Shown piece after piece: positions 1 to 64,000 of a stretch of 64,000 bases of DNA (within the stretch, counting starts at the first letter, position 1; each line of letters begins with the position of its first letter). Made by a program: the position numbers and the translations under genes. This DNA comes from an uncultured Pelagibacteraceae bacterium (GTDB lineage Bacteria > Pseudomonadota > Alphaproteobacteria > Pelagibacterales > Pelagibacteraceae): assembly GCA_902582315.1 (NCBI GenBank), contig CACHRP010000003.1:84207-148206 (forward strand), given 5' to 3'. The notes below the pieces were generated by a model. That model searched no databases. It was not told the DNA's origin and worked only from the letters and a program-made list of their open reading frames with translations.

Positions 1-285
1 AATGAAGAATTTGAAAAAGAATACTCTGAGCTTGCTATTGATTTTAGATTAGTTACTTATTTTTTTAATTTTAAACAGAACTTATCAATTACTGATCATA
101 TACTTACAAGATATTTAAGTAATAGCGATGGGAATGAGAATAATTATAAAAAATACACTCCTAGGTGGTGGAAAAGACGAAGTCAATCTTTTGATTTTTT
201 AATAGAAATTTTAAAGAAAAAAAATATAGATCATGATAAAACAATAGATTACAGAGTAACTAGATTCTTAAATAAAATATTTTAA
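1..285 (+). CDS. C-terminal part of an unrecognised protein (partial, runs off left edge)
   Basis: Frame 1 is open from the first base to a TAA at 283-285 and encodes 94 residues. It is absent from the ORF track because its start lies outside the window. The end is rich in Lys, Arg and aromatic residues, with a basic stretch PRWWKRRSQSFDF and a C-terminus VTRFLNKIF. I do not recognise a family. It stops three bases before the purC ATG, so it is probably the preceding gene of the same transcript. Low complexity is not marked and codon use resembles its neighbours, which supports real coding. Confidence 0.65.
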   Translation, partial: NEEFEKEYSELAIDFRLVTYFFNFKQNLSITDHILTRYLSNSDGNENNYKKYTPRWWKRRSQSFDFLIEILKKKNIDHDKTIDYRVTRFLNKIF

Positions 286-288
286 CCA

Positions 289-1074
289 ATGAAAAAAGGC
301 AAAAAACTATACGAGGGTAAAGCAAAAATAGTTTATGCAAGTAGCGAAAAAAATTTAGTTATTCAGCATTTCAAAGACGATGCGACAGCTTTCAATAATA
401 AAAAGAAATCAGTAATAGATGGTAAAGGCATTCTAAACAATAGAATATCTGAACATATTCTTACATATTTATCTCAAGTAGGAATTAAAAATCATTTAGT
501 AAAAAGATTGAATATGAGAGAGCAGCTTATTAAACGTGTAGAAATTATACCTATTGAGTTTGTTGTTCGTAATATTGCTACTGGATCTCTTACAAATAGA
601 CTCGGTATCGAGGAAGGTACTGTTTTAGACTCTACATTAATTGAGTATTGCTTAAAAGATGACAAGCTAGGCGATCCTCTTATTTCTAAGGAACATATTT
701 ATACTTTTAAATGGGCAACTAGAAGAGAAATAGAGAAGATTGATCGACAACTATTAAGGATCAATGACTTCTTAGTAGGTCTGTTTAGGGGAATAGGAAT
801 TAAACTGGTGGATTTCAAAGTTGAGTTTGGAAGATACAAAAATAATAGTAAAAATGAAATTCTATTAGCTGATGAAATAAGTCCTGATACTTGCAGATTG
901 TGGGACATGAATACTGAAAAAAAACTTGATAAGGATAGGTTTAGAAAAAATTTAGGCAATCTTATACAAGCTTATCAAGAGGTCGCAAAAAGACTAGGAA
1001 TTTTACATGAACAATCTAATGTTAGACCACTAAGATTTCCAAAACCAAAAGCTGTAAAAATAAAAAATAAATGA
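289..1074 (+). CDS. purC: Phosphoribosylaminoimidazole-succinocarboxamide synthase (SAICAR synthetase)
   Basis: PurC joins CAIR and aspartate using ATP to give SAICAR in cytoplasmic de novo purine synthesis. The 261-residue length is normal for the bacterial enzyme. The N-terminus MKKGKKLYEGKAK is the usual family start, the signature around IPIEFVVRNIATGS lies near residues 87-100, and LADEISPDTCRLWD lies near residue 195. The gene opens a purC-purS-purQ-purL run, and its TGA overlaps the purS ATG as ATGA, which suggests translational coupling. Nothing looks broken. Confidence 0.96.
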   Translation: MKKGKKLYEGKAKIVYASSEKNLVIQHFKDDATAFNNKKKSVIDGKGILNNRISEHILTYLSQVGIKNHLVKRLNMREQLIKRVEIIPIEFVVRNIATGSLTNRLGIEEGTVLDSTLIEYCLKDDKLGDPLISKEHIYTFKWATRREIEKIDRQLLRINDFLVGLFRGIGIKLVDFKVEFGRYKNNSKNEILLADEISPDTCRLWDMNTEKKLDKDRFRKNLGNLIQAYQEVAKRLGILHEQSNVRPLRFPKPKAVKIKNK

Positions 1075-1304
1075 AAATAAAAGTTATAGTAACACTTAAA
1101 AATGGTGTTTTAGATCCACAAGGTAGAGCGATACAGCAAACATTAAACGGGATGGGCTTTTCTTCTGTAAATGAAGTTAGACAGGGCAAATTCTTCGAAG
1201 TTGATGTTAATGAAAAGGATGAAGCGAAGGCAAAAATCAAAGTTGAAGATATGTGTAAAAAGCTTTTAGCAAATCTGGTAATTGAAAATTTTGAAATTTT
1301 ATAA
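1071..1304 (+). CDS. purS: FGAM synthase subunit PurS
   Basis: This 77-residue protein is the small structural subunit that bridges PurQ and PurL in the three-part FGAM synthase used by many bacteria. The family pattern is visible in VTLKNGVLDPQGRAIQQTL near the N-terminus, followed by GFSSVNEVRQGKFFEV. It overlaps purC by four bases and precedes purQ by six. Its presence fits the small-type PurL encoded downstream, which needs PurS and PurQ. Confidence 0.95.
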   Translation: MKIKVIVTLKNGVLDPQGRAIQQTLNGMGFSSVNEVRQGKFFEVDVNEKDEAKAKIKVEDMCKKLLANLVIENFEIL

Positions 1305-1310
1305 TCAATA

Positions 1311-1994
1311 ATGAATTCATCTGTTATTATTTTTCCAGGCTCAAATTGTGATAGAGACATGGATGTAGCGCTAAAAAAATTTGGCTTTAAAAATGAAATG
1401 GTATGGCACGATGATCAACAACTTCCTAAATCAGACTTAATTGTTCTACCAGGAGGATTTTCATACGGTGATTATCTTAGATGTGGAAGTATAGCTGGTA
1501 AAAGTAAAATTATTAAATCTGTAATAGATTTTGCAGCAAAAGGTGGGTTAGTTTTAGGTATTTGTAACGGTTTTCAAATATTAACGGAGACTGGTCTACT
1601 ACCTGGTGTTCTTCAACAAAATAAAAATATTGAATTTATATGCAAAAATGTATTTGTAAAAGTTAACAACAAAAATAATAAATACTTTAATAGTATAGAT
1701 AAAGACGTTTTAGAACTTCATATTGCTCACAACGAAGGTAATTATTTTTGTACGAGTGATGAGTTAAAAATGCTTAAAGATAATGATCTTGTAGCAGTCT
1801 CTTATTGCAATGAAAAAGGTGAAGTAAATGAGAAATCAAATCCAAATGGAGCATTGCAAAATATTGCTGGTATTTTTAATAAAGAAAAGAATATTTTAGG
1901 TATGATGCCTCATCCTGAAAGGATGATTGATAAATATCTTTCAGGTGAAGACGGATCAATTTTTTTTAAAAATTTATTAAATAATTTCAAATGA
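1311..1994 (+). CDS. purQ: FGAM synthase glutaminase subunit PurQ
   Basis: PurQ is the class I glutamine amidotransferase that supplies ammonia to PurL for conversion of FGAR to FGAM. The catalytic cysteine is Cys85 in [12 protein letters not shown], and the His/Glu part of the triad is in MMPHPERM near the C-terminus. The early motif [11 protein letters not shown] and the [12 protein letters not shown] loop are typical. At 227 residues the length is normal. It overlaps purL by four bases (ATGA), so the three FGAM synthase subunits are translationally linked. Confidence 0.96.
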
Positions 1995-4187
1995 CAACGA
2001 TTAACGAAAAGGTAGCTATAGATCATGGTTTAAAAAAAGAAGAGTTTAAAAAAATTTGTGATCTTATGAAAAGAACGCCAAATCTAACTGAACTCGGAAT
2101 TTTTTCAGCTATGTGGAATGAGCATTGTTCATATAAATCTTCGAGGAAGCACTTAAAAAATCTTCACACACAAGGTAAAAGAGTAATTCAGGGACCAGGT
2201 GAAAATGCTGGTGTTATCGATGTTGATGATGAAGATGCTATTGTTTTTAAAATTGAAAGTCATAATCACCCCTCATTTATAGAACCATATCAAGGTGCTG
2301 CAACTGGTGTGGGGGGGTATAATGAGAGATGTTTTTACAATGGGCGCAAGACCTATTGCTAATTTAAATTCAATACATTTCGGATCAACTCAACACAAAA
2401 AAACTAAAAATTTATTGAGAGGAGTCGTTAAAGGAATTGGTGGTTATGGAAATTGTATTGGAGTACCAACAATTGGTGGTCAAACCTGTTTCGATGAGTC
2501 TTATAATGGAAATATTTTAGTAAATGCGATGACTCTTGGTTTGGTTAATAAGAAAAAAATTTTTTACTCAAAAGCAGCTGGTATTGGTAAACCTGTAATA
2601 TATGTTGGATCAAAAACTGGAAGAGATGGAATACATGGTGCTAGCATGGCTTCAGCAGTATTTGACGATAAAATTGAGGAAAAAAAACCAACTGTTCAAG
2701 TTGGAGATCCGTTTACAGAAAAACTTTTACTAGAGGCATGTTTAGAATTAATGGCTGATGACTCTATTATATCAATTCAAGATATGGGTGCAGCTGGATT
2801 AACATCGTCAAGCATTGAAATGGCTTCAAAAGGTAAACTGGGAATAGAACTAGACTTAAGCAAAGTTCCTTGCAGAGAAGAAAAAATGACGCCATATGAA
2901 ATTATGCTATCTGAGAGTCAAGAAAGGATGCTCATTGTGCTTGAGAATGGAAAAGAGGAAAATGCGAAAAAAATATTTGATAAATGGGATTTGGATTTTG
3001 CCGTAATTGGAAAAACAACAACCTCAAAAAAAATTGAACTTTATTTCGATAGTAAAAAAGTTGCAGATATTCCGATTGATTTTTTAGCTGAAGATGCTCC
3101 TGAATATGATCGTAAGTGGAAAAAAACAAAACTTCCTCAAAAAATAAAATTTAAAAAAGAGAATTTTAAATCTCTTAAGATAAATAATTGTTTAATAAAA
3201 TTACTTTCAAATCCAAATATTTGTGAAAAAAAATGGATATGGAACCAGTACGATCACACAGTTATGGGAGACACTATACAAAAACCTGGTGGTGATGCTG
3301 GTGTTGTAAGAATTCATGGAACTGAGAAAGCAGTTGCTGCAAGTGTGGATTCTTCAGCGACATATTGTTTTGCCCATCCTCTAACTGGAGGAAAACAAGT
3401 GGTATGTGAAAGTTGGAGAAATCTAATTTCAGTGGGTGCTGAGCCAATTGCAATAACTAATTGCTTAAATTTTGGAAATCCTGAGAAAGAAAAAAATATG
3501 GGTGAGTTTGTTGAATGTGTACAGGGCATATCTGAGGCGTGTAAATATTTAGATTTCCCAGTCGTTTCTGGAAATGTTTCTTTTTATAATGAAACAAAAG
3601 ATAAAGGTATTAAGCCCACCCCATCAATTGGTGGAGTTGGATTATTAAAAAATTACAAAAATATGTTAACTATGGATCTAAAAAACGAGGGTAATGTAAT
3701 ACTTGTTATTGGTAAAACCGAAGGTCATCTAGACCAAAGTGTATTTGCAAGAAACGTTCTAAACGAAAAAAAAGGTCCTCCACCAGAAATTAATCTTTTT
3801 AATGAAAAAAATAATGGTTCTACAGTTATGAAATTAATAAAGGAAAAACTTATACTATCTTGTAGAGATGTATCCCTTGGTGGAATTATTGTAACTATTG
3901 CGAAAATGTGTATTAAAGGAAAAAAAGGAGTTAAATTAAATAAATTGAAAAGTTTGATAAATAAATTTGAGTTTTTTTTCAGTGAAGATCAAGGAAGATA
4001 CATAATTGAAGTTTCTAAGAAAAACTTAAAAAAAATTGAAAATATCCTAAAAGAGAACTCAGTACACTTTGATAATTTAGGGGAAGTTCAAAAAGATAAT
4101 TATATTAATATAGATAGTGAAAAGATATCAGTTGACGAATTATCTAAACATAATAAAAATTGGCTAATGGAGTACATGGCGCAATAA
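1991..4187 (+). CDS. purL: FGAM synthase subunit PurL, interrupted by a +1 frameshift at a G7 run
   Basis: PurL is the ATP-dependent synthetase subunit that makes FGAM. The ORF track shows two overlapping ORFs (1991-2362 and 2295-4187). Frame one carries the N-terminal part ([16 protein letters not shown], then [20 protein letters not shown]). The second frame continues exactly with the conserved [14 protein letters not shown] and the rest of the protein. The break is the run of seven G at 2311-2317. With six G the frame reads V-G-G-I-M-R-D and gives about 731 residues, the usual size of small-type PurL. The intact rest of the gene argues for a base-calling or assembly indel, or a recent slippage mutation, rather than an old pseudogene. 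The stop TAA overlaps the next ATG (TAATG). Confidence 0.9.
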
Positions 4188-4432
4188 TGGCAATGAATGT
4201 AAAAGAATTGGAAGCTCTTATTAAAGAGGCTTTTCCAGATGCAACCGTTGAGATTCAAGACTTAGCGGGTGATGAAAATCATTATTCTGCGACAGTAATC
4301 TCGTCTCAATTTGCAGGAAAAAGTAAAATAGAACAGCATAAAATGGTATATAGTTCTCTGAAAGGCAAAATGGGAAATCAGTTACATGCGCTTGCCTTAA
4401 AAACGAAGGAGAAAAATGGATCAACAAATTAA
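4187..4432 (+). CDS. BolA family protein
   Basis: This is a small BolA/IbaG-type protein of about 81 residues, a partner of CGFS monothiol glutaredoxins in [2Fe-2S] handling. The core NVKELEALIKEAFPDATVEIQDL, the HYSATVISSQFAGKSKIEQHKMVY segment and the conserved HALAL near the end match the family. I start it at the ATG at 4187, which overlaps the purL stop as TAATG and gives MAMNVKELE. The track start at 4160 would add nine residues inside purL. It overlaps the following glutaredoxin gene by 17 bases, so the two partner proteins are probably made together. Confidence 0.9.
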   Translation: MAMNVKELEALIKEAFPDATVEIQDLAGDENHYSATVISSQFAGKSKIEQHKMVYSSLKGKMGNQLHALALKTKEKNGSTN

Positions 4433-4748
4433 AGAAACAATAAGTAACGAGATTAAAGGCAATGACGTATGCCTCTTCATGAAAGGTTCGCCTGACGCGC
4501 CTCAGTGTGGTTTTTCTTTAGCAGTAGCTAATATATTAAAAGTTTTAGAAGTAAATTTTAAAAGTGTAGATGTTTTGCAAAACCAAGATATACGACAAGG
4601 CATAAAAGATTATAGTGATTGGCCAACCATACCTCAACTATATATCAAAAATGAATTTATTGGTGGGTGTGATATCATCAAAGAAATGTTCGAAAATGGC
4701 GAACTGAAAAAAGTTTTGAAGGATAAAAATATACCTCATAAATCATGA
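4416..4748 (+). CDS. grxD: Monothiol glutaredoxin, Grx4/GrxD type
   Basis: This 110-residue CGFS glutaredoxin probably carries a glutathione-ligated [2Fe-2S] cluster for iron-sulfur assembly or delivery. The active motif is PQCGFSLAV with Cys31, preceded by VCLFMKGSPDAP. The later WPTIPQLYIKNEFIGGCDII supplies the cis-Pro and glutathione-binding GGCD motif. It lies directly after, and overlapping, a bolA gene. BolA and CGFS glutaredoxins form complexes, so the arrangement is functionally sensible. Confidence 0.95.
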   Translation: MDQQIKETISNEIKGNDVCLFMKGSPDAPQCGFSLAVANILKVLEVNFKSVDVLQNQDIRQGIKDYSDWPTIPQLYIKNEFIGGCDIIKEMFENGELKKVLKDKNIPHKS

Positions 4749-5011
4749 AGCAATTCATTTATAAAACTTTAATAGCAGTTGTTGCTATAGTTTTAGTTTA
4801 TGAATTAACGATTGCAAAACAGATTAAAGAATTTACATCTCAAAGTGAGGTTCTTATGACAAAAGAAGGTCGTAAGGATGGAGTAAACAAAATCAGAGAA
4901 GAATTAAAAAAAGCTGTAAAAAAAGAGCGTTATTTATCTAAAGAAGATGCCAAATTAATAAATCAATTTATTCAAAAAATAAAAAAAGAAATTAGAGAAA
5001 GCTCAGATTAA
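4745..5011 (+). CDS. Small membrane-anchored protein of unknown function
   Basis: The 88-residue product has one hydrophobic segment at about residues 5-22 (YKTLIAVVAIVLVYELTIA), followed by a charged, probably helical tail rich in Lys and Glu. This suggests a single-pass inner-membrane protein with a soluble C-terminal helix. It overlaps grxD by four bases and closes the purine/BolA/Grx run. Its stop shares TTAA with the convergent gene's stop, so no room is left for a terminator. I do not recognise a family. Confidence 0.7.
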   Translation: MKQFIYKTLIAVVAIVLVYELTIAKQIKEFTSQSEVLMTKEGRKDGVNKIREELKKAVKKERYLSKEDAKLINQFIQKIKKEIRESSD

Positions 5012-6588
5012 TTACAGTACCATAAACTACCAGCACTTATAGATCTTAAATCAAATAAATAATTAAACGTTTCATTTTTAACCAGTTCACAGTCTTTAGG
5101 ATTTGAACGTTTTATATTTCTAACATTTTTTATTACATAATATGGTCTATCTTTGGCAGAGTCTAACTCACTATATGATTTAAAGCACTTGAAATCATAA
5201 TTTTGTAAAAAAACATCTGAATATTGGCCTCCGTAAATACAATTACTTTTTTTAAATTCTTTGGTTTTATAATCTTTTATAATCTGATTGCTTAATGATT
5301 TATTACTTATACCCCAATAATCTACTTCAAAGTTTTTATTTATATTATAAAATTTTGCAAAAGAATTCATCCATGTGTACTGATAAGGGTTTATAGAAAC
5401 ATTTTCAGCTACAAAAAATATTGAAGTTATAATCCCAAATATTAAAAATATTTTTTTATTATATAAATAAATACAGCTTAAACTTATTATAAATATTAGA
5501 GGTATTAAGAACATAATATGTCTAAGTTCATCATAAATAGCGACCTTGAAAATAATAAATATAGCTAAAACAGAAATTGATGTTATCAAAAGAGATATTA
5601 TAATAAAGTTTGCAAATTTATTTTTGGATAGTTTACTTTCACAAAAAGGATATAAAGTTAAGCCAAATAATACAATAATTGGTAATTTAAAAAATAACCA
5701 TATAAAATAATAGCTCGCAGGAAGATCCAATGCTTTCATACATTTTCCTAAAGTTGTTGTACAAACATCTTGTTGATACTTTCCCATCCACGCAATCGAA
5801 TTAATTATTTCAAGAGGATTATTCCAGAAAATTGGGTTCATGATATAAATCAGAAATAATGTAGAAGTGGTGAATATGAATAAATTTTTTCTTTGTTTTT
5901 GGATTAATGTTAAAAGATCTTTTTTATATGTTTCAGAAAATACAATTAAAAATATTAAGTATTGTAAAAAAATAAGTAACCCAAGAGTCCTTATAGAAAT
6001 TAAAAATGCAGTTAAAGACGATAAAATTAGAAGCAATTTTAAAGATAAATAATCATTAGTTTTAAAATTTTGAATTAATATAATTATATAATAAGTGCAA
6101 ATTACCCAAACTGACAAAAATGGTATGTCTTTAGGGTTAAATAAAGAATGACCGAATAGATAAGGAAATAGAAAATAAATTCCAGTAGAAATGATAGCAA
6201 AGTTATCATCATCATTAACAATTTTAAAGATTTTAAAGAGAAAAATTCCTGAGGTAAAAAAGATTAAAAAAACAGCGATATGCTTTGAGATTAATAATCC
6301 TCCATATTCACTTAATTGATAAGTTTTTCCTACAAAATCAGAAAATAAAAATTGCACTGGTTGACTAATATAATGGAAGCCTATGCCGTGATATCTGTCC
6401 TTGAAACTTAAAAAACTATCATATTGACCTGTACTTAAAAAATCTTTAACTGCTTGAACATTGTAAGTCCAATTTTGTTGTTCATGAAATTCATCATGAG
6501 ATATTCCTGTATTTATGGAAAGATAAATGCCTAAAATTAAATAAGCAAAAGCTAGAAAAACTGAAATTTTTTTAAAAGATAAATTCAA
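5008..6588 (-). CDS. Polytopic membrane protein, probable GT-C type glycosyltransferase
   Basis: The 526-residue protein has roughly ten or more hydrophobic segments and an acidic motif GISHDEFHEQQNW in the first periplasmic loop (residues 28-40). An acidic pair in the first loop is usual in GT-C (PMT/ArnT-like) lipid-linked sugar transferases. The C-terminal third is soluble-looking and contains paired cysteines. I infer a glycan or glycolipid role but cannot name a substrate. It is the last gene of the nadE...rpsD operon, starting one base after rpsD ends. Confidence 0.65.
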   Translation of the reverse strand: MNLSFKKISVFLAFAYLILGIYLSINTGISHDEFHEQQNWTYNVQAVKDFLSTGQYDSFLSFKDRYHGIGFHYISQPVQFLFSDFVGKTYQLSEYGGLLISKHIAVFLIFFTSGIFLFKIFKIVNDDDNFAIISTGIYFLFPYLFGHSLFNPKDIPFLSVWVICTYYIIILIQNFKTNDYLSLKLLLILSSLTAFLISIRTLGLLIFLQYLIFLIVFSETYKKDLLTLIQKQRKNLFIFTTSTLFLIYIMNPIFWNNPLEIINSIAWMGKYQQDVCTTTLGKCMKALDLPASYYFIWLFFKLPIIVLFGLTLYPFCESKLSKNKFANFIIISLLITSISVLAIFIIFKVAIYDELRHIMFLIPLIFIISLSCIYLYNKKIFLIFGIITSIFFVAENVSINPYQYTWMNSFAKFYNINKNFEVDYWGISNKSLSNQIIKDYKTKEFKKSNCIYGGQYSDVFLQNYDFKCFKSYSELDSAKDRPYYVIKNVRNIKRSNPKDCELVKNETFNYLFDLRSISAGSLWYCN

Positions 6589-7206
6589 CTACCTTGAATA
6601 ATATTCTATTACTAGGTTTGGTTCCATAACTACCGGATAAGGAACTTCTTCAAATTTTGGAACTCTGACAAATTTTATTTTTTTATTTTTCTCATCAACT
6701 TGTAAATATTCAGGTACTTCCCTCTCTTTATTTGCAAGAGCTACATCTATTAAAGCTAATTGTTTTGATTTATCTCTAACTTCTATAGTGTCTTCCTCTC
6801 TAACTTGATAGCTTGAAATATTAACTTTTTTTCCATTCACTTTAAGATGCCCGTGGTTAATAAGTTGTCTTGCTGAGAATATTGTAGTAGCTAATTTTGC
6901 TCTATAAACAATTGCATCCAATCTTCTCTCAAGTAAACCAATTAAATTTTCTGCACTATCACCTTTTTTCATAATTGCTTTTTTATAAACATTTCTGAAC
7001 TGTCTTTCGTTCATATTTCCATAATAACATTTAAGTTTTTGTTTAGCTTGCAATTGAACACCAAAGTCAGATGGTTTAGCAGATTTACTTTGTCCATGCT
7101 GTCCTGGTGGATAACCTCTAGTATTGAAAGGACTCTTGGGCCTTCCCCAAAGATTTACTTTTAATCTTCTATCAACTTTGTGTTTTGAGTTTAATCTTTT
7201 TGTCAT
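6589..7206 (-). CDS. rpsD: 30S ribosomal protein S4
   Basis: S4 is a primary 16S rRNA-binding protein of the small subunit. The 205-residue length is normal. The N-terminal half has the usual [17 protein letters not shown] segment, and the S4 RNA-binding domain runs from about residue 90 ([35 protein letters not shown]). It is not in the ribosomal alpha operon here. It sits between trmJ (28 bp upstream) and a membrane protein gene. Confidence 0.97.
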
Positions 7207-7234
7207 TTAATAAAGGGGTTTATAAACTTACTCT

Positions 7235-7960
7235 TCATTTTGTCAATCGACCTTTTTTAGCTAAACTTGCAAATACACTAGATAAAATACGTGTTTCTTT
7301 ATCTGAAAGTTCCATTCTATAAAAAATGTTTCTTAAATTTTCAAGCATTATAGGTTTTTTTTCTTTATGCTTAAAAAAATTAATTTCGTGCAGATTACTT
7401 ATACATAAATTAATCATTGATTGAATTTCTTTTTTAGAAGCTTTCTTTACCTTTTTTGACTTTTTAAAATTATTTGATTTAGAGTTTAAAAAACTTGATA
7501 TGAATTGTGCAATTATTATTACACTATGTGATAAATTTAGAGATTTAAAATTAATATTCGTTGGAATTTGTAAAGTATAATTTGCATAACTAATCTCTTT
7601 ATTTGATAGCCCTGATGCTTCAGAACCAAATAAAAATCCAATTTTTTTTCTAAAATCTATTTTCTTTAAATTCTCAAGATTAATATGTTTTATATTTTTG
7701 TTTCTAAATCTTGCAGATGTTGCAATTAATATATCAATATCACCAAGAGAACTTTCTAAATTAGTGAATACTTTACTTTTCTTTATAATGTCTTTTGCTC
7801 CTACCGATGTTGCTAATATTTTATCATTAGGAAAGATTGGTTTTGGTTCGATCAGATACAATTTTTGAAAATTAAAATTCTTTATTGCTCTTGCACATGC
7901 ACCAATATTTTCTGAAAGCTGAGGTTTGTGTAAAATAAATGTAACTTTATTACTTTTCAT
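7235..7960 (-). CDS. trmJ: tRNA/rRNA methyltransferase of the SpoU family, TrmJ type
   Basis: This 241-residue SPOUT methyltransferase resembles TrmJ, which 2'-O-methylates tRNA position 32. The start VTFILHKPQLSENIGACARAIKNF is the family hallmark, and the knot motifs GFLFGSEASGLSNKE (near residue 110) and LNLSHSVIIIAQF (near 145) are present. A C-terminal extension of about 75 residues matches the TrmJ architecture. It follows the DUF1989 gene without any gap. The exact tRNA target is inferred from the family only. Confidence 0.88.
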   Translation of the reverse strand: MKSNKVTFILHKPQLSENIGACARAIKNFNFQKLYLIEPKPIFPNDKILATSVGAKDIIKKSKVFTNLESSLGDIDILIATSARFRNKNIKHINLENLKKIDFRKKIGFLFGSEASGLSNKEISYANYTLQIPTNINFKSLNLSHSVIIIAQFISSFLNSKSNNFKKSKKVKKASKKEIQSMINLCISNLHEINFFKHKEKKPIMLENLRNIFYRMELSDKETRILSSVFASLAKKGRLTK

Positions 7961-8821
7961 TTATTTGATGCCATGATTTCTATTATAATTTGACGTAGTC
8001 GAAGGATTAATTCCTTTTAAGAATTTTTTATCAACATCCCAAATTGAAACCTTTAATGGATAACATTTTGCAACATCAGATGAATGTTCTGATCCACAGT
8101 CTCCTCCTGGACAAGCAGATAAAACACCTAACAAATCTGTTTCTGCAAAAAATTCTAAAAAATCGCCAGGTCTTACTGGACTGGACTTCATAAAATATTG
8201 TTTGGTTTCGTTGGTAAAACCAGTGAGCATAAATACATTTAAAACATCATGAACAATTTTTTCTGCATCATCTAGTTTGATTTTTTTTTCTGATACTAAA
8301 GCTCTAGTTAAATTTGAATGACAACAGTAATGATAATCATTTTGCGAAGTTAGCTTATATGTGTAAGGATCACATCTTGTACCTATGACGTCATGAACAG
8401 AACCTCCATCCTTATCATAGCCATACCAGTCTAATGTATCCCAAGTAATTGTAGCTAATGATCTTAGATATGGAAAGCTACTAAGCATTTTATCTCCAAC
8501 TGAAACATGTGTTCCGTAAAGAGCTCTAGTTTTCCCGGAATAAAACTTTTCTTCCAAATTATCAGCTTGAAATAGATTTAAGTCTCCAACTTGTGGTCCT
8601 TCAATACTTTCTATTCTAAAAAAATTACCTGATTTAACTTTAAAAGTTTTTGCATCTCTTGGTGGGACTATAATCTCATCAATTTGTTTAATATGTTTTC
8701 TTGCTTCATGTAAAATTTGAAGATTGTCATTTATATCATCATTTGAGTAGCAAATAACAGGTTGAGCTCCTACCCTGCTTTTAATATCAGTAGGTTTCTT
8801 TGAAAACTTCTTAATTTTCAT
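7961..8821 (-). CDS. DUF1989 family protein (urea carboxylase-associated type)
   Basis: The 286-residue protein matches the DUF1989 family seen beside urea carboxylase genes and aminomethyltransferases. Recognisable parts are EIIVPPRDAKTFKVKSGNFF, EGPQVGDLNLF, TRCDPYTYKLTSQNDYHYCCHSN and VLSACPGGDCGSEHSS, the latter rich in Cys, His and Asp that could bind a metal. No urea genes are nearby. It lies head to tail between cimA and trmJ with no gap. The biochemical function is not established as far as I know. Confidence 0.82.
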   Translation of the reverse strand: MKIKKFSKKPTDIKSRVGAQPVICYSNDDINDNLQILHEARKHIKQIDEIIVPPRDAKTFKVKSGNFFRIESIEGPQVGDLNLFQADNLEEKFYSGKTRALYGTHVSVGDKMLSSFPYLRSLATITWDTLDWYGYDKDGGSVHDVIGTRCDPYTYKLTSQNDYHYCCHSNLTRALVSEKKIKLDDAEKIVHDVLNVFMLTGFTNETKQYFMKSSPVRPGDFLEFFAETDLLGVLSACPGGDCGSEHSSDVAKCYPLKVSIWDVDKKFLKGINPSTTSNYNRNHGIK

Positions 8822-10423
8822 TTATTTACTTGCGGGAGCTTTATCCTTAAATAATTTGAAATCTAAACTATCAATAAGAGCCTTAAATGATGCATCTATT
8901 ATGTTTGGCGAAACTCCAATGGTAAACCAATTCTTCCCTTTCGAGTCTGTGCTTTCAATAGAAACCCTAGTAGTGGCCTCAGTTCCTGTATTTAAAATTC
9001 TTACCTTGTAATCAACTAATTTTAGATCTTTCAAATATTCTGAATATTTTTCTAATCTGGTAACATTTTTTCTTATAGCGTTATCTAGAGCATGAACAGG
9101 TCCATTACCTTCACCTTCACAGACAATCTGTTCTCCATCCACCTCTAATTTTGCTTTTGCTCTAGAAATAATTTTATCTTGATCATTTTTTGAAACTGAA
9201 ACGTCATATTCTTTTATTGATATATACCTTGGAATTTCTCCTATTACTCTTCTAGCTAATAGTTCGAATGAAGCATCAGCACCATCATAACTATAACCAA
9301 TAAACTCTCTATCTTTTACTTCTTCTAATAGTTTTTTGACTTTCGGATCATTTTCCTCAATTTCTATTCCAATTGTTTTCAGTCTAGATAAAATATTTGA
9401 TTTACCTGACTGATCTGAAACAACTATGTTTCTTGCATTACCAACATCTGAGGGATCAATGTGTTCATATGTTTTTGGGTCTTTTTGTACTGCTGAAACA
9501 TGCAATCCGCCTTTATGCGAAAAGGCTGCAGCTCCAACATATGGTAAATGTTTATTTGGCTTTCTATTTAAAATTTCATCAAGTAATCTTGAACATTGAG
9601 TAATGTGCTTTATATTTTTTTCTTTAATATTTATTTCAAACTTATCTGATAATTCTTTTTTAAGATGAAACGTTGGAATAATTGACATTAAATTAGCATT
9701 ACCGCATCTTTCACCTAAACCATTAATAGTACCTTGTATTTGACGAGCACCAGATAAAACTGCAGCAATTGAATTTGCAACAGCATTGCCAGTGTCATTA
9801 TGTGCGTGAATACCCAAATTTTTTCCTGGTACATTTTTAGATACTTCTTTTACTATTTCAGTTACTTCATGAGGTAAAGTCCCACCATTAGTATCACATA
9901 AAACTATCCATTTAGCTCCATTATCATAAGCTGCTTTAATGCATTCTAAGGCATATTTGGGATTTGATTTATAACCGTCAAAAAAATGTTCTGCATCAAA
10001 CATGAATTCTTTATTATTTTTAACAAAGTGTTTAGTGGTTTCACTTATGTTTTCTAAATTTTCTTCTTTTGAAATACCTAGAGCTACATCAACATGAAAA
10101 TCCCATGCTTTTCCGACAAGACAAACTGATGTTGTGTTTGAATTTAAAATTGACGATAAACCAGGATCATTTTCAGCACTACGTCCTGCTTTTTTAGTCA
10201 TTCCAAAAGCAGTAAAGGTTGAATTTTTTAAATTTAAACCTTTTTGAAAAAATTCCGTATCAGAAGGATTAGCACCTGGCCAACCTCCTTCTATATAATC
10301 TACACCTAAAGCATCTAATGCATGAGCAATTTTGGTTTTTTCATCAAGAGAAAAATGTACACCTTGGGTTTGAGCCCCATCTCTCAACGTTGTATCAAAT
10401 ATATATAGTCTTTCTTTACTCAT
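8822..10423 (-). CDS. cimA: Citramalate synthase
   Basis: The enzyme condenses pyruvate and acetyl-CoA to (R)-citramalate, a threonine-independent entry to isoleucine. The TIM-barrel domain has IFDTTLRDGAQTQGVHFS at the start, the metal motif GIHAHNDTGNAVANS and GLGERCGNANLMS, then a LeuA-type C-terminal allosteric domain from about residue 390. The length of 533 and the GVDYIEGGWPGANPSD motif point to the long CimA subfamily rather than 2-isopropylmalate synthase. It overlaps cysS by four bases. A related homocitrate or isopropylmalate activity cannot be excluded from sequence alone. Confidence 0.9.
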   Translation of the reverse strand: MSKERLYIFDTTLRDGAQTQGVHFSLDEKTKIAHALDALGVDYIEGGWPGANPSDTEFFQKGLNLKNSTFTAFGMTKKAGRSAENDPGLSSILNSNTTSVCLVGKAWDFHVDVALGISKEENLENISETTKHFVKNNKEFMFDAEHFFDGYKSNPKYALECIKAAYDNGAKWIVLCDTNGGTLPHEVTEIVKEVSKNVPGKNLGIHAHNDTGNAVANSIAAVLSGARQIQGTINGLGERCGNANLMSIIPTFHLKKELSDKFEINIKEKNIKHITQCSRLLDEILNRKPNKHLPYVGAAAFSHKGGLHVSAVQKDPKTYEHIDPSDVGNARNIVVSDQSGKSNILSRLKTIGIEIEENDPKVKKLLEEVKDREFIGYSYDGADASFELLARRVIGEIPRYISIKEYDVSVSKNDQDKIISRAKAKLEVDGEQIVCEGEGNGPVHALDNAIRKNVTRLEKYSEYLKDLKLVDYKVRILNTGTEATTRVSIESTDSKGKNWFTIGVSPNIIDASFKALIDSLDFKLFKDKAPASK

Positions 10424-11781
10424 TTAATTTTCCAGGTTGTTTTACCATCTTTATCTTCAATTAAAATACCTTTGTCTAATAACTCATTTCTAATTTTATC
10501 AGCTAATTCGTAATCTTTTTTATCTCTTGCTTTATTTCTATCTTCAATTTTCTTCAAAATATCATTTTCGGAAAGTTTCAAATTTTGTTTTTTAAAACTA
10601 TCCCACTCTTCTTTTGACTGATCTAAAAGGCCAATAAATTTACATGCAGTTGTAAATATTTCTTTCTCTTCTTGCTTACCTTCTTTAGCTTTATCATAAA
10701 GTTTATGAAGAACAGCAATAAAGCCTGGAGTATTTAGGTCATCATATAAAGGATTTAAATCATCATCTTGAATTAATATTTTTTTATTTACTGGCACATA
10801 GCAATTGTACCATTTGTCTAAAGTTTTCTGGCATTCATCCATTAGTTTTTCATTCCAGTCTAATGGTTGGCTATAATGAGTACTTATTAAAGCTAATCTT
10901 AAAACCTGACCATTATATTTTTTTTTAAAATCGCTTATTTTCAAAATATTTCCCTGTGACTTTGCCATTTTCTCTTTTGACATTGTGATAAAATTGTTAT
11001 GAACCCAATAATTTGCAAATTTTTCAGTTTTATTTGCACACACTGATTGAGCAATTTCATTTTCATGATGAGGAAATATTAGGTCTCTTCCACCTCCATG
11101 AATATCAAAAGTATTACCTAGATATTTTTTAGACATAACAGAACATTCTAAATGCCAACCCGGTCTACCCTTCCCCCAAGGAGATTCCCATGATGGTTCA
11201 TTATCATTTGAGGGTTTCCATAAAACAAAATCTTCGGGATTTTCTTTTTTATCAGATAATTCTACTCTTGATCCTGCAATTAAATCATCAAGATTTTTAT
11301 TTGAAAGTTTTCCATAATCTCTAAAATTTTTAACTTTAAAATAAACGTGTTTTTTATTTTCATATGCAAATTTATTTTTCAATAATTCCTGTATCATGTT
11401 AACCATTAACTCAATATTTTCTGTTGCTTTAGGTTCATGAGTAGGAATTTCACAATTTAAATACTTACAATCATCATGGAATTTTTCAGTAATATTTGAT
11501 GTTAACTCAGATATTGAAATATTTTTTTCTTTTGATGATTGAATAATTTTGTCGTCAATATCTGTAATATTTCTTACATATATTACAGATTTATTTCCAT
11601 ATTTGCATTTTAGAACTTTAAATAGTAAATCAAAGACGACTAAAGGTCTGGCATTTCCAATGTGTGGATCATCATAAACAGTTGGCCCACAAACATACAT
11701 ACCAACTTTTTTTGGATCCATTGGGATAAATTTTTCTTTTTTATTTCCTAAACTATTAGATAAAATAATATCCTTATTCAT
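10420..11781 (-). CDS. cysS: Cysteinyl-tRNA synthetase
   Basis: This class I synthetase charges tRNA-Cys. The zinc/active-site start MYVCGPTVYDDPHIGNARP contains the HIGN signature, and KEKMAKSQGN is the KMSKS loop (near residue 270). ECSVMSKKYLG and GGGRDLIFPHHENE are conserved zinc and cysteine-binding elements. The length of 453 is normal. It starts one base after nadE ends and overlaps cimA, making it an internal gene of the seven-gene operon. Confidence 0.97.
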   Translation of the reverse strand: MNKDIILSNSLGNKKEKFIPMDPKKVGMYVCGPTVYDDPHIGNARPLVVFDLLFKVLKCKYGNKSVIYVRNITDIDDKIIQSSKEKNISISELTSNITEKFHDDCKYLNCEIPTHEPKATENIELMVNMIQELLKNKFAYENKKHVYFKVKNFRDYGKLSNKNLDDLIAGSRVELSDKKENPEDFVLWKPSNDNEPSWESPWGKGRPGWHLECSVMSKKYLGNTFDIHGGGRDLIFPHHENEIAQSVCANKTEKFANYWVHNNFITMSKEKMAKSQGNILKISDFKKKYNGQVLRLALISTHYSQPLDWNEKLMDECQKTLDKWYNCYVPVNKKILIQDDDLNPLYDDLNTPGFIAVLHKLYDKAKEGKQEEKEIFTTACKFIGLLDQSKEEWDSFKKQNLKLSENDILKKIEDRNKARDKKDYELADKIRNELLDKGILIEDKDGKTTWKIK

Positions 11782-13440
11782 TTAGTTCCAATTTCTAAAT
11801 CCACTTGTAAGTGGAAATCTTCTGTCTCTACCAAAAGCTTTTGATGTTACTTTTGGCCCAGGTGCAGATTGAAATCTTTTATATTCGGATCTAGCTAGTA
11901 AGTGTGCTGTCTTCTCTACAATTTCTCTTTCAAAACCTTTTGAAATAATCTTTTCAACTGAAATCTCTTTTTCCACGAGGCCTTTTAAAATTTCATCCAA
12001 AATTTCATATTCTGGTAAACTATCTGTATCTTTTTGGTTTTCTCTTAGTTCAGCAGTTGGTGCTTTGGTAATAATATTTTCTGGAATAACTCTTCCTTTG
12101 GGTCCTTTAAATAATTCAGAAAAATTTTCATTTCTCCACCTGCATAATTTAAAAACATCTGTTTTCCAAACATCTTTAATTGGTGCAAAACCACCACACA
12201 TATCACCATATAAAGTTGAATATCCAACGGCATACTCTGATTTATTACCAGTTGCTAATACCATATAACCATAACGGTTTGATAATGCCATAAGTAACAA
12301 ACCTCTTAGTCTTGACTGAATATTTTCCTCTGTAATGCCTGGTGAAAAACTTTTTCCATTAAATTTCCCTAGTGTTTTATCAACTATTTTCATAGCTTCG
12401 TTAATTTCTAAATTTGAAAAATTAATTTTTAAAAGATTTGCGGTATCTTTAGCGTCATTTAAACTATCTTGCCCTGTAAAGTTACTAGGAAGCATAATTG
12501 ATTGAACCATGCTTGGTCCAAATGCATCTGTTGCAATTGCTGCAACAAGAGCGGAGTCAATTCCACCTGATAAACCTAGGACAACTCCAGGAAATTTATT
12601 ATTATTGACATAATCCCTAAGTCCAAGAACCAATGCTTTATATAGTCTCTCAATTTCTGATGAACTTTTAGTTATATTTCCATTTCCTATCCATTTCCCA
12701 TTTTTTCTCTCAAAATCTAAAATTGAAATCTCCTCTTTAAATTCTGCGGAACAAAAAAATTTATTTCCATCGTTATTCAAGGCAAAAGATGTGCCGTCAA
12801 ATATCAGTTCGTCTTGCCCCCCTGTCCTGTTTAAATATATGAGTGGAAGCTTGGTCTCTTTTACTCTTGATAAAGCTATGTGATTTCTTTCAGAACTTTT
12901 TGAAATCGTAAAAGGTGATGCATTTATTGCAATAATTATCTCTGCTCCAGATTTAGATAAATTATCTAAAACTGTTTTTTCCCAAATATCTTCGCAAATA
13001 GGCAATCCAAAATTAATATCTTTTATTTTTACGCAATCTTCTAATTCACCCTCGGAAAATATTCTTTGTTCATCAAAAACTCCAGTATTAGGAAGCTCAT
13101 ATTTATCTTTAATGGCCCCTATTTTACCATTTTCGACTACATATACTGAATTTTTAATTAATGTATTATCTCTTCTAGGTGCGCCAAATATTATTGCTGA
13201 TTTTCCATCATTTGTATTTTCGACAAGTCTTTTTATCTCAACTTCTACTAAATTTAAAAAATCCTCTCTCAAAACTAAATCATCTATTGGATATCCAGAA
13301 ATATAAAGCTCTGGAGCTACCAATAAATCAACATCATTCTTTAATTCAGATCTGATTTTTAATAATTTATCAACATTTCCCGAAACATCTCCAACCAATG
13401 GATTTAATTGAGCCAGTGCAATTTTAATTTTTTTATTCAT
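11782..13440 (-). CDS. nadE: Glutamine-dependent NAD+ synthetase
   Basis: The protein joins an N-terminal nitrilase-type glutaminase (about residues 1-250) to a C-terminal NAD synthetase domain. The glutaminase Cys is in FGLPICEDIWEKT, and the ATP loop is VVLGLSGGIDSALVAAIA near residue 290. KSEYAVGYSTLYGDMCGGFAPIKD is the synthetase signature. The length of 552 matches the alphaproteobacterial enzyme. It appears to be the first gene of the leftward nadE-cysS-cimA-DUF1989-trmJ-rpsD operon. The 80 bp upstream would hold its promoter. Confidence 0.96.
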   Translation of the reverse strand: MNKKIKIALAQLNPLVGDVSGNVDKLLKIRSELKNDVDLLVAPELYISGYPIDDLVLREDFLNLVEVEIKRLVENTNDGKSAIIFGAPRRDNTLIKNSVYVVENGKIGAIKDKYELPNTGVFDEQRIFSEGELEDCVKIKDINFGLPICEDIWEKTVLDNLSKSGAEIIIAINASPFTISKSSERNHIALSRVKETKLPLIYLNRTGGQDELIFDGTSFALNNDGNKFFCSAEFKEEISILDFERKNGKWIGNGNITKSSSEIERLYKALVLGLRDYVNNNKFPGVVLGLSGGIDSALVAAIATDAFGPSMVQSIMLPSNFTGQDSLNDAKDTANLLKINFSNLEINEAMKIVDKTLGKFNGKSFSPGITEENIQSRLRGLLLMALSNRYGYMVLATGNKSEYAVGYSTLYGDMCGGFAPIKDVWKTDVFKLCRWRNENFSELFKGPKGRVIPENIITKAPTAELRENQKDTDSLPEYEILDEILKGLVEKEISVEKIISKGFEREIVEKTAHLLARSEYKRFQSAPGPKVTSKAFGRDRRFPLTSGFRNWN

Positions 13441-13490
13441 ATTTAAGATATAGTCACTTTAGTTTTATATTGTATAGATAAATAATTATA

Positions 13491-13525
13491 CTTAATAGGC
13501 TCATTTGTTTAAATAAGCTATTAAG
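13491..13525 (-). terminator. Imperfect stem-loop at the end of the DAHP synthase gene
   Basis: The sequence CTTAATAGGCTCATTT-gttt-AAATAAGCTATTAAG is an inverted repeat with an 8-bp perfect outer stem and a nearly paired inner part. It covers the DAHP synthase stop codon and is followed leftwards by an AT-rich stretch without a long U tract. It may end transcription or protect the 3' end before the nadE promoter. Confidence 0.4.
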
Positions 13526-14906
13526 AAGCTGCTTTAATAATATTTTTAGCGTAATTAGAGTTTTTCTTAATTTCATCAGAAATTAAAAATGCCAGTTCAA
13601 TAGATTGATCTGCATTTAATCTTGGGTCACAGTGTGTGTGGTATCTGCTTGACAAATCTTGATCTGAAATATTCTTTGCACCACCTGTGCATTCTGTCAC
13701 ATTTTGTCCTGTCATTTCTATATGAAGGCCTCCTGCATATGTTCCTTCACTTTGATGTACTTGGAATACATTTTTAACTTCATTTAAAACATTGTTAAAT
13801 GGTCTAGTTTTAAAACCAGTTGTAGAAACTAATGTATTACCATGCATAGGATCACAAGACCAAATTACATTTAAACCTTCTTTTTTAATTCCTCTTATAA
13901 GTTTAGGTAGAAACTTCTCTACTTTGTCATGTCCAAATCTAGAGATTAAAGTAATTTTACCTTTTTCGTTATCTGGGTTAATAAGTTCACAAATTTTTGC
14001 TATTTCATCTGCTTTTGAAGTAGGACCACATTTAATTCCTATTGGGTTTTCAATACCTCTGCAAAATTCGACATGGCCGCCATCAATTTGTCTAGTTCTA
14101 TCTCCAATCCATACAAAGTGAGCAGAAGTATCATGGTACTGTCCAGACGTTGAATCTATTCTAGTCATAGCTTCTTCAAATGGTAGTAATAAAGCTTCAT
14201 GTGAAGTCCAAAAGTTTACAGTTTTTAATCTTCTATTAAATTCTGCATTAATACCGCAAGCATCCATGAATGCTAAAGCATCAGCTATTTTGTCTTCTAG
14301 CTCTTTAAATTTTTTAGCTTGAGGACTTTTTTTAATATAACCAAGATTCCATAAATGAACTTTTTTTAAATCAGCAAAACCACCATGACAGAAAGCTCTT
14401 ATTAAGTTTAATGTTGAAGCTGATTGCGAATAAGCTTTAAATAATCTTTTTGGATCAGGTCTTCTTGCTTTTTCAGTAAATTCAATAGCGTTTATATTAT
14501 CTCCAAGATAGCTTGGTAATTCTTTATCACCTTGTTTTTCTGTTGGTGCGCTTCTTGGTTTAGAAAATTGACCAGCAATTCTTCCTAATTTTACAACTGG
14601 TAAAGATGCTGAATAAGTTAATACAAGAGACATTTGTAAAAAGACTTTAAAATAGTCTCTAATATTATCTGGATTAAACTCTGCAAAACTTTCTGCACAA
14701 TCTCCTCCTTGAAGTAAAAAAGCCTTACCGTCAACAACCTCAGCAAGCTGTTTTTTCAAATGAATAGTTTCACCTGCAAATACAAGAGGAGGAAACGATT
14801 TTAGTTTATTTAAAACTAAGTTTAACTCCTTATCATCCTCATATTTTGGGATGTGTTTAACAGGATATTTTCTCCAGCTATTTGTAGTCCATTTTTTCAT
14901 ATTCAA
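13521..14906 (-). CDS. 3-deoxy-7-phosphoheptulonate synthase, class II
   Basis: The enzyme makes DAHP from phosphoenolpyruvate and erythrose 4-phosphate, the first step of the shikimate pathway. The 461-residue sequence is the plant-like class II type: LLQGGDCAESFAEF (metal Cys, near residue 85), KLGRIAGQFSKPRS, ICDPMHGNT-like SCDPMHGNT and the late HIEMTGQNVTECTGG. It ends the glmU-glmS-FkbM-DAHP synthase run on the minus strand, 30 bp after the methyltransferase. MNMKK and MKK starts six bases apart are both possible. Confidence 0.96.
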   Translation of the reverse strand: MNMKKWTTNSWRKYPVKHIPKYEDDKELNLVLNKLKSFPPLVFAGETIHLKKQLAEVVDGKAFLLQGGDCAESFAEFNPDNIRDYFKVFLQMSLVLTYSASLPVVKLGRIAGQFSKPRSAPTEKQGDKELPSYLGDNINAIEFTEKARRPDPKRLFKAYSQSASTLNLIRAFCHGGFADLKKVHLWNLGYIKKSPQAKKFKELEDKIADALAFMDACGINAEFNRRLKTVNFWTSHEALLLPFEEAMTRIDSTSGQYHDTSAHFVWIGDRTRQIDGGHVEFCRGIENPIGIKCGPTSKADEIAKICELINPDNEKGKITLISRFGHDKVEKFLPKLIRGIKKEGLNVIWSCDPMHGNTLVSTTGFKTRPFNNVLNEVKNVFQVHQSEGTYAGGLHIEMTGQNVTECTGGAKNISDQDLSSRYHTHCDPRLNADQSIELAFLISDEIKKNSNYAKNIIKAAS

Positions 14907-14936
14907 CTATTAAGTGTTATTACCAGACTTTTCTGA

Positions 14937-15770
14937 TTAATCAATGCTTGTATCTTTTTCCAGCTTATTTAATACGTCATTTCTTATATACCAACCATCA
15001 AATGCCGTAATTTCTCTAAATATTCTTGAGTAATTATTTTTACTCATCAAATCGTCGAGATATTTTTCCAGATTTGTAAAATTATGTTCGATTGTAAAAC
15101 AAATAGGATTATATTTTTTAAATTCAAAACTTTTTAATATTTCATATTCAGACCCCTCAGTATCAATAGAAATGTAAGATGGGCATTTACCTTGAAACTC
15201 TTTTGAAATAAGATCATTAAGTGAAACAGTATTAACAGTGACAACATTACCCTTTTCAATTCTATTATTGGTATTTCCAGGCATTGATAGCCGATCACTT
15301 TCCTTAAAATCTTCTAAAGTTGAAAGGACCCCGACCTCTGAAACAAAAAAATTTAATTTTTCATTACTATTGTTCCAAATACAGTCTGTAACTATTTTTG
15401 TTTTTGGTCTATTTTTAAAAAGAACTTCATGCCACTGAGGGCTTGGTTCACACAATACACCTTTCCAATTAAACTCGCTTTCTAAAAGATAAGTATTTGA
15501 TAATTCTAAACCATCCGTTGCACCGAATTCTAAAAATGTTTTATCGTAGTTGTCTCCCACCATTAGTAAAGCAAATACATCTTGATAAAGTTGTGATTTT
15601 ATTGAGTTATTAATATTTTTAGTTAGGTCGATCATTTTAGACAAAATTTTATTTTTATTAGATTGAAATAAACCTCTTTCATAAACATTTCTCAATAATT
15701 CAAAATGATTTAAATTATTGTTTGAGGCGTGCAAACAAGTATTAAATAAATTATATTTGAAAGTATTCAC
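14937..15770 (-). CDS. FkbM-family methyltransferase
   Basis: The 277-residue protein has the FkbM pattern: DKTFLEFGATDGLELSNTYLLE (SAM-binding motif I), WKGVLCEPSPQWH, and SYISIDTEGSEYEILKSFEF in the central motif. Such enzymes usually O-methylate sugars or other small acceptors, but the substrate is unknown. The start is a GTG placed four bases after the glmS stop, so it is probably co-transcribed with glmS. Its position between glmS and DAHP synthase has no obvious pathway logic and it may be an insertion into an older operon. Confidence 0.85.
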   Translation of the reverse strand: MNTFKYNLFNTCLHASNNNLNHFELLRNVYERGLFQSNKNKILSKMIDLTKNINNSIKSQLYQDVFALLMVGDNYDKTFLEFGATDGLELSNTYLLESEFNWKGVLCEPSPQWHEVLFKNRPKTKIVTDCIWNNSNEKLNFFVSEVGVLSTLEDFKESDRLSMPGNTNNRIEKGNVVTVNTVSLNDLISKEFQGKCPSYISIDTEGSEYEILKSFEFKKYNPICFTIEHNFTNLEKYLDDLMSKNNYSRIFREITAFDGWYIRNDVLNKLEKDTSID

Positions 15771-15774
15771 TTAA

Positions 15775-17595
15775 TTATTCAACTGTAACTGACTTAGCAA
15801 GATTTCTTGGTTTATCAATATCGAACCCTTTTTTTAATGCAGTATAATAAGCAAGTTGTTGAAGAGGTAAAGTTGTTAAAAAAGGATAAAGATCTTTTTC
15901 AACTGTGTCTATTTCAATTTTTTTCCAAATATTTTCTGATACTATCTGATCGTCATCTTTGTTTGTTACCAATAAAACTTTTGCTCCTCTAGCAATAACT
16001 TCTTGCATGTTAGAAATAGTTTTTTTGTAATACTGATCTTTAGGTGCTACAACAACTACCGGCATTCCATCCTCGATTAATGCTAATGGTCCATGTTTCA
16101 TCTCTCCAGCAGGATATCCTTCGGCATGTATATATGCTAACTCCTTTAACTTTAATGCTCCCTCTAAAGCAATAGGAAATGAAAATCCTCTTCCTAAAAA
16201 CATTGAACCTTTTGCTTTAGAAAAAGTATTTGAAATTGTCTGTATTTGATTTTCATCAAAAATTGTTTTTTTTACTTTTTCAGATAATAAATCTAAATTT
16301 TTAATTTTTTTATTATAGTCACTTTTCTTAATATTATTTCTTAAATATGAAATTTTTAAACATAACAAATAAATAACCATCATTTGTCCTAAAAAAGCTT
16401 TAGTTGATGCCACACCAATCTCTGGACCGCAATGAATCGGCAAAACAAAATCAGAGTCTCTTGCAATTGAACTTTCTACTACATTTACAATACTACATGT
16501 TTTCATTTTATTTTTTTTGCAAAGATCAAGAGCTGCATATGTGTCTGCTGTTTCACCTGATTGTGAAACAAAAATGTATAAACATTCCTCTTTAAAACGG
16601 TTCTTTCTGTATCTAAACTCAGACGCGATATCAATATCAACATCTAAATTTGTTAATTCCTCAAACCAATATTTTCCAATCAGACAAGAATGAAAAGCAG
16701 TTCCACATCCTATTAATTTAACAGACTTAATATTCTCTTTTTTCCAAGGAAAATTATGTAAATTTATCTCATTATTTATTTTATCAATATATTCGTTTAC
16801 ACAATTTTTTATTGTTAATGGTTGTTCATTAATCTCCTTGGCCATGAAATGTTTGTATTCACCTTTTTCATAATTTTGTTCATTTGTAGAAAGTTGAAGG
16901 ATTTTTTTATTAATTTTATTACCCAAATAATCATAAAAATTAATTTCATCTTTTTTTATTATACAAAATTCACCATCATTTAAGTAAGTTATCTTGTTTG
17001 TCATTGATTTTAGAGCATACGAGTCTGAACCTAAATAATTTTCATTTGGTCCATATCCAACTGCTAGAGGAGATCCTCTTCTCGCTCCAACAATAATATT
17101 TGGCATATCTTTGAAAATTATTCCTAATGCAAAACTTCCATCTAAATCATTTAGTGTTTTAATTATTGCATTGTTTAACTCGTTTGATTTTAGATATTCT
17201 GAAAGAAGATGTACAATAACTTCTGTATCAGTTTCAGACTTAAATTTATGACCTTTGTTAATTAACGATTTCTTCAAAATTACAGAATTTTCTATTATAC
17301 CGTTGTGTACAACCGAAATATTTTCATTTGAATGCGGATGGGCATTTATTGTGCTTGGCATACCATGAGTTGCCCATCTTACATGGCCTATGCCTACCTC
17401 ACCAGAAAGATTAATTTGAGAAATATTTTTTTCTAATACATCTACTCTTCCTAAAGATTTAATTTCATTTATAATTCCGTTATCTATTGTAGCTATGCCA
17501 GCAGAATCGTATCCTCTATATTCAAGTTTTTTAAGCGAATGAAGTATTGATGATGAAACAGGTTTACTACTTGTTATTCCTATTATTCCACACAT
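15775..17595 (-). CDS. glmS: Glutamine--fructose-6-phosphate aminotransferase (isomerizing)
   Basis: GlmS makes glucosamine 6-phosphate, the committed step to UDP-GlcNAc for peptidoglycan and lipopolysaccharide. The nucleophile is Cys2 (MCGIIGI), and GHVRWATHGMPS and HNGIIEN belong to the glutaminase domain (1-240). Two SIS domains follow (FVSQSGETADT, then GRGFSFPIALEGALKLKELAYIHAEGYPAGEMKHG), and the end DKPRNLAKSVTVE is universal. It overlaps the preceding glmU-like gene by one base, linking two steps of the same pathway. Confidence 0.97.
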   Translation of the reverse strand: MCGIIGITSSKPVSSSILHSLKKLEYRGYDSAGIATIDNGIINEIKSLGRVDVLEKNISQINLSGEVGIGHVRWATHGMPSTINAHPHSNENISVVHNGIIENSVILKKSLINKGHKFKSETDTEVIVHLLSEYLKSNELNNAIIKTLNDLDGSFALGIIFKDMPNIIVGARRGSPLAVGYGPNENYLGSDSYALKSMTNKITYLNDGEFCIIKKDEINFYDYLGNKINKKILQLSTNEQNYEKGEYKHFMAKEINEQPLTIKNCVNEYIDKINNEINLHNFPWKKENIKSVKLIGCGTAFHSCLIGKYWFEELTNLDVDIDIASEFRYRKNRFKEECLYIFVSQSGETADTYAALDLCKKNKMKTCSIVNVVESSIARDSDFVLPIHCGPEIGVASTKAFLGQMMVIYLLCLKISYLRNNIKKSDYNKKIKNLDLLSEKVKKTIFDENQIQTISNTFSKAKGSMFLGRGFSFPIALEGALKLKELAYIHAEGYPAGEMKHGPLALIEDGMPVVVVAPKDQYYKKTISNMQEVIARGAKVLLVTNKDDDQIVSENIWKKIEIDTVEKDLYPFLTTLPLQQLAYYTALKKGFDIDKPRNLAKSVTVE

Positions 17596-18209
17596 TATTT
17601 TGTTTTTCTTTTGTAGTTTTTTTTTTCAACTTGATCAGTTCTTGTTAAAGCTAAACTGTTTTTATTAACATTTTTTGTTATAACTGATCCAGCTCCGATA
17701 ATTGCATTCTTTTTTATTTTCAAAGGTGCTACTAGAGACGAGTTTGATCCTATAAAAACGTTATCCTCAATAATTGTTTTGTTTTTATTAATTCCATCGT
17801 AATTACAAGTTATTGTACCTGCTCCAACATTTGTTGATTTACCAATTATACTGTCCCCTATATATGAGAGATGATTCACTTTTGAATGTTTTTTTAATGT
17901 ACTTTTTTTAATTTCTACAAAATTTCCAACCTTTGAATTATTTTCAATTTTAGTCCCTGGCCTTAATCGAGCAAAAGGTCCAATAATTGAACTTGCACCA
18001 ACTGTTGTTCCTTCTAAATGTGAGAATGCCAGAATTTTTACGTTATTTTCTATTCTTACTTTTTTTCCAATAACTACGTAAGGCTCTATAATAACGTTTT
18101 TACCAATTTTAGTATCTTTTGAAAAAAAAACTGTTTCTGGGGCAGTCATTTTAACTCCCCTTTTAATAAATTTTTCTCTGAGCTTAATATTTAAATTAGT
18201 TTGTCTCAT
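17595..18209 (-). CDS. glmU: GlmU-like acetyltransferase domain only (left-handed beta helix)
   Basis: The 204 residues match only the C-terminal half of GlmU, which acetylates glucosamine 1-phosphate. After a helical linker ([21 protein letters not shown]) come hexapeptide repeats ([19 protein letters not shown]) and the GlmU-specific [40 protein letters not shown] and [15 protein letters not shown]. The N-terminal uridylyltransferase (GxGTRM) is absent, and only 70 bp separates the start from the next gene, so it is not split locally. The UDP-GlcNAc pyrophosphorylase step must be coded elsewhere. Confidence 0.88.
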
Positions 18210-18279
18210 TTAGTTTTTTCTTATAATTAAGTATGTATGATGTTTAATTCACAAATTATTTCTTAATAATACTTTTAAA

Positions 18280-18969
18280 ATGAGTCAAAAATATACAATT
18301 CTTTTTGATCTAGATGGCACATTAGTCGATACAGCCCCAGACTTGATGGCTGCACATAATCATGTGATGCAAAAATTTGGTTATAGCACAAGAAGTGTTG
18401 ACGAAATTAGAAACCTTGTAGGTAAAGGAGCCTCTGTTTTAATTGGTAGGTCGATTTGGGGATCCGCAAAAAAAGAGTTTTCAAAAATTACTGATGAAAA
18501 AATTAAAAATGAAATGGTAAAAGAATTTATTAATTTTTATGGGCAAAATTTAGTAATTGAAAGTAAGCTGATAAAGGGAGTTAAAGAGTTTCTTGATTGG
18601 GCAAAATCAAATAATATCTCCATGGCTGTATGTACAAATAAGCAAGAACATCTTGCAATAGATTTATTAAAAAAAATTAACATATATCATTATTTTGAAT
18701 ATGTAGCTGGCGGTAATACATTTGATTATTGTAAGCCCGACCCTAGACATTTAACAAGCATTGTAGAAATAGTTAATGGAAAATTAGATAAATGCTTAAT
18801 GTTTGGTGATAGTGAAAATGATGCTGATGCCGCAAAAGCTGCAAATATTCCAATGGTATTATTAGAAGATGGATATACAGATAAGAAAATAGAGCAAATA
18901 TATCATAATCATTTAATAAAAGATTTCGTTAATGTAGAAAAAATTGTCTCAAAATATTTAAATGTTTGA
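18280..18969 (+). CDS. gph: HAD-family phosphatase, phosphoglycolate phosphatase-like
   Basis: The 229-residue HAD hydrolase shows all four motifs: LFDLDGTLVDTAPDLM (nucleophile and acid/base Asp near residues 10-12), a Thr in CTNKQEH, Lys in CKPDPRH and MFGDSENDADAA. An alpha-helical cap lies between motifs I and II. The overall pattern is that of Gph, which removes 2-phosphoglycolate, though other small phosphate esters are possible. It is divergent from glmU and overlaps the LysE-type gene by eight bases. Confidence 0.85.
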   Translation: MSQKYTILFDLDGTLVDTAPDLMAAHNHVMQKFGYSTRSVDEIRNLVGKGASVLIGRSIWGSAKKEFSKITDEKIKNEMVKEFINFYGQNLVIESKLIKGVKEFLDWAKSNNISMAVCTNKQEHLAIDLLKKINIYHYFEYVAGGNTFDYCKPDPRHLTSIVEIVNGKLDKCLMFGDSENDADAAKAANIPMVLLEDGYTDKKIEQIYHNHLIKDFVNVEKIVSKYLNV

Positions 18970-19561
18970 TACAAATTTAATTTTTGCTCTAGTTAGCTTT
19001 TATTTTGTAATGTATGTAACGCCAGGACCAAATAATGCGATGGTTCTTACATCAGGATTAAAGTTTGGTTTTTTTAGAAGTATACCTCATATGACAGGTA
19101 TCACTATTGGCCATGTTACACAGTTAATATTGGTTTGTCTTGGGTTGGGTAAAATTTTCCAAATATATCCAGAAATACAAAGTATTCTAAAAATATTATG
19201 TGCAATATATTTAATATATCTTGGATATAAAATAGTTGGATCATTTAGCAAATTAAACGATGACGATTCAAGACCTCTCAAATTTTACGAGGCTGCTTTA
19301 TTTCAAATAGTTAACCCAAAAGCTTGGACTATATCAAGTATGGCTGCGTCGAGTTTTTTGCCAAAAGATGGGAATTTATTTTTTTCGATTATATTTATAG
19401 CTTCAGTAGCTTTAATCATCTGTCCAATTTCTATTTCACCATGGGCGGCTTTTGGTTCTGGTATTAAAAATTTAGTAAAGAATAATAAAATAAAAGTAAT
19501 AATAGAGTTTTTTTTAGCATTTTTACTTTTAATAACCGCCATATTGATTGTAATTGAGTAA
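18962..19561 (+). CDS. LysE/RhtB-family amino acid exporter
   Basis: This 199-residue inner-membrane protein has about six hydrophobic segments and the family motif YVTPGPNNAMVLTSGLKFGFFRSIPHMTGITIGH near the N-terminus. The second half has VNPKAWTISSMAAS, also typical. The family exports amino acids or related small molecules, but the substrate cannot be read from sequence. It overlaps the upstream phosphatase gene by eight bases and lies 38 bp before prpD. Confidence 0.9.
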   Translation: MFDTNLIFALVSFYFVMYVTPGPNNAMVLTSGLKFGFFRSIPHMTGITIGHVTQLILVCLGLGKIFQIYPEIQSILKILCAIYLIYLGYKIVGSFSKLNDDDSRPLKFYEAALFQIVNPKAWTISSMAASSFLPKDGNLFFSIIFIASVALIICPISISPWAAFGSGIKNLVKNNKIKVIIEFFLAFLLLITAILIVIE

Positions 19562-19588
19562 TAAGTCGTTATTACTGTAAAGAAATTT

Positions 19589-19602
19589 AAGGAGATAATT
19601 TG
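19589..19602 (+). promoter_or_regulatory. Strong Shine-Dalgarno fixing a TTG start for prpD
   Basis: AAGGAGA lies four bases before a TTG that opens the prpD frame (TTG ATA ATA CAT). No ATG is available nearby in this frame. The good ribosome-binding site, unusual in this window, supports TTG as the true start. Confidence 0.75.
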
Positions 19603-21102
19603 ATAATACATAAAGTAAAAGTTTATCCGTCCAAAAGAGATTGTCCTAAAAAAAAACAATTAGCATGGAAGTTAGCTGAAATTGCAAGTGATAATTCTAA
19701 ATTAAACAAAGATGCAGTTGAAATGGTTATCAATAGACTTATAGACAACGCATCAGTAGCTATTGCATCTTTAAATAGAAAACCAGTTGTATCATCAAGA
19801 GAAATGGCTTTAATGCATCCACGGAAGAGTGGAGCAACATTATTTGGTGTTAATTCTAATCTAAAATACGATTGTGAATGGGCTGCGTGGTCTAACGGGA
19901 CAGCGGTAAGAGAATTAGATTTTCACGATACTTTTTTGGCTGCAGACTATAGCCATCCAGGTGACAATATTCCTCCACTACTAAGTGTTGCTCAACAAAA
20001 AAAAAGAAGTGGTGTAGATCTTTTAAGAGGAATTATTACAGCATACGAAGTCCAAGTAAATCTTGTGAAAGGTATATGTTTACACAAACATAAGGTTGAC
20101 CACATTGCTCACTTAGGACCGAGTGTTGCCGCAGGGATTGGATCAATGCTTAAATTGAATACTGAAACAATTTATCAGGCAATACAGCAGGCGTTACATA
20201 CGACTGTATCAACAAGACAATCAAGAAAAGGTGAAATTTCAAGTTGGAAAGCATTTGCTCCTGCGCACGCAGGTAAGCTTGCTATAGAAGCAGTAGATAG
20301 AGTTATGCGAGGCGAAGGTGCTCCTAGTCCAATTTATGAGGGTGAGGATAGTGTTATTGCAAGAATATTAGATGGTAAAAAAGCTATTTATAAAGTTCCC
20401 TTACCAAAAAAAGGTGAAACAAAAAAAGCTATCCTTGAAACATATACAAAAGAATATTCCGCCGAATATCAGTCTCAGGCTCTAATTGATTTAGCAAAAA
20501 GATTAAAAAATAAAATTTCAAATTTAAATCAAATTAAAAAAATTGATATTTATACAAGTCATCATACTCATTATGTAATAGGAACTGGTGCTAACGACCC
20601 TCAAAAAATGGACCCAAATGCAAGCAGAGAAACATTGGATCATTCAATTATGTATATTTTTGCAGTAGCTCTCGAAGATGGAGATTGGCACCATATTAAA
20701 TCATATACAAAATCAAGAGCAAATAGAAAATCAACAATTAAAATTTGGAAATCGATCACTACTCATGAAGATAAAAAATGGACGAGAAAATATCATGATC
20801 CAAATCCAAAAAATAAATCTTTTGGTGCAAAAGTTGTAATCACATTAAATAATGGAAAAAAAATTGCAGATTCTCTTGAAAGAGCCGATGCTCATCCTTA
20901 TGGTGCAAGACCATTCAAAAGAAAAAACTATATAAATAAATTTTTAACTTTAACTAAAGGTATATTGGACAAAAAAGAAAGCGATAGATTTATTAAAATT
21001 GTTCAAAATCTAAAAAAAATAAAATCGGGTCAACTTGGAAAATTGAATTTAGTTGTTAAAAAAAGTAAATTAAAAAGAAATTTAAAGAAAGCTATATTTT
21101 AA
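19600..21102 (+). CDS. prpD: 2-methylcitrate dehydratase (MmgE/PrpD family)
   Basis: PrpD dehydrates 2-methylcitrate in the methylcitrate cycle, which oxidises propionyl-CoA to pyruvate and succinate. The 500-residue sequence has family segments [69 protein letters not shown] and [22 protein letters not shown]. It uses a TTG start with a strong Shine-Dalgarno. It is followed immediately by prpB and prpC, which confirms the pathway. Confidence 0.95.
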
Positions 21103-21998
21103 TGCATTTTGTTGAAAAAGATCCTGTTCAAAAAAGAAAAGATTTTGTTAATAAATTAAAATCAAAAAAAATTATTAGAGCACCAGGTGCATATAATCCC
21201 TTAACTGCAAAATTAATTCAGGAAATAGGATATGACGCTATTTATGTTTCTGGAGGTGTCATGGCTAATGACCTTGGATTTCCTGACATCGGATTAACTA
21301 CTATTGAGGATGTAAGCACAAGATCTTATCTGATTTCTAGAGTAACGGACCTTCCAACAATTGTTGACATTGATACTGGTTTTAAATCATGCAAAGAAAC
21401 AATAGAAACTTTTGAGGAATTTGGTCTTGCGGCAGTCCATTTAGAAGACCAAATTGAAAGAAAAAGATGTGGTCACTTAGATAATAAAGAACTCATATCA
21501 AAAGATGAAATGATAAAAAAAATAAAAGATTGTGTGTCAGCGAGGAAAGATGAAAATTTTAAAATTATTGCGAGATCAGATGCAAAAAGTGTTGAGGGAA
21601 TTGATAAGATGATTGAGAGATGTAAAGCATATATTGATGCTGGAGCAGAAATAATTTTTCCTGAAGCGTTAGCAGATGAAAAAGATTTTGAAAAAGTTAG
21701 AAAAGAACTTTCGTGTTATTTATTAGCTAATATGACGGAGTTTGGAAAAACAAAATTATTAAATTATAAAGAACTGGAAAATTTAGGATACAATATAGTG
21801 ATTTATCCAGTAACAACACAAAGATTAGCTATGAAAAATGTAGAAGATGGCCTAAGAGACATTTATTCTAATGGACATCAGAACAATGTTATAAGTAAAA
21901 TGCAAACTCGTAAAAGGTTGTATGAGCTTGTTGAATATGAAAAGTATAATTCTTTAGATGAAAAAATTTTTAATTTTAGTACAAAAGGTCACGAATAA
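21102..21998 (+). CDS. prpB: 2-methylisocitrate lyase
   Basis: PrpB splits 2-methylisocitrate into pyruvate and succinate. The 298-residue protein is an ICL/PEP-mutase type TIM barrel with YVSGGVMANDLGFPDIGLTT, PTIVDIDTGFK (metal-binding Asp) and the active-site Cys motif in ERKRCGHLDNKELIS. It starts on the last base of the prpD stop and ends on the first base of prpC, giving a tight prpDBC set. The usual Arg/Pro after GH in the motif is replaced by Leu-Asp, a small variation. Confidence 0.94.
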   Translation: MHFVEKDPVQKRKDFVNKLKSKKIIRAPGAYNPLTAKLIQEIGYDAIYVSGGVMANDLGFPDIGLTTIEDVSTRSYLISRVTDLPTIVDIDTGFKSCKETIETFEEFGLAAVHLEDQIERKRCGHLDNKELISKDEMIKKIKDCVSARKDENFKIIARSDAKSVEGIDKMIERCKAYIDAGAEIIFPEALADEKDFEKVRKELSCYLLANMTEFGKTKLLNYKELENLGYNIVIYPVTTQRLAMKNVEDGLRDIYSNGHQNNVISKMQTRKRLYELVEYEKYNSLDEKIFNFSTKGHE

Positions 21999-23122
21999 TG
22001 AGCGATGATATAAAAAAAGGCTTAATGGGTGTTACAGTTGATGAGACATCGATTTCAAAAGTAATGCCTGAGATTAATTCTTTAACTTATAGAGGTTATG
22101 CAGCGCAAGACTTATGTGCAAACTGTGATTTTGAGGAAGTTGCTTATCTTATTTTGAATAAGGAGTTACCAAATAAAAATCAATTGCAGAGATTTGTCAA
22201 ACAAGAGAGAAATGAAAGGAAACTTTCTAAAACTCTTTTAAACATTATAAAAGAAATGCCAAAAAAATCTCATCCAATGGATGTTGCAAGAACTGCTGTA
22301 AGCGTAATGGGTCTTGAGGATAAGGAAACTACAAATAACACCACTGAAGCAAATTTGAGAAAAGCTATGAGAATATTTGCGAAAACTCCTGTAGCATTAG
22401 CTGCTTTTTACAGATTAAGAAAAGGAAAGAAAATAATTTCTCCTAAGAAAAATCTATCTTTTGCAGAAAACTTTTTTTATATGTGTTTTGGCAAAGTTCC
22501 TCAAAAAGATATTGTTAAAGCTTTTGACGTTTCTTTAATTCTTTATGCTGAACATAGTTTTAATGTTTCTACTTTTACAGCTAGAACAATTACTAGCAGT
22601 CTTTCTGATATTCATGGTGCAATAACTGGAGCAATAGCTAGTCTTAAAGGACCGCTGCATGGAGGCGCAAATGAGGAAGTCATGCATATGATGAACAAAA
22701 TAAAGAAACCTGAGAATGCATTGAAATGGATTAATAATGCCTTAGAAAAAAAAGCTGTAGTGATGGGTTTCGGGCACAGAGTTTATAAAAGTGGAGATTC
22801 AAGAGTGCCTACTATGCGAGAATATTTTGGAAAAGTTGCTAAAATTAAAAAAGATAAAAAATTTGAAAAAATTTATGACATTGTTGAAAAAGTAATGATT
22901 GATAGAAAAAATATTCATCCTAATGTTGATTATCCAACAGGGCCCACATATCATTTAATGGGTTTTGATACAGATTTTTTCACCCCAATATTTGTAATAT
23001 CAAGAATTACAGGATGGTCAGCGCATATTATTGAACAGCATGCTACTAACAAACTTATTCGTCCTTTGGCTGCTTATAATGGAAGTCAATATAGAAAAGT
23101 TCCTAGTATTAATAAAAGATAA
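21998..23122 (+). CDS. prpC: 2-methylcitrate synthase
   Basis: PrpC condenses propionyl-CoA with oxaloacetate. At 374 residues it is a short citrate-synthase-type protein without the longer N-terminus of hexameric citrate synthases. Catalytic elements are GPLHGGANEEV (His), MGFGHRVYKSGDSRVPTM (His) and the late Asp in LMGFDTDFFTPIF. The prpDBC neighbourhood supports methylcitrate rather than citrate synthase. Its stop abuts that of a convergent methyltransferase gene. A dedicated acnD or regulator prpR is not present here. Confidence 0.93.
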   Translation: MSDDIKKGLMGVTVDETSISKVMPEINSLTYRGYAAQDLCANCDFEEVAYLILNKELPNKNQLQRFVKQERNERKLSKTLLNIIKEMPKKSHPMDVARTAVSVMGLEDKETTNNTTEANLRKAMRIFAKTPVALAAFYRLRKGKKIISPKKNLSFAENFFYMCFGKVPQKDIVKAFDVSLILYAEHSFNVSTFTARTITSSLSDIHGAITGAIASLKGPLHGGANEEVMHMMNKIKKPENALKWINNALEKKAVVMGFGHRVYKSGDSRVPTMREYFGKVAKIKKDKKFEKIYDIVEKVMIDRKNIHPNVDYPTGPTYHLMGFDTDFFTPIFVISRITGWSAHIIEQHATNKLIRPLAAYNGSQYRKVPSINKR

Positions 23123-23746
23123 TTATAAGTTTATTTTTACAAATCTCTCTAATAGAATTTCATGCTTACAAGTATTTTCTTTTATAAATTCATCGATTGC
23201 TTTCTTAACACCCTCTGCATAAGTTAAATTATAATCATCACACAAGATTGTTCCATTATGTGAAATTATTTTTTTACTAAAATTTAAGTCATTTTTAACT
23301 GTATTATAATCGTGACCACCATCAATAAATATCAAATCTATATTTTTAATATTTATATCTTTTAAAGCTGTATTTGAATTGCCCTTTATTAATTTAATGT
23401 TATTTTTATAATCTTTTAATAAATCTTCAACAGCTTCAATGCTGTAAGGGTTATATTTTTTTATATATTTAAAATATAATCTTTTTAGAGGATTATTGAT
23501 TTTTAAAGATGGAGCAATTTCATTTTTATATATTTCATCAGTTTCAAAAATATCTACACCATAATATTTAAAGTTTAAGCCATGATTATTAAACATAAGA
23601 TCACAGACATTTTTTGCTAAAACTCCCTGAAATATACCTATCTCAAAAAAAGTTTTTGGATTTATATTGTTAATTTCTTTTAGGAATAAATTTCCTTCAG
23701 TAATATTTTTAATACTACTTTTTCGGAAATATTTTTTATATTTCAA
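23123..23746 (-). CDS. Class I SAM-dependent methyltransferase
   Basis: The protein has a Rossmann methyltransferase core: KTFFEIGIFQGVLAKNVCDLMF (motif I), YYGVDIFE, IDLIFIDGGHDYNTVKNDL and NGTILCDDYN, as in Methyltransf_24 / CmcI-like enzymes. The track start at 23815 overlaps nrdB by 68 bases. I prefer a TTG at 23746 just after the nrdB stop, giving MKYKKYFRKS, but no clear ribosome-binding site decides this. It is downstream of nrdB and convergent with prpC. The substrate is unknown. Confidence 0.78.
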   Translation of the reverse strand: MKYKKYFRKSSIKNITEGNLFLKEINNINPKTFFEIGIFQGVLAKNVCDLMFNNHGLNFKYYGVDIFETDEIYKNEIAPSLKINNPLKRLYFKYIKKYNPYSIEAVEDLLKDYKNNIKLIKGNSNTALKDINIKNIDLIFIDGGHDYNTVKNDLNFSKKIISHNGTILCDDYNLTYAEGVKKAIDEFIKENTCKHEILLERFVKINL

Positions 23747-23747
23747 A

Positions 23748-24755
23748 TTAAGAAAATGCTTCTGTCCAATTTCCTCTGGTTGATGCTTTTGAGTACTCTG
23801 TTGCTCTTCCTTCAAAGAAGTTCATGTGTTCAACAGCATTGAGCATTGTGTCTAACCAAGTAAGAGGGTTTTTATCAACTTTATAAATTGGTTCTAGACC
23901 TAGTTGAGACAATCTTCTATTACCAATAAACCTAATATAGTCTTTTACCTCTTGGGCAGTAAGTCCTTGCATAGGTCCCATTTCAAATGCTAAATCAATG
24001 AAAGCATCTTCGTGTTCAATAATAGTTCTGCAAGCTTCATAAAGTTCTTTTTTAAGTTTTGGTGTCCATACTTCTGGATTTTCTTTTATAAACTCTTTGA
24101 AGACTCTAATCATTGAGTTGCAGTGAAGAGTTTCATCTCTAACTGACCAAGTTACGATCTGACCCATACCTTTCATTTTGTTGAACCTTGGAAAATTTAA
24201 AAGTATTGCAAAACTTGCAAAAAGTTGGAGCCCTTCAGTGAAAGCGCTAAATACTGCAACAGTTTTCGCAATATCTTCTTTTGAATTAACGTTAAAACCT
24301 TGCATGTAGTCGTACTTATCTTTCATCTCTTTATATTTCATAAATGCTGAATATTCTGACTCGGGCATACCAATTGTATCTAATAAGTGCGAGTACGCTG
24401 CTATGTGAACAGTTTCCATTGCTGCAAAAGCAGTCATCATCATTAATACTTCGGTAGGTTTAAAAACTGTTGTGTAATGTCTTAAATAGCAGTTATTTAC
24501 TTCAACATCCGCTTGAGTAAAAAATCTAAAAATTTGTGTTAATAAATTTTTTTCTGCTTGAGATAAGTTTTTTTGCCAATCTCTCACATCATCTCCTAAA
24601 GGCACTTCTTCTGGAAGCCAGTGAATTCTTTGTTGTGTTAACCATGCATCATAACACCAAGGATATCTAAATGGTTTATAAACTGGGTTTTCTACTAAAA
24701 GACCCATTTTTTTTGGTTGAATAATTTCCTTCTTTTCTTGTTTTATTACTGACAT
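23748..24755 (-). CDS. nrdB: Ribonucleoside-diphosphate reductase, beta subunit
   Basis: NrdB houses the diiron centre and radical of class I ribonucleotide reductase. Metal-ligand motifs AAMETVHIAAYSHLL (Glu and His) and VRDETLHCNSMIRVF (Glu and His) are visible, with a further Glu in IIEHEDAFIDLAFE. The track start at 24764 is a GTG inside a GAGGAG sequence. The ATG at 24755 lies eight bases after that GAGGAG and is the better start (MSVIKQEKK). It overlaps the nrdA end by ten bases, and the Shine-Dalgarno is within the nrdA codons for Glu-Glu. Confidence 0.95.
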   Translation of the reverse strand: MSVIKQEKKEIIQPKKMGLLVENPVYKPFRYPWCYDAWLTQQRIHWLPEEVPLGDDVRDWQKNLSQAEKNLLTQIFRFFTQADVEVNNCYLRHYTTVFKPTEVLMMMTAFAAMETVHIAAYSHLLDTIGMPESEYSAFMKYKEMKDKYDYMQGFNVNSKEDIAKTVAVFSAFTEGLQLFASFAILLNFPRFNKMKGMGQIVTWSVRDETLHCNSMIRVFKEFIKENPEVWTPKLKKELYEACRTIIEHEDAFIDLAFEMGPMQGLTAQEVKDYIRFIGNRRLSQLGLEPIYKVDKNPLTWLDTMLNAVEHMNFFEGRATEYSKASTRGNWTEAFS

Positions 24756-26686
24756 GATAAACACTCCTCGTATTCTGGTTGACTGTCTTGTTGTTTGTTA
24801 GATTTATAAACGTTAGCTGTAATATCTGTTGATTTTGCATCATTAACATTTTCAGCACGTTGAATTGATTTTGACCTACAATAATACAAGCTTTTCAATC
24901 CTTTTTTCCAAGCTTGAAAGTGAATTTGATGTAGTTCTTTTTTATGCACATCTGCAGGTAAAAATATGTTTATAGATTGTGCTTGAGATATATGAGGCGT
25001 TCTATCAGCACTTAATTCTATTATCCATTTTTGATCTAGCTCAAAAGCTGTTTTAAACACATCTTTTTCATTTTGAGTTAGGAAATCTAAATGCGAAACT
25101 GAGCCTTGATTAGTTGTAATGCTTGACCAAACTTCGTCATTATCTTTATCATATTTAGCAAGGATTTGTTTTAAGTGTCTATTCCTTACATTAAATGATC
25201 CAGATAAAGTTTTATGGGTATAGCTATTAGCAGCAATAGGTTCAACACCTGGTGATGTTCCGCCACAAATAATAGAAATAGATGCTGTTGGAGCAATAGC
25301 AGTTTTGTTTGAAAATCTTTCGTTAATCCCATACTCAGCTGCGTCAGGACACGGTCCTCTTTCCTCAGCTAAATCCTTTGATGCTTTATCGACATGTTTA
25401 TGAATGTGTTCAAAAATCTTTTTATTCCAAGCTTTACTCATAACAGATTCTAACGGAATCATTTTCTTTTGAAAAAATGAATGTAATCCCATTACCCCTA
25501 ATCCAACACTTCTTTCCTTTAATGCAGAGTATGTTGCGTCACTAAATTGTTCAGGTGCATTTTCAATAAAATCAGTTAGAACGTTATCTAAAAATCTCAT
25601 AACATCACCAATGAAATTTTCATCATCTTTCCACTCATCATATTTTTCTACGTTTAAAGATGATAAACAACATACCGCGGTTCTATCTCTGCCCTCTTTA
25701 TCAACACCTGTCGGTAAAGTAATTTCACTACAAAGATTTGATGTCTTAACAGTTAGACCGGCGAGCTTATGATGCTGTGGTATCATTCTGTTAACTGTGT
25801 CTATATAAATTATATACGGTTCACCAGTTTCAATTCTAGCTGTTAGAAGTCTAATCCATAAATTTCTTGCTGACACAGTTGCTTGAACAGCTCCATCTTT
25901 TGGACTTTTTAAAGCCCACTGTTCATCCATCTCTACTGCTCGCATAAACGCGTCTGATACTAAAACTCCATGATGTAAGTTTAAAGCTTTTCTGTTTGGG
26001 TCACCACCTGTAGGTCTTCTCATTTCGATAAACTCTTCAATTTCAGGATGATCAATTGGTAGATAACATGCTGCTGATCCTCTTCTCAAAGAACCTTGGC
26101 TTATTGCCATTGTCAAAGAGTCCATTACTTTTATAAATGGAATTATTCCAGAGGTCTTACCTACTCTTCCAATTTTTTCACCAATAGACCTAAGGTTACC
26201 CCAATAGCTTCCAATTCCTCCTCCTCTAGCTGCTAGCCAAACGTTTTCACTCCATAAATCTAAAATACCGTTTAGGCTATCTCCTGCTTCGTTGAGAAAA
26301 CATGAAATAGGAAGGCCTCTTGTTGTTCCTCCGTTAGATAAAACTGGTGTTGCTGGCATGAACCAAAGTTGACTTATATAATTGTATAGTCTTTGTGCAT
26401 GTAAGTTATCATCTGCATAATGACTAGCAACTCTTGCAAAGAGATCTTGGAATGACTCATTTTCACCCAAATATCTATCGCTTAAAGTAGCTTTGCCAAA
26501 ATCTGTTAAATTGCTATCCCTAGATCTGTCTATTTTGATAGTTATACCTCTCGAATTTTGGAATAATTCAGTATTGTTATTTAATGAGAATAAATCTGGT
26601 CTTTTATCCTTGTTAATCAACTCCTGGTTGTTATAGCTGTATTCTGAGACAGCTTTCTTTATAGCCTGAGATACTAATTTGTTCAT
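24746..26686 (-). CDS. nrdA: Ribonucleoside-diphosphate reductase, alpha subunit
   Basis: NrdA reduces ribonucleotides to deoxyribonucleotides. The 646-residue protein has PISCFLN (first redox Cys), KTSNLCSEITLP (Asn-x-Cys-x-Glu catalytic loop), AVCCLSSLNV (second redox Cys), APTASISIICG and the tyrosine pair in LKSLYYCRS. It ends EYEECLSCQ, the cysteine pair that shuttles electrons from thioredoxin or glutaredoxin. The N-terminus lacks the roughly 90-residue ATP-cone, so overall activity control by dATP is probably absent. AAGGGAG lies just before the ATG. Two NrdR-like boxes lie upstream. Confidence 0.96.
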   Translation of the reverse strand: MNKLVSQAIKKAVSEYSYNNQELINKDKRPDLFSLNNNTELFQNSRGITIKIDRSRDSNLTDFGKATLSDRYLGENESFQDLFARVASHYADDNLHAQRLYNYISQLWFMPATPVLSNGGTTRGLPISCFLNEAGDSLNGILDLWSENVWLAARGGGIGSYWGNLRSIGEKIGRVGKTSGIIPFIKVMDSLTMAISQGSLRRGSAACYLPIDHPEIEEFIEMRRPTGGDPNRKALNLHHGVLVSDAFMRAVEMDEQWALKSPKDGAVQATVSARNLWIRLLTARIETGEPYIIYIDTVNRMIPQHHKLAGLTVKTSNLCSEITLPTGVDKEGRDRTAVCCLSSLNVEKYDEWKDDENFIGDVMRFLDNVLTDFIENAPEQFSDATYSALKERSVGLGVMGLHSFFQKKMIPLESVMSKAWNKKIFEHIHKHVDKASKDLAEERGPCPDAAEYGINERFSNKTAIAPTASISIICGGTSPGVEPIAANSYTHKTLSGSFNVRNRHLKQILAKYDKDNDEVWSSITTNQGSVSHLDFLTQNEKDVFKTAFELDQKWIIELSADRTPHISQAQSINIFLPADVHKKELHQIHFQAWKKGLKSLYYCRSKSIQRAENVNDAKSTDITANVYKSNKQQDSQPEYEECLSCQ

Positions 26687-26705
26687 AACTCCCTTAAAAT
26701 TTGTT

Positions 26706-26756
26706 AAACAACTATATGTTGTATGAAGATATTCTTAATACACTATATCAATTAAA
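26706..26756 (-). promoter_or_regulatory. Paired NrdR-box-like operators upstream of nrdAB
   Basis: Two related sites share an identical CTATAT core: one in ACAACTATATGTTGT (26708-26722), which is nearly palindromic, and one in ATACACTATATCAAT (26739-26752), whose right half is weaker. Their cores are 31 bp apart, three helical turns, the spacing typical of paired NrdR boxes. They lie 20-70 bp before the nrdA ATG. NrdR represses ribonucleotide reductase genes, but nrdR itself is not in the window. Confidence 0.6.
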
Positions 26757-26830
26757 AATCAACAGAACATTTATAGAACATTATAAAAAATTTAGCAATA
26801 AAAAATTAAAAAAAATATACAAATATCAAC

Positions 26831-28276
26831 ATGTCTAATCTTAAAAAAATAGATCCCTTAGGCTTTAGAGAATATGACGCAAGGTGGTTATTTCCAGAAA
26901 GCATTAATGAGGAGGGAATCGATTCAGTTGGAAAGGGATTTGGGACTCAAGTTATTTCTAAAGTAAAAAATCCAACAGTAATAGTTGGGCATGATTATAG
27001 ATCATATAGTGAAAATGTAAAAAAAAATTTTGTTAAAGGGCTATTGTCAACAGGTTGCAACGTAAAAGATATAGGTTTGTGTCTCTCACCTACGGTATAT
27101 TTTTCTCAATTTAAATTAAATTCAGATGCAGTAGCAATGATAACTGCAAGTCATAATGAAAACGGATGGACAGGAATAAAAATGGGTATTGAAAAAGGAT
27201 TAACTCATTGCAAGGATGAAATGTCAGATCTAAAAGATATTGTAATGAATGAAAAATTTTCAAAAGGATCTGGAAAATATGAAGAGGTGAAAGATTTTAA
27301 TAAAACTTATATACATGAACTATCACAAAACAAAATTAGGAAAAAATTAAAAGTAGTAGCAGCTTGTGGAAACGGCACTGCTGGTATTTTTGCCCCAGAT
27401 ATTTTAAGAGGTATAGGTTGTGATGTAATAGAATTAGATTGTAATTTAGATTATACCTTTCCTAGGTATAATCCTAATCCAGAAGATATGGAGATGCTTC
27501 ATGAGATCGCTAAATGTGTTAAAAAAAATAAAGCAGATGTTGGTTTTGGATTTGATGGGGATGGAGATAGAGTTGGCGTAATAGACAACAAGGGAAATGA
27601 AATTTTTGCAGATAAAATTGGTTTATTAATTGCAAGAGATATTTCTAACGCACATAAAAATTCAAAATTTGTTGTAGATGTTAAATCAACAGGTTTATTT
27701 ATGAAAGATGAAATTTTGAAAAAAAATAATTGTGAAACTATTTATTGGAAGACAGGCCATTCATATATTAAAAGAAAAGTAAATGAAGATAATGCAATAG
27801 CAGGATTTGAAAAAAGTGGTCATTTCTTTTTTAATAAACCACTAGGATATGGGTATGATGATGGTATTAATTCTGCCATTCAAGTATGTAAATTATTAGA
27901 CAATCAAAATGAATATTTAGATGTTTTAATCAATGCTCTACCAAAAACATATCAAAGTCCTACTATGGGTCCCTTTTGTAAAGATAATGAAAAATATGAT
28001 GTAATAGATGATATAACTTTAAGAATAAAAAACTTAAAAGAAAAAAACATAAAAATTGAAGGCCAAGAGATAATAGATATTTTGACAGTAAACGGTATAA
28101 GATTTACTCTAAAAGATGGGTCTTGGGGATTAATTAGAGCTTCATCAAATAAACCTTCGCTAGTTATAGTTACTGAAAGTCCGACTTCAGATAAAATTAA
28201 AAAAGAAATTTTTAATTTTATAGATAATCTTTTACAACAAACTGGTAAGGTTGGTGAATACGATCAAAAAATTTAA
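26831..28276 (+). CDS. Phosphomannomutase/phosphoglucomutase
   Basis: This 481-residue alpha-D-phosphohexomutase interconverts hexose 1- and 6-phosphates for sugar-nucleotide synthesis. The start FREYDARWLFP, the phosphoserine loop MITASHNENGWTGIKMG (near residue 107), the metal loop GFGFDGDGDRVGVID (near 240) and the sugar loop GFEKSGHFFFN follow in the usual order. It resembles the AlgC/ManB type with dual specificity. It is divergent from nrdA with 144 bp between, and its stop abuts the convergent TauE/SafE gene. Confidence 0.92.
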   Translation: MSNLKKIDPLGFREYDARWLFPESINEEGIDSVGKGFGTQVISKVKNPTVIVGHDYRSYSENVKKNFVKGLLSTGCNVKDIGLCLSPTVYFSQFKLNSDAVAMITASHNENGWTGIKMGIEKGLTHCKDEMSDLKDIVMNEKFSKGSGKYEEVKDFNKTYIHELSQNKIRKKLKVVAACGNGTAGIFAPDILRGIGCDVIELDCNLDYTFPRYNPNPEDMEMLHEIAKCVKKNKADVGFGFDGDGDRVGVIDNKGNEIFADKIGLLIARDISNAHKNSKFVVDVKSTGLFMKDEILKKNNCETIYWKTGHSYIKRKVNEDNAIAGFEKSGHFFFNKPLGYGYDDGINSAIQVCKLLDNQNEYLDVLINALPKTYQSPTMGPFCKDNEKYDVIDDITLRIKNLKEKNIKIEGQEIIDILTVNGIRFTLKDGSWGLIRASSNKPSLVIVTESPTSDKIKKEIFNFIDNLLQQTGKVGEYDQKI

Positions 28277-29110
28277 TTAAATATTAAAATATCTATAAAT
28301 AAATATTGTACCAACAGTATATAAAAAAACTCCAAACAATCTTTGAGCTTTTAATTTATCCATTTTATAAACTGTATTCGCTCCTACTCTTGCCATAAAA
28401 CTTGTAATCGGTACAAAGAGAATAAAAGCAGGAATGTTAATAAAACCAATGCTAAAAGGTAAATTTACATCAAAATAAAATCCGGAAATTAAAAAGCCTA
28501 TTGATCCAGTAAATGATATAAAAAAACCAATAGCAGCAGCGCTTCCAATACATTTGCTAATCGGATATCCCAAATATCTTAATATAGGCACATTCATCAT
28601 TGCACCAGTAATACCCATTGGTGCTGAAATAAATCCAGACAAAATTCCAAAAATAATACGTGGAGAAAGTGATGGATTAGGTTTAATTTTGTTAATTTTT
28701 TCCTGTGCTAACATTAAATAAGCCCCAAAAACATATACAACTATAGAAAAGAACAGAACTAACATCTTGGTTTTCATGATAGATGCAAAAAAAGTGCCTA
28801 TCAGCACTCCAATAACCACAAATATACCAAAAGTCTTAACCACGCTTAAATCCACTAGTTTGTTTTTGTGGTGGGTTATGACAGAAACTGTTGATGTAAA
28901 AATAGTAATAGTAAATGCTGTTCCCACAGTTAAATGCATCAAATAATTTTTATCGAAATTTAACGTTTCAAAGATAAAAAAGAGGCAAGGAACAGAAATT
29001 AAACCACCACCAATACCAAATAAACCTGCAAAAAAACCAACAGCAGTTGCTGCAAATATTATTAGTAGTAAGAAGTACCAATATTCATTGATTAAATATG
29101 TTAGTGACAG
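28277..29110 (-). CDS. TauE/SafE (TSUP) family exporter, apparently starting at CTG
   Basis: The ORF track starts this gene at a TTG (28942), but the same frame stays open upstream to a TAA at the end of the neighbouring paralogue and encodes the missing N-terminal repeat (GFFAGLFGIGGGLISVPCLFF), clearly homologous to the GFMAGLLGVGGG segment of the neighbour. No ATG, GTG or earlier TTG exists there. A CTG at 29110 is preceded by AAAAGG five bases upstream and gives 277 residues, almost equal to the 278-residue paralogue. An ATG at 29088 is out of frame by one base. The family exports sulfite, sulfonates or related anions. Confidence 0.75.
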   Translation of the reverse strand: MSLTYLINEYWYFLLLIIFAATAVGFFAGLFGIGGGLISVPCLFFIFETLNFDKNYLMHLTVGTAFTITIFTSTVSVITHHKNKLVDLSVVKTFGIFVVIGVLIGTFFASIMKTKMLVLFFSIVVYVFGAYLMLAQEKINKIKPNPSLSPRIIFGILSGFISAPMGITGAMMNVPILRYLGYPISKCIGSAAAIGFFISFTGSIGFLISGFYFDVNLPFSIGFINIPAFILFVPITSFMARVGANTVYKMDKLKAQRLFGVFLYTVGTIFIYRYFNI

Positions 29111-29123
29111 AAAAACCTTTTGA

Positions 29124-29960
29124 TTAAGTTATACTAAAGTATTCAAAGAACGATCTAGCAGATACAATTAATAAAAAACAGCCAAATATTCTACTTAATA
29201 ATTTTTTGTCGATTTTATACACAACCTTTGCGCCTATTCTTGCCATAACCATTGTTACTGGTACGAATACAGCAAACCCTAAAAGATTTATATAACCAAC
29301 GCTATATGGTGTATTAACATTATCAATTATATTTCCACCTATTATCATTGTGGTGGTGCCTGTAACTGCTATTAAAAATCCAACTGCTGCAGCAGTGCCG
29401 ATAGATTTTCTAATATCATATCCAAAGGTTCTCATGAATGGTACCATTAATGAACCGCCACCAATACCTAAAGGCACTGAAATAAAACCAATTAATAAAC
29501 CTGAAATATTTTTAATTGTATTTGATATTTTTTTTGGACTTTCAACAAGCTTTTCTCTTAGAAAAATAAAAAATAATCCCACAAAACATGAAAAGATCGC
29601 AAAGAATAAAACTAATGCTGAAGTTTTTAAATTTACTGCCAAAAATGTTCCGACCAAAACCCCTAGTACAATTAAAATACCGAAAGTTTTAACCATTTTA
29701 AAATCTACAGCATCATACTCCATATGTGTTTTTGTTGAAATTATTGAAGTTGGAATAATAATTGCAAGAGAAGTTCCAACAGATAAATGCATTCTTGTAA
29801 TAATATCAAAGTCAAGAACGCTAAATGCATAATACAGAGCAGGAACCATTATTATACCTCCCCCAACTCCAAGTAATCCTGCCATAAAACCGGCAACAGC
29901 TGCTGCAATAGCTAATACTGTTAAAAGATTTATTATTACTCCTGAATCTATATTTTCCAT
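29124..29960 (-). CDS. TauE/SafE (TSUP) family exporter
   Basis: The 278-residue inner-membrane protein has about eight hydrophobic segments and the two-repeat TSUP layout: GFMAGLLGVGGGIIMVPALYY in the first half and GFISVPLGIGGGSLMVPFMR in the second. Members move sulfite, sulfoacetate, sulfolactate or other organosulfur anions. It overlaps dusA by one base upstream and is followed by a paralogue, so the two may be a duplicated pair or form a hetero-oligomer. The substrate is not decided by sequence. Confidence 0.9.
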   Translation of the reverse strand: MENIDSGVIINLLTVLAIAAAVAGFMAGLLGVGGGIIMVPALYYAFSVLDFDIITRMHLSVGTSLAIIIPTSIISTKTHMEYDAVDFKMVKTFGILIVLGVLVGTFLAVNLKTSALVLFFAIFSCFVGLFFIFLREKLVESPKKISNTIKNISGLLIGFISVPLGIGGGSLMVPFMRTFGYDIRKSIGTAAAVGFLIAVTGTTTMIIGGNIIDNVNTPYSVGYINLLGFAVFVPVTMVMARIGAKVVYKIDKKLLSRIFGCFLLIVSARSFFEYFSIT

Positions 29961-30964
29961 CAGGCAGTTAATTGATTTGTTTTTTCATTATTTTGAGCAA
30001 TATCCATAATATGTTTTGCTTTTTGGAAATCAGAGTCTCTTGCCATCATATTGTCGCTCAAATATTTTTTCCATTCTTTCGAACCTGGTTGACCATAATA
30101 AAGTCCAACAGTATGTCTCATTACTTGATTTACTTTGGTTCCAGTTTTAATTTCTTTTTCAAGATATTCTAAAATATGTTTAACAACATCTTCTCTCGAT
30201 GATACGTTTGGATTATTGAATATTTCTCTCTCAATATCTTTTAAAAAATATGGATTTTGGTAAATCGCTCTACCAATCATTACACCATCACAGTAATTTA
30301 AATGGTTTTTGACTTGATTTATAGAGGTAATTCCTCCATTAATTATAATTTCTAAATCTGGATTTGATTTCTTAATTTCATAAACCATTCCATAGTTTAA
30401 TTTTGGAATATTTAAATTTTGCTTTGGAGTTAGACCTTTTAATATTGCTTTTCTAGCATGTAAAATTATAGTTTTGCACCCAGTTTGTTTCATTTTATTT
30501 ACAAACATATTTAAATAATCAAATTCCTCTGTATCATCAAACCCTATTCTAGTTTTGGCAGTAACTGGAATACTGCAGGAATTTTTCATCTCAGCCAAAC
30601 ATTCGGATACAAGGTCTGGTTCTTTCATTAAACAAGCGCCAAAAGAGTTTTTTTGAACCTTTTTACTTGGACAGCCTAAATTGATATTAATCTCATCATA
30701 ACCATAATCTTCAGCAATTTTAGCTACTTCCGCTAGTTCTTTTTTATCAGAACCACCCACTTGTAAAGCTAAAGGTTTTTCCAAGTCATTAAACATAAGT
30801 AATTTATGTTTATCACCGCGTAATACTGCTTTAGTAACAACCATTTCTGAGTAAAGCATTACATTTTTACTTATAAGTCTTAAGAAATATCTATCATGAC
30901 GGTCGGTACAATCCATCATGGGAGCAACTGAAATTTTTCTATTAATTTTTTTTTTAATATCCAA
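29960..30964 (-). CDS. dusA: tRNA-dihydrouridine synthase, DusA type
   Basis: This FMN enzyme reduces uridines in the tRNA D-loop. The 334-residue protein begins ISVAPMMDCTDRHDRYFLRLIS, typical of DusA. ININLGCPSKKVQKNSFGACLM carries the catalytic Cys, TAKTRIGFDD supplies FMN/RNA contacts, and IIINGGI follows. It overlaps dctM by 11 bases and the TSUP gene by one, so a tRNA-modification gene sits inside a transporter operon. Confidence 0.93.
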   Translation of the reverse strand: MDIKKKINRKISVAPMMDCTDRHDRYFLRLISKNVMLYSEMVVTKAVLRGDKHKLLMFNDLEKPLALQVGGSDKKELAEVAKIAEDYGYDEININLGCPSKKVQKNSFGACLMKEPDLVSECLAEMKNSCSIPVTAKTRIGFDDTEEFDYLNMFVNKMKQTGCKTIILHARKAILKGLTPKQNLNIPKLNYGMVYEIKKSNPDLEIIINGGITSINQVKNHLNYCDGVMIGRAIYQNPYFLKDIEREIFNNPNVSSREDVVKHILEYLEKEIKTGTKVNQVMRHTVGLYYGQPGSKEWKKYLSDNMMARDSDFQKAKHIMDIAQNNEKTNQLTA

Positions 30965-32285
30965 GAGCTTTACCCATTACTTTATCAGGTAACCATGTAA
31001 CAATTTCTGGAAAAATACACAGTATTAGGATTGCTAATGCCATTATTATCATAAAAGGCACAGATCCTTTTAGAATTTCCTTTAAACTAACATCGGGTGT
31101 TATACCTTTAATTATATAGAGATTTAGACCTACAGGTGGAGTAATCAATCCAATCTCCATATTAATTGTAAATACAATAGCGAACCAATAAGGATCGAAA
31201 CCGAGAGTAGTAATAACTGGTAATAAAATTGCTGAAGTCATAACAATGACTGCAACTGGAGGTAAAAAGAAACCAGCGATTAATAGAAATATATTTATTA
31301 AAATAAATATAACCCATTTGTTTGAGCTGAGCTCTACCATACTCTGAGCTAAAGATTGTGTTACATAGAGTTGTGAAAGAGTAAATGCAAAAAGGTAGGA
31401 TGCTGCAATGATGAACATTATCATTACACTTTCTTTCATTGAAACTTTAACTATGTTCCATATTTTTTTTGGTTGATAAATTTTATAGACAACTGCTATC
31501 ATGACAAAAACTAAGAATGCTCCAACGCCTGAAGCTTCAGATGGAGTTGCAACCCCTCCGTATAAAACATATAGAACTCCAGCAATGATTGCTAAAAAAG
31601 GAAAAATTCTTGGTAAAACCTCAAGTTTTTCTTTTAATGTAGGACGTTTTCTGTTCTTTAAAGCTTTAGCAGCATCTTTATCAATAAAGTAACTGTGAAT
31701 TAATGCCCATATTGCAAACATACCTGCAAGCATGAATCCAGGTATTAAGCCACATAAAAATAATCTTCCAATAGAAGTTCCAGTTGCAATACCATAAACT
31801 ATTAAAACTATGCTTGGTGGAATTAAAACTCCTAAAGTTCCTCCAGCAGCAATAGTTCCCGTAGCAATTTGATCTGAATATCCTCTCTTCCTCATCTCAG
31901 GTATACCCATTGTTCCAATTGCTGCACAGGTAGCTGGACTTGAGCCACTTAAAGCAGCGAAAATTGAACATGCGCCTATATTAGAAATAACTAATCCACC
32001 TGGTACTCTCCATAACCATCTATCTAAACCAATGTATAAATCCTTACCCGCTGGTGAGTTCGCCACTGCCATTCCCATTAAAATAAACATGGGGATTGAA
32101 AGTAGAACAAAAGAATTTAAACCTGCATAAAATGTTTCGGCAAAAACATCAAGCATTTGAAAACCTTCAAAAGAAACCAATAACGCTATCGATACGAAAC
32201 TCAAACCAAAAGCTATTGGGATACCAGAGAAAAGAACTATCAAAGTAAAAACTGCAACGATCAATGCTATTATTAATGGATCCAT
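30954..32285 (-). CDS. dctM: TRAP transporter large permease (DctM)
   Basis: The 443-residue protein is the ion-coupled membrane subunit of a TRAP importer with about 12 transmembrane helices. Typical sequence includes LSIPMFILMGMAVANS, ALSGSSPATCAAIGTMGIPEMRKRGY, TIAAGGTLGVLIPPSIVLIVYG and the repeat half EIGLITPPVGLNLYIIKGI. It overlaps dctQ by one base and lies downstream of dctP. The substrate is decided by DctP and cannot be fixed from sequence. Confidence 0.95.
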   Translation of the reverse strand: MDPLIIALIVAVFTLIVLFSGIPIAFGLSFVSIALLVSFEGFQMLDVFAETFYAGLNSFVLLSIPMFILMGMAVANSPAGKDLYIGLDRWLWRVPGGLVISNIGACSIFAALSGSSPATCAAIGTMGIPEMRKRGYSDQIATGTIAAGGTLGVLIPPSIVLIVYGIATGTSIGRLFLCGLIPGFMLAGMFAIWALIHSYFIDKDAAKALKNRKRPTLKEKLEVLPRIFPFLAIIAGVLYVLYGGVATPSEASGVGAFLVFVMIAVVYKIYQPKKIWNIVKVSMKESVMIMFIIAASYLFAFTLSQLYVTQSLAQSMVELSSNKWVIFILINIFLLIAGFFLPPVAVIVMTSAILLPVITTLGFDPYWFAIVFTINMEIGLITPPVGLNLYIIKGITPDVSLKEILKGSVPFMIIMALAILILCIFPEIVTWLPDKVMGKALGY

Positions 32286-32779
32286 TAATTATAATCCTTA
32301 TCATCAATTAATTTTATAATTTCTGCTATGTATTGGAGTATCATCAAAATGGCTCCTATCATCATTGAAGAATAGGGTATCCAAAGTGGGGGATCCCAAA
32401 CAGTTCCTGTTGAGTAATTTTTTGTAAATGCTTCTTCAACCATTAAAAAACCAAAATAAAATAGTATTAGGAAGAAAAGTAAACTTAAAAATGATGTAAA
32501 AATTTTTAATCTAATAATATTTTTATTAGATAAAAAATCATATATCCATTCCATACTAACATGTGCCTTTTCACTTAGAACATATGCGCTTCCAATAAAT
32601 GTCGATGCAACTAAAAGCATTGTAACCAATTCTGTTTGCCATGTAATTGCTCTTTGGAAAAAATATCTTTCGAATACTAATTCTACAATAACTAAGATTG
32701 ATAACAATAATGCTAAAACAGCAAAAGCCCCGCAAGCCTGGGCAACAAGATTACAAAACTTTAAATACTTTTTTTTCAT
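32285..32779 (-). CDS. dctQ: TRAP transporter small permease (DctQ)
   Basis: This 164-residue, four-helix membrane protein is the small TRAP subunit. The segment ERYFFQRAITWQTELVTMLLVASTFIGSAYVLSEKAHVSMEWIYDFL is characteristic. Its ATG follows directly after the T-tract of a hairpin located between it and dctP, so it and dctM probably receive only part of the transcription that covers dctP. Confidence 0.93.
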   Translation of the reverse strand: MKKKYLKFCNLVAQACGAFAVLALLLSILVIVELVFERYFFQRAITWQTELVTMLLVASTFIGSAYVLSEKAHVSMEWIYDFLSNKNIIRLKIFTSFLSLLFFLILFYFGFLMVEEAFTKNYSTGTVWDPPLWIPYSSMMIGAILMILQYIAEIIKLIDDKDYN

Positions 32780-32813
32780 AAAAAAAACCCCTATTTGAAA
32801 TTAAATAGGGGTT
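32780..32813 (-). terminator. Terminator-like hairpin between dctP and dctQ
   Basis: On the transcribed strand AACCCCTATTT-aatttc-AAATAGGGGTT forms a perfect 11-bp stem with a six-base loop, followed at once by a run of T that reaches the dctQ ATG. This is a textbook intrinsic-terminator shape inside an operon. I infer partial termination or mRNA protection so that the binding protein is made in excess of the permeases. Confidence 0.8.
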
Positions 32814-32830
32814 CTTCTTTATATATTTTT

Positions 32831-33841
32831 TTATTTAACTGATAAAGCCATTTCCATTAGCTTATCGCCACCTGGAACTTTTTCAGCAAATGCTTTGTGA
32901 GAAGATTTCTTAGCAATCTCAACCCAAGCTGCATGATCTTTTGCATTCATATATACTAATTTTACACCTGCTGCTTTGTAAGCGTCTTCAAATTTTTTAT
33001 CTAAATTTTCGACTTGAGCAGTCATATATTTTTCTGCAACTTTTCCAGCTTTCATTAAAGCATCTTGTTGTTTAGAGTTTAATTTATCGAAACTCATTTT
33101 TGACATTAAAATTGGCTCATACATAAACCATAATCCAAACTTACCTGGAGGAGTTGCACAAGTTACTTGTTCATAAATCTTATAACTTACAAAACTTCCT
33201 GAACTAGTATTTGCACCAGTAAGTACTCCAGTTTGAAGACCAGTATAAATTTCAGATGATGGCATACTTTGTATACCTGCGCCAGCTGCCTCTAACATTT
33301 GGTTAAATGCTTTACCAGCTGCTCTCATAACTTGCCCTTTAGCATCACTAGGATTTTTAATGCATTTTGTTTTAGATGCAAAACCTCCGCCTAACCAAGC
33401 GTCAGATAATACAACTACACCAGCGTCATTAATAATTTTTTTAATCTCAGTCATCATTGGACCTTTATTAAATCTCAATGCATGATCGTGATTTTTAACT
33501 GTTCCTGGCATTAAAGTTGCATCAAATTCTGGATGAAACTTAGATGCATACGCTAATGGAAAAGCAGAAATATCCAATTGACCTGTTGTCATTGGTTTCC
33601 ACTGTTCTTTTGGTTTATAAAGCGATTTTGCAGGATAAATTCTGATATCGACTCCTACATTTGCTTTTTTCATTTCATCAGCAATTATCTGTACCATTTC
33701 ATGTCTTGGATCATAAGAACCATCAGCTCTAGGTGTACCAGGCCATTGATGACTCGCCTTTAGAGTAACAGCATAAGCCGATCCAATTGTCGTTAGGATA
33801 AATACTAATGAAGTTAAAAATAAAGATATTTTTTTAAACAT
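32831..33841 (-). CDS. dctP: TRAP transporter solute-binding protein (DctP)
   Basis: The 336-residue periplasmic protein starts with a signal peptide (MFKKISLFLTSLVFILTTIGSAYA, cleavage near residue 24). The family pattern includes GQLDISAFPLAYASKFHPEFDATLMPG, GKAFNQMLEAAGAGIQSMPSSEIYTGLQTGVLTGANTSS and FGLWFMYEPILMS. It binds an organic acid or similar anion and hands it to DctQM. AAGAAGGGG five bases before the ATG is a good ribosome-binding site. A hairpin follows the gene. The ligand is not identifiable. Confidence 0.94.
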   Translation of the reverse strand: MFKKISLFLTSLVFILTTIGSAYAVTLKASHQWPGTPRADGSYDPRHEMVQIIADEMKKANVGVDIRIYPAKSLYKPKEQWKPMTTGQLDISAFPLAYASKFHPEFDATLMPGTVKNHDHALRFNKGPMMTEIKKIINDAGVVVLSDAWLGGGFASKTKCIKNPSDAKGQVMRAAGKAFNQMLEAAGAGIQSMPSSEIYTGLQTGVLTGANTSSGSFVSYKIYEQVTCATPPGKFGLWFMYEPILMSKMSFDKLNSKQQDALMKAGKVAEKYMTAQVENLDKKFEDAYKAAGVKLVYMNAKDHAAWVEIAKKSSHKAFAEKVPGGDKLMEMALSVK

Positions 33842-33938
33842 TTTTTCCCCTTCTTTAGTTATTAAAAAAAGTGTATTAAAGATAAGATATGATTAAGAGT
33901 CAAGTTCGCTATTAACTCATATATAACGTTATTAATTT

Positions 33939-35084
33939 ATGGATGGACCTTTAAAAAACTTACTGGTTGTTGATTTAACAAGAGTATTAGTGGGACCTTA
34001 TTGTACAATGATGCTCTCAGACATGGGTGCAAGAGTAATAAAAGTAGAAGCACCAGGTATAGGTGATGACTCTCGAAAATTTGGTCCTTTTGTCAAAGAT
34101 AATTCAGCCTATTTCATGTCATTAAACAGAGGAAAAGAAAGTATTGCGTTAAATTTAAAAGATGAAGGAGATAAAGAAATATTTTTAAAAATATTAAGTA
34201 AAGCAGATATTCTTGTTGAAAATTTTAAGCCAGGGACATTAGAGAAATGGGGTTTTGGCTGGAAAGATATGTGTAAAAAATTTCCAAAATTAATTTATGC
34301 TTCTGCATCTGGTTTTGGTCAAACTGGACCATTAAAAGAACTACCAGCTTACGATATGGTTGTACAGGGAATGGGAGGTTTAATGAGTGTTACCGGACAT
34401 CCTAATTCTGAACCTACTAGGGTTGGAACGTCTATTGGCGATATTACAGCTGCATTATTTACAACAATTGGAATCAATGCTGCTCTTTATGATAGAGAAA
34501 AAACTGGCAAAGGAATGTTTATCGATGTTTCAATGCTCGATTGTCAAATTGCGATTTTAGAAAATGCAATTGCACGTTATTTATCAAAAAATGAAATACC
34601 AAAACCAATGGGATCAAGACACCCATCTATTGCGCCATTTGAGGCTTTTAAAACAAAAGATAACTACATAATAATTGCTGCAGGAAATGACAAACTTTTT
34701 GAAAAATTATGTAATGTTCTTGAATTAAATGATTTACCCCAGAATGAAAAATTTAAAAGTAATTCTTTACGTTGTGAAAATATGAATGATCTTAAATTAA
34801 TTATGGAGGAAAAACTCAAATCTTTAAATACTAAAGATTGGATACAAAAAATGGAGAAACAAAAAATTCCATGTGGTCCTATTTTCAATATAAAAGAAGC
34901 TGTAGAAAATCCGCAAATAAAATCAAGAAATATGATAGTTGATACTTTTCACAAAGTTGTTGGTGATTTTAAAACAGCAGGTAATCCAATAAAAATGTCC
35001 TCTTATAAAGACGAAACAAAAAGAGGAGATATCCCAGATTTAGATGAACATAGAAAAAAAATTATTGAAGAGTTTTGTAATTAG
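33939..35084 (+). CDS. CaiB/BaiF family CoA-transferase
   Basis: The 381-residue class III CoA-transferase moves CoA between carboxylic acids. The start [35 protein letters not shown] is the family signature, the catalytic Asp is in [15 protein letters not shown] (near residue 172), and [16 protein letters not shown] follows. It is divergent from the TRAP operon with about 97 bp between starts, so it could act on the imported acid, but that is only context. Its stop overlaps the convergent rpoZ stop in TTAG. Confidence 0.92.
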
Positions 35085-35590
35085 TCTTGATTTGCGTCTT
35101 CACTTGGTTCTTTAATCTCTTGGTCTTTTAAATCTTCAACAGATGCATCTTCCGTTTCTCCAGAAGGCTCAGCTTGTTCAGTGGGTTGCGTTGGAGCACT
35201 TTGAGCAATATCTTCCTTTGAAAAAACTTGTGTTTTTTCTGGGATCTTTCTAGCTCTTTTTGATGGTAATATTGGTGTTCCACTTTTAGATATTTCACCC
35301 TTATATAAGTTTTCAAAATCATCACCTACATCCTCATCTTCTGTTAATGTGTCATCAACTTGTTCCACATGTTTTCTTAGTTTGTAAACACCACTATCTA
35401 TTAAATCTGAAACTTTTACATTCTCATTTGCAATTTCCCTCAAGGAAATTACTGTGTTCTTATCATTATCAATGCTAACTGTTGGCTCGACACCCGAGTT
35501 TAACTGTGTAGTTCTTTCTTTCGCTACTAAAACTAATTCGTAAGGACTTTCTACTTTATCTACACAATCTTCTACTGTTACTCTTGCCAT
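35081..35590 (-). CDS. rpoZ: RNA polymerase omega subunit with long acidic tail
   Basis: Residues 1-65 match omega ([33 protein letters not shown], then [16 protein letters not shown]). The protein is 169 residues long, while many omega subunits have 70-130. The extra part from about residue 80 is rich in Asp, Glu, Pro, Ser and Gln and ends [14 protein letters not shown], so it is probably disordered. Omega helps assemble the beta' subunit. The role of the tail is unknown. No spoT or gmk lies beside it. Confidence 0.9.
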
Positions 35591-35632
35591 GCGGGGTATT
35601 TATACCTGCTTATAAATAAAATCAAGGTATTT

Positions 35633-36841
35633 TTACACCTTAACAGGATTAAGTTTAGATCTGATAATAAAAAGCATGATCAAAGATATTGATATATAAA
35701 TGCTTGAAATTACCGCAATTTTTTCAATAGAAAAACCTCGGTCGATCAATATTCCAAAAAAGGCTGTTCCAAAAGCTGTTGAGAATACCATTAATGCTGT
35801 TGTCAAAGCTTTAATCGATCCAATATATTTAACACCATATATTTCTGCCCAAGTAGAAGATCCTAGAACGTTTGCGAAACCATTGGAAATACCAATTAAA
35901 CCCAAAAAAATAAATGCTGTAAAAGGATTATTAAAATAAATTATTACTATTGTTGCTAATAAAAGAGGTAAATTCATATAAACCAATATTTTTCTGCTAG
36001 TAAATTTATCAATTAAAAAACCAGATACAAATAATGTGATAACTGACATAATAGAATAAACCATAAAGGACTGAGCTATGATGTATGGTCCCCAATTTTT
36101 AGACTCTAATATAAAGGATTGATAAACAAAAGTTCCTGTGGCTATCCAAGGCATAGCAAGCATGTTAGCGCTGATAATGTAGAATCTATAATCTTTTAAA
36201 ACTTCAATTCTTTTCCAATCTTTAATCTTATTATTACCTTTATTTTCTAAATTGTTGGTTTCTCTAGATTCTAAATTTAAGTTTCTTACTAAAAAAAAAG
36301 AAATTATCGGTAAAAATAATATAACGATTAATGAAATTACAATCCAGATATCTCTCCACTCATAAATGGTTAAAAGGTAAATTATTAGTACTGGTAAAAT
36401 AAATTCTGATGTAGATAAACCAAACCAAGAGGTGCTTAAAGCTTTACCTCTAGATTTTGTAAAAAATCTTGAAATTGTTGTTGATGCGGTATGAGACATC
36501 ATACCTTGACCTGAAAATCTCATAAAAAGAATTGCCAAAAATAGGTAGTAAACTGATGATATCTTTGAAAAGAAAAAACAAGAAAATGCCAATAAAATTA
36601 TTACCAAGTAAGAAAATTTGAGAATATTAATATCATCAATTTTTTTTCCAAACCAAACTAGAATTATGCTACTAAGTAAAGTTGCTGATGCATAAATTGA
36701 GCCAAATTGTCCATGAGTAATTGAAAGAGCATCCCTTATACTTGAATTAAAAAGACCAAGAAAAAAACTCTGTCCAAAACTTGAAAAAAATGTAAAAATA
36801 AATCCAAATAAAATTACTTTTAAACTTAAATTTTTAAACAT
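35633..36841 (-). CDS. MFS transporter
   Basis: This 402-residue protein has about 12 hydrophobic helices in two six-helix halves. SFFLGLFNSSIRDALSITHGQFGSIYASATLLSS and the later GFANVLGSSTWAEIYGVKYIGSIKALTTALMVF resemble oxalate/formate or monocarboxylate-type MFS members. It is divergent from the dehydrogenase gene with only eight bases between the two ATGs. I see no Shine-Dalgarno. Substrate unknown. Confidence 0.88.
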   Translation of the reverse strand: MFKNLSLKVILFGFIFTFFSSFGQSFFLGLFNSSIRDALSITHGQFGSIYASATLLSSIILVWFGKKIDDINILKFSYLVIILLAFSCFFFSKISSVYYLFLAILFMRFSGQGMMSHTASTTISRFFTKSRGKALSTSWFGLSTSEFILPVLIIYLLTIYEWRDIWIVISLIVILFLPIISFFLVRNLNLESRETNNLENKGNNKIKDWKRIEVLKDYRFYIISANMLAMPWIATGTFVYQSFILESKNWGPYIIAQSFMVYSIMSVITLFVSGFLIDKFTSRKILVYMNLPLLLATIVIIYFNNPFTAFIFLGLIGISNGFANVLGSSTWAEIYGVKYIGSIKALTTALMVFSTAFGTAFFGILIDRGFSIEKIAVISSIYISISLIMLFIIRSKLNPVKV

Positions 36842-36849
36842 AAAAAAAA

Positions 36850-37719
36850 ATGACTTGTAATGTTGCTTTCATAGGTCTTGGTGTAATGGGTTATCCAATG
36901 GCTGGATATATATCAAAAGGCGGACACAATGTAACTGTTTTTAACAGAACACAATCAAAAGCAGAAAAATGGGTAAAAGAATTTAAAGGCAAAATGGCTA
37001 AAACTCCAGCAGAAGCTGCAAATGATGCTGAATATATTTTTACCTGCGTTGGAAATGATGATGATTTAAGAGAGGTCACTTTTGGTGAGAATGGTGTATT
37101 CAAAACAATTAAAAAGGGATCAGTTTACATTGATAACACAACAGCATCTGCAACAATTGCTAGAGAAATTTATGAGTATGCAAAGAAAAATGGATTTGGA
37201 TCTCTTGATGCTCCAGTATCGGGTGGTCAAGCTGGTGCTGAAAATGGTGCTCTTACAGTAATGATTGGTGGAGATCAAAAAGATTTCGATAAAGCAAGAG
37301 ATAAAATTGACTGCTACAGCAAAAAAATGAAATTGCTTGGAAAAGCTGGCAATGGACAGCTAGCGAAAATGGTAAATCAAATCTGTATCGCAGGCTTAGT
37401 TCAGGGACTATCAGAAGCTATTAATTTTGGAATAAAAGCAGAATTAAATATGGAAGACGTAATCGAAGTAATTTCTAAAGGAGCAGCTCAATCTTGGCAA
37501 ATGGAAAATAGATATAAAACAATGATTGACGACAAATTTGATTTTGGATTTGCGGTTGATTGGATGAGAAAAGATTTAAAAATTGCAATGGAAGAGGCAA
37601 AAAACAATGGATCATTATTACCTGTAACGGAACTAGTAGATAAATATTATAGTGAAATTCAAGCAATGGGCGGAAACCGATGGGATACATCAAGTTTAAT
37701 TAAAAGATTTAGGAAGTAA
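36850..37719 (+). CDS. NAD(P)-dependent beta-hydroxyacid dehydrogenase (3-hydroxyisobutyrate dehydrogenase-like)
   Basis: The 289-residue enzyme has the Rossmann start AFIGLGVMGYPMAGYISKGGHNVTVFNRT, the substrate motif SLDAPVSGGQAGAENGALTVMIGGD and the catalytic Lys motif AGNGQLAKMVNQ (near residue 173). The family includes 3-hydroxyisobutyrate, tartronate semialdehyde and succinic semialdehyde reductases, which sequence inspection does not separate. It heads a three-gene set with a PNPOx-like protein and a carbonic-anhydrase-like protein. The start is only eight A residues away from the divergent MFS start. Confidence 0.9.
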   Translation: MTCNVAFIGLGVMGYPMAGYISKGGHNVTVFNRTQSKAEKWVKEFKGKMAKTPAEAANDAEYIFTCVGNDDDLREVTFGENGVFKTIKKGSVYIDNTTASATIAREIYEYAKKNGFGSLDAPVSGGQAGAENGALTVMIGGDQKDFDKARDKIDCYSKKMKLLGKAGNGQLAKMVNQICIAGLVQGLSEAINFGIKAELNMEDVIEVISKGAAQSWQMENRYKTMIDDKFDFGFAVDWMRKDLKIAMEEAKNNGSLLPVTELVDKYYSEIQAMGGNRWDTSSLIKRFRK

Positions 37720-37724
37720 AAAGT

Positions 37725-38324
37725 ATGCAGCCAGCATACTATGAAAATTTAGAAGAAATTCAAAATAAGTATTGGTCAATGCTGGATGATGCTGTGACCA
37801 ACAGAAGTTCTCCTTTCAGAATTCCTGTTTTCATGTGCGCAAATCAAGACGAAATAGATGGTAGAATAGTAGTTTTAAGAAAAACAAATAGAAAAAATAA
37901 TTTATTACAATTTCATACAGATTTAAGGTCACCAAAAGTGAAAATATTAAAAAATAATAATAAAGCATCATTACTTTTTTATGACAAGGAAGAGAAAATA
38001 CAATTAAGAGTGAAAGTAAATTGTGAAATAAATAATCAGAACTCTATAACAGAAGAATCTTGGAAAAAAACTCAACACATAAGTAGAAGGTGCTATTTAA
38101 CTGATAGTCCTCCTGGTACAATTTCAGAAAATCCAACCTCAGGAATGATATCTCAGTTAGAGGATTTTGATTACACAATGGAGCAAAGTGAAGAGGGTTA
38201 TAAAAATTTTACTGTAATTAAGTGTAAAATCAAATCTGCAGAGTGGCTATATCTTGCTGCAAAAGGTCATAGAAGAGCAAAATTTGATTTTGAGAATAGT
38301 AAAAATAGCTGGTTAGTACCGTAA
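37725..38324 (+). CDS. Pyridoxamine 5'-phosphate oxidase-like flavin-binding protein
   Basis: The 199-residue protein has the split-barrel pattern of PNPOx-like FMN proteins: GRIVVLRKTNRKNNLLQFHTDLRSPKVKILKNN, then ASLLFYDKEEKIQLRVK, and late EWLYLAAKGHRRAKFDF. It resembles the Alr4036/Pyridox_oxase_2 type more than classical PdxH, so I leave out a gene symbol. It starts five bases after the dehydrogenase stop and overlaps the next gene by one base. Confidence 0.83.
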   Translation: MQPAYYENLEEIQNKYWSMLDDAVTNRSSPFRIPVFMCANQDEIDGRIVVLRKTNRKNNLLQFHTDLRSPKVKILKNNNKASLLFYDKEEKIQLRVKVNCEINNQNSITEESWKKTQHISRRCYLTDSPPGTISENPTSGMISQLEDFDYTMEQSEEGYKNFTVIKCKIKSAEWLYLAAKGHRRAKFDFENSKNSWLVP

Positions 38325-38713
38325 TGAGCAAATATAAAGCAATGGTTTTATCCTGTATTGATCCGAGATTTCAATCAAAAGTATTTAATTATTTAAAGAG
38401 AAAAAAATTAACTGGCAAATATAGCTGTTTTACAATCGCTGGAGGTGGAATTGGAGTAACTGCAAATAGATTCAAAAAATGGCACTCTACATTCTGGGAA
38501 AACTTAGCAACTTCAATTAAACTACATAAAATTACCAGTTTAATTGTTATAAATCATAACGATTGTGGTGCAGCTAAAATTGTAAATGGTAAAAAAAAAT
38601 TTAACTTATCTGTTGAGAATAAAATTCATAAAGAATCATTTATTAAAATTAAAAAAGAATTAAAAAAGAAATATCCTAATTTAAAAGTTAGCTTTAAAAT
38701 AATGAAATTTTAA
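38324..38713 (+). CDS. Short beta-carbonic-anhydrase-like protein
   Basis: The 129-residue protein keeps the metal-site pattern of beta-carbonic anhydrases: VLSCIDPRFQSK gives Cys and the Asp-Arg pair, and VINHNDCGAAK gives the His-x-x-Cys. True beta enzymes are about 190-220 residues, so this is a compact relative that lacks most outer helices. It could be a zinc protein with another activity. It ends an operon with a dehydrogenase and a PNPOx-like protein. Confidence 0.72.
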   Translation: MSKYKAMVLSCIDPRFQSKVFNYLKRKKLTGKYSCFTIAGGGIGVTANRFKKWHSTFWENLATSIKLHKITSLIVINHNDCGAAKIVNGKKKFNLSVENKIHKESFIKIKKELKKKYPNLKVSFKIMKF

Positions 38714-38715
38714 AA

Positions 38716-39528
38716 TTAAATTCTTAAAAGAAGTATTTTTTTAATTGTATTAAATACAAATAAGAAAATTGTATATGCTTTATAAAATATCTTATACTTA
38801 ACAAAGTATTGGAATTTTTTTCCTGTCCTACTTGATTTTTCTAAATACTTCATGTCCTCATAAGAATTATTTATTACCTCTTTACTTTTCAAATCATTTA
38901 TACCTTTTCTGACAAAAACCATATTATGATAAAATGAAATGTTAGTAATTTTACCATCATATTTCTTTTTGATATAAAAAGGATTAGCTACCTCTTGGTG
39001 ATTTAAACTATCAGTCAAATGTTTAAAAAAATTCATGTGGGAATTTGAATATTTTAAATCAAAAGGATTTCCGCCAAAAAAATGATTATAACTTGTTTGA
39101 ATATCTTCAACAATATAAAGACCATCATCTTTTAATGTTGAAAACAATAAATTAAAGCTTTTTTTAACGTCTTTAGATAAATGGCTCCCGTCATCAATAA
39201 TTATATCAAACTCTTTATATTTAGAAATAATTTTCTGAATAAAAGTTTGATCACTTTGTGAGCCTTGGTGAACTTCAATATTATTTCTATTAAGTTTTTT
39301 TTCTACAATATTTATCTTATGAATATCAATTCCAACTATGACTGAGTTTTTAAAATAATCGCTCCATGTTAATAAAGATTTTCCATCTGCTATGCCAATT
39401 TCAAGTATTTTTAACTTTTCGTCTCTTATTTTTTCAAAATAACTTTCATAAACCTTAATATATTGATGTTCAATTTTATCTGATTTATAAATCTCTGCAA
39501 TTGACTTGAGATTTTTAGTTTCGGGCAT
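38716..39528 (-). CDS. Class I SAM-dependent methyltransferase, macrocin/mycinose O-methyltransferase-like
   Basis: The 270-residue protein has motif I in LKILEIGIADGKSLLTWSDYF, VIVGIDIHKIN, FDIIIDDGSHLSKDVKKSFNLLF and DGLYIVEDIQTSYNHFFGG, a set seen in demethylmacrocin and similar sugar O-methyltransferases. The C-terminal 30 residues are hydrophobic and could touch a membrane. Glycosyltransferase genes follow nearby, so a glycan substrate is plausible but unproven. Confidence 0.82.
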   Translation of the reverse strand: MPETKNLKSIAEIYKSDKIEHQYIKVYESYFEKIRDEKLKILEIGIADGKSLLTWSDYFKNSVIVGIDIHKINIVEKKLNRNNIEVHQGSQSDQTFIQKIISKYKEFDIIIDDGSHLSKDVKKSFNLLFSTLKDDGLYIVEDIQTSYNHFFGGNPFDLKYSNSHMNFFKHLTDSLNHQEVANPFYIKKKYDGKITNISFYHNMVFVRKGINDLKSKEVINNSYEDMKYLEKSSRTGKKFQYFVKYKIFYKAYTIFLFVFNTIKKILLLRI

Positions 39529-39530
39529 AT

Positions 39531-40043
39531 TTAAAATATTGATTTAGAATACTTTTTCCAATTATCTTGGTAATGTTTTGTATTTTCAAACACTGCCTTT
39601 TTTTCTTCTTCAGTAACTTCTCTAACAACTTTTCCTGGTGAGCCTATTACTAAAGAGTTGTCTGGTATCTCTTTATTCTCTGTTATAAGAGCTTTTGCGC
39701 CTATAATACAATTTTTTCCAATCTTAGCATTATTCAAAATAACTGCTCCAATTCCAATTAAACTGTTGTCTCCAATTGAACACCCATGAAGCATAACCAA
39801 ATGACCAACAGTAACATTTTTTCCTACCATTAAGGGGTAACCAGGATCAGTGTGAAGAACGCATCCATCCTGTACATTAGATCCCTCGCCTATATGAATA
39901 TTTTCTAAATCACCTCTTAAAGTTGCGTTAAACCATATACTTGTATTTTTTTCTAATGTTACATCCCCTATTATAACTGCATTAGGTGCTACCCAATTTT
40001 CGCCAGAGTTTTTTGGTTTTTTATCTTTTAAATCATAAAACAT
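39531..40043 (-). CDS. Gamma-carbonic-anhydrase family protein (left-handed beta helix)
   Basis: The 170-residue protein is a hexapeptide-repeat trimer of the gamma-CA/YrdA type. The metal-ligand histidines appear in [32 protein letters not shown], and the ends match ([30 protein letters not shown]). Many members lack proven carbonic anhydrase activity. It starts 20 bp from a divergent redoxin gene. Confidence 0.9.
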
Positions 40044-40063
40044 AAATTATATATTGTTCTATC

Positions 40064-40618
40064 ATGGCTCTTACAAAAACTCCAATATGTGATTTTGGAA
40101 AAAAAGCAGAAAATTTTAAACTAAAATCTACAGATAACAAAATAATTTCTTTAAATGATATTAAAGGTGAAAAAGGAACACTAATAATGTTTATTTGCAA
40201 TCACTGTCCGTATGTAAAAGCAATAATTAAAGATTTAGTTCAAGACTGTAAAAGTTTAGAAAAATTTGGGATAAGCTCAGCTGCTATATGTTCTAATGAT
40301 GTTATAAATTATCCAGAGGATTCTTTTGAGAATATGATTACTTTTTCAAAAGAAAATAATTTTTCTTTTCCATATCTTCATGATGTAACACAAGAAGTAG
40401 CGAAAGTATATGATGCTGTTTGCACACCAGATTTTTTTGCATACAACGGAAACTTAGAACTTCAGTACAGAGGTCGAATTAAACAACTGAAAGATTTACA
40501 ACCTATAGATAATGGTGAAAGTGAGCTATTCAAAGCGTTAAAATTAATTTCAAAAACAGGTGAAGGTCCAAAAGAACAACACCCAAGTATGGGCTGTAAT
40601 ATTAAATGGATAAAGTAA
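40064..40618 (+). CDS. Thioredoxin-like redoxin family protein
   Basis: The 184-residue protein has an AhpC/TSA-like fold with a CxxC in LIMFICNHCPYVKAIIKDL (near residue 46) and the conserved VCTPDFFAYNGNLELQYRGRIKQL. This subfamily of thioredoxin-like proteins is widespread, but a specific partner is unknown. No signal peptide is seen, so it is cytoplasmic. It lies six bases before a glycosyltransferase gene. Confidence 0.88.
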   Translation: MALTKTPICDFGKKAENFKLKSTDNKIISLNDIKGEKGTLIMFICNHCPYVKAIIKDLVQDCKSLEKFGISSAAICSNDVINYPEDSFENMITFSKENNFSFPYLHDVTQEVAKVYDAVCTPDFFAYNGNLELQYRGRIKQLKDLQPIDNGESELFKALKLISKTGEGPKEQHPSMGCNIKWIK

Positions 40619-40623
40619 ATTAA

Positions 40624-41706
40624 ATGTTTTTAATTATAACTAGAAATTTCCCACCTGATATAGGTGGTATGCAAAACCTAATGCATGGCTTGACTAAATC
40701 TTTATCTAAATTAAATCTAGTTAAAGTTTTCGCCGACTATCATGAAAATTATTCAAATTTTGATGATAATGTTAATTTCTCAATCGAGAGGGTTGGAGGT
40801 CCAAAATTACTTAGAAAATTTAGAAAATCTTATTTGATTAATGAATTTTTAAAAAATAACAAAAACGTTAGTTGTATAATAGCTGATCATTGGAAGAGTT
40901 TAGAGCTCATAAATACTAATAAAAAAAAAATATGCTTAATTCATTCTAAAGAAATAAATCATGAAAAAGGTACAAAACAAAATAAAAAGTTAATAAAAAT
41001 TTTAAATAATGTTGATTATGTAATATCAAACTCAGTTTTTACGAAAAATTTAGCAATAAATAAAGGAGTAAATGAAAACAAAATAATTGTAATCAATCCG
41101 GGAGTTGAAGCTGTGAGTGAGATTTCAGAGAAAGATATAGAAAAAGCTGAAAAAATTTTTAGTGGAAAATCTAATAGATTAATTACTGTTTCCAGATACG
41201 ACAAAAGAAAAAATCACGAAAAAGTGATTATGGCAATTAGAAATTTAAAAGAATTATACCCAAATATTATTTATGTTTGTATTGGTTATGGAGAAGAAGA
41301 AAATAATTTAAAAAATTTAGTCAATGAACTTAATTTAGGTAACAATGTTATTTTCCTAAAAAATATAGATAATGGACTGAAGAATGCTTTAGTATGCAAA
41401 TCAAATATCTTTGTTATGCCTTCAATAATTCACAATAAATCGGTCGAGGGTTTTGGTATTGCGTATATTGAAGCTGCTCAATATGGGATACCATCAATTG
41501 GTGGCAAAGATGGAGGTGCGTCAGATGCTATTGTTCATGATAAAACAGGTTTAATTTGTGATGGAAATAGTATTGAAGAAATATATTCTTCAATAGATAA
41601 AATGCTCAAAGATCATAAATACAAGGAATACGGTAAATTGGCTAAAGAATTTTCAAAAAACTTTCATTGGGAACAAATTATTAAAAATTATCAAAAAATT
41701 TTATAG
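40624..41706 (+). CDS. Glycosyltransferase family 4 protein
   Basis: The 360-residue GT-B enzyme has the N-terminal FPPDIGGMQNLMHGLTKSL motif, LITVSRYDKRKNHEKVIMAIR in the sugar-nucleotide domain and the EGFGIAYIEAAQYGIPSIGGKDGGASDAI acidic signature near residue 285. It probably adds a sugar to a surface glycan or lipid. Its stop TAG touches the convergent GT9 stop in TTATAG. Confidence 0.92.
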   Translation: MFLIITRNFPPDIGGMQNLMHGLTKSLSKLNLVKVFADYHENYSNFDDNVNFSIERVGGPKLLRKFRKSYLINEFLKNNKNVSCIIADHWKSLELINTNKKKICLIHSKEINHEKGTKQNKKLIKILNNVDYVISNSVFTKNLAINKGVNENKIIVINPGVEAVSEISEKDIEKAEKIFSGKSNRLITVSRYDKRKNHEKVIMAIRNLKELYPNIIYVCIGYGEEENNLKNLVNELNLGNNVIFLKNIDNGLKNALVCKSNIFVMPSIIHNKSVEGFGIAYIEAAQYGIPSIGGKDGGASDAIVHDKTGLICDGNSIEEIYSSIDKMLKDHKYKEYGKLAKEFSKNFHWEQIIKNYQKIL

Positions 41707-42633
41707 TTGAATCTTTTCAAATACTTTACTTGCACTTAATTTATTTAAATCAGAAACTTGGATAGCTTTGAACTGTTCTCTCTCAATGTTTACTTTATAT
41801 GCTGTCGTATGTGAACCAAAAAGAGCAACACCTTTTGCACCTATATGAGCAGAAATATGCGCTGGTCCTGTATCATTAGAGATTACAAAAGAACTGTTTT
41901 TAATAAGAGATGCAAGTTGGGGTATACTTAAAGCTTTACCATTATCCAAGATACATTCTGCATTAAAATTTTTTGCCTCCTGGATTTCATTTGGTCCAGG
42001 TGCTATTACAACTTTATAATCATTTTTCAATTCTTCTTTTATTAACTTAATTAGCTCATTGTAATGTGGCCATTTTTTCAAATGGAGATGTGGGGAGCAA
42101 AACGGAAATAAAATAATATATTTCTCTAATTTAAATTTAGAATTAATTTTTGATATATCTGCACAAGACCAATCAAAATTTGGTTTTAGAGTATGTTTAG
42201 TTTTTAATCCTGAAGTTTTTAATTGGTGGTCAAATCTCTCCAAAACTGAAAGTTTGTCAAATTCTTCCTTAGTTGTATTTGATGGCAATGTGGTTTGGGA
42301 TGATGACCAAGAATTATAATTTGAATTTGGAAATAATACTTTTTTATAAAATGATGTTCTAGATGAATTTTGTAAATCGAATACTTTTACAAATTTAAGC
42401 TTTTTAATTTTTCTCATTAATAGATACAAGTAAATTAGGTTAAATCTAGATAATCTCTTATCCAAGATAATATCTTTTATGAAAGGGCTTTTTTTATACA
42501 AATCAATGTAAGGTTTAGAGGTCATTATATATAAGTTATGATCTTTATGATTTTCATAAATATCTTGAATTGCACCGCTTGCTTGGGCTATATCACCTAA
42601 AGATCCGTGTTTAATAATTAAAATATTAGACAT
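41701..42633 (-). CDS. Glycosyltransferase family 9 protein (heptosyltransferase-like)
   Basis: The 310-residue protein starts ILIIKHGSLGDIAQASGAIQDIY and contains the donor-site motif FVISNDTGPAHISAHIGAKGVALFGSHT near residue 255, as in ADP-heptose:LPS heptosyltransferases. It likely acts on lipopolysaccharide core. It is flanked by GT4 and a DUF6165 gene, forming a small envelope-glycan set. Confidence 0.9.
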   Translation of the reverse strand: MSNILIIKHGSLGDIAQASGAIQDIYENHKDHNLYIMTSKPYIDLYKKSPFIKDIILDKRLSRFNLIYLYLLMRKIKKLKFVKVFDLQNSSRTSFYKKVLFPNSNYNSWSSSQTTLPSNTTKEEFDKLSVLERFDHQLKTSGLKTKHTLKPNFDWSCADISKINSKFKLEKYIILFPFCSPHLHLKKWPHYNELIKLIKEELKNDYKVVIAPGPNEIQEAKNFNAECILDNGKALSIPQLASLIKNSSFVISNDTGPAHISAHIGAKGVALFGSHTTAYKVNIEREQFKAIQVSDLNKLSASKVFEKIQL

Positions 42634-42665
42634 ATTTTAAACAACTTAACATAATATAAAAAATT

Positions 42666-43055
42666 ATGAATAAAATACTTATTGAAGTTTCGGTTGGTGA
42701 ATTATTAGATAAAATTTCTATTCTTGAAATTAAAAAGGAAAAAATTAAAGATCAACATAAACTAAAATTTATTAATGAAGAGCTTGAATTATTAACAGAA
42801 CAATTCAAAAAAAATATAAAATCAGACAATAAACTTGATAAACTTTTTCAGTCACTTAAAGAAATAAATAATAAACTTTGGAATATAGAAAATGAAAAAA
42901 GATTATGCGAAAAAAATGCAGATTTTGGAGAAGTCTTTATTAAAACATCAAGAGATATACATTTTCTAAATGACGAGAGAGGAAAAATTAAGCTTGAAAT
43001 GAACAGTCATTCTGGATCTAAGATCAGAGAAATTAAAGAGTATACATCATATTAA
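42666..43055 (+). CDS. DUF6165 family protein
   Basis: The 129-residue protein begins ILIEVSVGELLDKISILEIKKEKI and is predicted to be mostly helical with a coiled-coil-like centre, matching the DUF6165 family as I recall it. Members often occur beside glycosyltransferase genes, as here. The function is unknown. It shares TTAA with the stop of the convergent ABC permease gene. Confidence 0.8.
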   Translation: MNKILIEVSVGELLDKISILEIKKEKIKDQHKLKFINEELELLTEQFKKNIKSDNKLDKLFQSLKEINNKLWNIENEKRLCEKNADFGEVFIKTSRDIHFLNDERGKIKLEMNSHSGSKIREIKEYTSY

Positions 43056-43723
43056 TAACTGTATTTTTTCTCTAAAAACTTAATGACATTATGAATTATA
43101 AAAGTCATGAAAAGATAAATCCCACCAGCAACTATAAATACTTCGATTGGCTTGAATGTTGTGGATATTATGTATTTCGCTACACCTGTGAGATCCATCA
43201 AAGTTACGGTGCTTGCTAACGAGGTACCCTTCATCATTAAAATTATTTCATTACCATAAGCTGGTAAAGATTGTCTTATAGCGATGGGAATTTGGATTTT
43301 ATAAAAAATAATTTTACTGGAAATTCCTAAACTCTGACCTGCTTCAATCATTCCAGGTTTTATTGTTTGAAATGCAGATCGTAATATTTCAGATGTGTAA
43401 GCTCCTGTATTCAATGAAAAAGCAATAATTGCGCACCAATAAGGCTCTTTTAAAATAACCCATAACGCTGTTGATCTTAAATATTCTATTTGACCTAGCC
43501 CAAAATAAATAATGAATATTTGAACTAAAAGTGGTGTCCCTCTAAACACATAAGAATAAACGTAAGCAAATTTATTTATTATTGGATTTTTATTTAACCT
43601 TATAATTGCAAAAAAAAGCCCGATAAATAATCCAAAGATTAATGATGCAGTTAATAATTTAAGAGTTATAAAAGTAGCATTTAACAGTTTAGGTAAACTA
43701 TTAATCATTAATTCAAAATCCAT
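43052..43723 (-). CDS. Polar amino acid ABC transporter permease (HisM type)
   Basis: The 223-residue inner-membrane protein has about five helices and the EAA loop EAGQSLGISSKIIFYKIQIPIAIRQSLPAYGNE near residue 135. The start LLNATFITLKLLTASLIFGLFIGLFFAIIRL fits HisM/OccM. It overlaps the partner permease by one base. No ATPase gene follows, because the next gene is convergent. Confidence 0.93.
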   Translation of the reverse strand: MDFELMINSLPKLLNATFITLKLLTASLIFGLFIGLFFAIIRLNKNPIINKFAYVYSYVFRGTPLLVQIFIIYFGLGQIEYLRSTALWVILKEPYWCAIIAFSLNTGAYTSEILRSAFQTIKPGMIEAGQSLGISSKIIFYKIQIPIAIRQSLPAYGNEIILMMKGTSLASTVTLMDLTGVAKYIISTTFKPIEVFIVAGGIYLFMTFIIHNVIKFLEKKYSY

Positions 43724-44415
43724 TAATACCCCCTACTGTATCTAACTTCTAATTTATTGATTAACTTCATGCTAAAATATGTCAGCATTAGATATAATAC
43801 TGCCGCAAATGAATAAAAAAATAAAGGATCTCTAGTTGATCCAGCAGCAATATAAGATTGTCTCATTATTTCGACTAAACCAGTCACAGAGATAAGTGAG
43901 GTATCTTTCAGTGTTATTTGCCAAACATTACTCAAATTAGGAATAGCAAGTCTTAACATTTGGGGCATAATCACTTTAAAAAAATGAACTGGTTTTTTTA
44001 AACCTAAAACCTTTGAGGCCTCAAATTGTCCTTTATCAATTGATTGAATTGCTCCTCTAAAAACTTCTGTTGAATAAGCTCCTGAGATGATACCAATTGC
44101 AAAAGATCCAGTGATAAATGCGTTGATTTCAATATACTCATTATATCCAAATATAGAAGCAACATACATAACTGCTCCACTTCCGCCAAAGAAAAATAAA
44201 TAAATAACCAATAATTCAGGAACTCCTCTGATAACTGTGGTGTAAGAGTTTCCTATAAGATTTAAAAATTTACTTTTGGATAATTTAAGTGGGGTAAATA
44301 TTAAAGCAAAAAGAAAACCTATAAACATAGCTGTTATTGAAACAGCAATTGTCATCATTGTTGCGATTAACAGTTCATCGCCCCAACCAGTTTTTCCGAA
44401 TGAAAGAAGTTCCAT
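43723..44415 (-). CDS. Polar amino acid ABC transporter permease (HisQ type)
   Basis: The 230-residue protein has the EAA loop EASKVLGLKKPVHFFKVIMPQMLRLAIPNLSN and TVIRGVPELLVIYLFFFGG, typical of HisQ/OccQ. With the HisM-type partner it would form the membrane channel for the substrate captured by the upstream binding protein. A stem-loop lies between it and that gene. Confidence 0.93.
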   Translation of the reverse strand: MELLSFGKTGWGDELLIATMMTIAVSITAMFIGFLFALIFTPLKLSKSKFLNLIGNSYTTVIRGVPELLVIYLFFFGGSGAVMYVASIFGYNEYIEINAFITGSFAIGIISGAYSTEVFRGAIQSIDKGQFEASKVLGLKKPVHFFKVIMPQMLRLAIPNLSNVWQITLKDTSLISVTGLVEIMRQSYIAAGSTRDPLFFYSFAAVLYLMLTYFSMKLINKLEVRYSRGY

Positions 44416-44421
44416 ACAGAC

Positions 44422-44446
44422 TGGCGACTATATATTATAGTCGCCA
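44422..44446 (-). terminator. Intercistronic stem-loop after the ABC binding-protein gene
   Basis: TGGCGACTATA-tat-TATAGTCGCCA is a perfect 11-bp inverted repeat with a three-base loop, in the 44-bp gap between the binding-protein stop and the permease start. No T-run follows, so it is more likely an mRNA-stabilising or attenuating hairpin than a strong terminator. Confidence 0.65.
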
Positions 44447-44459
44447 AATCTAAAATTAT

Positions 44460-45287
44460 TTACATAGATGCATCGAAGCCGAACCACTTAGTAGCAATTC
44501 TACTAATGTCGCCGTTCTTTCTTGCTTTATCGATTGCTTTATTAAAAGCGTTTAGTAACTCTGTGTCATCTTTTCTTATACCAACACCTACACCATTACC
44601 AAATGCACCACCTGAAAAAGTTGGTCCAACTAATACAACTGGTTTACCTGATTTTTCTGCATAATCACTAAAAGCTACAGCGGCAGCTAATGCAGCATCA
44701 CATCTTCCAGATGCTAAATCTAAGTTAACTTCGTCTTGAGTTTTATATGTTCTCACATTTACTTTTCCAACATCACCAGAGTCTAAAAAGTTTTGGTGAA
44801 TTGTTGCAGTTTGCACACATACTGTTTTACCTGCTAAAGCAGCAGTCAAAGTTTTAAGAGCTTTTTTTGCTGCAGCATTCGGTTTAGTAAGATTAATTCC
44901 AGCCGGTGTATCCATGCCCTCTAAATCTGAACCTTTCATTACAGCTAATGAAGCAACCTCGTCAGCATATCCTTGAGAAAAACTAATTGCTTTTTGTCTT
45001 TCAGCAGTAATAGACATTCCAGCCATTATAGCATCAAATTTTCTCATGATTAGAGCTGGTATCATACCATCCCAATCTTGCTCAACTATCTCACATTGCT
45101 GACCTATATATCTACAAAGTGTCCAAGCAAGCTCAACCTCAAATCCAATTAGTTTGCCTGAAGCATCTTTTGAATTCCAGGGAGGGTACGCACCTTCTGT
45201 TCCAATTTTAATTTTATCAGCGTTAGCAGAAAATGATAAAAATAAAGTAATCAAAACTCCTAAGCTAAATTTTTTTATAATATTCAT
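44460..45287 (-). CDS. ABC transporter substrate-binding protein, lysine/arginine/ornithine type
   Basis: The 275-residue periplasmic protein has a signal peptide (MNIIKKFSLGVLITLFLSFSANA, cleavage near 23). KIKIGTEGAYPPWNSKDASGKLIGFEVELA, DWDGMIPALIMRKFDAIMAGMSIT and the late GVGVGIRKDDTELLNAFNKAI match the HisJ/ArgT/OccT group. TTGGAGGCGAT before the ATG is among the best ribosome-binding sites in the window. It lies 57 bp after the SpeD-SpeE gene on the same strand. A basic amino acid ligand is likely but inferred from family. Confidence 0.92.
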   Translation of the reverse strand: MNIIKKFSLGVLITLFLSFSANADKIKIGTEGAYPPWNSKDASGKLIGFEVELAWTLCRYIGQQCEIVEQDWDGMIPALIMRKFDAIMAGMSITAERQKAISFSQGYADEVASLAVMKGSDLEGMDTPAGINLTKPNAAAKKALKTLTAALAGKTVCVQTATIHQNFLDSGDVGKVNVRTYKTQDEVNLDLASGRCDAALAAAVAFSDYAEKSGKPVVLVGPTFSGGAFGNGVGVGIRKDDTELLNAFNKAIDKARKNGDISRIATKWFGFDASM

Positions 45288-45344
45288 ATCGCCTCCAATA
45301 TTTTTTTAATAAGTATTTCACAATTTAAAAGATTTAAAAAGAAA

Positions 45345-46385
45345 TTATTTATTTAATGCAGATGCAAAATTCCAAGAACAATCAAAACTTGGTATGTAGA
45401 TTCTATCTAAGGATGTATTGCCAAAGCTTTTTTCAAATAAACTGAGCCATTTTTTAACTTGTTTAGGTTTTTTATCCTGGCTTCCAACCTGTGCAGTTAT
45501 TGTTCCATTTGGCTTCAAAATTCTTTTAAGTGAATTTATATTTTTTGCAGCGAGATCAATACAGTACTGATCATCATTAAGGTCTACGAATATTTTATCA
45601 TATTTATTATCTTCAATTTTTTTAATACTTTCAAATGCATCGCCCCAAACGCACTTAACTGAATTTTTTGTTGTAGCTTTTTTACCTATTTTACTTAAGT
45701 GTTTTTCACATACTTCGACCACTTCAGGATCTAACTCAAACCAGTCTATATAATTAAATCCTTGTGATATGCATTCTCTAGCAACACCCCCATCACCACC
45801 ACCAATAATTGCAGATTTATCTTTTTGAGGATTTAATTTAATACCAGAATTAACGAAAGTTGAACTGTACAAATGCTCATCGCTCTCAGCAACTTGAAGT
45901 TCATTATCAATAAATAAAGACTTTCCAAACTGTTCAAGATTTAAAATTTCAATGTGTTGGCCAACTTTGGAGTTAAAGTCTTCCAAAATATCTTTTACCA
46001 AATAATACTTTTTTAGTCCTGGCGAACTATAAATGTCATCATAGTAAATAATGTTGTCTCTGTTAAATTCTTTTTTAACAATTTTTTTATATTTAATATC
46101 TTTTTTAATAATATCTAAAGCGACGATAGGGTTAACTTTTCCACATGTAAAAAAATCGAAACTTATAATTCCTTTTTCAGGAAAAGTATGAAAACTAATA
46201 TGACTTTCAGCCAAAAGTGCAACAAGAGTAAATCCCTGGGGTTCAAACTTATACTTTGATATTTCTAATACAGTAACTTTAGCTTTTTTTGCAATTTTGT
46301 AGACTAATTTTTCAAAGAATTGTGGCTCATATTCTTTAGTTGTACCTATGATATCTAGTGTTATATGTTCACCAACTTTAGTCAT
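45345..46385 (-). CDS. Fusion of SpeD-like pyruvoyl decarboxylase and SpeE-like aminopropyltransferase
   Basis: Residues 1-120 match prokaryotic S-adenosylmethionine decarboxylase: LLAESHISFHTFPEKG gives the Glu60-Ser61 self-cleavage site that makes the pyruvoyl group, and DFFTCG gives Cys81. Residues 125-346 match spermidine synthase: IIGGGDGGVARE (195-203), DWFELDPEVVEV, WGDAF (247-251) and VDLNDD, which keeps both acidic positions of the usual D-S-[ST]-D. The normal Y-H-E-M segment reads Y-S-S-T, so amine specificity may differ. Known family behaviour allows either AdoMet decarboxylation or, in neofunctionalised SpeD homologues, arginine or ornithine decarboxylation. The gene follows MTA-salvage genes. 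Confidence 0.88.
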   Translation of the reverse strand: MTKVGEHITLDIIGTTKEYEPQFFEKLVYKIAKKAKVTVLEISKYKFEPQGFTLVALLAESHISFHTFPEKGIISFDFFTCGKVNPIVALDIIKKDIKYKKIVKKEFNRDNIIYYDDIYSSPGLKKYYLVKDILEDFNSKVGQHIEILNLEQFGKSLFIDNELQVAESDEHLYSSTFVNSGIKLNPQKDKSAIIGGGDGGVARECISQGFNYIDWFELDPEVVEVCEKHLSKIGKKATTKNSVKCVWGDAFESIKKIEDNKYDKIFVDLNDDQYCIDLAAKNINSLKRILKPNGTITAQVGSQDKKPKQVKKWLSLFEKSFGNTSLDRIYIPSFDCSWNFASALNK

Positions 46386-46392
46386 AAAAAAT

Positions 46393-47052
46393 TTAATTTC
46401 TTTTATAATTTTTTGTTTTATCTAAGATTTTTTTCATTTCTTCATCTGAAAGAATCTTAGGATTACCTAACTTTATTGTATTTATATATTGATGACAAAT
46501 ATTTTCGATCTCTTCTGCAAGCTCAAACGCTTCACTGAGGGATTTGCCAAATGCAACCTGACCATGATTAGACATAAGACATGCTTTTCTTCCATCTAGG
46601 GCCTTAATAATGTTTTGAGATAATTCTTTGGTTCCAAAGGTTGCATATTCTGCACACTTTATGTTATTTCCGCCAGCTAAAGCGACCATGTAATGAAATG
46701 CAGGAATATTCTTGCCATGAGCTGAAACAGCTGCAGCATTAGCCGAATGAGCATGGACTATCGCATGAGCATCCCTTTTTTTTATGTAAATATCTTGATG
46801 AAAACGCCATTCAGAAGATGGATTAATAACCTTATCTGAAATTTTTTTTATATTATTATTTTCGTTTAATTCTAAAAAAACAATACTATCTGCAGTTAGA
46901 TCATCGTATTTTACTCCGGAAGGTGTAATGAAGAAACCTTCAACTCCATCATTGAATCCTCTCATTGAAATATTACCAGACCTCAAAGGCGAAAGGTTTT
47001 CAGTATTAAGTTTTTTTGCATACTCAATTACTTCTTTCTTTATTTCTAACAT
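46393..47052 (-). CDS. Class II aldolase, FucA/Ald2-like
   Basis: The 219-residue zinc aldolase closely follows the L-fuculose-phosphate aldolase pattern: GNISMR, FFITPSGVKYDDL, PSSEWRFH with Glu81, VHAHSANA with His100 and His102, IPAFHYMVALAGGNNIKCAEYATFGTKELS and SNHGQVA with His163. This is FucA-like rather than like the MtnB dehydratase. Sitting downstream of mtnP and mtnA, it most likely cleaves 5-methylthioribulose 1-phosphate to DHAP and 2-methylthioacetaldehyde, as Ald2 does in the known DHAP shunt. It starts on the same base where the small membrane ORF ends. Confidence 0.88.
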   Translation of the reverse strand: MLEIKKEVIEYAKKLNTENLSPLRSGNISMRGFNDGVEGFFITPSGVKYDDLTADSIVFLELNENNNIKKISDKVINPSSEWRFHQDIYIKKRDAHAIVHAHSANAAAVSAHGKNIPAFHYMVALAGGNNIKCAEYATFGTKELSQNIIKALDGRKACLMSNHGQVAFGKSLSEAFELAEEIENICHQYINTIKLGNPKILSDEEMKKILDKTKNYKRN

Positions 47053-47255
47053 TATTTTTTAAGTTTTTTATTAATCTCTCTTTCACAAAAAGATTTGATA
47101 TCATCAATATTTTTACTCTTATCTAATTTTTTTTGGGCAATAATGCATGCTTTCATAGATTTATCTAAACTATGAGATCCATACTCGATTCTTGATATAT
47201 AAAGCATAATAAACGCTATAATCAAAAAAAGTATAAAATATAAATTTTTTTTCAT
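47052..47255 (-). CDS. Small membrane protein of unknown function in the MTA-salvage operon
   Basis: The 67-residue product has one hydrophobic helix (residues 4-20, LYFILFLIIAFIMLYIS) and then a charged segment with two cysteines (ACIIAQKK and SFCEREINKK). It overlaps mtnA by four bases and the aldolase gene by one, so it is firmly built into the operon. I know no family. It could be a membrane-anchored periplasmic peptide with one disulfide. Confidence 0.68.
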   Translation of the reverse strand: MKKNLYFILFLIIAFIMLYISRIEYGSHSLDKSMKACIIAQKKLDKSKNIDDIKSFCEREINKKLKK

Positions 47256-48322
47256 TTGAATAAATTTTTAATTCCCTCAATTGATGCATCGCAAACCCCT
47301 TTTTCAGTAATCAAACCTGTTATATATTTAGCTGGAGTTACATCAAAAGCTAAGTTCATTGCTTTACTTTTTTTTGGATAAATTTGTACTTTTTTAACAT
47401 TCCCTTTATCGTCTAATCCTTCAATGTATGATAGTTCCTCAGAATTTCTCTCCTCTATAGGAATATCTTTATGATCTTTGATATTCCAGTCAATTGTAGA
47501 ACTAGGTAGTGCTACATAAAAAGGAATATTATTATCTTTTGCTGCCAAAGCTTTAAGATAAGTACCAATTTTATTACAAACATCTCCATTTGCTAAAGTT
47601 CTGTCTGTTCCAACAATACACATATCAACTTTTCCCCTTTGCATTAATAATCCTCCAGTATTATCTGCAATTACTGTATTTGGGACATACTCTTCATTAA
47701 GTTCAAATGATGTAAGATTTGCTCCTTGGTTTCTTGGTCTTGTCTCATCTACCCATACATGCAAGGGAATTCCTTTCTTGTGTGCGTGATATATAGGAGA
47801 GGTTGCAGTTCCCCAATTTATTGTTGCAAGCCACCCTGCATTACAATGTGTTAAAATATTAATAGTATCTTTTTTTTTATTATGGATCTCCTCAATTATT
47901 TTTAAACCATGTAATCCGATCTTTTCGCAAAATTTTTCATCCTCCTCAGCAATTTCTTTAGCTTCATTTAAAGCGATTTCAAAAATTTTATTTATATTCA
48001 CTCCTGAAATTTTTTTCATCATTCTGTCGACAGCCCATTTTAAATTTATTGCTGTAGGTCTTGATTTAATTAAGTCATTTGCTGAGTTTTTTAAAAAAGA
48101 TTGATCTTTATTTTCTAAAATAGATAACACAAGCCCATAAGCAGCTGTGGCTCCTATCAATGGTGCGCCTCTCACCTCCATTACTTTAATTGCATTAACT
48201 GCATCTTTTATAGTTTTAATATCCTTAATTACAAATCTATGAGGTAGTTTTGTTTGATCAATTATTTTGACAATATTATTTTCAAACCAAATTGTACGAT
48301 ATTCCTTTTGCTCAATTTTCAT
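47252..48322 (-). CDS. mtnA: S-methyl-5-thioribose-1-phosphate isomerase
   Basis: MtnA converts methylthioribose 1-phosphate to methylthioribulose 1-phosphate. The 356-residue protein has MEVRGAPLIGATAAYG (50-63), the catalytic Cys160 in ILTHCNAGWLAT and the catalytic Asp240 in IVGTDRTLANGDVCNKIGTY. These separate it from eIF2B-like relatives. It follows the GFA gene by one base and precedes the aldolase, placing two sequential steps together. Confidence 0.95.
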   Translation of the reverse strand: MKIEQKEYRTIWFENNIVKIIDQTKLPHRFVIKDIKTIKDAVNAIKVMEVRGAPLIGATAAYGLVLSILENKDQSFLKNSANDLIKSRPTAINLKWAVDRMMKKISGVNINKIFEIALNEAKEIAEEDEKFCEKIGLHGLKIIEEIHNKKKDTINILTHCNAGWLATINWGTATSPIYHAHKKGIPLHVWVDETRPRNQGANLTSFELNEEYVPNTVIADNTGGLLMQRGKVDMCIVGTDRTLANGDVCNKIGTYLKALAAKDNNIPFYVALPSSTIDWNIKDHKDIPIEERNSEELSYIEGLDDKGNVKKVQIYPKKSKAMNLAFDVTPAKYITGLITEKGVCDASIEGIKNLFK

Positions 48323-48323
48323 T

Positions 48324-48773
48324 TTATATTCTATCTAAACTTTTTTTTGGCCAAGTTTTATCTCTGTCATAATATTTATCATAACAAATTTTTTTATTAC
48401 TTATTTCTATCCATGGATCCTTATCTTTCACAAAAATATGAGCTTGTGGGGTAATTGAATTTTCTAGAGTTTGAGTTCTGATTGCAATTCTGCCTTGTGA
48501 AATGTTATATTTGCAATAAACGTAAACACCACAAATAATACAAAAATAAGCATTCACTCCTTTCCCACTACCTGTAGGAAGTTCTATAGATGCAACATCA
48601 CCCTTGACTTCTAAGTCTTTTTCTAAAATCATAGTGTGAATAACAAAAGATGATCCGGTAGAAATTTTACAATCCTTGCAATGACATGCCTGTGTAAATA
48701 ATGGCTCATCTTTTATGATATATTTTACATTTCCACAACCACATCTACCCTTAAGTTCTTTTTTTTTTGTCAC
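48324..48773 (-). CDS. GFA (glutathione-dependent formaldehyde-activating enzyme/CENP-V) family protein
   Basis: The 149-residue zinc protein shows the GFA cysteine set: GRCGCGNVKY, QACHCKDCKISTGSSF and YFCIICGVYVY. Members bind glutathione-aldehyde adducts in the founding enzyme, but most are uncharacterised. It overlaps mtnP by four bases and is one base from mtnA, so it is embedded in the MTA-salvage run. A role with the reactive aldehyde released by the aldolase is my inference, not established. Confidence 0.88.
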   Translation of the reverse strand: MTKKKELKGRCGCGNVKYIIKDEPLFTQACHCKDCKISTGSSFVIHTMILEKDLEVKGDVASIELPTGSGKGVNAYFCIICGVYVYCKYNISQGRIAIRTQTLENSITPQAHIFVKDKDPWIEISNKKICYDKYYDRDKTWPKKSLDRI

Positions 48774-49639
48774 TTTCCCAAAACTCTCCCAGCAATATTT
48801 TTTAGTTTTTTTATAGTTTCTTTTGTTCTTTTTTCTGGAGCAGTAATTATTGCTACATCTAAACAGTTATTAGTTGGGTCATTTGGATCAATATACTCTT
48901 CATAATTGTCTATTAAATTTTTAATCATTTCTTTCGCTTTAGCTGCATTATCTAAAAGAACTTTTATAACTTTTTGAACATCTACATTTTCATGATCCGG
49001 ATGCCAACAGTCATAGTCGGTTACCATTGATACTGATGCATATCTAATTTCAGCCTCTCTAGCTAATTTTGCTTCAGGCATATTCGTCATTCCAATGACA
49101 TCAGCTTTCCAGTCTCTATATAGATTAGATTCTGCAAGTGTTGAAAATTGTGGGCCCTCCATAACAACATATGTACCCCCTCTTTGATAATCTATATTAG
49201 ATTTTTTAATTGACTCTTCGCAAGCATTCATCAGACCATTAGATGTGGGGTGAGCCATTGAAACATGTGCAACTATTTCATCATCAAAGAAAGTTTTATT
49301 TCTTGCAAAAGTACGATCAATAAATTGGTCTACGATGACAAACTTTCCTGGTGGTAAATTTTCCTTCAAAGATCCAACAGCAGATATCGAGACAATATCG
49401 GATACTCCTAATTGTTTTAAAGCATCAATATTTGCCCTAAAATTTATTTTAGAAGGTGAAATAAAATGTCCTTTACCGTGCCTTGGTAAGAAATAAACTT
49501 CTTTTTCATTATATCTCGTTTTTAATATTTTATCTGATGGATTTCCCCATGCTGTTTTGATTTCTAAAAACTCACGATCTGCAAATTCTTCTACATCATA
49601 CAAGCCACTTCCACCTATTATTGCTAATTTATTTGTCAT
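48770..49639 (-). CDS. mtnP: S-methyl-5'-thioadenosine phosphorylase
   Basis: MtnP splits methylthioadenosine with phosphate into adenine and methylthioribose 1-phosphate. The 289-residue protein has the phosphate loop AIIGGSGLYD, RHGKGHFISPSKINFRANI, VMEGPQFSTLAESNLYR and the purine-site region GMTNMPEAKLAREAEIRYASVSMVTDYDCW. It is the first gene of the leftward operon, and the divergent apt gene, 40 bp away, would recycle the adenine it releases. Confidence 0.95.
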   Translation of the reverse strand: MTNKLAIIGGSGLYDVEEFADREFLEIKTAWGNPSDKILKTRYNEKEVYFLPRHGKGHFISPSKINFRANIDALKQLGVSDIVSISAVGSLKENLPPGKFVIVDQFIDRTFARNKTFFDDEIVAHVSMAHPTSNGLMNACEESIKKSNIDYQRGGTYVVMEGPQFSTLAESNLYRDWKADVIGMTNMPEAKLAREAEIRYASVSMVTDYDCWHPDHENVDVQKVIKVLLDNAAKAKEMIKNLIDNYEEYIDPNDPTNNCLDVAIITAPEKRTKETIKKLKNIAGRVLGK

Positions 49640-49679
49640 ATTATTTAAAATGATTTAATTATTTATATCGTAAAAATTT

Positions 49680-50207
49680 ATGGATTTAAAAGATTATATT
49701 AGATCAATACCTGATTATCCAAAAAAGGGAATTTTATTTAGAGACATAACAACTCTAATTAAAAATGAAAAAGCATTTGCATATTGTATAGAGCTAATTG
49801 AAGAAAAATCTCAAAAGTTTACTTTTAATAAAATTGCAGCAATAGAATCTAGGGGCTTTGTTTTTGCATCAGCAGTTTCATATTTAGTAAAAAAACCATT
49901 TATAATGTTAAGAAAAAAAAATAAGCTTCCCGCTGAGACTCACTCTGTAGATTTTAAATTAGAGTATGGGGATGCAACCATTGAAGTACACAAAGATTCT
50001 ATGAAAAAAAATGATAAAGTTCTTATAATTGACGATCTTATAGCTACTGGAGGTACTGCTGAAGCTGCAGCTAAACTAGTAGATTTATCTGAGGCTTCTG
50101 TCGCAGGTTTTATTTTTGTTATAAATTTATATGATTTAGGTGGTTGCAACAATTTAATAAAACAAGGTCATTTAGTTGAAAATTTAATAGAATTTCCTGG
50201 TCACTAA
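49680..50207 (+). CDS. apt: Adenine phosphoribosyltransferase
   Basis: Apt makes AMP from adenine and PRPP. The 175-residue protein begins DLKDYIRSIPDYPKKGILFRDITTL, has ESRGFVFASAVSY and the PRPP loop VLIIDDLIATGGTAEAAAKL (near residue 116). It is divergent from mtnP across 40 bp, which must hold both promoters, and it completes adenine salvage from methylthioadenosine. The next glycan gene starts three bases after its stop. Confidence 0.96.
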   Translation: MDLKDYIRSIPDYPKKGILFRDITTLIKNEKAFAYCIELIEEKSQKFTFNKIAAIESRGFVFASAVSYLVKKPFIMLRKKNKLPAETHSVDFKLEYGDATIEVHKDSMKKNDKVLIIDDLIATGGTAEAAAKLVDLSEASVAGFIFVINLYDLGGCNNLIKQGHLVENLIEFPGH

Positions 50208-50210
50208 AAA

Positions 50211-51104
50211 ATGTTTAAAAAACTATATTATAAAATTTTCAAAAGCGACCAAAAAAATGTTCTCAAACTCCAAAATAAAATAAATTTTTTCAAAGAAAAA
50301 TATGAAGACAAAATAATTGAAATAAATAATATTATAAAAAATAAGACCCAATTAAACTTTTTTCATTCAGGACCACTTGGAGATTTAATTTATTCTCTCC
50401 CGCTAATAAAAAAACTTTCGGAAAGTCATAAATGTAATCTATACGTTAATTTAAATAAAAAATTTACTTATGACTACTATAAACATACTGGAAATGGTTA
50501 TTATATTGATGAAAGGACATTTAAATTTTTATTTCCTCTTCTTAAAACACAAAAATCGTTAAATATTATTAAAAAATACGAAGATGAGAAAATTGATATT
50601 AATTTAGATTTATTTAGAGAAATTCCTATTTCATTTACCTTTAACTCACCAAGATGGTTTTTTGCGATTACAGGAGAACATTTTGATCTAAATAATCCAA
50701 GTTTATTTGTGGATGATCATGCAGAAATTAAAAATAAAATTGTAATACTAAGATCATTTAGATTCAGAAATATTTATATTAACTACGATTTTTTAAAAAA
50801 TTATAATGATTTGCTATATGTGGGCGTTGAGGAGGAATATCAAGATTTAAAAAAAAATATTCCAAATTTAGAAATGTACAACTGCAAAGATTTACTAGAA
50901 ATGGCACAAATCATTAAATCTTCAAAATTTTTCTTAGGCAACATGTCTGTTGGTTATGCATTATCTGAAACTTTAAAAGTTCCAAGACTTCTTGAGGCCT
51001 CTCCTGAGACTCCGTTTGTGCAACCTGTCGGAAATAATGGTTTTGATTTTTTTTTCCAACCGCATTTTGAAAAATTATTTAAATATTTAAATGACAATTT
51101 TTAA
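50211..51104 (+). CDS. Glycosyltransferase-like protein (GT-B, GT9-related)
   Basis: The 297-residue protein has a helical N-terminus, then LNFFHSGPLGDLIYSLPLIKKL, reminiscent of the GT9 donor-domain start, and near the end KSSKFFLGNMSVGYALSETLKVPRLLEASP, matching the GT9 'SNDTGPAHLA' region without the usual residues. I place it as a divergent GT9-like enzyme of the surface-glycan cluster. It overlaps the following SDR gene by 14 bases. Its catalytic competence is uncertain. Confidence 0.65.
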   Translation: MFKKLYYKIFKSDQKNVLKLQNKINFFKEKYEDKIIEINNIIKNKTQLNFFHSGPLGDLIYSLPLIKKLSESHKCNLYVNLNKKFTYDYYKHTGNGYYIDERTFKFLFPLLKTQKSLNIIKKYEDEKIDINLDLFREIPISFTFNSPRWFFAITGEHFDLNNPSLFVDDHAEIKNKIVILRSFRFRNIYINYDFLKNYNDLLYVGVEEEYQDLKKNIPNLEMYNCKDLLEMAQIIKSSKFFLGNMSVGYALSETLKVPRLLEASPETPFVQPVGNNGFDFFFQPHFEKLFKYLNDNF

Positions 51105-52050
51105 AAATAAGCAAATTGCTTTAATTGTGGGTGGAAGTGGGCAATTTGGTTTTTCACTTAGTAACTTTCTTCTTAAGGAAAATTATGAGGTAAACATCAC
51201 TACAAGAAATAAAGAGAAACACAAAAAAAATTGGACAAAAAAAAATATTTTAGCTCATAATTTAAATATTTATAATCTAAAAAGTATTGATAGATTTATT
51301 AAAAAAATGAAACCAAATTATATTTTTTATTTTGCAGGTCAAAGTTCTCCAGCAAAGTCATTTTATAAAAAAAAAGAAACATATTTAAGCAATGTTGTAG
51401 GTTGTAAAAACTTTTTATCAATATTAAAAAAATATAAAAGCAACTGTAAGTTTGTTAATGCTGCCTCATGTGAAATGTATGGTAAAATGAAAGGGAGAAT
51501 TAAAATTAATTCTCCAAAAAAACCTGTGAGTCCATATGGCTTTTCAAAAGTCAAATCTTTTAATATTACAAAAGAGTATAGAGAGAAATATAAATTAAAA
51601 ACTTATAATGCAATAATTTTTAACTCTGAATCTTTTTTAAGACCAAAACATTATTTAATACCAAAAATATGTATTGCAGCATTAAAAGCAAAAAAATATA
51701 AAACTAAGACAAAATTTGGTGATTTAAATATATCGAGAGAGTGGAATTGGTGTGATGAACAATCAAAATATTTGATTGAATTTATAAAAAATAAACCACA
51801 AGATTTTATTTTATCTAATGGAAAGTCTTTTAGCGCAATACAAATGATAAAGTATGCGTTTGATTACTTAAAACTCGATTACAGAAAATTTGTGTCATCA
51901 AATAGTAAATTTTTTAGAGAAAAAGATGTTAGAAAAAAAATTTCTGATTATAAAAAATGCTTAAAAAGAAATAATATTAAAAGAGTAGATAAAATTTATG
52001 GAAAATTTTTAATAAAAAAAATTATCAAATATTACTCTAAGAAAATATAG
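51091..52050 (+). CDS. NAD-dependent epimerase/dehydratase, GDP-mannose 4,6-dehydratase-like
   Basis: The 319-residue extended SDR has ALIVGGSGQFGFSLSNFLL (nucleotide loop), FYFAGQSSPAKSF, VNAASCEMYGK, the YxxxK in SPYGFSKVKSF and LNISREWNWCDEQSKYL, close to the GMD 'NLDARRDWG' region. It probably modifies a nucleotide sugar for the surface glycan. Lys is very abundant, in keeping with the extreme AT content of this region. Confidence 0.82.
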   Translation: MTIFKNKQIALIVGGSGQFGFSLSNFLLKENYEVNITTRNKEKHKKNWTKKNILAHNLNIYNLKSIDRFIKKMKPNYIFYFAGQSSPAKSFYKKKETYLSNVVGCKNFLSILKKYKSNCKFVNAASCEMYGKMKGRIKINSPKKPVSPYGFSKVKSFNITKEYREKYKLKTYNAIIFNSESFLRPKHYLIPKICIAALKAKKYKTKTKFGDLNISREWNWCDEQSKYLIEFIKNKPQDFILSNGKSFSAIQMIKYAFDYLKLDYRKFVSSNSKFFREKDVRKKISDYKKCLKRNNIKRVDKIYGKFLIKKIIKYYSKKI

Positions 52051-52896
52051 ATGAAGTTAAATTATATAAATGAGAAGTATAATTTCCTGGCCCCAATAAT
52101 AAAAAATAAATTGATAAGACTTGGAAATAAAATGGACGGTGGTTATGTTGTTGATAATGAAATAATTTCTAAATTAGATACATTTATATCTTTTGGTTTG
52201 GGTAATGGTTCTAACACAGATAATATACCCTGGTCTTTTGAGAACGATTTAATAAAAACAAACTCAAATATCGATATAAATATTTACGATCATTCGGTAT
52301 CTTTAAATGATTATTTTTATATTATATTTAAATATTTTAGAAGACTCTTAACTTTTAGAGCAACATTTAAGGAATTTTATAAAAGGGTAAAATATCTTAA
52401 AAATTATGTAAATTTTTTAAGATTAAAAAATGTAAAATTTTTTAAAGAAAAAGTAGTTGGTAAATTAAGTAAAAAAAGTAAAGAAGCAGATATAAAAAAA
52501 ATTTTTACAAGATTAAGTGATAAAAATAGAGTAATAGGTCTTAAATCAGATATTGAGGGTTCAGAGTATGATATTATTGGAGATTTACTAGAATATAGCA
52601 AAACAATAAAAATTATGATTATTGAATTTCATTGGACAGATAAAAAAAATATTTTATTTGTAGATTTAGTTAAAAAAATAAAAAAAAAATATCATATAAT
52701 TCATATTCACGGAAACAATTATAGATCAGTTAACAGTGATGGATTGCCGATAGTTTTGGAAATAACTTTTTTAAATAAGGATGAATTTGATAAGGATGAT
52801 AAATTAAAATATAATTATAATTTTCCCATAAATAATCTTGATTATCCCTGTGATCCAACAAATAAAGATATAAGTATTTCTTTTAGGGAATTTTAA
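52051..52896 (+). CDS. FkbM-like methyltransferase
   Basis: The 281-residue protein has an N-terminal KLIRLGNKMDGGYVVDNEIISKLDTFISFGLG and a central GLKSDIEGSEYDIIGDLLEY, the latter being the FkbM 'D.EG.E' motif, then IKIMIIEFHW. A Lys-rich insertion lies between about residues 90 and 150. It begins directly after the SDR stop. Its stop overlaps the convergent GT2 stop in TTAA. Acceptor unknown, probably a glycan. Confidence 0.75.
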   Translation: MKLNYINEKYNFLAPIIKNKLIRLGNKMDGGYVVDNEIISKLDTFISFGLGNGSNTDNIPWSFENDLIKTNSNIDINIYDHSVSLNDYFYIIFKYFRRLLTFRATFKEFYKRVKYLKNYVNFLRLKNVKFFKEKVVGKLSKKSKEADIKKIFTRLSDKNRVIGLKSDIEGSEYDIIGDLLEYSKTIKIMIIEFHWTDKKNILFVDLVKKIKKKYHIIHIHGNNYRSVNSDGLPIVLEITFLNKDEFDKDDKLKYNYNFPINNLDYPCDPTNKDISISFREF

Positions 52897-53738
52897 ATCC
52901 TAAACCAAGATTTTTTTCCCATAATCGAATTAAAAATACCCTTTATTCTCATTTCATAAACTTTACGTTTATTTTTTTTCATAATTAATAAATAAATTAA
53001 ATATTTAATTACAGCACTTATAAAATTCAAAGATATATTTTTTAAAGCGATCAAATACCCATAATGTTTTTTATTGAAATAAAACTTAGACCACATCCAA
53101 TGCCAATTTCTTAATTGTTCAATTTTATCTGTTTTTCCGATGCCACCAGAGTGGTCAATTAATGCTTTTGTTATTACAAAAATTTTTTCACCTTTTTTCT
53201 TTGTTCTTAAACACAAGTCGTCATTTTCAAGGTATAAAAAGAAATTTTCATCAAAATAAATATTATCTTGATATTTTGATTTATTTATTAACATTGAAAA
53301 ACCGTCTATAGTATCAACTGATATAAAGTCATTATAATTAAAATTCTGTTTTTTTGGTTCAATTTTAAAATTTGGATAGTCTTTGTTACTATTTAGTGGG
53401 GTTGCTATTGCAAAGTCATCTATTTTTTTTAAATATTTTAATAAAACATCAATTGTGTCTTTTTTAAACCTAACATCTGGATTTAATACATAAGCATATT
53501 TTGTCTTACTTTTTTCAATACCTATATTGTTTGACCCACCCATACCAAGGTTTTCTGAAATAACAACCTCAATATTGTCATAATTATGCTCTAATGATTT
53601 TTTTAGTTTTAAATTTTGTGAATTTTCGACAATTATTTTTTTTGAATTTTTGGGAAGCGAGTTTAAACAATTTTTAATAACTTGTTCGCTTTGATGTGTA
53701 ACTATAACAAAAGTAATTTCATCAATGTTGATATTCAT
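52893..53738 (-). CDS. Glycosyltransferase family 2 protein
   Basis: The 281-residue GT-A enzyme has TFVIVTHQSEQVIKNCLNSLP at the start, ENLGMGGSNNIGIEKSKTKYAYVLNPDVRF carrying the NPD variant of the DxD motif, and ENFFLYLENDDLCLRTKKKG with the acidic acceptor-site motif. This is like rhamnosyltransferases. It is opposite to its neighbours and divergent from rfbB with 47 bp between, so it may have its own promoter. Confidence 0.9.
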   Translation of the reverse strand: MNINIDEITFVIVTHQSEQVIKNCLNSLPKNSKKIIVENSQNLKLKKSLEHNYDNIEVVISENLGMGGSNNIGIEKSKTKYAYVLNPDVRFKKDTIDVLLKYLKKIDDFAIATPLNSNKDYPNFKIEPKKQNFNYNDFISVDTIDGFSMLINKSKYQDNIYFDENFFLYLENDDLCLRTKKKGEKIFVITKALIDHSGGIGKTDKIEQLRNWHWMWSKFYFNKKHYGYLIALKNISLNFISAVIKYLIYLLIMKKNKRKVYEMRIKGIFNSIMGKKSWFRI

Positions 53739-53785
53739 GAATAATTAAAACTATACTTAAATAAGTAATTATTGTAAAAAAAAAT

Positions 53786-54811
53786 ATGAAGAAAGTTGTA
53801 GTTACTGGTGGTTTAGGCTTTATAGGTAGTAATTTAATTAAAATTCTTCTCAAAAAAAAATATTTTGTCATTAACATAGATAAGGTAACATATTCCTCAA
53901 ACTTTTATAATGTAAAAAACTTTTTAAAACATAAAAATTATAAATTTTTCAGATCAGATATAAATAATAAAAAAAAAATTTTAGAAATTCTCAAAAGATA
54001 TAAACCTAAGGCTATATTCAATCTTGCGGCAGAGACTCATGTTGACAGATCAATAGATGGTCCTGAAAGTTTTATAAAAAGCAATATTTTAGGTGTTTTT
54101 AATTTATTACAGGTTTTTAGGAAATATCATAAGAATAATAAAAATTCCTTATTAATACATATTTCAACAGATGAAGTTTATGGAGATGTCCTGTCCGGTA
54201 GATCAAAAGAAGAGGATGCATATAAGCCAAGTTCTCCGTATGCTGCTTCTAAAGCATCTTCTGACCATTTGGTTTATTCGTATATAAGAACATTCAAAAT
54301 TCCAGCAATAGTTACTAATTGTTCTAATAATTATGGACCAAGACAGCACCCAGAAAAACTAATTCCAAAATTAATTTATAATATTTTAAATAATAAAAAC
54401 CTACCAATTTATGGCAAAGGTACAAATTCAAGAGAATGGATATTTGTTGATGATCACTGTGAAGCTTTAATTAGAATATTGGAGAAAGGTAAAGCTGGAA
54501 ATTTTTACAATATTGGATCAAATTTAAACCTAAACAATATAAAAATTTGTAAAAGACTTATAAAAATTGGAAAAAATAAAATTAAAACAGGAAAAAATGT
54601 AAAAATTAAATTTGTAAAAGATAGACCAGGTCATGATCTAAGATATGCTCTTAATAGTAATAAATTAATATATAATATAAAGTGGAAACCAAAAACAAAT
54701 ATTGTAAACGGATTAAAAAAAACGTTTGATTGGTATTTAAAAAATCCTGGATATTTTTCAAATATTAAAAAAAAGGATATAACTAAAAGATTGGGAAATA
54801 AATTTAAATGA
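53786..54811 (+). CDS. rfbB: dTDP-glucose 4,6-dehydratase
   Basis: RfbB converts dTDP-glucose to dTDP-4-keto-6-deoxyglucose. The 341-residue SDR has VVTGGLGFIGSNLIKILL, AETHVDRSIDGPESFIKSN, HISTDEVYGDVLSG and the YxxxK in SPYAASKASSDHLV, all typical of RmlB. It overlaps rfbA by four bases. No rfbC or rfbD is in the window, so the final sugar is unknown and need not be rhamnose. Confidence 0.94.
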   Translation: MKKVVVTGGLGFIGSNLIKILLKKKYFVINIDKVTYSSNFYNVKNFLKHKNYKFFRSDINNKKKILEILKRYKPKAIFNLAAETHVDRSIDGPESFIKSNILGVFNLLQVFRKYHKNNKNSLLIHISTDEVYGDVLSGRSKEEDAYKPSSPYAASKASSDHLVYSYIRTFKIPAIVTNCSNNYGPRQHPEKLIPKLIYNILNNKNLPIYGKGTNSREWIFVDDHCEALIRILEKGKAGNFYNIGSNLNLNNIKICKRLIKIGKNKIKTGKNVKIKFVKDRPGHDLRYALNSNKLIYNIKWKPKTNIVNGLKKTFDWYLKNPGYFSNIKKKDITKRLGNKFK

Positions 54812-55671
54812 TAAAAAAAGGAATTATATTGTCTGGTGGAATGGGTACAAGAATGAGTCCACTTACTAAAGCAGTAAATAAACAATTGCTCCCAATTTAC
54901 GATAAGCCTTTAATTTTTTATCCGCTCTCAATTTTAATGTTAGCAAAAATAAAGGATATATTAATAATAGTTAATAAAGGACAACTCTCTCAATACAAAA
55001 AAATAATTCCTAATGGTAATAACTTTGGAGTAAATATTACTTATAAAGAACAATCTTCTCCTAGAGGTTTACCAGATGCTTTCATATTAGGTGAAAAATT
55101 TATTGGTAAAGATAATGTAGCACTAATTCTAGGAGATAATTTTTTTTATGGTCAAAATTTAACTAAACAATTATTAAATTCTGTAAAATTAAAAAAAGGT
55201 GCAAAAATAATTTTACATAAAGTAAATAAACCAGAGCTTTATGGGGTTGCTAAAATAGATAAAAGAAATAGAGTTATCAATATAAAAGAAAAACCAAAAA
55301 AATTTTTATCGGACCTCGCAATAACTGGTCTTTATTTTTTTGATAATAATGTTGTAAATTATGCAAAAAAACTAAAACCATCAAAAAGAAAAGAATTAGA
55401 AATTGTTGATTTAATAAACAAATATAAAAAAAACAACAAATTAACAGCCGATTTAATCGGTAGAGGTGGAGCTTGGCTTGACTCGGGCTCAATAGAAGAC
55501 TTTTACAAAACAAGCTCTTTTGTGTCAGCAATAGAAAATAGACAAGGTTTTAAGATTGCATGTTTAGAAGAGATAGCGCTGAATTATGGTTGGATTAAAA
55601 AGTCTAAATTAAGTGATGCAATAAAATTTTATGGTAATTGTGAATACTCAAATTATTTAAAAAAACTATAA
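54808..55671 (+). CDS. rfbA: Glucose-1-phosphate thymidylyltransferase
   Basis: RfbA makes dTDP-glucose from glucose 1-phosphate and dTTP. The 287-residue protein opens with GIILSGGMGTRMSPLTKAVNKQLLPIYDKPLIFYPLS and has VALILGDNFFYG (metal Asp) and GRGGAWLDSGSIEDFYKTSSFV. It provides the substrate for the overlapping rfbB upstream, so the order of genes is the reverse of the reaction order. Its TAA overlaps the convergent methyltransferase stop. Confidence 0.95.
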   Translation: MIKKGIILSGGMGTRMSPLTKAVNKQLLPIYDKPLIFYPLSILMLAKIKDILIIVNKGQLSQYKKIIPNGNNFGVNITYKEQSSPRGLPDAFILGEKFIGKDNVALILGDNFFYGQNLTKQLLNSVKLKKGAKIILHKVNKPELYGVAKIDKRNRVINIKEKPKKFLSDLAITGLYFFDNNVVNYAKKLKPSKRKELEIVDLINKYKKNNKLTADLIGRGGAWLDSGSIEDFYKTSSFVSAIENRQGFKIACLEEIALNYGWIKKSKLSDAIKFYGNCEYSNYLKKL

Positions 55672-56517
55672 ATTTTTAATTAAATTAACTAAGTTAGTAT
55701 TATTCTTTAGATCGTATTGTTTTAAACAATGGTAGGTCAAATCTGGACTACCATAGATATACGAATATATTGACAATTTTAATATTTGATGATCATCCAA
55801 ATTTGGAATTGTCTCAATATTTCTTAAATACATTGCATCAGACCACATATGTTGAGTGGAAAAGTTAGGATTATTATTAAGCACTGTTGGTTTCAATGTT
55901 CTTCCCTGTAAACTTAAAAATTTATGAAAGTTTATATTATTTTTTTTTAAAAAAGCGCTGACATCTCCAAATAAAGGTTGGTTTTTATAAAGTTGTATAA
56001 ACTCAACCTCAGTAATTATTGCTAAAACTTTTTTTAAACAACTCAATCCACCTTGAAATACATCTAATTCAGCTCCTTGAATATCTATTTTGATGAAATC
56101 TATAAATTTAATTTTTTGCTCTTTGATAAAAAAATCTAAACTAACTGTTTCAATCTCCTCGGTTTTTTTCAGATACGCAAATTCAAGGTTATTGTATAAT
56201 TTTATTAATTTTTCATTAGGCTCATATAATGATGTGCACATTGGATGATTGGTAATGTGAATTTTTTTTTTCTCTTCTTTTTTACCTAATGCAAAAGGAA
56301 AAAAATTAATCCCTTTTGGTGAATTTTGGTTTAATTTTTCACATTCATCTTTATCTAGGTCAAACGCAGAAATTTTAGAATTTGGAAAAAAATTAATTAT
56401 CTCATGAAAGGGTTCTTTAGAGCCTTCATATGGATGAGCACCTATTTCTAACATTTGAAATTCGATAGAGTCATCAAATTTTGCCAAGGACTCTAAAAAC
56501 TTTAAAATTTTGCTCAT
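55666..56517 (-). CDS. FkbM-family methyltransferase
   Basis: The 283-residue protein has FQMLEIGAHPYEGSKEPFHEI in place of motif I, ISAFDLDKDECEKLNQ, IKFIDFIKIDIQGAELDVFQGG (the FkbM central motif) and AIITEVEFIQLYKNQPLFGDV. A C-terminal extension of about 50 residues follows. It lies between rfbA, convergent, and the tRNA-Met, whose 3' CCA end is eight bases upstream of the start codon. Confidence 0.85.
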   Translation of the reverse strand: MSKILKFLESLAKFDDSIEFQMLEIGAHPYEGSKEPFHEIINFFPNSKISAFDLDKDECEKLNQNSPKGINFFPFALGKKEEKKKIHITNHPMCTSLYEPNEKLIKLYNNLEFAYLKKTEEIETVSLDFFIKEQKIKFIDFIKIDIQGAELDVFQGGLSCLKKVLAIITEVEFIQLYKNQPLFGDVSAFLKKNNINFHKFLSLQGRTLKPTVLNNNPNFSTQHMWSDAMYLRNIETIPNLDDHQILKLSIYSYIYGSPDLTYHCLKQYDLKNNTNLVNLIKNL

Positions 56518-56524
56518 GTAAAAT

Positions 56525-56601
56525 TGGTAGCGGGAAGTGGGATCGAACCACTGACCTCGGGCTTATGAGTCCCGCGCTCTAACCAACTGAGCTACCCCGC
56601 C
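56525..56601 (-). tRNA. tRNA-Met (CAT), elongator type
   Basis: The minus strand reads GGCGGGGTAGCTCAGTTGG...CTCATAAG...GGTTCGATCCC...CCA, 77 bases with encoded CCA. The cloverleaf forms: acceptor GGCGGGG with TCCCGCT (G1-U72 wobble), anticodon stem CGGGA/CCCG flanking CTCATAA, and a T-loop TTCGATC. The CAT anticodon with this acceptor stem fits elongator Met rather than initiator (no C1-A72 mismatch) or tRNA-Ile2, although Ile2 with a modified C34 cannot be fully excluded. Confidence 0.92.
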
Positions 56602-56730
56602 ATTAAATTCTCGTTGATGTATACTACTTATTTTTTTTCTTTCAAACAAGAAATTAAGAGATTGGTGTAAAAAAGTTTTTTTGAGTCACATAATTGGACC
56701 AAAAAAAAGAGAGTAACTAATAAAAAAATT

Positions 56731-58155
56731 CTAAAATTTATAATTTAGTGATGCACCTAAAGACTTTGCGTCGTAAAACATGTCATGATCTAAATAAGAT
56801 ACACTTAAATCAAAATTATCATAGCTAGTACTTATACCTATTCCATAATAAGGATCCATTCCAGTATGATCTACAACACTGGTACTTGAGCCTGCTGTTA
56901 CAGTAGCTTCTGATTGATCCCATCTGTGATAACCAACATTTAAATTCAAAGCCAAGTCTAGACCATTTACTGAATACTCATACTTAGGTTTAATACCAAA
57001 TGCTGTTGAATAACTCTCAATAACAACTTGAATGCCATCCGAGCCACAAGTTAATGTGTCACCTGGATCGTTTGCACCATTATTGTATCTTCCATCAGTT
57101 TTTATTGTATCACCGTTATTGCAACTCAATTGTGATTGATTAAATTGATTAAAAGCAAACTCTAAGTCTATAAAATCCGTTAAACCTGTCCCACTTACTA
57201 AACTATAACCATAACCAACCTCTTCATCAATTTTTGCTGTACCTGTTGGTGCATATAAGCCAAGTTCGACCTCAGACTTGAGCAATTGTATTCCAAAATA
57301 ATAATTATCATCGTTTAAGAAAGTTTTATAATTTGAAACATCTGAAGTATTACTAGTATAAAATGCAGTTTTAAATCTTACACCAATTTCTTTTGTTGTA
57401 TTTGATGGTTCTTGTGAACTATTTGTAACAGTAGATTCTTCTATACTCATAAACTCATAATAAGGTTCAATTACATAATTAGAAATATTTGCTGCATAGG
57501 ACACTTTCCATATATAACCATCGTCATTTGTAAATTCTAAATCTTTATTTGCACCACCTAAATATCCGAGGTATGAATTATTTTGTCCTGCAATAACTTG
57601 ATCAAATTCTATTTTTAAAATTCCATCAACACTTAATTCTGGTATTGGTGCTTTTAATTCCGCTATAATAGGAATGTATGTATAATCTTGTTCTCTGTCA
57701 TATCCTTTACCACCAGTAGTACTTACTCTGTTTTGCCAATAGTGATATAAATATCTATAACCTAAACCAGATTTTAACATTAATTTATCTGAAATATTAA
57801 ATCCGTATAGAAGTCTAGAATTAAAAATATCAACGTCTATGTCTTTCATTGTTCCTGTCGTATTACTCCAGTAAGATTGATTCATAAACTGATAGCTGTT
57901 ATCAAATTCGAATTCTGTAAAATATCCATTATTTAAAAAACTATTCTTATAATTGTAGATGAAGCCTAAATTTTCAAATTTATTACTCTCAGCTTGCGAG
58001 CCACCTCTTAAATGCATAAATTGTGTTTCTTCATATTCATAGCTTCCTAATATGCTAAAACCATACTCATGTTGAGATCCAGTTTTTTCATTTGCGGTGA
58101 GAGCACCAAAACTCGCAAAAAAACTTATTAATGTAAAAATGAATATTTTTTTCAT
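56731..58155 (-). CDS. Outer-membrane beta-barrel protein
   Basis: The protein has a signal peptide (MKKIFIFTLISFFASFGALTANE), alternating aromatic/polar strands throughout and a C-terminal aromatic end ASLNYKF, the signal for barrel insertion. Two cysteines in the LSCNNGD...LTCGSDG loop could form a disulfide outside. I prefer the ATG at 58155 to the track's 58170, because GAGGGGTT-ATG matches the AAGGGAGTT-ATG arrangement of nrdA and gives a clean signal peptide. About 475 residues fit a 16-18 strand porin-like barrel. Substrate unknown. Confidence 0.82.
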   Translation of the reverse strand: MKKIFIFTLISFFASFGALTANEKTGSQHEYGFSILGSYEYEETQFMHLRGGSQAESNKFENLGFIYNYKNSFLNNGYFTEFEFDNSYQFMNQSYWSNTTGTMKDIDVDIFNSRLLYGFNISDKLMLKSGLGYRYLYHYWQNRVSTTGGKGYDREQDYTYIPIIAELKAPIPELSVDGILKIEFDQVIAGQNNSYLGYLGGANKDLEFTNDDGYIWKVSYAANISNYVIEPYYEFMSIEESTVTNSSQEPSNTTKEIGVRFKTAFYTSNTSDVSNYKTFLNDDNYYFGIQLLKSEVELGLYAPTGTAKIDEEVGYGYSLVSGTGLTDFIDLEFAFNQFNQSQLSCNNGDTIKTDGRYNNGANDPGDTLTCGSDGIQVVIESYSTAFGIKPKYEYSVNGLDLALNLNVGYHRWDQSEATVTAGSSTSVVDHTGMDPYYGIGISTSYDNFDLSVSYLDHDMFYDAKSLGASLNYKF

Positions 58156-58312
58156 AACCCCTCGTATCATGGTATTTCGAAAAGGTATATTAAAAATTAC
58201 TAAAAACTATTAAATAGGAAATTATAGTGTTTTTTATGTTAAATTTAGACATTTTTTATCTTCATCCGATAATAAAATATTAATAGAATTCATTGAGAAT
58301 CTTAATTCTGAT

Positions 58313-59155
58313 TTATTTTTTTAATTTTATATTTCCAAGATAAAATAAAAGAAAACAGTATTGCAAAAGTGCATATATAGTTATTGGAACTAGATATTGA
58401 ATTTCAGAAAAAATTAATGCACCAACTACAAACCCCATTGCTCCATTTTGTAATAATGCCTCAATTCTGATTGCTCTTTTTGATGGAATATCATCGATAA
58501 ATATTTGAGTTATTAAAAAGGAAGATGCAAAAACCATTACTAAAATTAAACTCATAATTACTCCGACATCATCAAAATAATTAACCAAGTTATCTTTCTC
58601 TGTATAAATAGCTATAAATACAATAATTAAAAAAATAACAAATGCTAATCTATCAAGAGTAAAAGTTAAATTTTTAAAAAAATTAGAAAATTTTTCTCTA
58701 CAATATATTCCTATAAAAACGGGCATTGTAATAAATAAAAATGTTTTAATTGAAAATGTAAATAATTGTAAATTAAAATTTTGATTATATAAAAAATTTG
58801 AAAATAAATTTAAATATATTGGAACTGTGATAAAAGAAAATAAAGCACATATTGAAGTTAAACATATAGATAAAGGTACATTGCCATCAGCAATTCTTGT
58901 AGCGTAGTTGGACATTGCTGCTGAAGGCATAATTAATAAAAGAAACACTCCAATTTGAAATTCTTTATCCATAGGTAATAAACTAATAACTATTAAGCCG
59001 ATAATTGGGAGGATAGCTATTTGGCAAATCACTCCTACGATAAAATTTTTTGGATTTTTGAATACTCTTAGGAATCTTTTAATACTTAAATTTAAGCCAA
59101 GCGCAAACATAATAAAAAAAACACCAAAAGGTCCTACTAATTTGACAAATTCCAT
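58313..59155 (-). CDS. Bile acid:sodium symporter (BASS) family transporter
   Basis: The 280-residue protein has nine or so hydrophobic helices and BASS-type sequence: GVFFIMFALGLNLSIKRFLRVFKNPKNFIVGVICQIAILPIIG and LLLIMPSAAMSNYATRIADGNVPLSICLTSI. Bacterial members carry organic anions such as pyruvate or pantoate with sodium. It is divergent from the regulator gene over 57 bp, so that protein may control it. Confidence 0.87.
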   Translation of the reverse strand: MEFVKLVGPFGVFFIMFALGLNLSIKRFLRVFKNPKNFIVGVICQIAILPIIGLIVISLLPMDKEFQIGVFLLLIMPSAAMSNYATRIADGNVPLSICLTSICALFSFITVPIYLNLFSNFLYNQNFNLQLFTFSIKTFLFITMPVFIGIYCREKFSNFFKNLTFTLDRLAFVIFLIIVFIAIYTEKDNLVNYFDDVGVIMSLILVMVFASSFLITQIFIDDIPSKRAIRIEALLQNGAMGFVVGALIFSEIQYLVPITIYALLQYCFLLFYLGNIKLKK

Positions 59156-59212
59156 AAAATTAATTTACATCTTTTATTTTTATTATTAAGTTAATTATTT
59201 ATTAAAATTAAA

Positions 59213-60202
59213 ATGTCAAAAGAAATACGTTTAAAATTTTCTACAGAAGTAGACGTAGCTGATGTTTACAATATACTTGCTAAAAATTACATTGATATAA
59301 TTACAGATTATTTTGAACTTCAGAGAATTTGGTTAAATAATGCTTATATAACATTTAAAGATTTAGATAAATATTTCATCTTAATGAGTTTGGTGAGTAA
59401 GACATTTGATAGTTATGCTGAATATTTTATCAAATATAATTTTGATCAATTCTATAATGTTGACCAGTATGAAATTAAAAAATTTAATATAGTTAATATT
59501 GCTAAAGATCTTTCAATATCAAAAGAAACAGCAAGAAGAAAAATATTAGAGTTAGAAAAAATCGGCATCATAAAGAAAAATAAAAAAGCGATAATAATAA
59601 ACAGAAAAGCTTACAACTTACAAAAACCAATTACTTCAATACATATGATATCAAAATTCTTGGCAAATTTATCTAAGCTTCTGTATAAAGCGAATATTAT
59701 CAATCAACAAATATCTAATTTTGATATGGAGCTGTTAATAAAAAATAATTATACACTTTGCTGGAATTATTTTTTAAAATTTCAAATAGAAATGCTAACT
59801 ACTTTTAAAAAAAAATTTTTTAATGATTACGAAACTGTTCAAATCTGGGCGATGATTGTTTACAATCAAAATTTATCACTAACAAAAAAATTCAAAGCAT
59901 CAAATAAATATCCTGATAAAGTAAAAGACACTTATTTAGATGAGCTCCTATCATTAACCGAGACTCTTGGATTGAATGCAATGACAATCTCAGATTTGAC
60001 AGGAATACCAAGACCAACTGTAATTAGGAAATTGAAATTTTTAGTAGATAAAAAATTTGTAGATAAAAATAAAAACGGTCTATATGTAGTATCTGACTCA
60101 AATAGTGTTAAAGAGGTGGATAAATATAGATTGGAGAATGTGAATAAAATTGCAGAGGTTTCTTGTAAATTATTTAATGCAGCAAGGATTCGTAAAAATT
60201 AA
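59213..60202 (+). CDS. Transcriptional regulator with two helix-turn-helix segments
   Basis: The 329-residue protein has a winged-helix-like HTH at about residues 92-125 (IAKDLSISKETARRKILELEKIGIIKKNKK) and a second at about 262-295 (ISDLTGIPRPTVIRKLKFLVDKKFVDKNKNG). The regions before each HTH are alike in length and helical character, suggesting an internal duplication. I cannot name a family. It is divergent from the BASS transporter gene, which is a likely target. No ligand domain of a known type is visible. Confidence 0.72.
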   Translation: MSKEIRLKFSTEVDVADVYNILAKNYIDIITDYFELQRIWLNNAYITFKDLDKYFILMSLVSKTFDSYAEYFIKYNFDQFYNVDQYEIKKFNIVNIAKDLSISKETARRKILELEKIGIIKKNKKAIIINRKAYNLQKPITSIHMISKFLANLSKLLYKANIINQQISNFDMELLIKNNYTLCWNYFLKFQIEMLTTFKKKFFNDYETVQIWAMIVYNQNLSLTKKFKASNKYPDKVKDTYLDELLSLTETLGLNAMTISDLTGIPRPTVIRKLKFLVDKKFVDKNKNGLYVVSDSNSVKEVDKYRLENVNKIAEVSCKLFNAARIRKN

Positions 60203-60211
60203 TATTATTTT

Positions 60212-60454
60212 CTAAAATGATGCGATTGCTCCTGTAATCAAAATTACTGAAGCTATTAAACTTACAAAAATTAGATTTTCTTTTTTCTCTTTTTTTTTTT
60301 CTTCTCTAACTCTGTCCATCAGTAAATTTATATCAACTTTGTTATTTTTTTTCTTAGGAATAGTGTGTTCAAATTCATAATCTTCACTATCAATAATAAA
60401 CGTCTGAGTTGATTTACTGGCAGTTTTTTCTGATGACATGCCTAAATTAATCAT
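60212..60454 (-). CDS. Small tail-anchored membrane protein of unknown function
   Basis: The 80-residue product has a polar N-terminus, a Lys/Glu-rich helix (VREEKKKEKKEN) and one C-terminal hydrophobic helix (LIFVSLIASVILITGAIASF) that ends the protein, so it is probably tail-anchored with the N-terminus in the cytoplasm. A second Met at residue 6 (MSSEKTASK) is an equally good start. It is convergent with the regulator gene, ten bases apart. No family recognised. Confidence 0.65.
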   Translation of the reverse strand: MINLGMSSEKTASKSTQTFIIDSEDYEFEHTIPKKKNNKVDINLLMDRVREEKKKEKKENLIFVSLIASVILITGAIASF

Positions 60455-60536
60455 GAGAGATTTAGTTTTACAATCTTCAGGTTGTTCAATTTGAGGTTTT
60501 AAAATAAATTTAACAGATCAGATTGAGTATTATATT

Positions 60537-62981
60537 TTATATCGTCTTGAAGTTGTTTTGATTCAAGCTGTTAGCTTGTAATTCTGCAGCGTACTTTTTC
60601 TTTGCAACCTCGACATATAATTTGGCTGATTTAAGCTCATCTTTAGAAATGTTACCGTTAACATAACCAAATGTTAAATTTTTATTAAAGCAAAAAGAAT
60701 AATTTCCTGATGTTGTCCTTCCAATTATTTTATCGTTTATATAAATGGGCTCTTCATGGAGAAGTAGTGGTTCGCCTGGTTTATTTTCTTTTAAGGTGAG
60801 CATAATAAATTGTTTTGATATAGGTTGGTCCTTAAGTTTCAATATTGCGCTTCTTCCAATAAAATCTATATTTTTTTTATAACTTATTGCAAAGCTTAGA
60901 CCTGCTTGATATTGGTTTTCCTCAGCAGAAATATCGTGGCCCCAATGTAAAAAACCACTTTCCATTCTCATAATGTCCATAGCATGCATTCCACAATGGA
61001 CCATATTAAAGTTTTTACCCTCTGAAAAAATTATATCATATAATTTTTTGGCCTCTGAACTTTTTACATATAATTCGTACCCCAGCTCACCCACATAAGA
61101 TAATCTTTGAGCCCAGACGTCAATATCTTTAATTTTGATAAATTTCGCAAAACCAAATTTAAAATTTTCATTAGAAAAGTCATCTTTGCTAATTTTACTA
61201 ATCATTTTCCTACTATTTGGCCCAAATAATCCAAAACAACAATACTCATCAGTGATATCTTTAAATTCAACTTTGGATGACAAATATTTTTTAATATGGG
61301 ACTTATCGTGTTCTCTTGTAGCAGCAGACGTAACTACTCTAAAATAATTTTTTTCAATACATACAATACTTAGGTCGGTTTCTATGCCCCCCTCTTCATT
61401 TAACATTTGAGTATAAGTTGTCTTACCAGTTGCACTTTTTATATTCGCTGTGCAAATTTTTTGCAACTCGTCATGTACATTTTCTCCTTTTAAATCAAAT
61501 TTTGCAAACGATGATAAATCGAAAAGACCTACATTTTTTCTTGCATTTGTTGTTTCATGTTTTGCAGATGGGTACCAATTTTGAAAACTAAAACTATATT
61601 CATATTTTGGTTGTTTTCCGTTTAAAGAATACCACATTGGTCTCTCATAACCAGATGTTGTTCCAAAACAAGCACCAGCTTTTTTTAATTCGTCATGGTA
61701 AGGTAGCAGTTTTTGATTTCTTGAAGTAGAGTGCTGTTTGTATGGCCAATGCATACCATATAAATCACCTAAAGTTTCCGTAACTCTTTCCATAATAAAT
61801 TTTTTTGACGAGTGAAATTTTTGAAATCTTTTTATATCTAAAGAAAATAAATCTTCATTTGTATGCCCATTCATCATCCATTCTGCGGTTGCTTTTCCTG
61901 CTCCGCCAGCGCTAGCAATTCCAATACTATTAAATCCACAGCAGGTATATAACTTTTTTACCTCAGCTGTTTCTCCTAAAAGATATTGTGTATCTGGAGT
62001 AAAAGACTCTGGACCTGAAAAAAATTTTCTTATTCCAGCGTCTTTAAGCATTGGCAACCTATAAAAAGATTTTTCTAAATATGGTTCGAAATGATCAAAA
62101 TCATCTGGAAACTCTCCAAAAGAAAAATTTTCTGGGACTCTTCCTGTCTCCTTAAAAGCTGGTTTTGCATTAGGTTCAAATATTCCAATAAGCATTTTTC
62201 CTGCATCTTCTTTTAAATAAAGACAGGCGTTGTAATCTCTTAAGACAGGTAAGTCTTTTGGTAGATTTTTAATTGGTTCAGTAATTAGATAAAAATGTTC
62301 ATTTGGATAAAGTGGTACACTTACGTTTATATCCTCAGCAATTTGTCTAGACCACATTCCCGATGCAAGCACTACGAACTCACAATCTATTTTACCATAA
62401 ATTGTATCAACTCCTACTACTCTACCTTTGTTAACTAAAATCTTTTTAACCGGCGTTTTTTCAAAAATTTTTACTCCTTCCATTTTTGCTGCCTTGGCTA
62501 AAACATTAGTCACGCCCACAGGATCAGCCTGACCATCTTTAGGCATATAAACACTACCTTCAATGTCTCTGTCTTCAATAACTGGATACATTAGTTTTGT
62601 TTTTTTTTTATCTAAAACCTGAACTTCAACGTTAGATAATTGAGCTGTGGTTGCTTGTCGTAAAAGTTCTTGCATTCTATCTTTTGTAGAGGCAATAGTT
62701 ATTGCACCGTTTTGTTTAAATCCGGTGGATAGGCCTGTGATTTTTTCAAGTTCTTTATACAAATCTAATGAATACTTTCTTAATTTTGTAATAGTTTGAG
62801 ATGCACCTAGTTGTCCAATAAGACCTGCTGCATGCCATGTGGTTCCAGAAGTTAGCTGATCTCTCTCAAGTAAAATAGTATCTTTCCAACCAAATTTAGC
62901 AAGATGATATGCGCAAGAACAACCTGCTACACCCCCTCCTATAACTACAACTTTTGTGCTTTTTGGAAGTTGCTTTATCAT
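60537..62981 (-). CDS. FAD-dependent dimethylglycine/sarcosine dehydrogenase-like protein
   Basis: The 814-residue protein joins an N-terminal FAD/DAO domain (GGGVAG at 15-20, SGTTWHAAGLIG with His50, the position of the covalent FAD link in dimethylglycine dehydrogenase) to a C-terminal GcvT-like folate-binding domain (NVGLFDLSSFAKFDLKG, LSYVGELGYELYV, YQAGLSFAISY). Such enzymes demethylate dimethylglycine or sarcosine and pass the C1 unit to tetrahydrofolate. This fits glycine-betaine use by marine bacteria. The exact N-methyl substrate is not decided. Confidence 0.92.
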   Translation of the reverse strand: MIKQLPKSTKVVVIGGGVAGCSCAYHLAKFGWKDTILLERDQLTSGTTWHAAGLIGQLGASQTITKLRKYSLDLYKELEKITGLSTGFKQNGAITIASTKDRMQELLRQATTAQLSNVEVQVLDKKKTKLMYPVIEDRDIEGSVYMPKDGQADPVGVTNVLAKAAKMEGVKIFEKTPVKKILVNKGRVVGVDTIYGKIDCEFVVLASGMWSRQIAEDINVSVPLYPNEHFYLITEPIKNLPKDLPVLRDYNACLYLKEDAGKMLIGIFEPNAKPAFKETGRVPENFSFGEFPDDFDHFEPYLEKSFYRLPMLKDAGIRKFFSGPESFTPDTQYLLGETAEVKKLYTCCGFNSIGIASAGGAGKATAEWMMNGHTNEDLFSLDIKRFQKFHSSKKFIMERVTETLGDLYGMHWPYKQHSTSRNQKLLPYHDELKKAGACFGTTSGYERPMWYSLNGKQPKYEYSFSFQNWYPSAKHETTNARKNVGLFDLSSFAKFDLKGENVHDELQKICTANIKSATGKTTYTQMLNEEGGIETDLSIVCIEKNYFRVVTSAATREHDKSHIKKYLSSKVEFKDITDEYCCFGLFGPNSRKMISKISKDDFSNENFKFGFAKFIKIKDIDVWAQRLSYVGELGYELYVKSSEAKKLYDIIFSEGKNFNMVHCGMHAMDIMRMESGFLHWGHDISAEENQYQAGLSFAISYKKNIDFIGRSAILKLKDQPISKQFIMLTLKENKPGEPLLLHEEPIYINDKIIGRTTSGNYSFCFNKNLTFGYVNGNISKDELKSAKLYVEVAKKKYAAELQANSLNQNNFKTI

Positions 62982-63003
62982 TTTTATTTTTCTTTAAAAT
63001 TAA

Positions 63004-64000
63004 TCATCTTGTAAGTCTATAAATTGTTTCAGCAACTTTATCATATCCCTTTACAGTATAGTGTTGTCTTGTTTTAAAAGGAAAAAGGCTCAATTTATCA
63101 TCTTCTTTTTCAAATACCTCTTTGTTGATATTAATAAATTTTATACCTAATCCGTTTACAATTTGCTCAATTGTTTCTAAATCGTCATTATATTTTTGAT
63201 TTCTAAATCTTTCTATAGAAGGAAGATATACAAAATATAGTTTTGAATTATTAATTTTAGCTAGGTTATTAGCTTTATTTAAAATTAGCTTAAATTTATT
63301 ATAATTTAATTCGTTATTCTTTTTTTTCGAAAAAATAGATTTTAACTTATTTTTAGTTTTATCTAACCTTATAAATTTTAGAATTTTATATTTAAGTTTT
63401 GAGTCTTTCTTTAAAATTCTAATCTCGTCATCTAAAAAATGGCTCATCATCACATTTCTATTAAATTTATCTATCTGAACTTGTTTATTAATTAGATCCT
63501 GTGTGAAAGTATCATCATCTAAATACTTAATTAAAATATTATTGTTAATTTCAACCCCTAAATTAATTAGATCGTTATTTTCTACATATATCCAAATAAT
63601 ATTTTTAACATTTTGAGGCATGTATTCTTTTAAGGTTGCATATTCTAAAAGTGGTCCATTTCCACCATATCCAATATTTATAACAGTTTTATTTGAAAGA
63701 TTTCTTAGAACAGAACCTATATCATTTGGCCTATTAACACATGCCCCATGAGTAAATGAGTCTCCAACAAGAAGATATTCAATTTTGTTTGAATTCCACT
63801 CTATATCTGGATTATTAAAACCATATCTATCACTTTTAAAAATAGTAAAATATCCATTTTCATTACAGTCTAGTGTCTTTGAATTTGAGATTCCTGATAA
63901 AGGTAAAAATAAGTCCTTATTTTTCTTTGCTTCAATGTGAAGTGATGGATATACGTTAACAACTAAGTCTTTATCTTTTTTTGCAAGTTCTTTATAAACT
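63004..64000 (-). CDS. SGNH/GDSL-type hydrolase domain protein (partial, N-terminus beyond right edge)
   Basis: The ORF track starts this at an internal Met (63621), but the frame is open to the window edge and the extra residues carry the key motif LLVGDSFTHGACVNRPND with the catalytic Ser, then VINIGYGGNGPLLEY (oxyanion Gly/Asn blocks). The C-terminal block is FKTRQHYTVKGYDKVAETIYRL with the His. About 332 residues are visible. The upstream RYGFNNPDIEW segment is common in such envelope proteins. Related proteins act as esterases or acetyl transfer/removal enzymes on glycans, and the substrate here is unknown. It lies 22 bp before the dehydrogenase gene. Confidence 0.85.
   Translation of the reverse strand, partial: VYKELAKKDKDLVVNVYPSLHIEAKKNKDLFLPLSGISNSKTLDCNENGYFTIFKSDRYGFNNPDIEWNSNKIEYLLVGDSFTHGACVNRPNDIGSVLRNLSNKTVINIGYGGNGPLLEYATLKEYMPQNVKNIIWIYVENNDLINLGVEINNNILIKYLDDDTFTQDLINKQVQIDKFNRNVMMSHFLDDEIRILKKDSKLKYKILKFIRLDKTKNKLKSIFSKKKNNELNYNKFKLILNKANNLAKINNSKLYFVYLPSIERFRNQKYNDDLETIEQIVNGLGIKFININKEVFEKEDDKLSLFPFKTRQHYTVKGYDKVAETIYRLTR

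What the first reader, a model, noticed from the sequence alone, without database searches (positions are those of the whole stretch)
43052..50207. Polyamine synthesis, MTA recycling and adenine salvage in one block
Seen: apt is divergent from mtnP; mtnP, a GFA protein, mtnA, a 67-aa membrane protein, a FucA-like aldolase, a SpeD-SpeE fusion, a basic-amino-acid-type binding protein and two permeases follow on one strand with overlaps or small gaps. Established: SpeE-type reactions release methylthioadenosine; MtnP gives adenine plus methylthioribose 1-phosphate; MtnA isomerises it; Apt reclaims adenine; Ald2-type aldolases cleave the product to DHAP and methylthioacetaldehyde. Inference: the block is a self-contained producer and recycler, with the importer feeding the amine precursor. 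The combination with the fusion enzyme and GFA protein may be undescribed.
Basis: partly seen in the sequence, partly recalled or inferred. Interest (0 to 1): 0.82.

Follow-up and report, generated by a model that had tools for sequence, protein, structure and literature searches.

The report
SAR11 polyamine-byproduct salvage locus, three versions
A SAR11 marine bacterium keeps the fused enzyme that makes the polyamine spermidine next to enzymes that dispose of its toxic sulfur byproduct, and related strains have repeatedly swapped one disposal kit for another at this spot, including a fused aldolase-dehydrogenase for which I found no earlier link to this pathway.

Summary
The gene block is real and conserved. 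In Pelagibacterales the order is apt | mtnP - mtnA - class II aldolase - SpeD/SpeE fusion - Arg/Lys-type binding protein - two permeases. mtnD, mtnK and RuBisCO-like genes are missing (no hit above cut-off in 118 genomes), so the aldolase is the only recognisable route onward: the known DHAP shunt. Its nearest counterparts are mtnP-apt-mtnA-aldolase operons in other Proteobacteria. The SpeD-SpeE fusion was already known in SAR11. GFA is not core but variable cargo at the mtnP-mtnA junction.

New here: three kits occupy this site and never co-occur in one genome: (A) FucA/Ald2-type aldolase (64 genomes), (B) a fused aldolase/short-chain dehydrogenase (14), (C) a short MTA-nucleosidase-like protein replacing mtnP, mtnA and aldolase together (10). 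Of 84 SpeD-SpeE genomes, 83 carry exactly one. The kits switched at least about 10-12 times. Kit B's enzyme also sits beside mtnP-mtnA or mtnK-mtnA in Tistrella, Pararhizobium, Shinella, Mariluticola and Agrobacterium: a predicted aldolase-dehydrogenase DHAP shunt. Genome lengths suggest HTCC1062 carries C and HTCC7211 carries A, so the prediction is testable in culture. No enzyme was assayed.

The parts
49680..50207 (+). apt, adenine phosphoribosyltransferase (divergent; reclaims adenine)
   Evidence: TIGR01090 193 bits, cut-off 186; divergent next to mtnP in most of 60 relatives and next to the nucleosidase in kit C
48770..49639 (-). mtnP, MTA phosphorylase
   Evidence: TIGR01694 305 bits, cut-off 275
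48324..48773 (-). GFA-family Zn protein; variable cargo, probably not part of the pathway
   Evidence: Pfam GFA 89 bits; present only in own locus, L062, L063, L065 and L234; the same junction holds PhyH, tautomerase or hydrolase-fold genes elsewhere
47252..48322 (-). mtnA, MTR-1-phosphate isomerase
   Evidence: TIGR00512 424 bits, cut-off 279; co-occurs with an aldolase of kit A or B in 77 of 78 genomes
47052..47255 (-). 67-aa membrane protein, lineage-specific, function unknown
   Evidence: no family hit; relative in 6 of 61 SAR11 loci
46393..47052 (-). class II (FucA/Ald2-type) aldolase, predicted 5-methylthioribulose-1-phosphate aldolase (kit A)
   Evidence: Aldolase_II 169 bits; catalytic residues matching FucA N29, S71, S72, E73, H92, H94, Y113, H155 kept; model pLDDT 94, best PDB match FucA then DrdA 6btg; below the MtnB model cut-off (60 of 137 bits)
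45345..46385 (-). SpeD-SpeE fusion (AdoMet decarboxylase + aminopropyltransferase); the MTA source
   Evidence: TIGR03330 96 bits, cut-off 76; Spermine_synth 74 bits; in 84 of 118 genomes
44460..45287 (-). substrate-binding protein, Arg/Lys type
   Evidence: 8hqr 445 bits; 78% identical to the G011 ortholog, which matches 8hqr over the mature chain
43723..44415 (-). ABC permease (ArtQ/HisQ type)
   Evidence: BPD_transp_1 58 bits, ArtQ best NCBIfam model below cut-off
43052..43723 (-). ABC permease (ArtM/HisM type); no ATPase gene follows
   Evidence: BPD_transp_1 76 bits, ArtM best NCBIfam model below cut-off

Best explanation
The block is a polyamine-synthesis and byproduct-disposal locus. 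SpeD-SpeE makes triamines from decarboxylated AdoMet and releases MTA, which inhibits growth if it accumulates. MtnP phosphorolyses MTA to adenine and MTR-1-P, Apt returns adenine to AMP, MtnA makes MTRu-1-P, and the class II aldolase cleaves this to DHAP (three carbons back to central metabolism) and 2-methylthioacetaldehyde: the known DHAP shunt. The aldolase step is filled either by the FucA/Ald2-type enzyme (kit A, this window) or by a fused aldolase/SDR (kit B), predicted to oxidise the aldehyde at once to methylthioacetate, as RhaEW oxidises lactaldehyde. Kit C discards the sugar instead: a short nucleosidase yields adenine and free methylthioribose. The kits behave like alleles of one site. 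Shown: gene content, order, mutual exclusion, repeated switching, conserved catalytic residues. Inferred: substrates, SDR direction, fate of the sulfur.
For: Order conserved in 60 relatives. MtnA accompanies a kit A or B aldolase in 77 of 78 genomes; A, B and C never co-occur; kit C never occurs with MtnP or MtnA; 83 of 84 SpeD-SpeE genomes have exactly one kit. On a SpeD-SpeE tree the three states need 12 changes; well-supported branches force at least 10 for A, 7 for B and 5 for C. MtnD 0/118, MtnK 0/118 and RuBisCO-like 0/118 above cut-off. Kit A homologs lie with mtnA in 68 of 80 contigs from the A1 search, 19 of which also have apt. Catalytic residues and fold of FucA/DrdA. Kit B enzyme: 902 bits to NF006192 (cut-off 639), aldolase and SDR residues invariant, beside mtnP-mtnA or mtnK-mtnA in G010, Tistrella, Pararhizobium, Shinella, Mariluticola and Agrobacterium MA01. 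Kit C protein keeps MtnN E12, E174, D197. Pathway biochemistry: PMC5893883, PMC10986504, PMC6079011, PMC3870299.
Against: No enzyme was assayed. FucA-type aldolases are promiscuous, and sequence does not separate MTRu-1-P, 5-deoxyribulose-1-P and fuculose-1-P aldolases: this one is 41% identical to FucA and 35% to E. coli Ald2. fucI/fucK and mtnB/mtnC were not searched for. Kit B relatives in R. etli, R. leguminosarum, S. meliloti and A. salinitolerans lie in other loci, and the kit B tree does not unite the mtn-linked rows. The kit C family model is below its curated cut-off (94 of 129 bits). Switching may be recombination of pre-existing alleles rather than independent gains, so the count of changes is not a count of inventions.
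Confidence: 0.82

Rival explanations
1. The locus disposes mainly of 5'-deoxyadenosine from radical SAM enzymes (the DrdK/DrdI/DrdA pathway), not of MTA.
For: DrdA-type clusters with a phosphorylase are described as 5-deoxyribose disposal (PMC6079011); DrdA is a close fold match; G010 has apt-mtnP-mtnA-kit B without SpeD-SpeE.
Against: 76 of 78 MtnA-positive genomes have SpeD-SpeE, and only 2 of 34 SpeD-SpeE-negative genomes have MtnA; SpeD-SpeE is the immediate neighbour. The enzymes probably take both substrates.
Confidence: 0.12
2. The aldolase is an ordinary fuculose- or rhamnulose-phosphate aldolase that happens to sit here.
For: Best NCBIfam models are L-fuculose-phosphate aldolases; 41% identical to E. 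coli FucA.
Against: All those models are below cut-off; E. coli Ald2 is itself labelled fuculose-phosphate aldolase; near-perfect co-occurrence with MtnA and replacement by a second class II aldolase at the same site.
Confidence: 0.05
3. The three kits are unrelated inserts at a gene-insertion hot spot and are not functionally equivalent.
For: The mtnP-mtnA junction does collect unrelated cargo.
Against: Cargo genes co-occur with a kit, whereas kits exclude one another completely; kit B genes cluster with mtn genes in unrelated Alphaproteobacteria; each kit is predicted to consume MTA or its product.
Confidence: 0.04

Closest known systems
DHAP shunt (MtnP-MtnA-Ald2) of Rhodospirillum rubrum and Rhodopseudomonas palustris; MtnK-MtnA-Ald2 of E. 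coli ATCC 25922/S88
   Same: Same enzyme families and predicted steps; mtnP-apt-mtnA-aldolase operons in Parvibaculum, Tepidicaulis, Hyphomicrobium and others are the nearest seen here.
   Different: In SAR11 joined in one locus with SpeD-SpeE, apt divergent, no mtnK, RuBisCO-like or mtnD; the organisms are marine and depend on reduced sulfur. The aldolase is only 35% identical to E. coli Ald2; R. rubrum and R. palustris Ald2 sequences were not compared.
Drd 5-deoxyribose disposal pathway (DrdA, PDB 6btd/6btg)
   Same: FucA-like aldolase with isomerase and phosphorylase/kinase; same fold.
   Different: The Bacillus system uses a kinase; no SpeD-SpeE.
RhaEW / YuxG bifunctional L-rhamnulose-1-P aldolase / lactaldehyde dehydrogenase
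   Same: Kit B has the same two domains with conserved catalytic residues; RhaEW oxidises the aldehyde with NAD+ (PMC3870299).
   Different: Kit B genes are linked to mtnP/mtnA/mtnK, whereas that paper reports its RhaEW orthologs always within rha loci; TIGR02632 score 441 is below its cut-off of 568.
SAR11 SpeD-SpeE fusion (Green et al. 2011, Mol Microbiol)
   Same: The same fused enzyme, reported active and broad in substrate (as cited in PMC8437039).
   Different: No coupling to MTA disposal mentioned in the passages read; the Green paper itself is not held.

Membership tests
DHAP shunt (phosphorylase type) | MtnP and MtnA present above curated cut-offs | tested here: met
   (305 of 275 bits; 424 of 279 bits)
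DHAP shunt (phosphorylase type) | class II aldolase with FucA-type catalytic and metal residues, linked to mtnA | tested here: met
DHAP shunt (phosphorylase type) | aldolase cleaves MTRu-1-P to DHAP + methylthioacetaldehyde | not testable with these tools
   needs an enzyme assay
Canonical methionine salvage (MtnB-C-D) | MtnD (ARD) in the genome | tested here: not met
   0 of 118 genomes above cut-off, own genome no match
Canonical methionine salvage (MtnB-C-D) | the aldolase-family protein is MtnB | tested here: not met
   TIGR03328 60 bits, cut-off 137
Canonical methionine salvage (MtnB-C-D) | mtnB or mtnC elsewhere in the genome | not tested
   no search run; without mtnD the route would be incomplete
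MTA-isoprenoid shunt | RuBisCO-like protein | tested here: not met
   PF00016 0 of 118
Kinase-type DHAP shunt (E. coli) | MtnK | tested here: not met
   0 of 118 above cut-off
RhaEW (kit B) | TIGR02632 RhaD_aldol-ADH equivalog score | tested here: not met
   441 bits, cut-off 568; NF006192 is met, 902 of 639
RhaEW (kit B) | class II aldolase residues plus SDR Asn-Ser-Tyr-Lys residues | tested here: met
   N49, E125, H139, H141, H200 and N509, S562, Y575, K579 invariant
MTA/SAH nucleosidase (kit C) | catalytic E12, E174, D197 of E. coli MtnN | tested here: met
   alignment
MTA/SAH nucleosidase (kit C) | score above curated model cut-off | tested here: not met
   NF004168 94 bits, cut-off 129

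The most novel reading that the evidence does not exclude
A fused aldolase/dehydrogenase version of the DHAP shunt exists (kit B), cleaving MTRu-1-P and oxidising 2-methylthioacetaldehyde to methylthioacetate in one protein, and SAR11 populations carry three functionally interchangeable MTA-disposal kits as alleles of one site beside SpeD-SpeE, so that strains differ in whether they keep or discard the sugar and sulfur of MTA.
Probability: 0.65. Interest if true: 0.68.

Novelty: new variant of a known kind. Interest (0 to 1): 0.58.

Why it matters
SAR11 are among the most abundant ocean bacteria and need reduced sulfur. The fate of the methylthio group of MTA affects their sulfur budget and possibly methanethiol release. 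A 2018 survey of MtnP-MtnA-Ald2 organisms called them mostly terrestrial (PMC5893883); here the set is the commonest state in a marine order. The aerobic step from methylthioacetaldehyde or methylthioethanol to methanethiol was unidentified in that work, and kit B's dehydrogenase suggests a different branch.

Tried and rejected
GFA as a pathway enzyme: rejected, 4 of 61 SAR11 loci plus L234, with other cargo at the same junction. Aldolase as MtnB: rejected on score. Riboswitch or other Rfam RNA in the window: only a tRNA at 56528-56601. Single-sequence structure model: useless, pLDDT 43; a 30-sequence alignment gave 94. Literature: 'SAR11 + methylthioribose' found only the polyamine paper and a riboswitch survey; nothing found joined a bifunctional aldolase/SDR with MTA or 5-deoxyribose, but many subscription papers are not held. 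The 2024 SAR11 binding-protein study I remember was not found. R. rubrum and R. palustris Ald2 did not appear among the 80 loci, so E. coli S88 Ald2 was used. Kit B tree: mtn-linked rows need two changes, so a single origin of the mtn role is not claimed.
Full report
Observation. MtnA, MtnP, Apt and the SpeD half pass curated NCBIfam cut-offs; the SpeE half matches Pfam Spermine_synth but is below the NCBIfam speE cut-off; the aldolase, GFA protein, permeases and binding protein match their Pfam families; the 67-aa protein matches nothing. The window lies in a 1.18-Mb, 91% complete genome whose named relatives at this locus are Pelagibacteraceae.

Conservation. I fetched 60 related loci and read their gene order. 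The core is apt divergent from mtnP - mtnA - aldolase - SpeD/SpeE, usually followed by SBP - permQ - permM. In the genera coded g2, g4 and g5 the transporter is absent; in most of those loci a CN-hydrolase (deaminated-glutathione-amidase-like) follows SpeD/SpeE directly. GFA occurs only in this window, L062, L063 and L065, and in L234 among named loci. Elsewhere the same mtnP-mtnA junction holds PhyH, tautomerase, dienelactone-hydrolase or peptidase-like genes. GFA is therefore cargo.

Three kits. In aldolase-negative genomes the site holds one of two things. Kit B is an antiparallel gene of about 677 aa, a fused class II aldolase and short-chain dehydrogenase (NF006192, 902 bits against a cut-off of 639). 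Kit C is a protein of about 175 aa of the PNP_UDP_1 family that replaces mtnP, mtnA and aldolase together; its best model, PRK05634 nucleosidase, scores 94 against a cut-off of 129, but E12, E174 and D197 of E. coli MtnN are kept. Counting in 118 genomes (tallied): A 64, B 14, C 10, with no genome holding two. MtnA co-occurs with A or B in 77 of 78 cases; the exceptions are G116 (MtnA, no aldolase found) and G036 (aldolase at a contig edge). C never occurs with MtnP or MtnA. Of 84 SpeD/SpeE genomes, 83 have exactly one kit; G081 has mtnP on a 3.5-kb contig. On a 61-locus SpeD/SpeE tree the kits need 12 changes; well-supported branches force at least 10 for A, 7 for B and 5 for C. SAR11 recombine, so these may be allele swaps; either way one kit has taken another's place many times.

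Route. Three ways onward from MTR-1-P or free methylthioribose were tested: MtnD, RuBisCO-like protein and MtnK have no hit above cut-off in the 118 genomes. mtnB and mtnC were not searched; without mtnD that pathway would be incomplete. The window aldolase keeps the FucA residues N29, S71, S72, E73, H92, H94, Y113 and H155, as do the other SAR11 rows wherever the column is filled. Its model (pLDDT 94) is closest to FucA and then DrdA. It is below the MtnB model (60 of 137 bits). Its homologs lie with mtnA in 68 of 80 contigs found with an alignment of mtnA-linked aldolases (the query set favours such loci), and in 22 of 27 class-level loci MtnA is visible in the short flanks. These are the trio known as the DHAP shunt (PMC5893883, PMC10986504) and as 5-deoxyribose disposal (PMC6079011).

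Kit B outside the SpeD/SpeE locus. In G010, a genome of another family of the order without SpeD/SpeE, the order is apt-mtnP-mtnA-kit B on one strand; on Tistrella mobilis pTM3 it is mtnP-mtnA-kit B. On plasmids of Pararhizobium, Shinella, Mariluticola and Agrobacterium MA01 it lies with a sugar ABC transporter and mtnK-mtnA. Relatives in R. etli, R. leguminosarum, S. meliloti and A. salinitolerans lie in other loci, three of them with sugar ABC genes and two of those also with glycerol-phosphate genes. The tree groups the SAR11 proteins with G010 but does not unite all mtn-linked rows. RhaEW, the characterised relative, makes DHAP and lactate and needs NAD+ (PMC3870299); by analogy kit B should yield methylthioacetate. 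That direction is inference.

Cultured strains. Genome lengths in PMC3815206 match the single contigs of G011 to HTCC1062, G013 to HTCC7211, G026 to HIMB5 and G007 to HIMB114 (contig lengths). G011's binding protein is identical to PDB 8hqr over the mature chain; that 8hqr is the HTCC1062 Arg/Lys-binding protein SAR11_1210 is from memory. So HTCC1062 and HIMB5 carry kit C, and HTCC7211 and HIMB114 kit A.

What stays open. Whether sulfur returns to methionine is unknown; MetY could use methanethiol (PMC5069961), but its release from methylthioacetaldehyde is not assigned. The importer has no ATPase gene here. Two Orn_Arg_deC-family genes were found in the genome: LysA, and a second, non-LysA one beside a deoxyhypusine-synthase-like gene on another contig; other putrescine routes were not searched.

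Verdict. Known parts (DHAP shunt, SpeD/SpeE fusion) in a conserved new combination, plus an apparently undescribed fused aldolase/dehydrogenase version and a three-way kit exchange: a new variant of a known kind.

Noticed in passing
L115, L076, L079, L113, L283, L286 (mtnP-mtnA junction): The junction between mtnP and mtnA collects unrelated genes (GFA, PhyH dioxygenase, tautomerase, dienelactone-hydrolase or peptidase-like proteins) in 16 of 47 fetched loci with both genes.
   Followed up: partly
L287 8186-13617 (Pararhizobium qamdonense plasmid p3): mtnK-mtnA is followed by split DXP-synthase/transketolase genes and a RuBisCO-large C-terminal-like protein, beside a kit B gene: both a shunt and an isoprenoid-type route in one cluster.
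   Followed up: no
L273 65-2283 (own genome, C1): A non-LysA Orn_Arg_deC-family gene lies beside a deoxyhypusine-synthase-like gene that passes the cut-off for 1,9-bis(guanidino)-5-aza-nonane synthase (580 of 500 bits).
   Followed up: partly
L071-L076, L114-L121 and others, downstream of permM or SpeD/SpeE: A CN-hydrolase (deaminated glutathione amidase-like, 261-275 aa) often ends the block in relatives but is absent from this window's block.
   Followed up: partly
L280 5530-6618 (G009): A genome with no SpeD/SpeE match still keeps the short nucleosidase beside apt; its length suggests the freshwater LD12 isolate (from memory).
   Followed up: no
window 56528-56601, - strand: tRNA gene, the only Rfam match in the window.
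   Followed up: no
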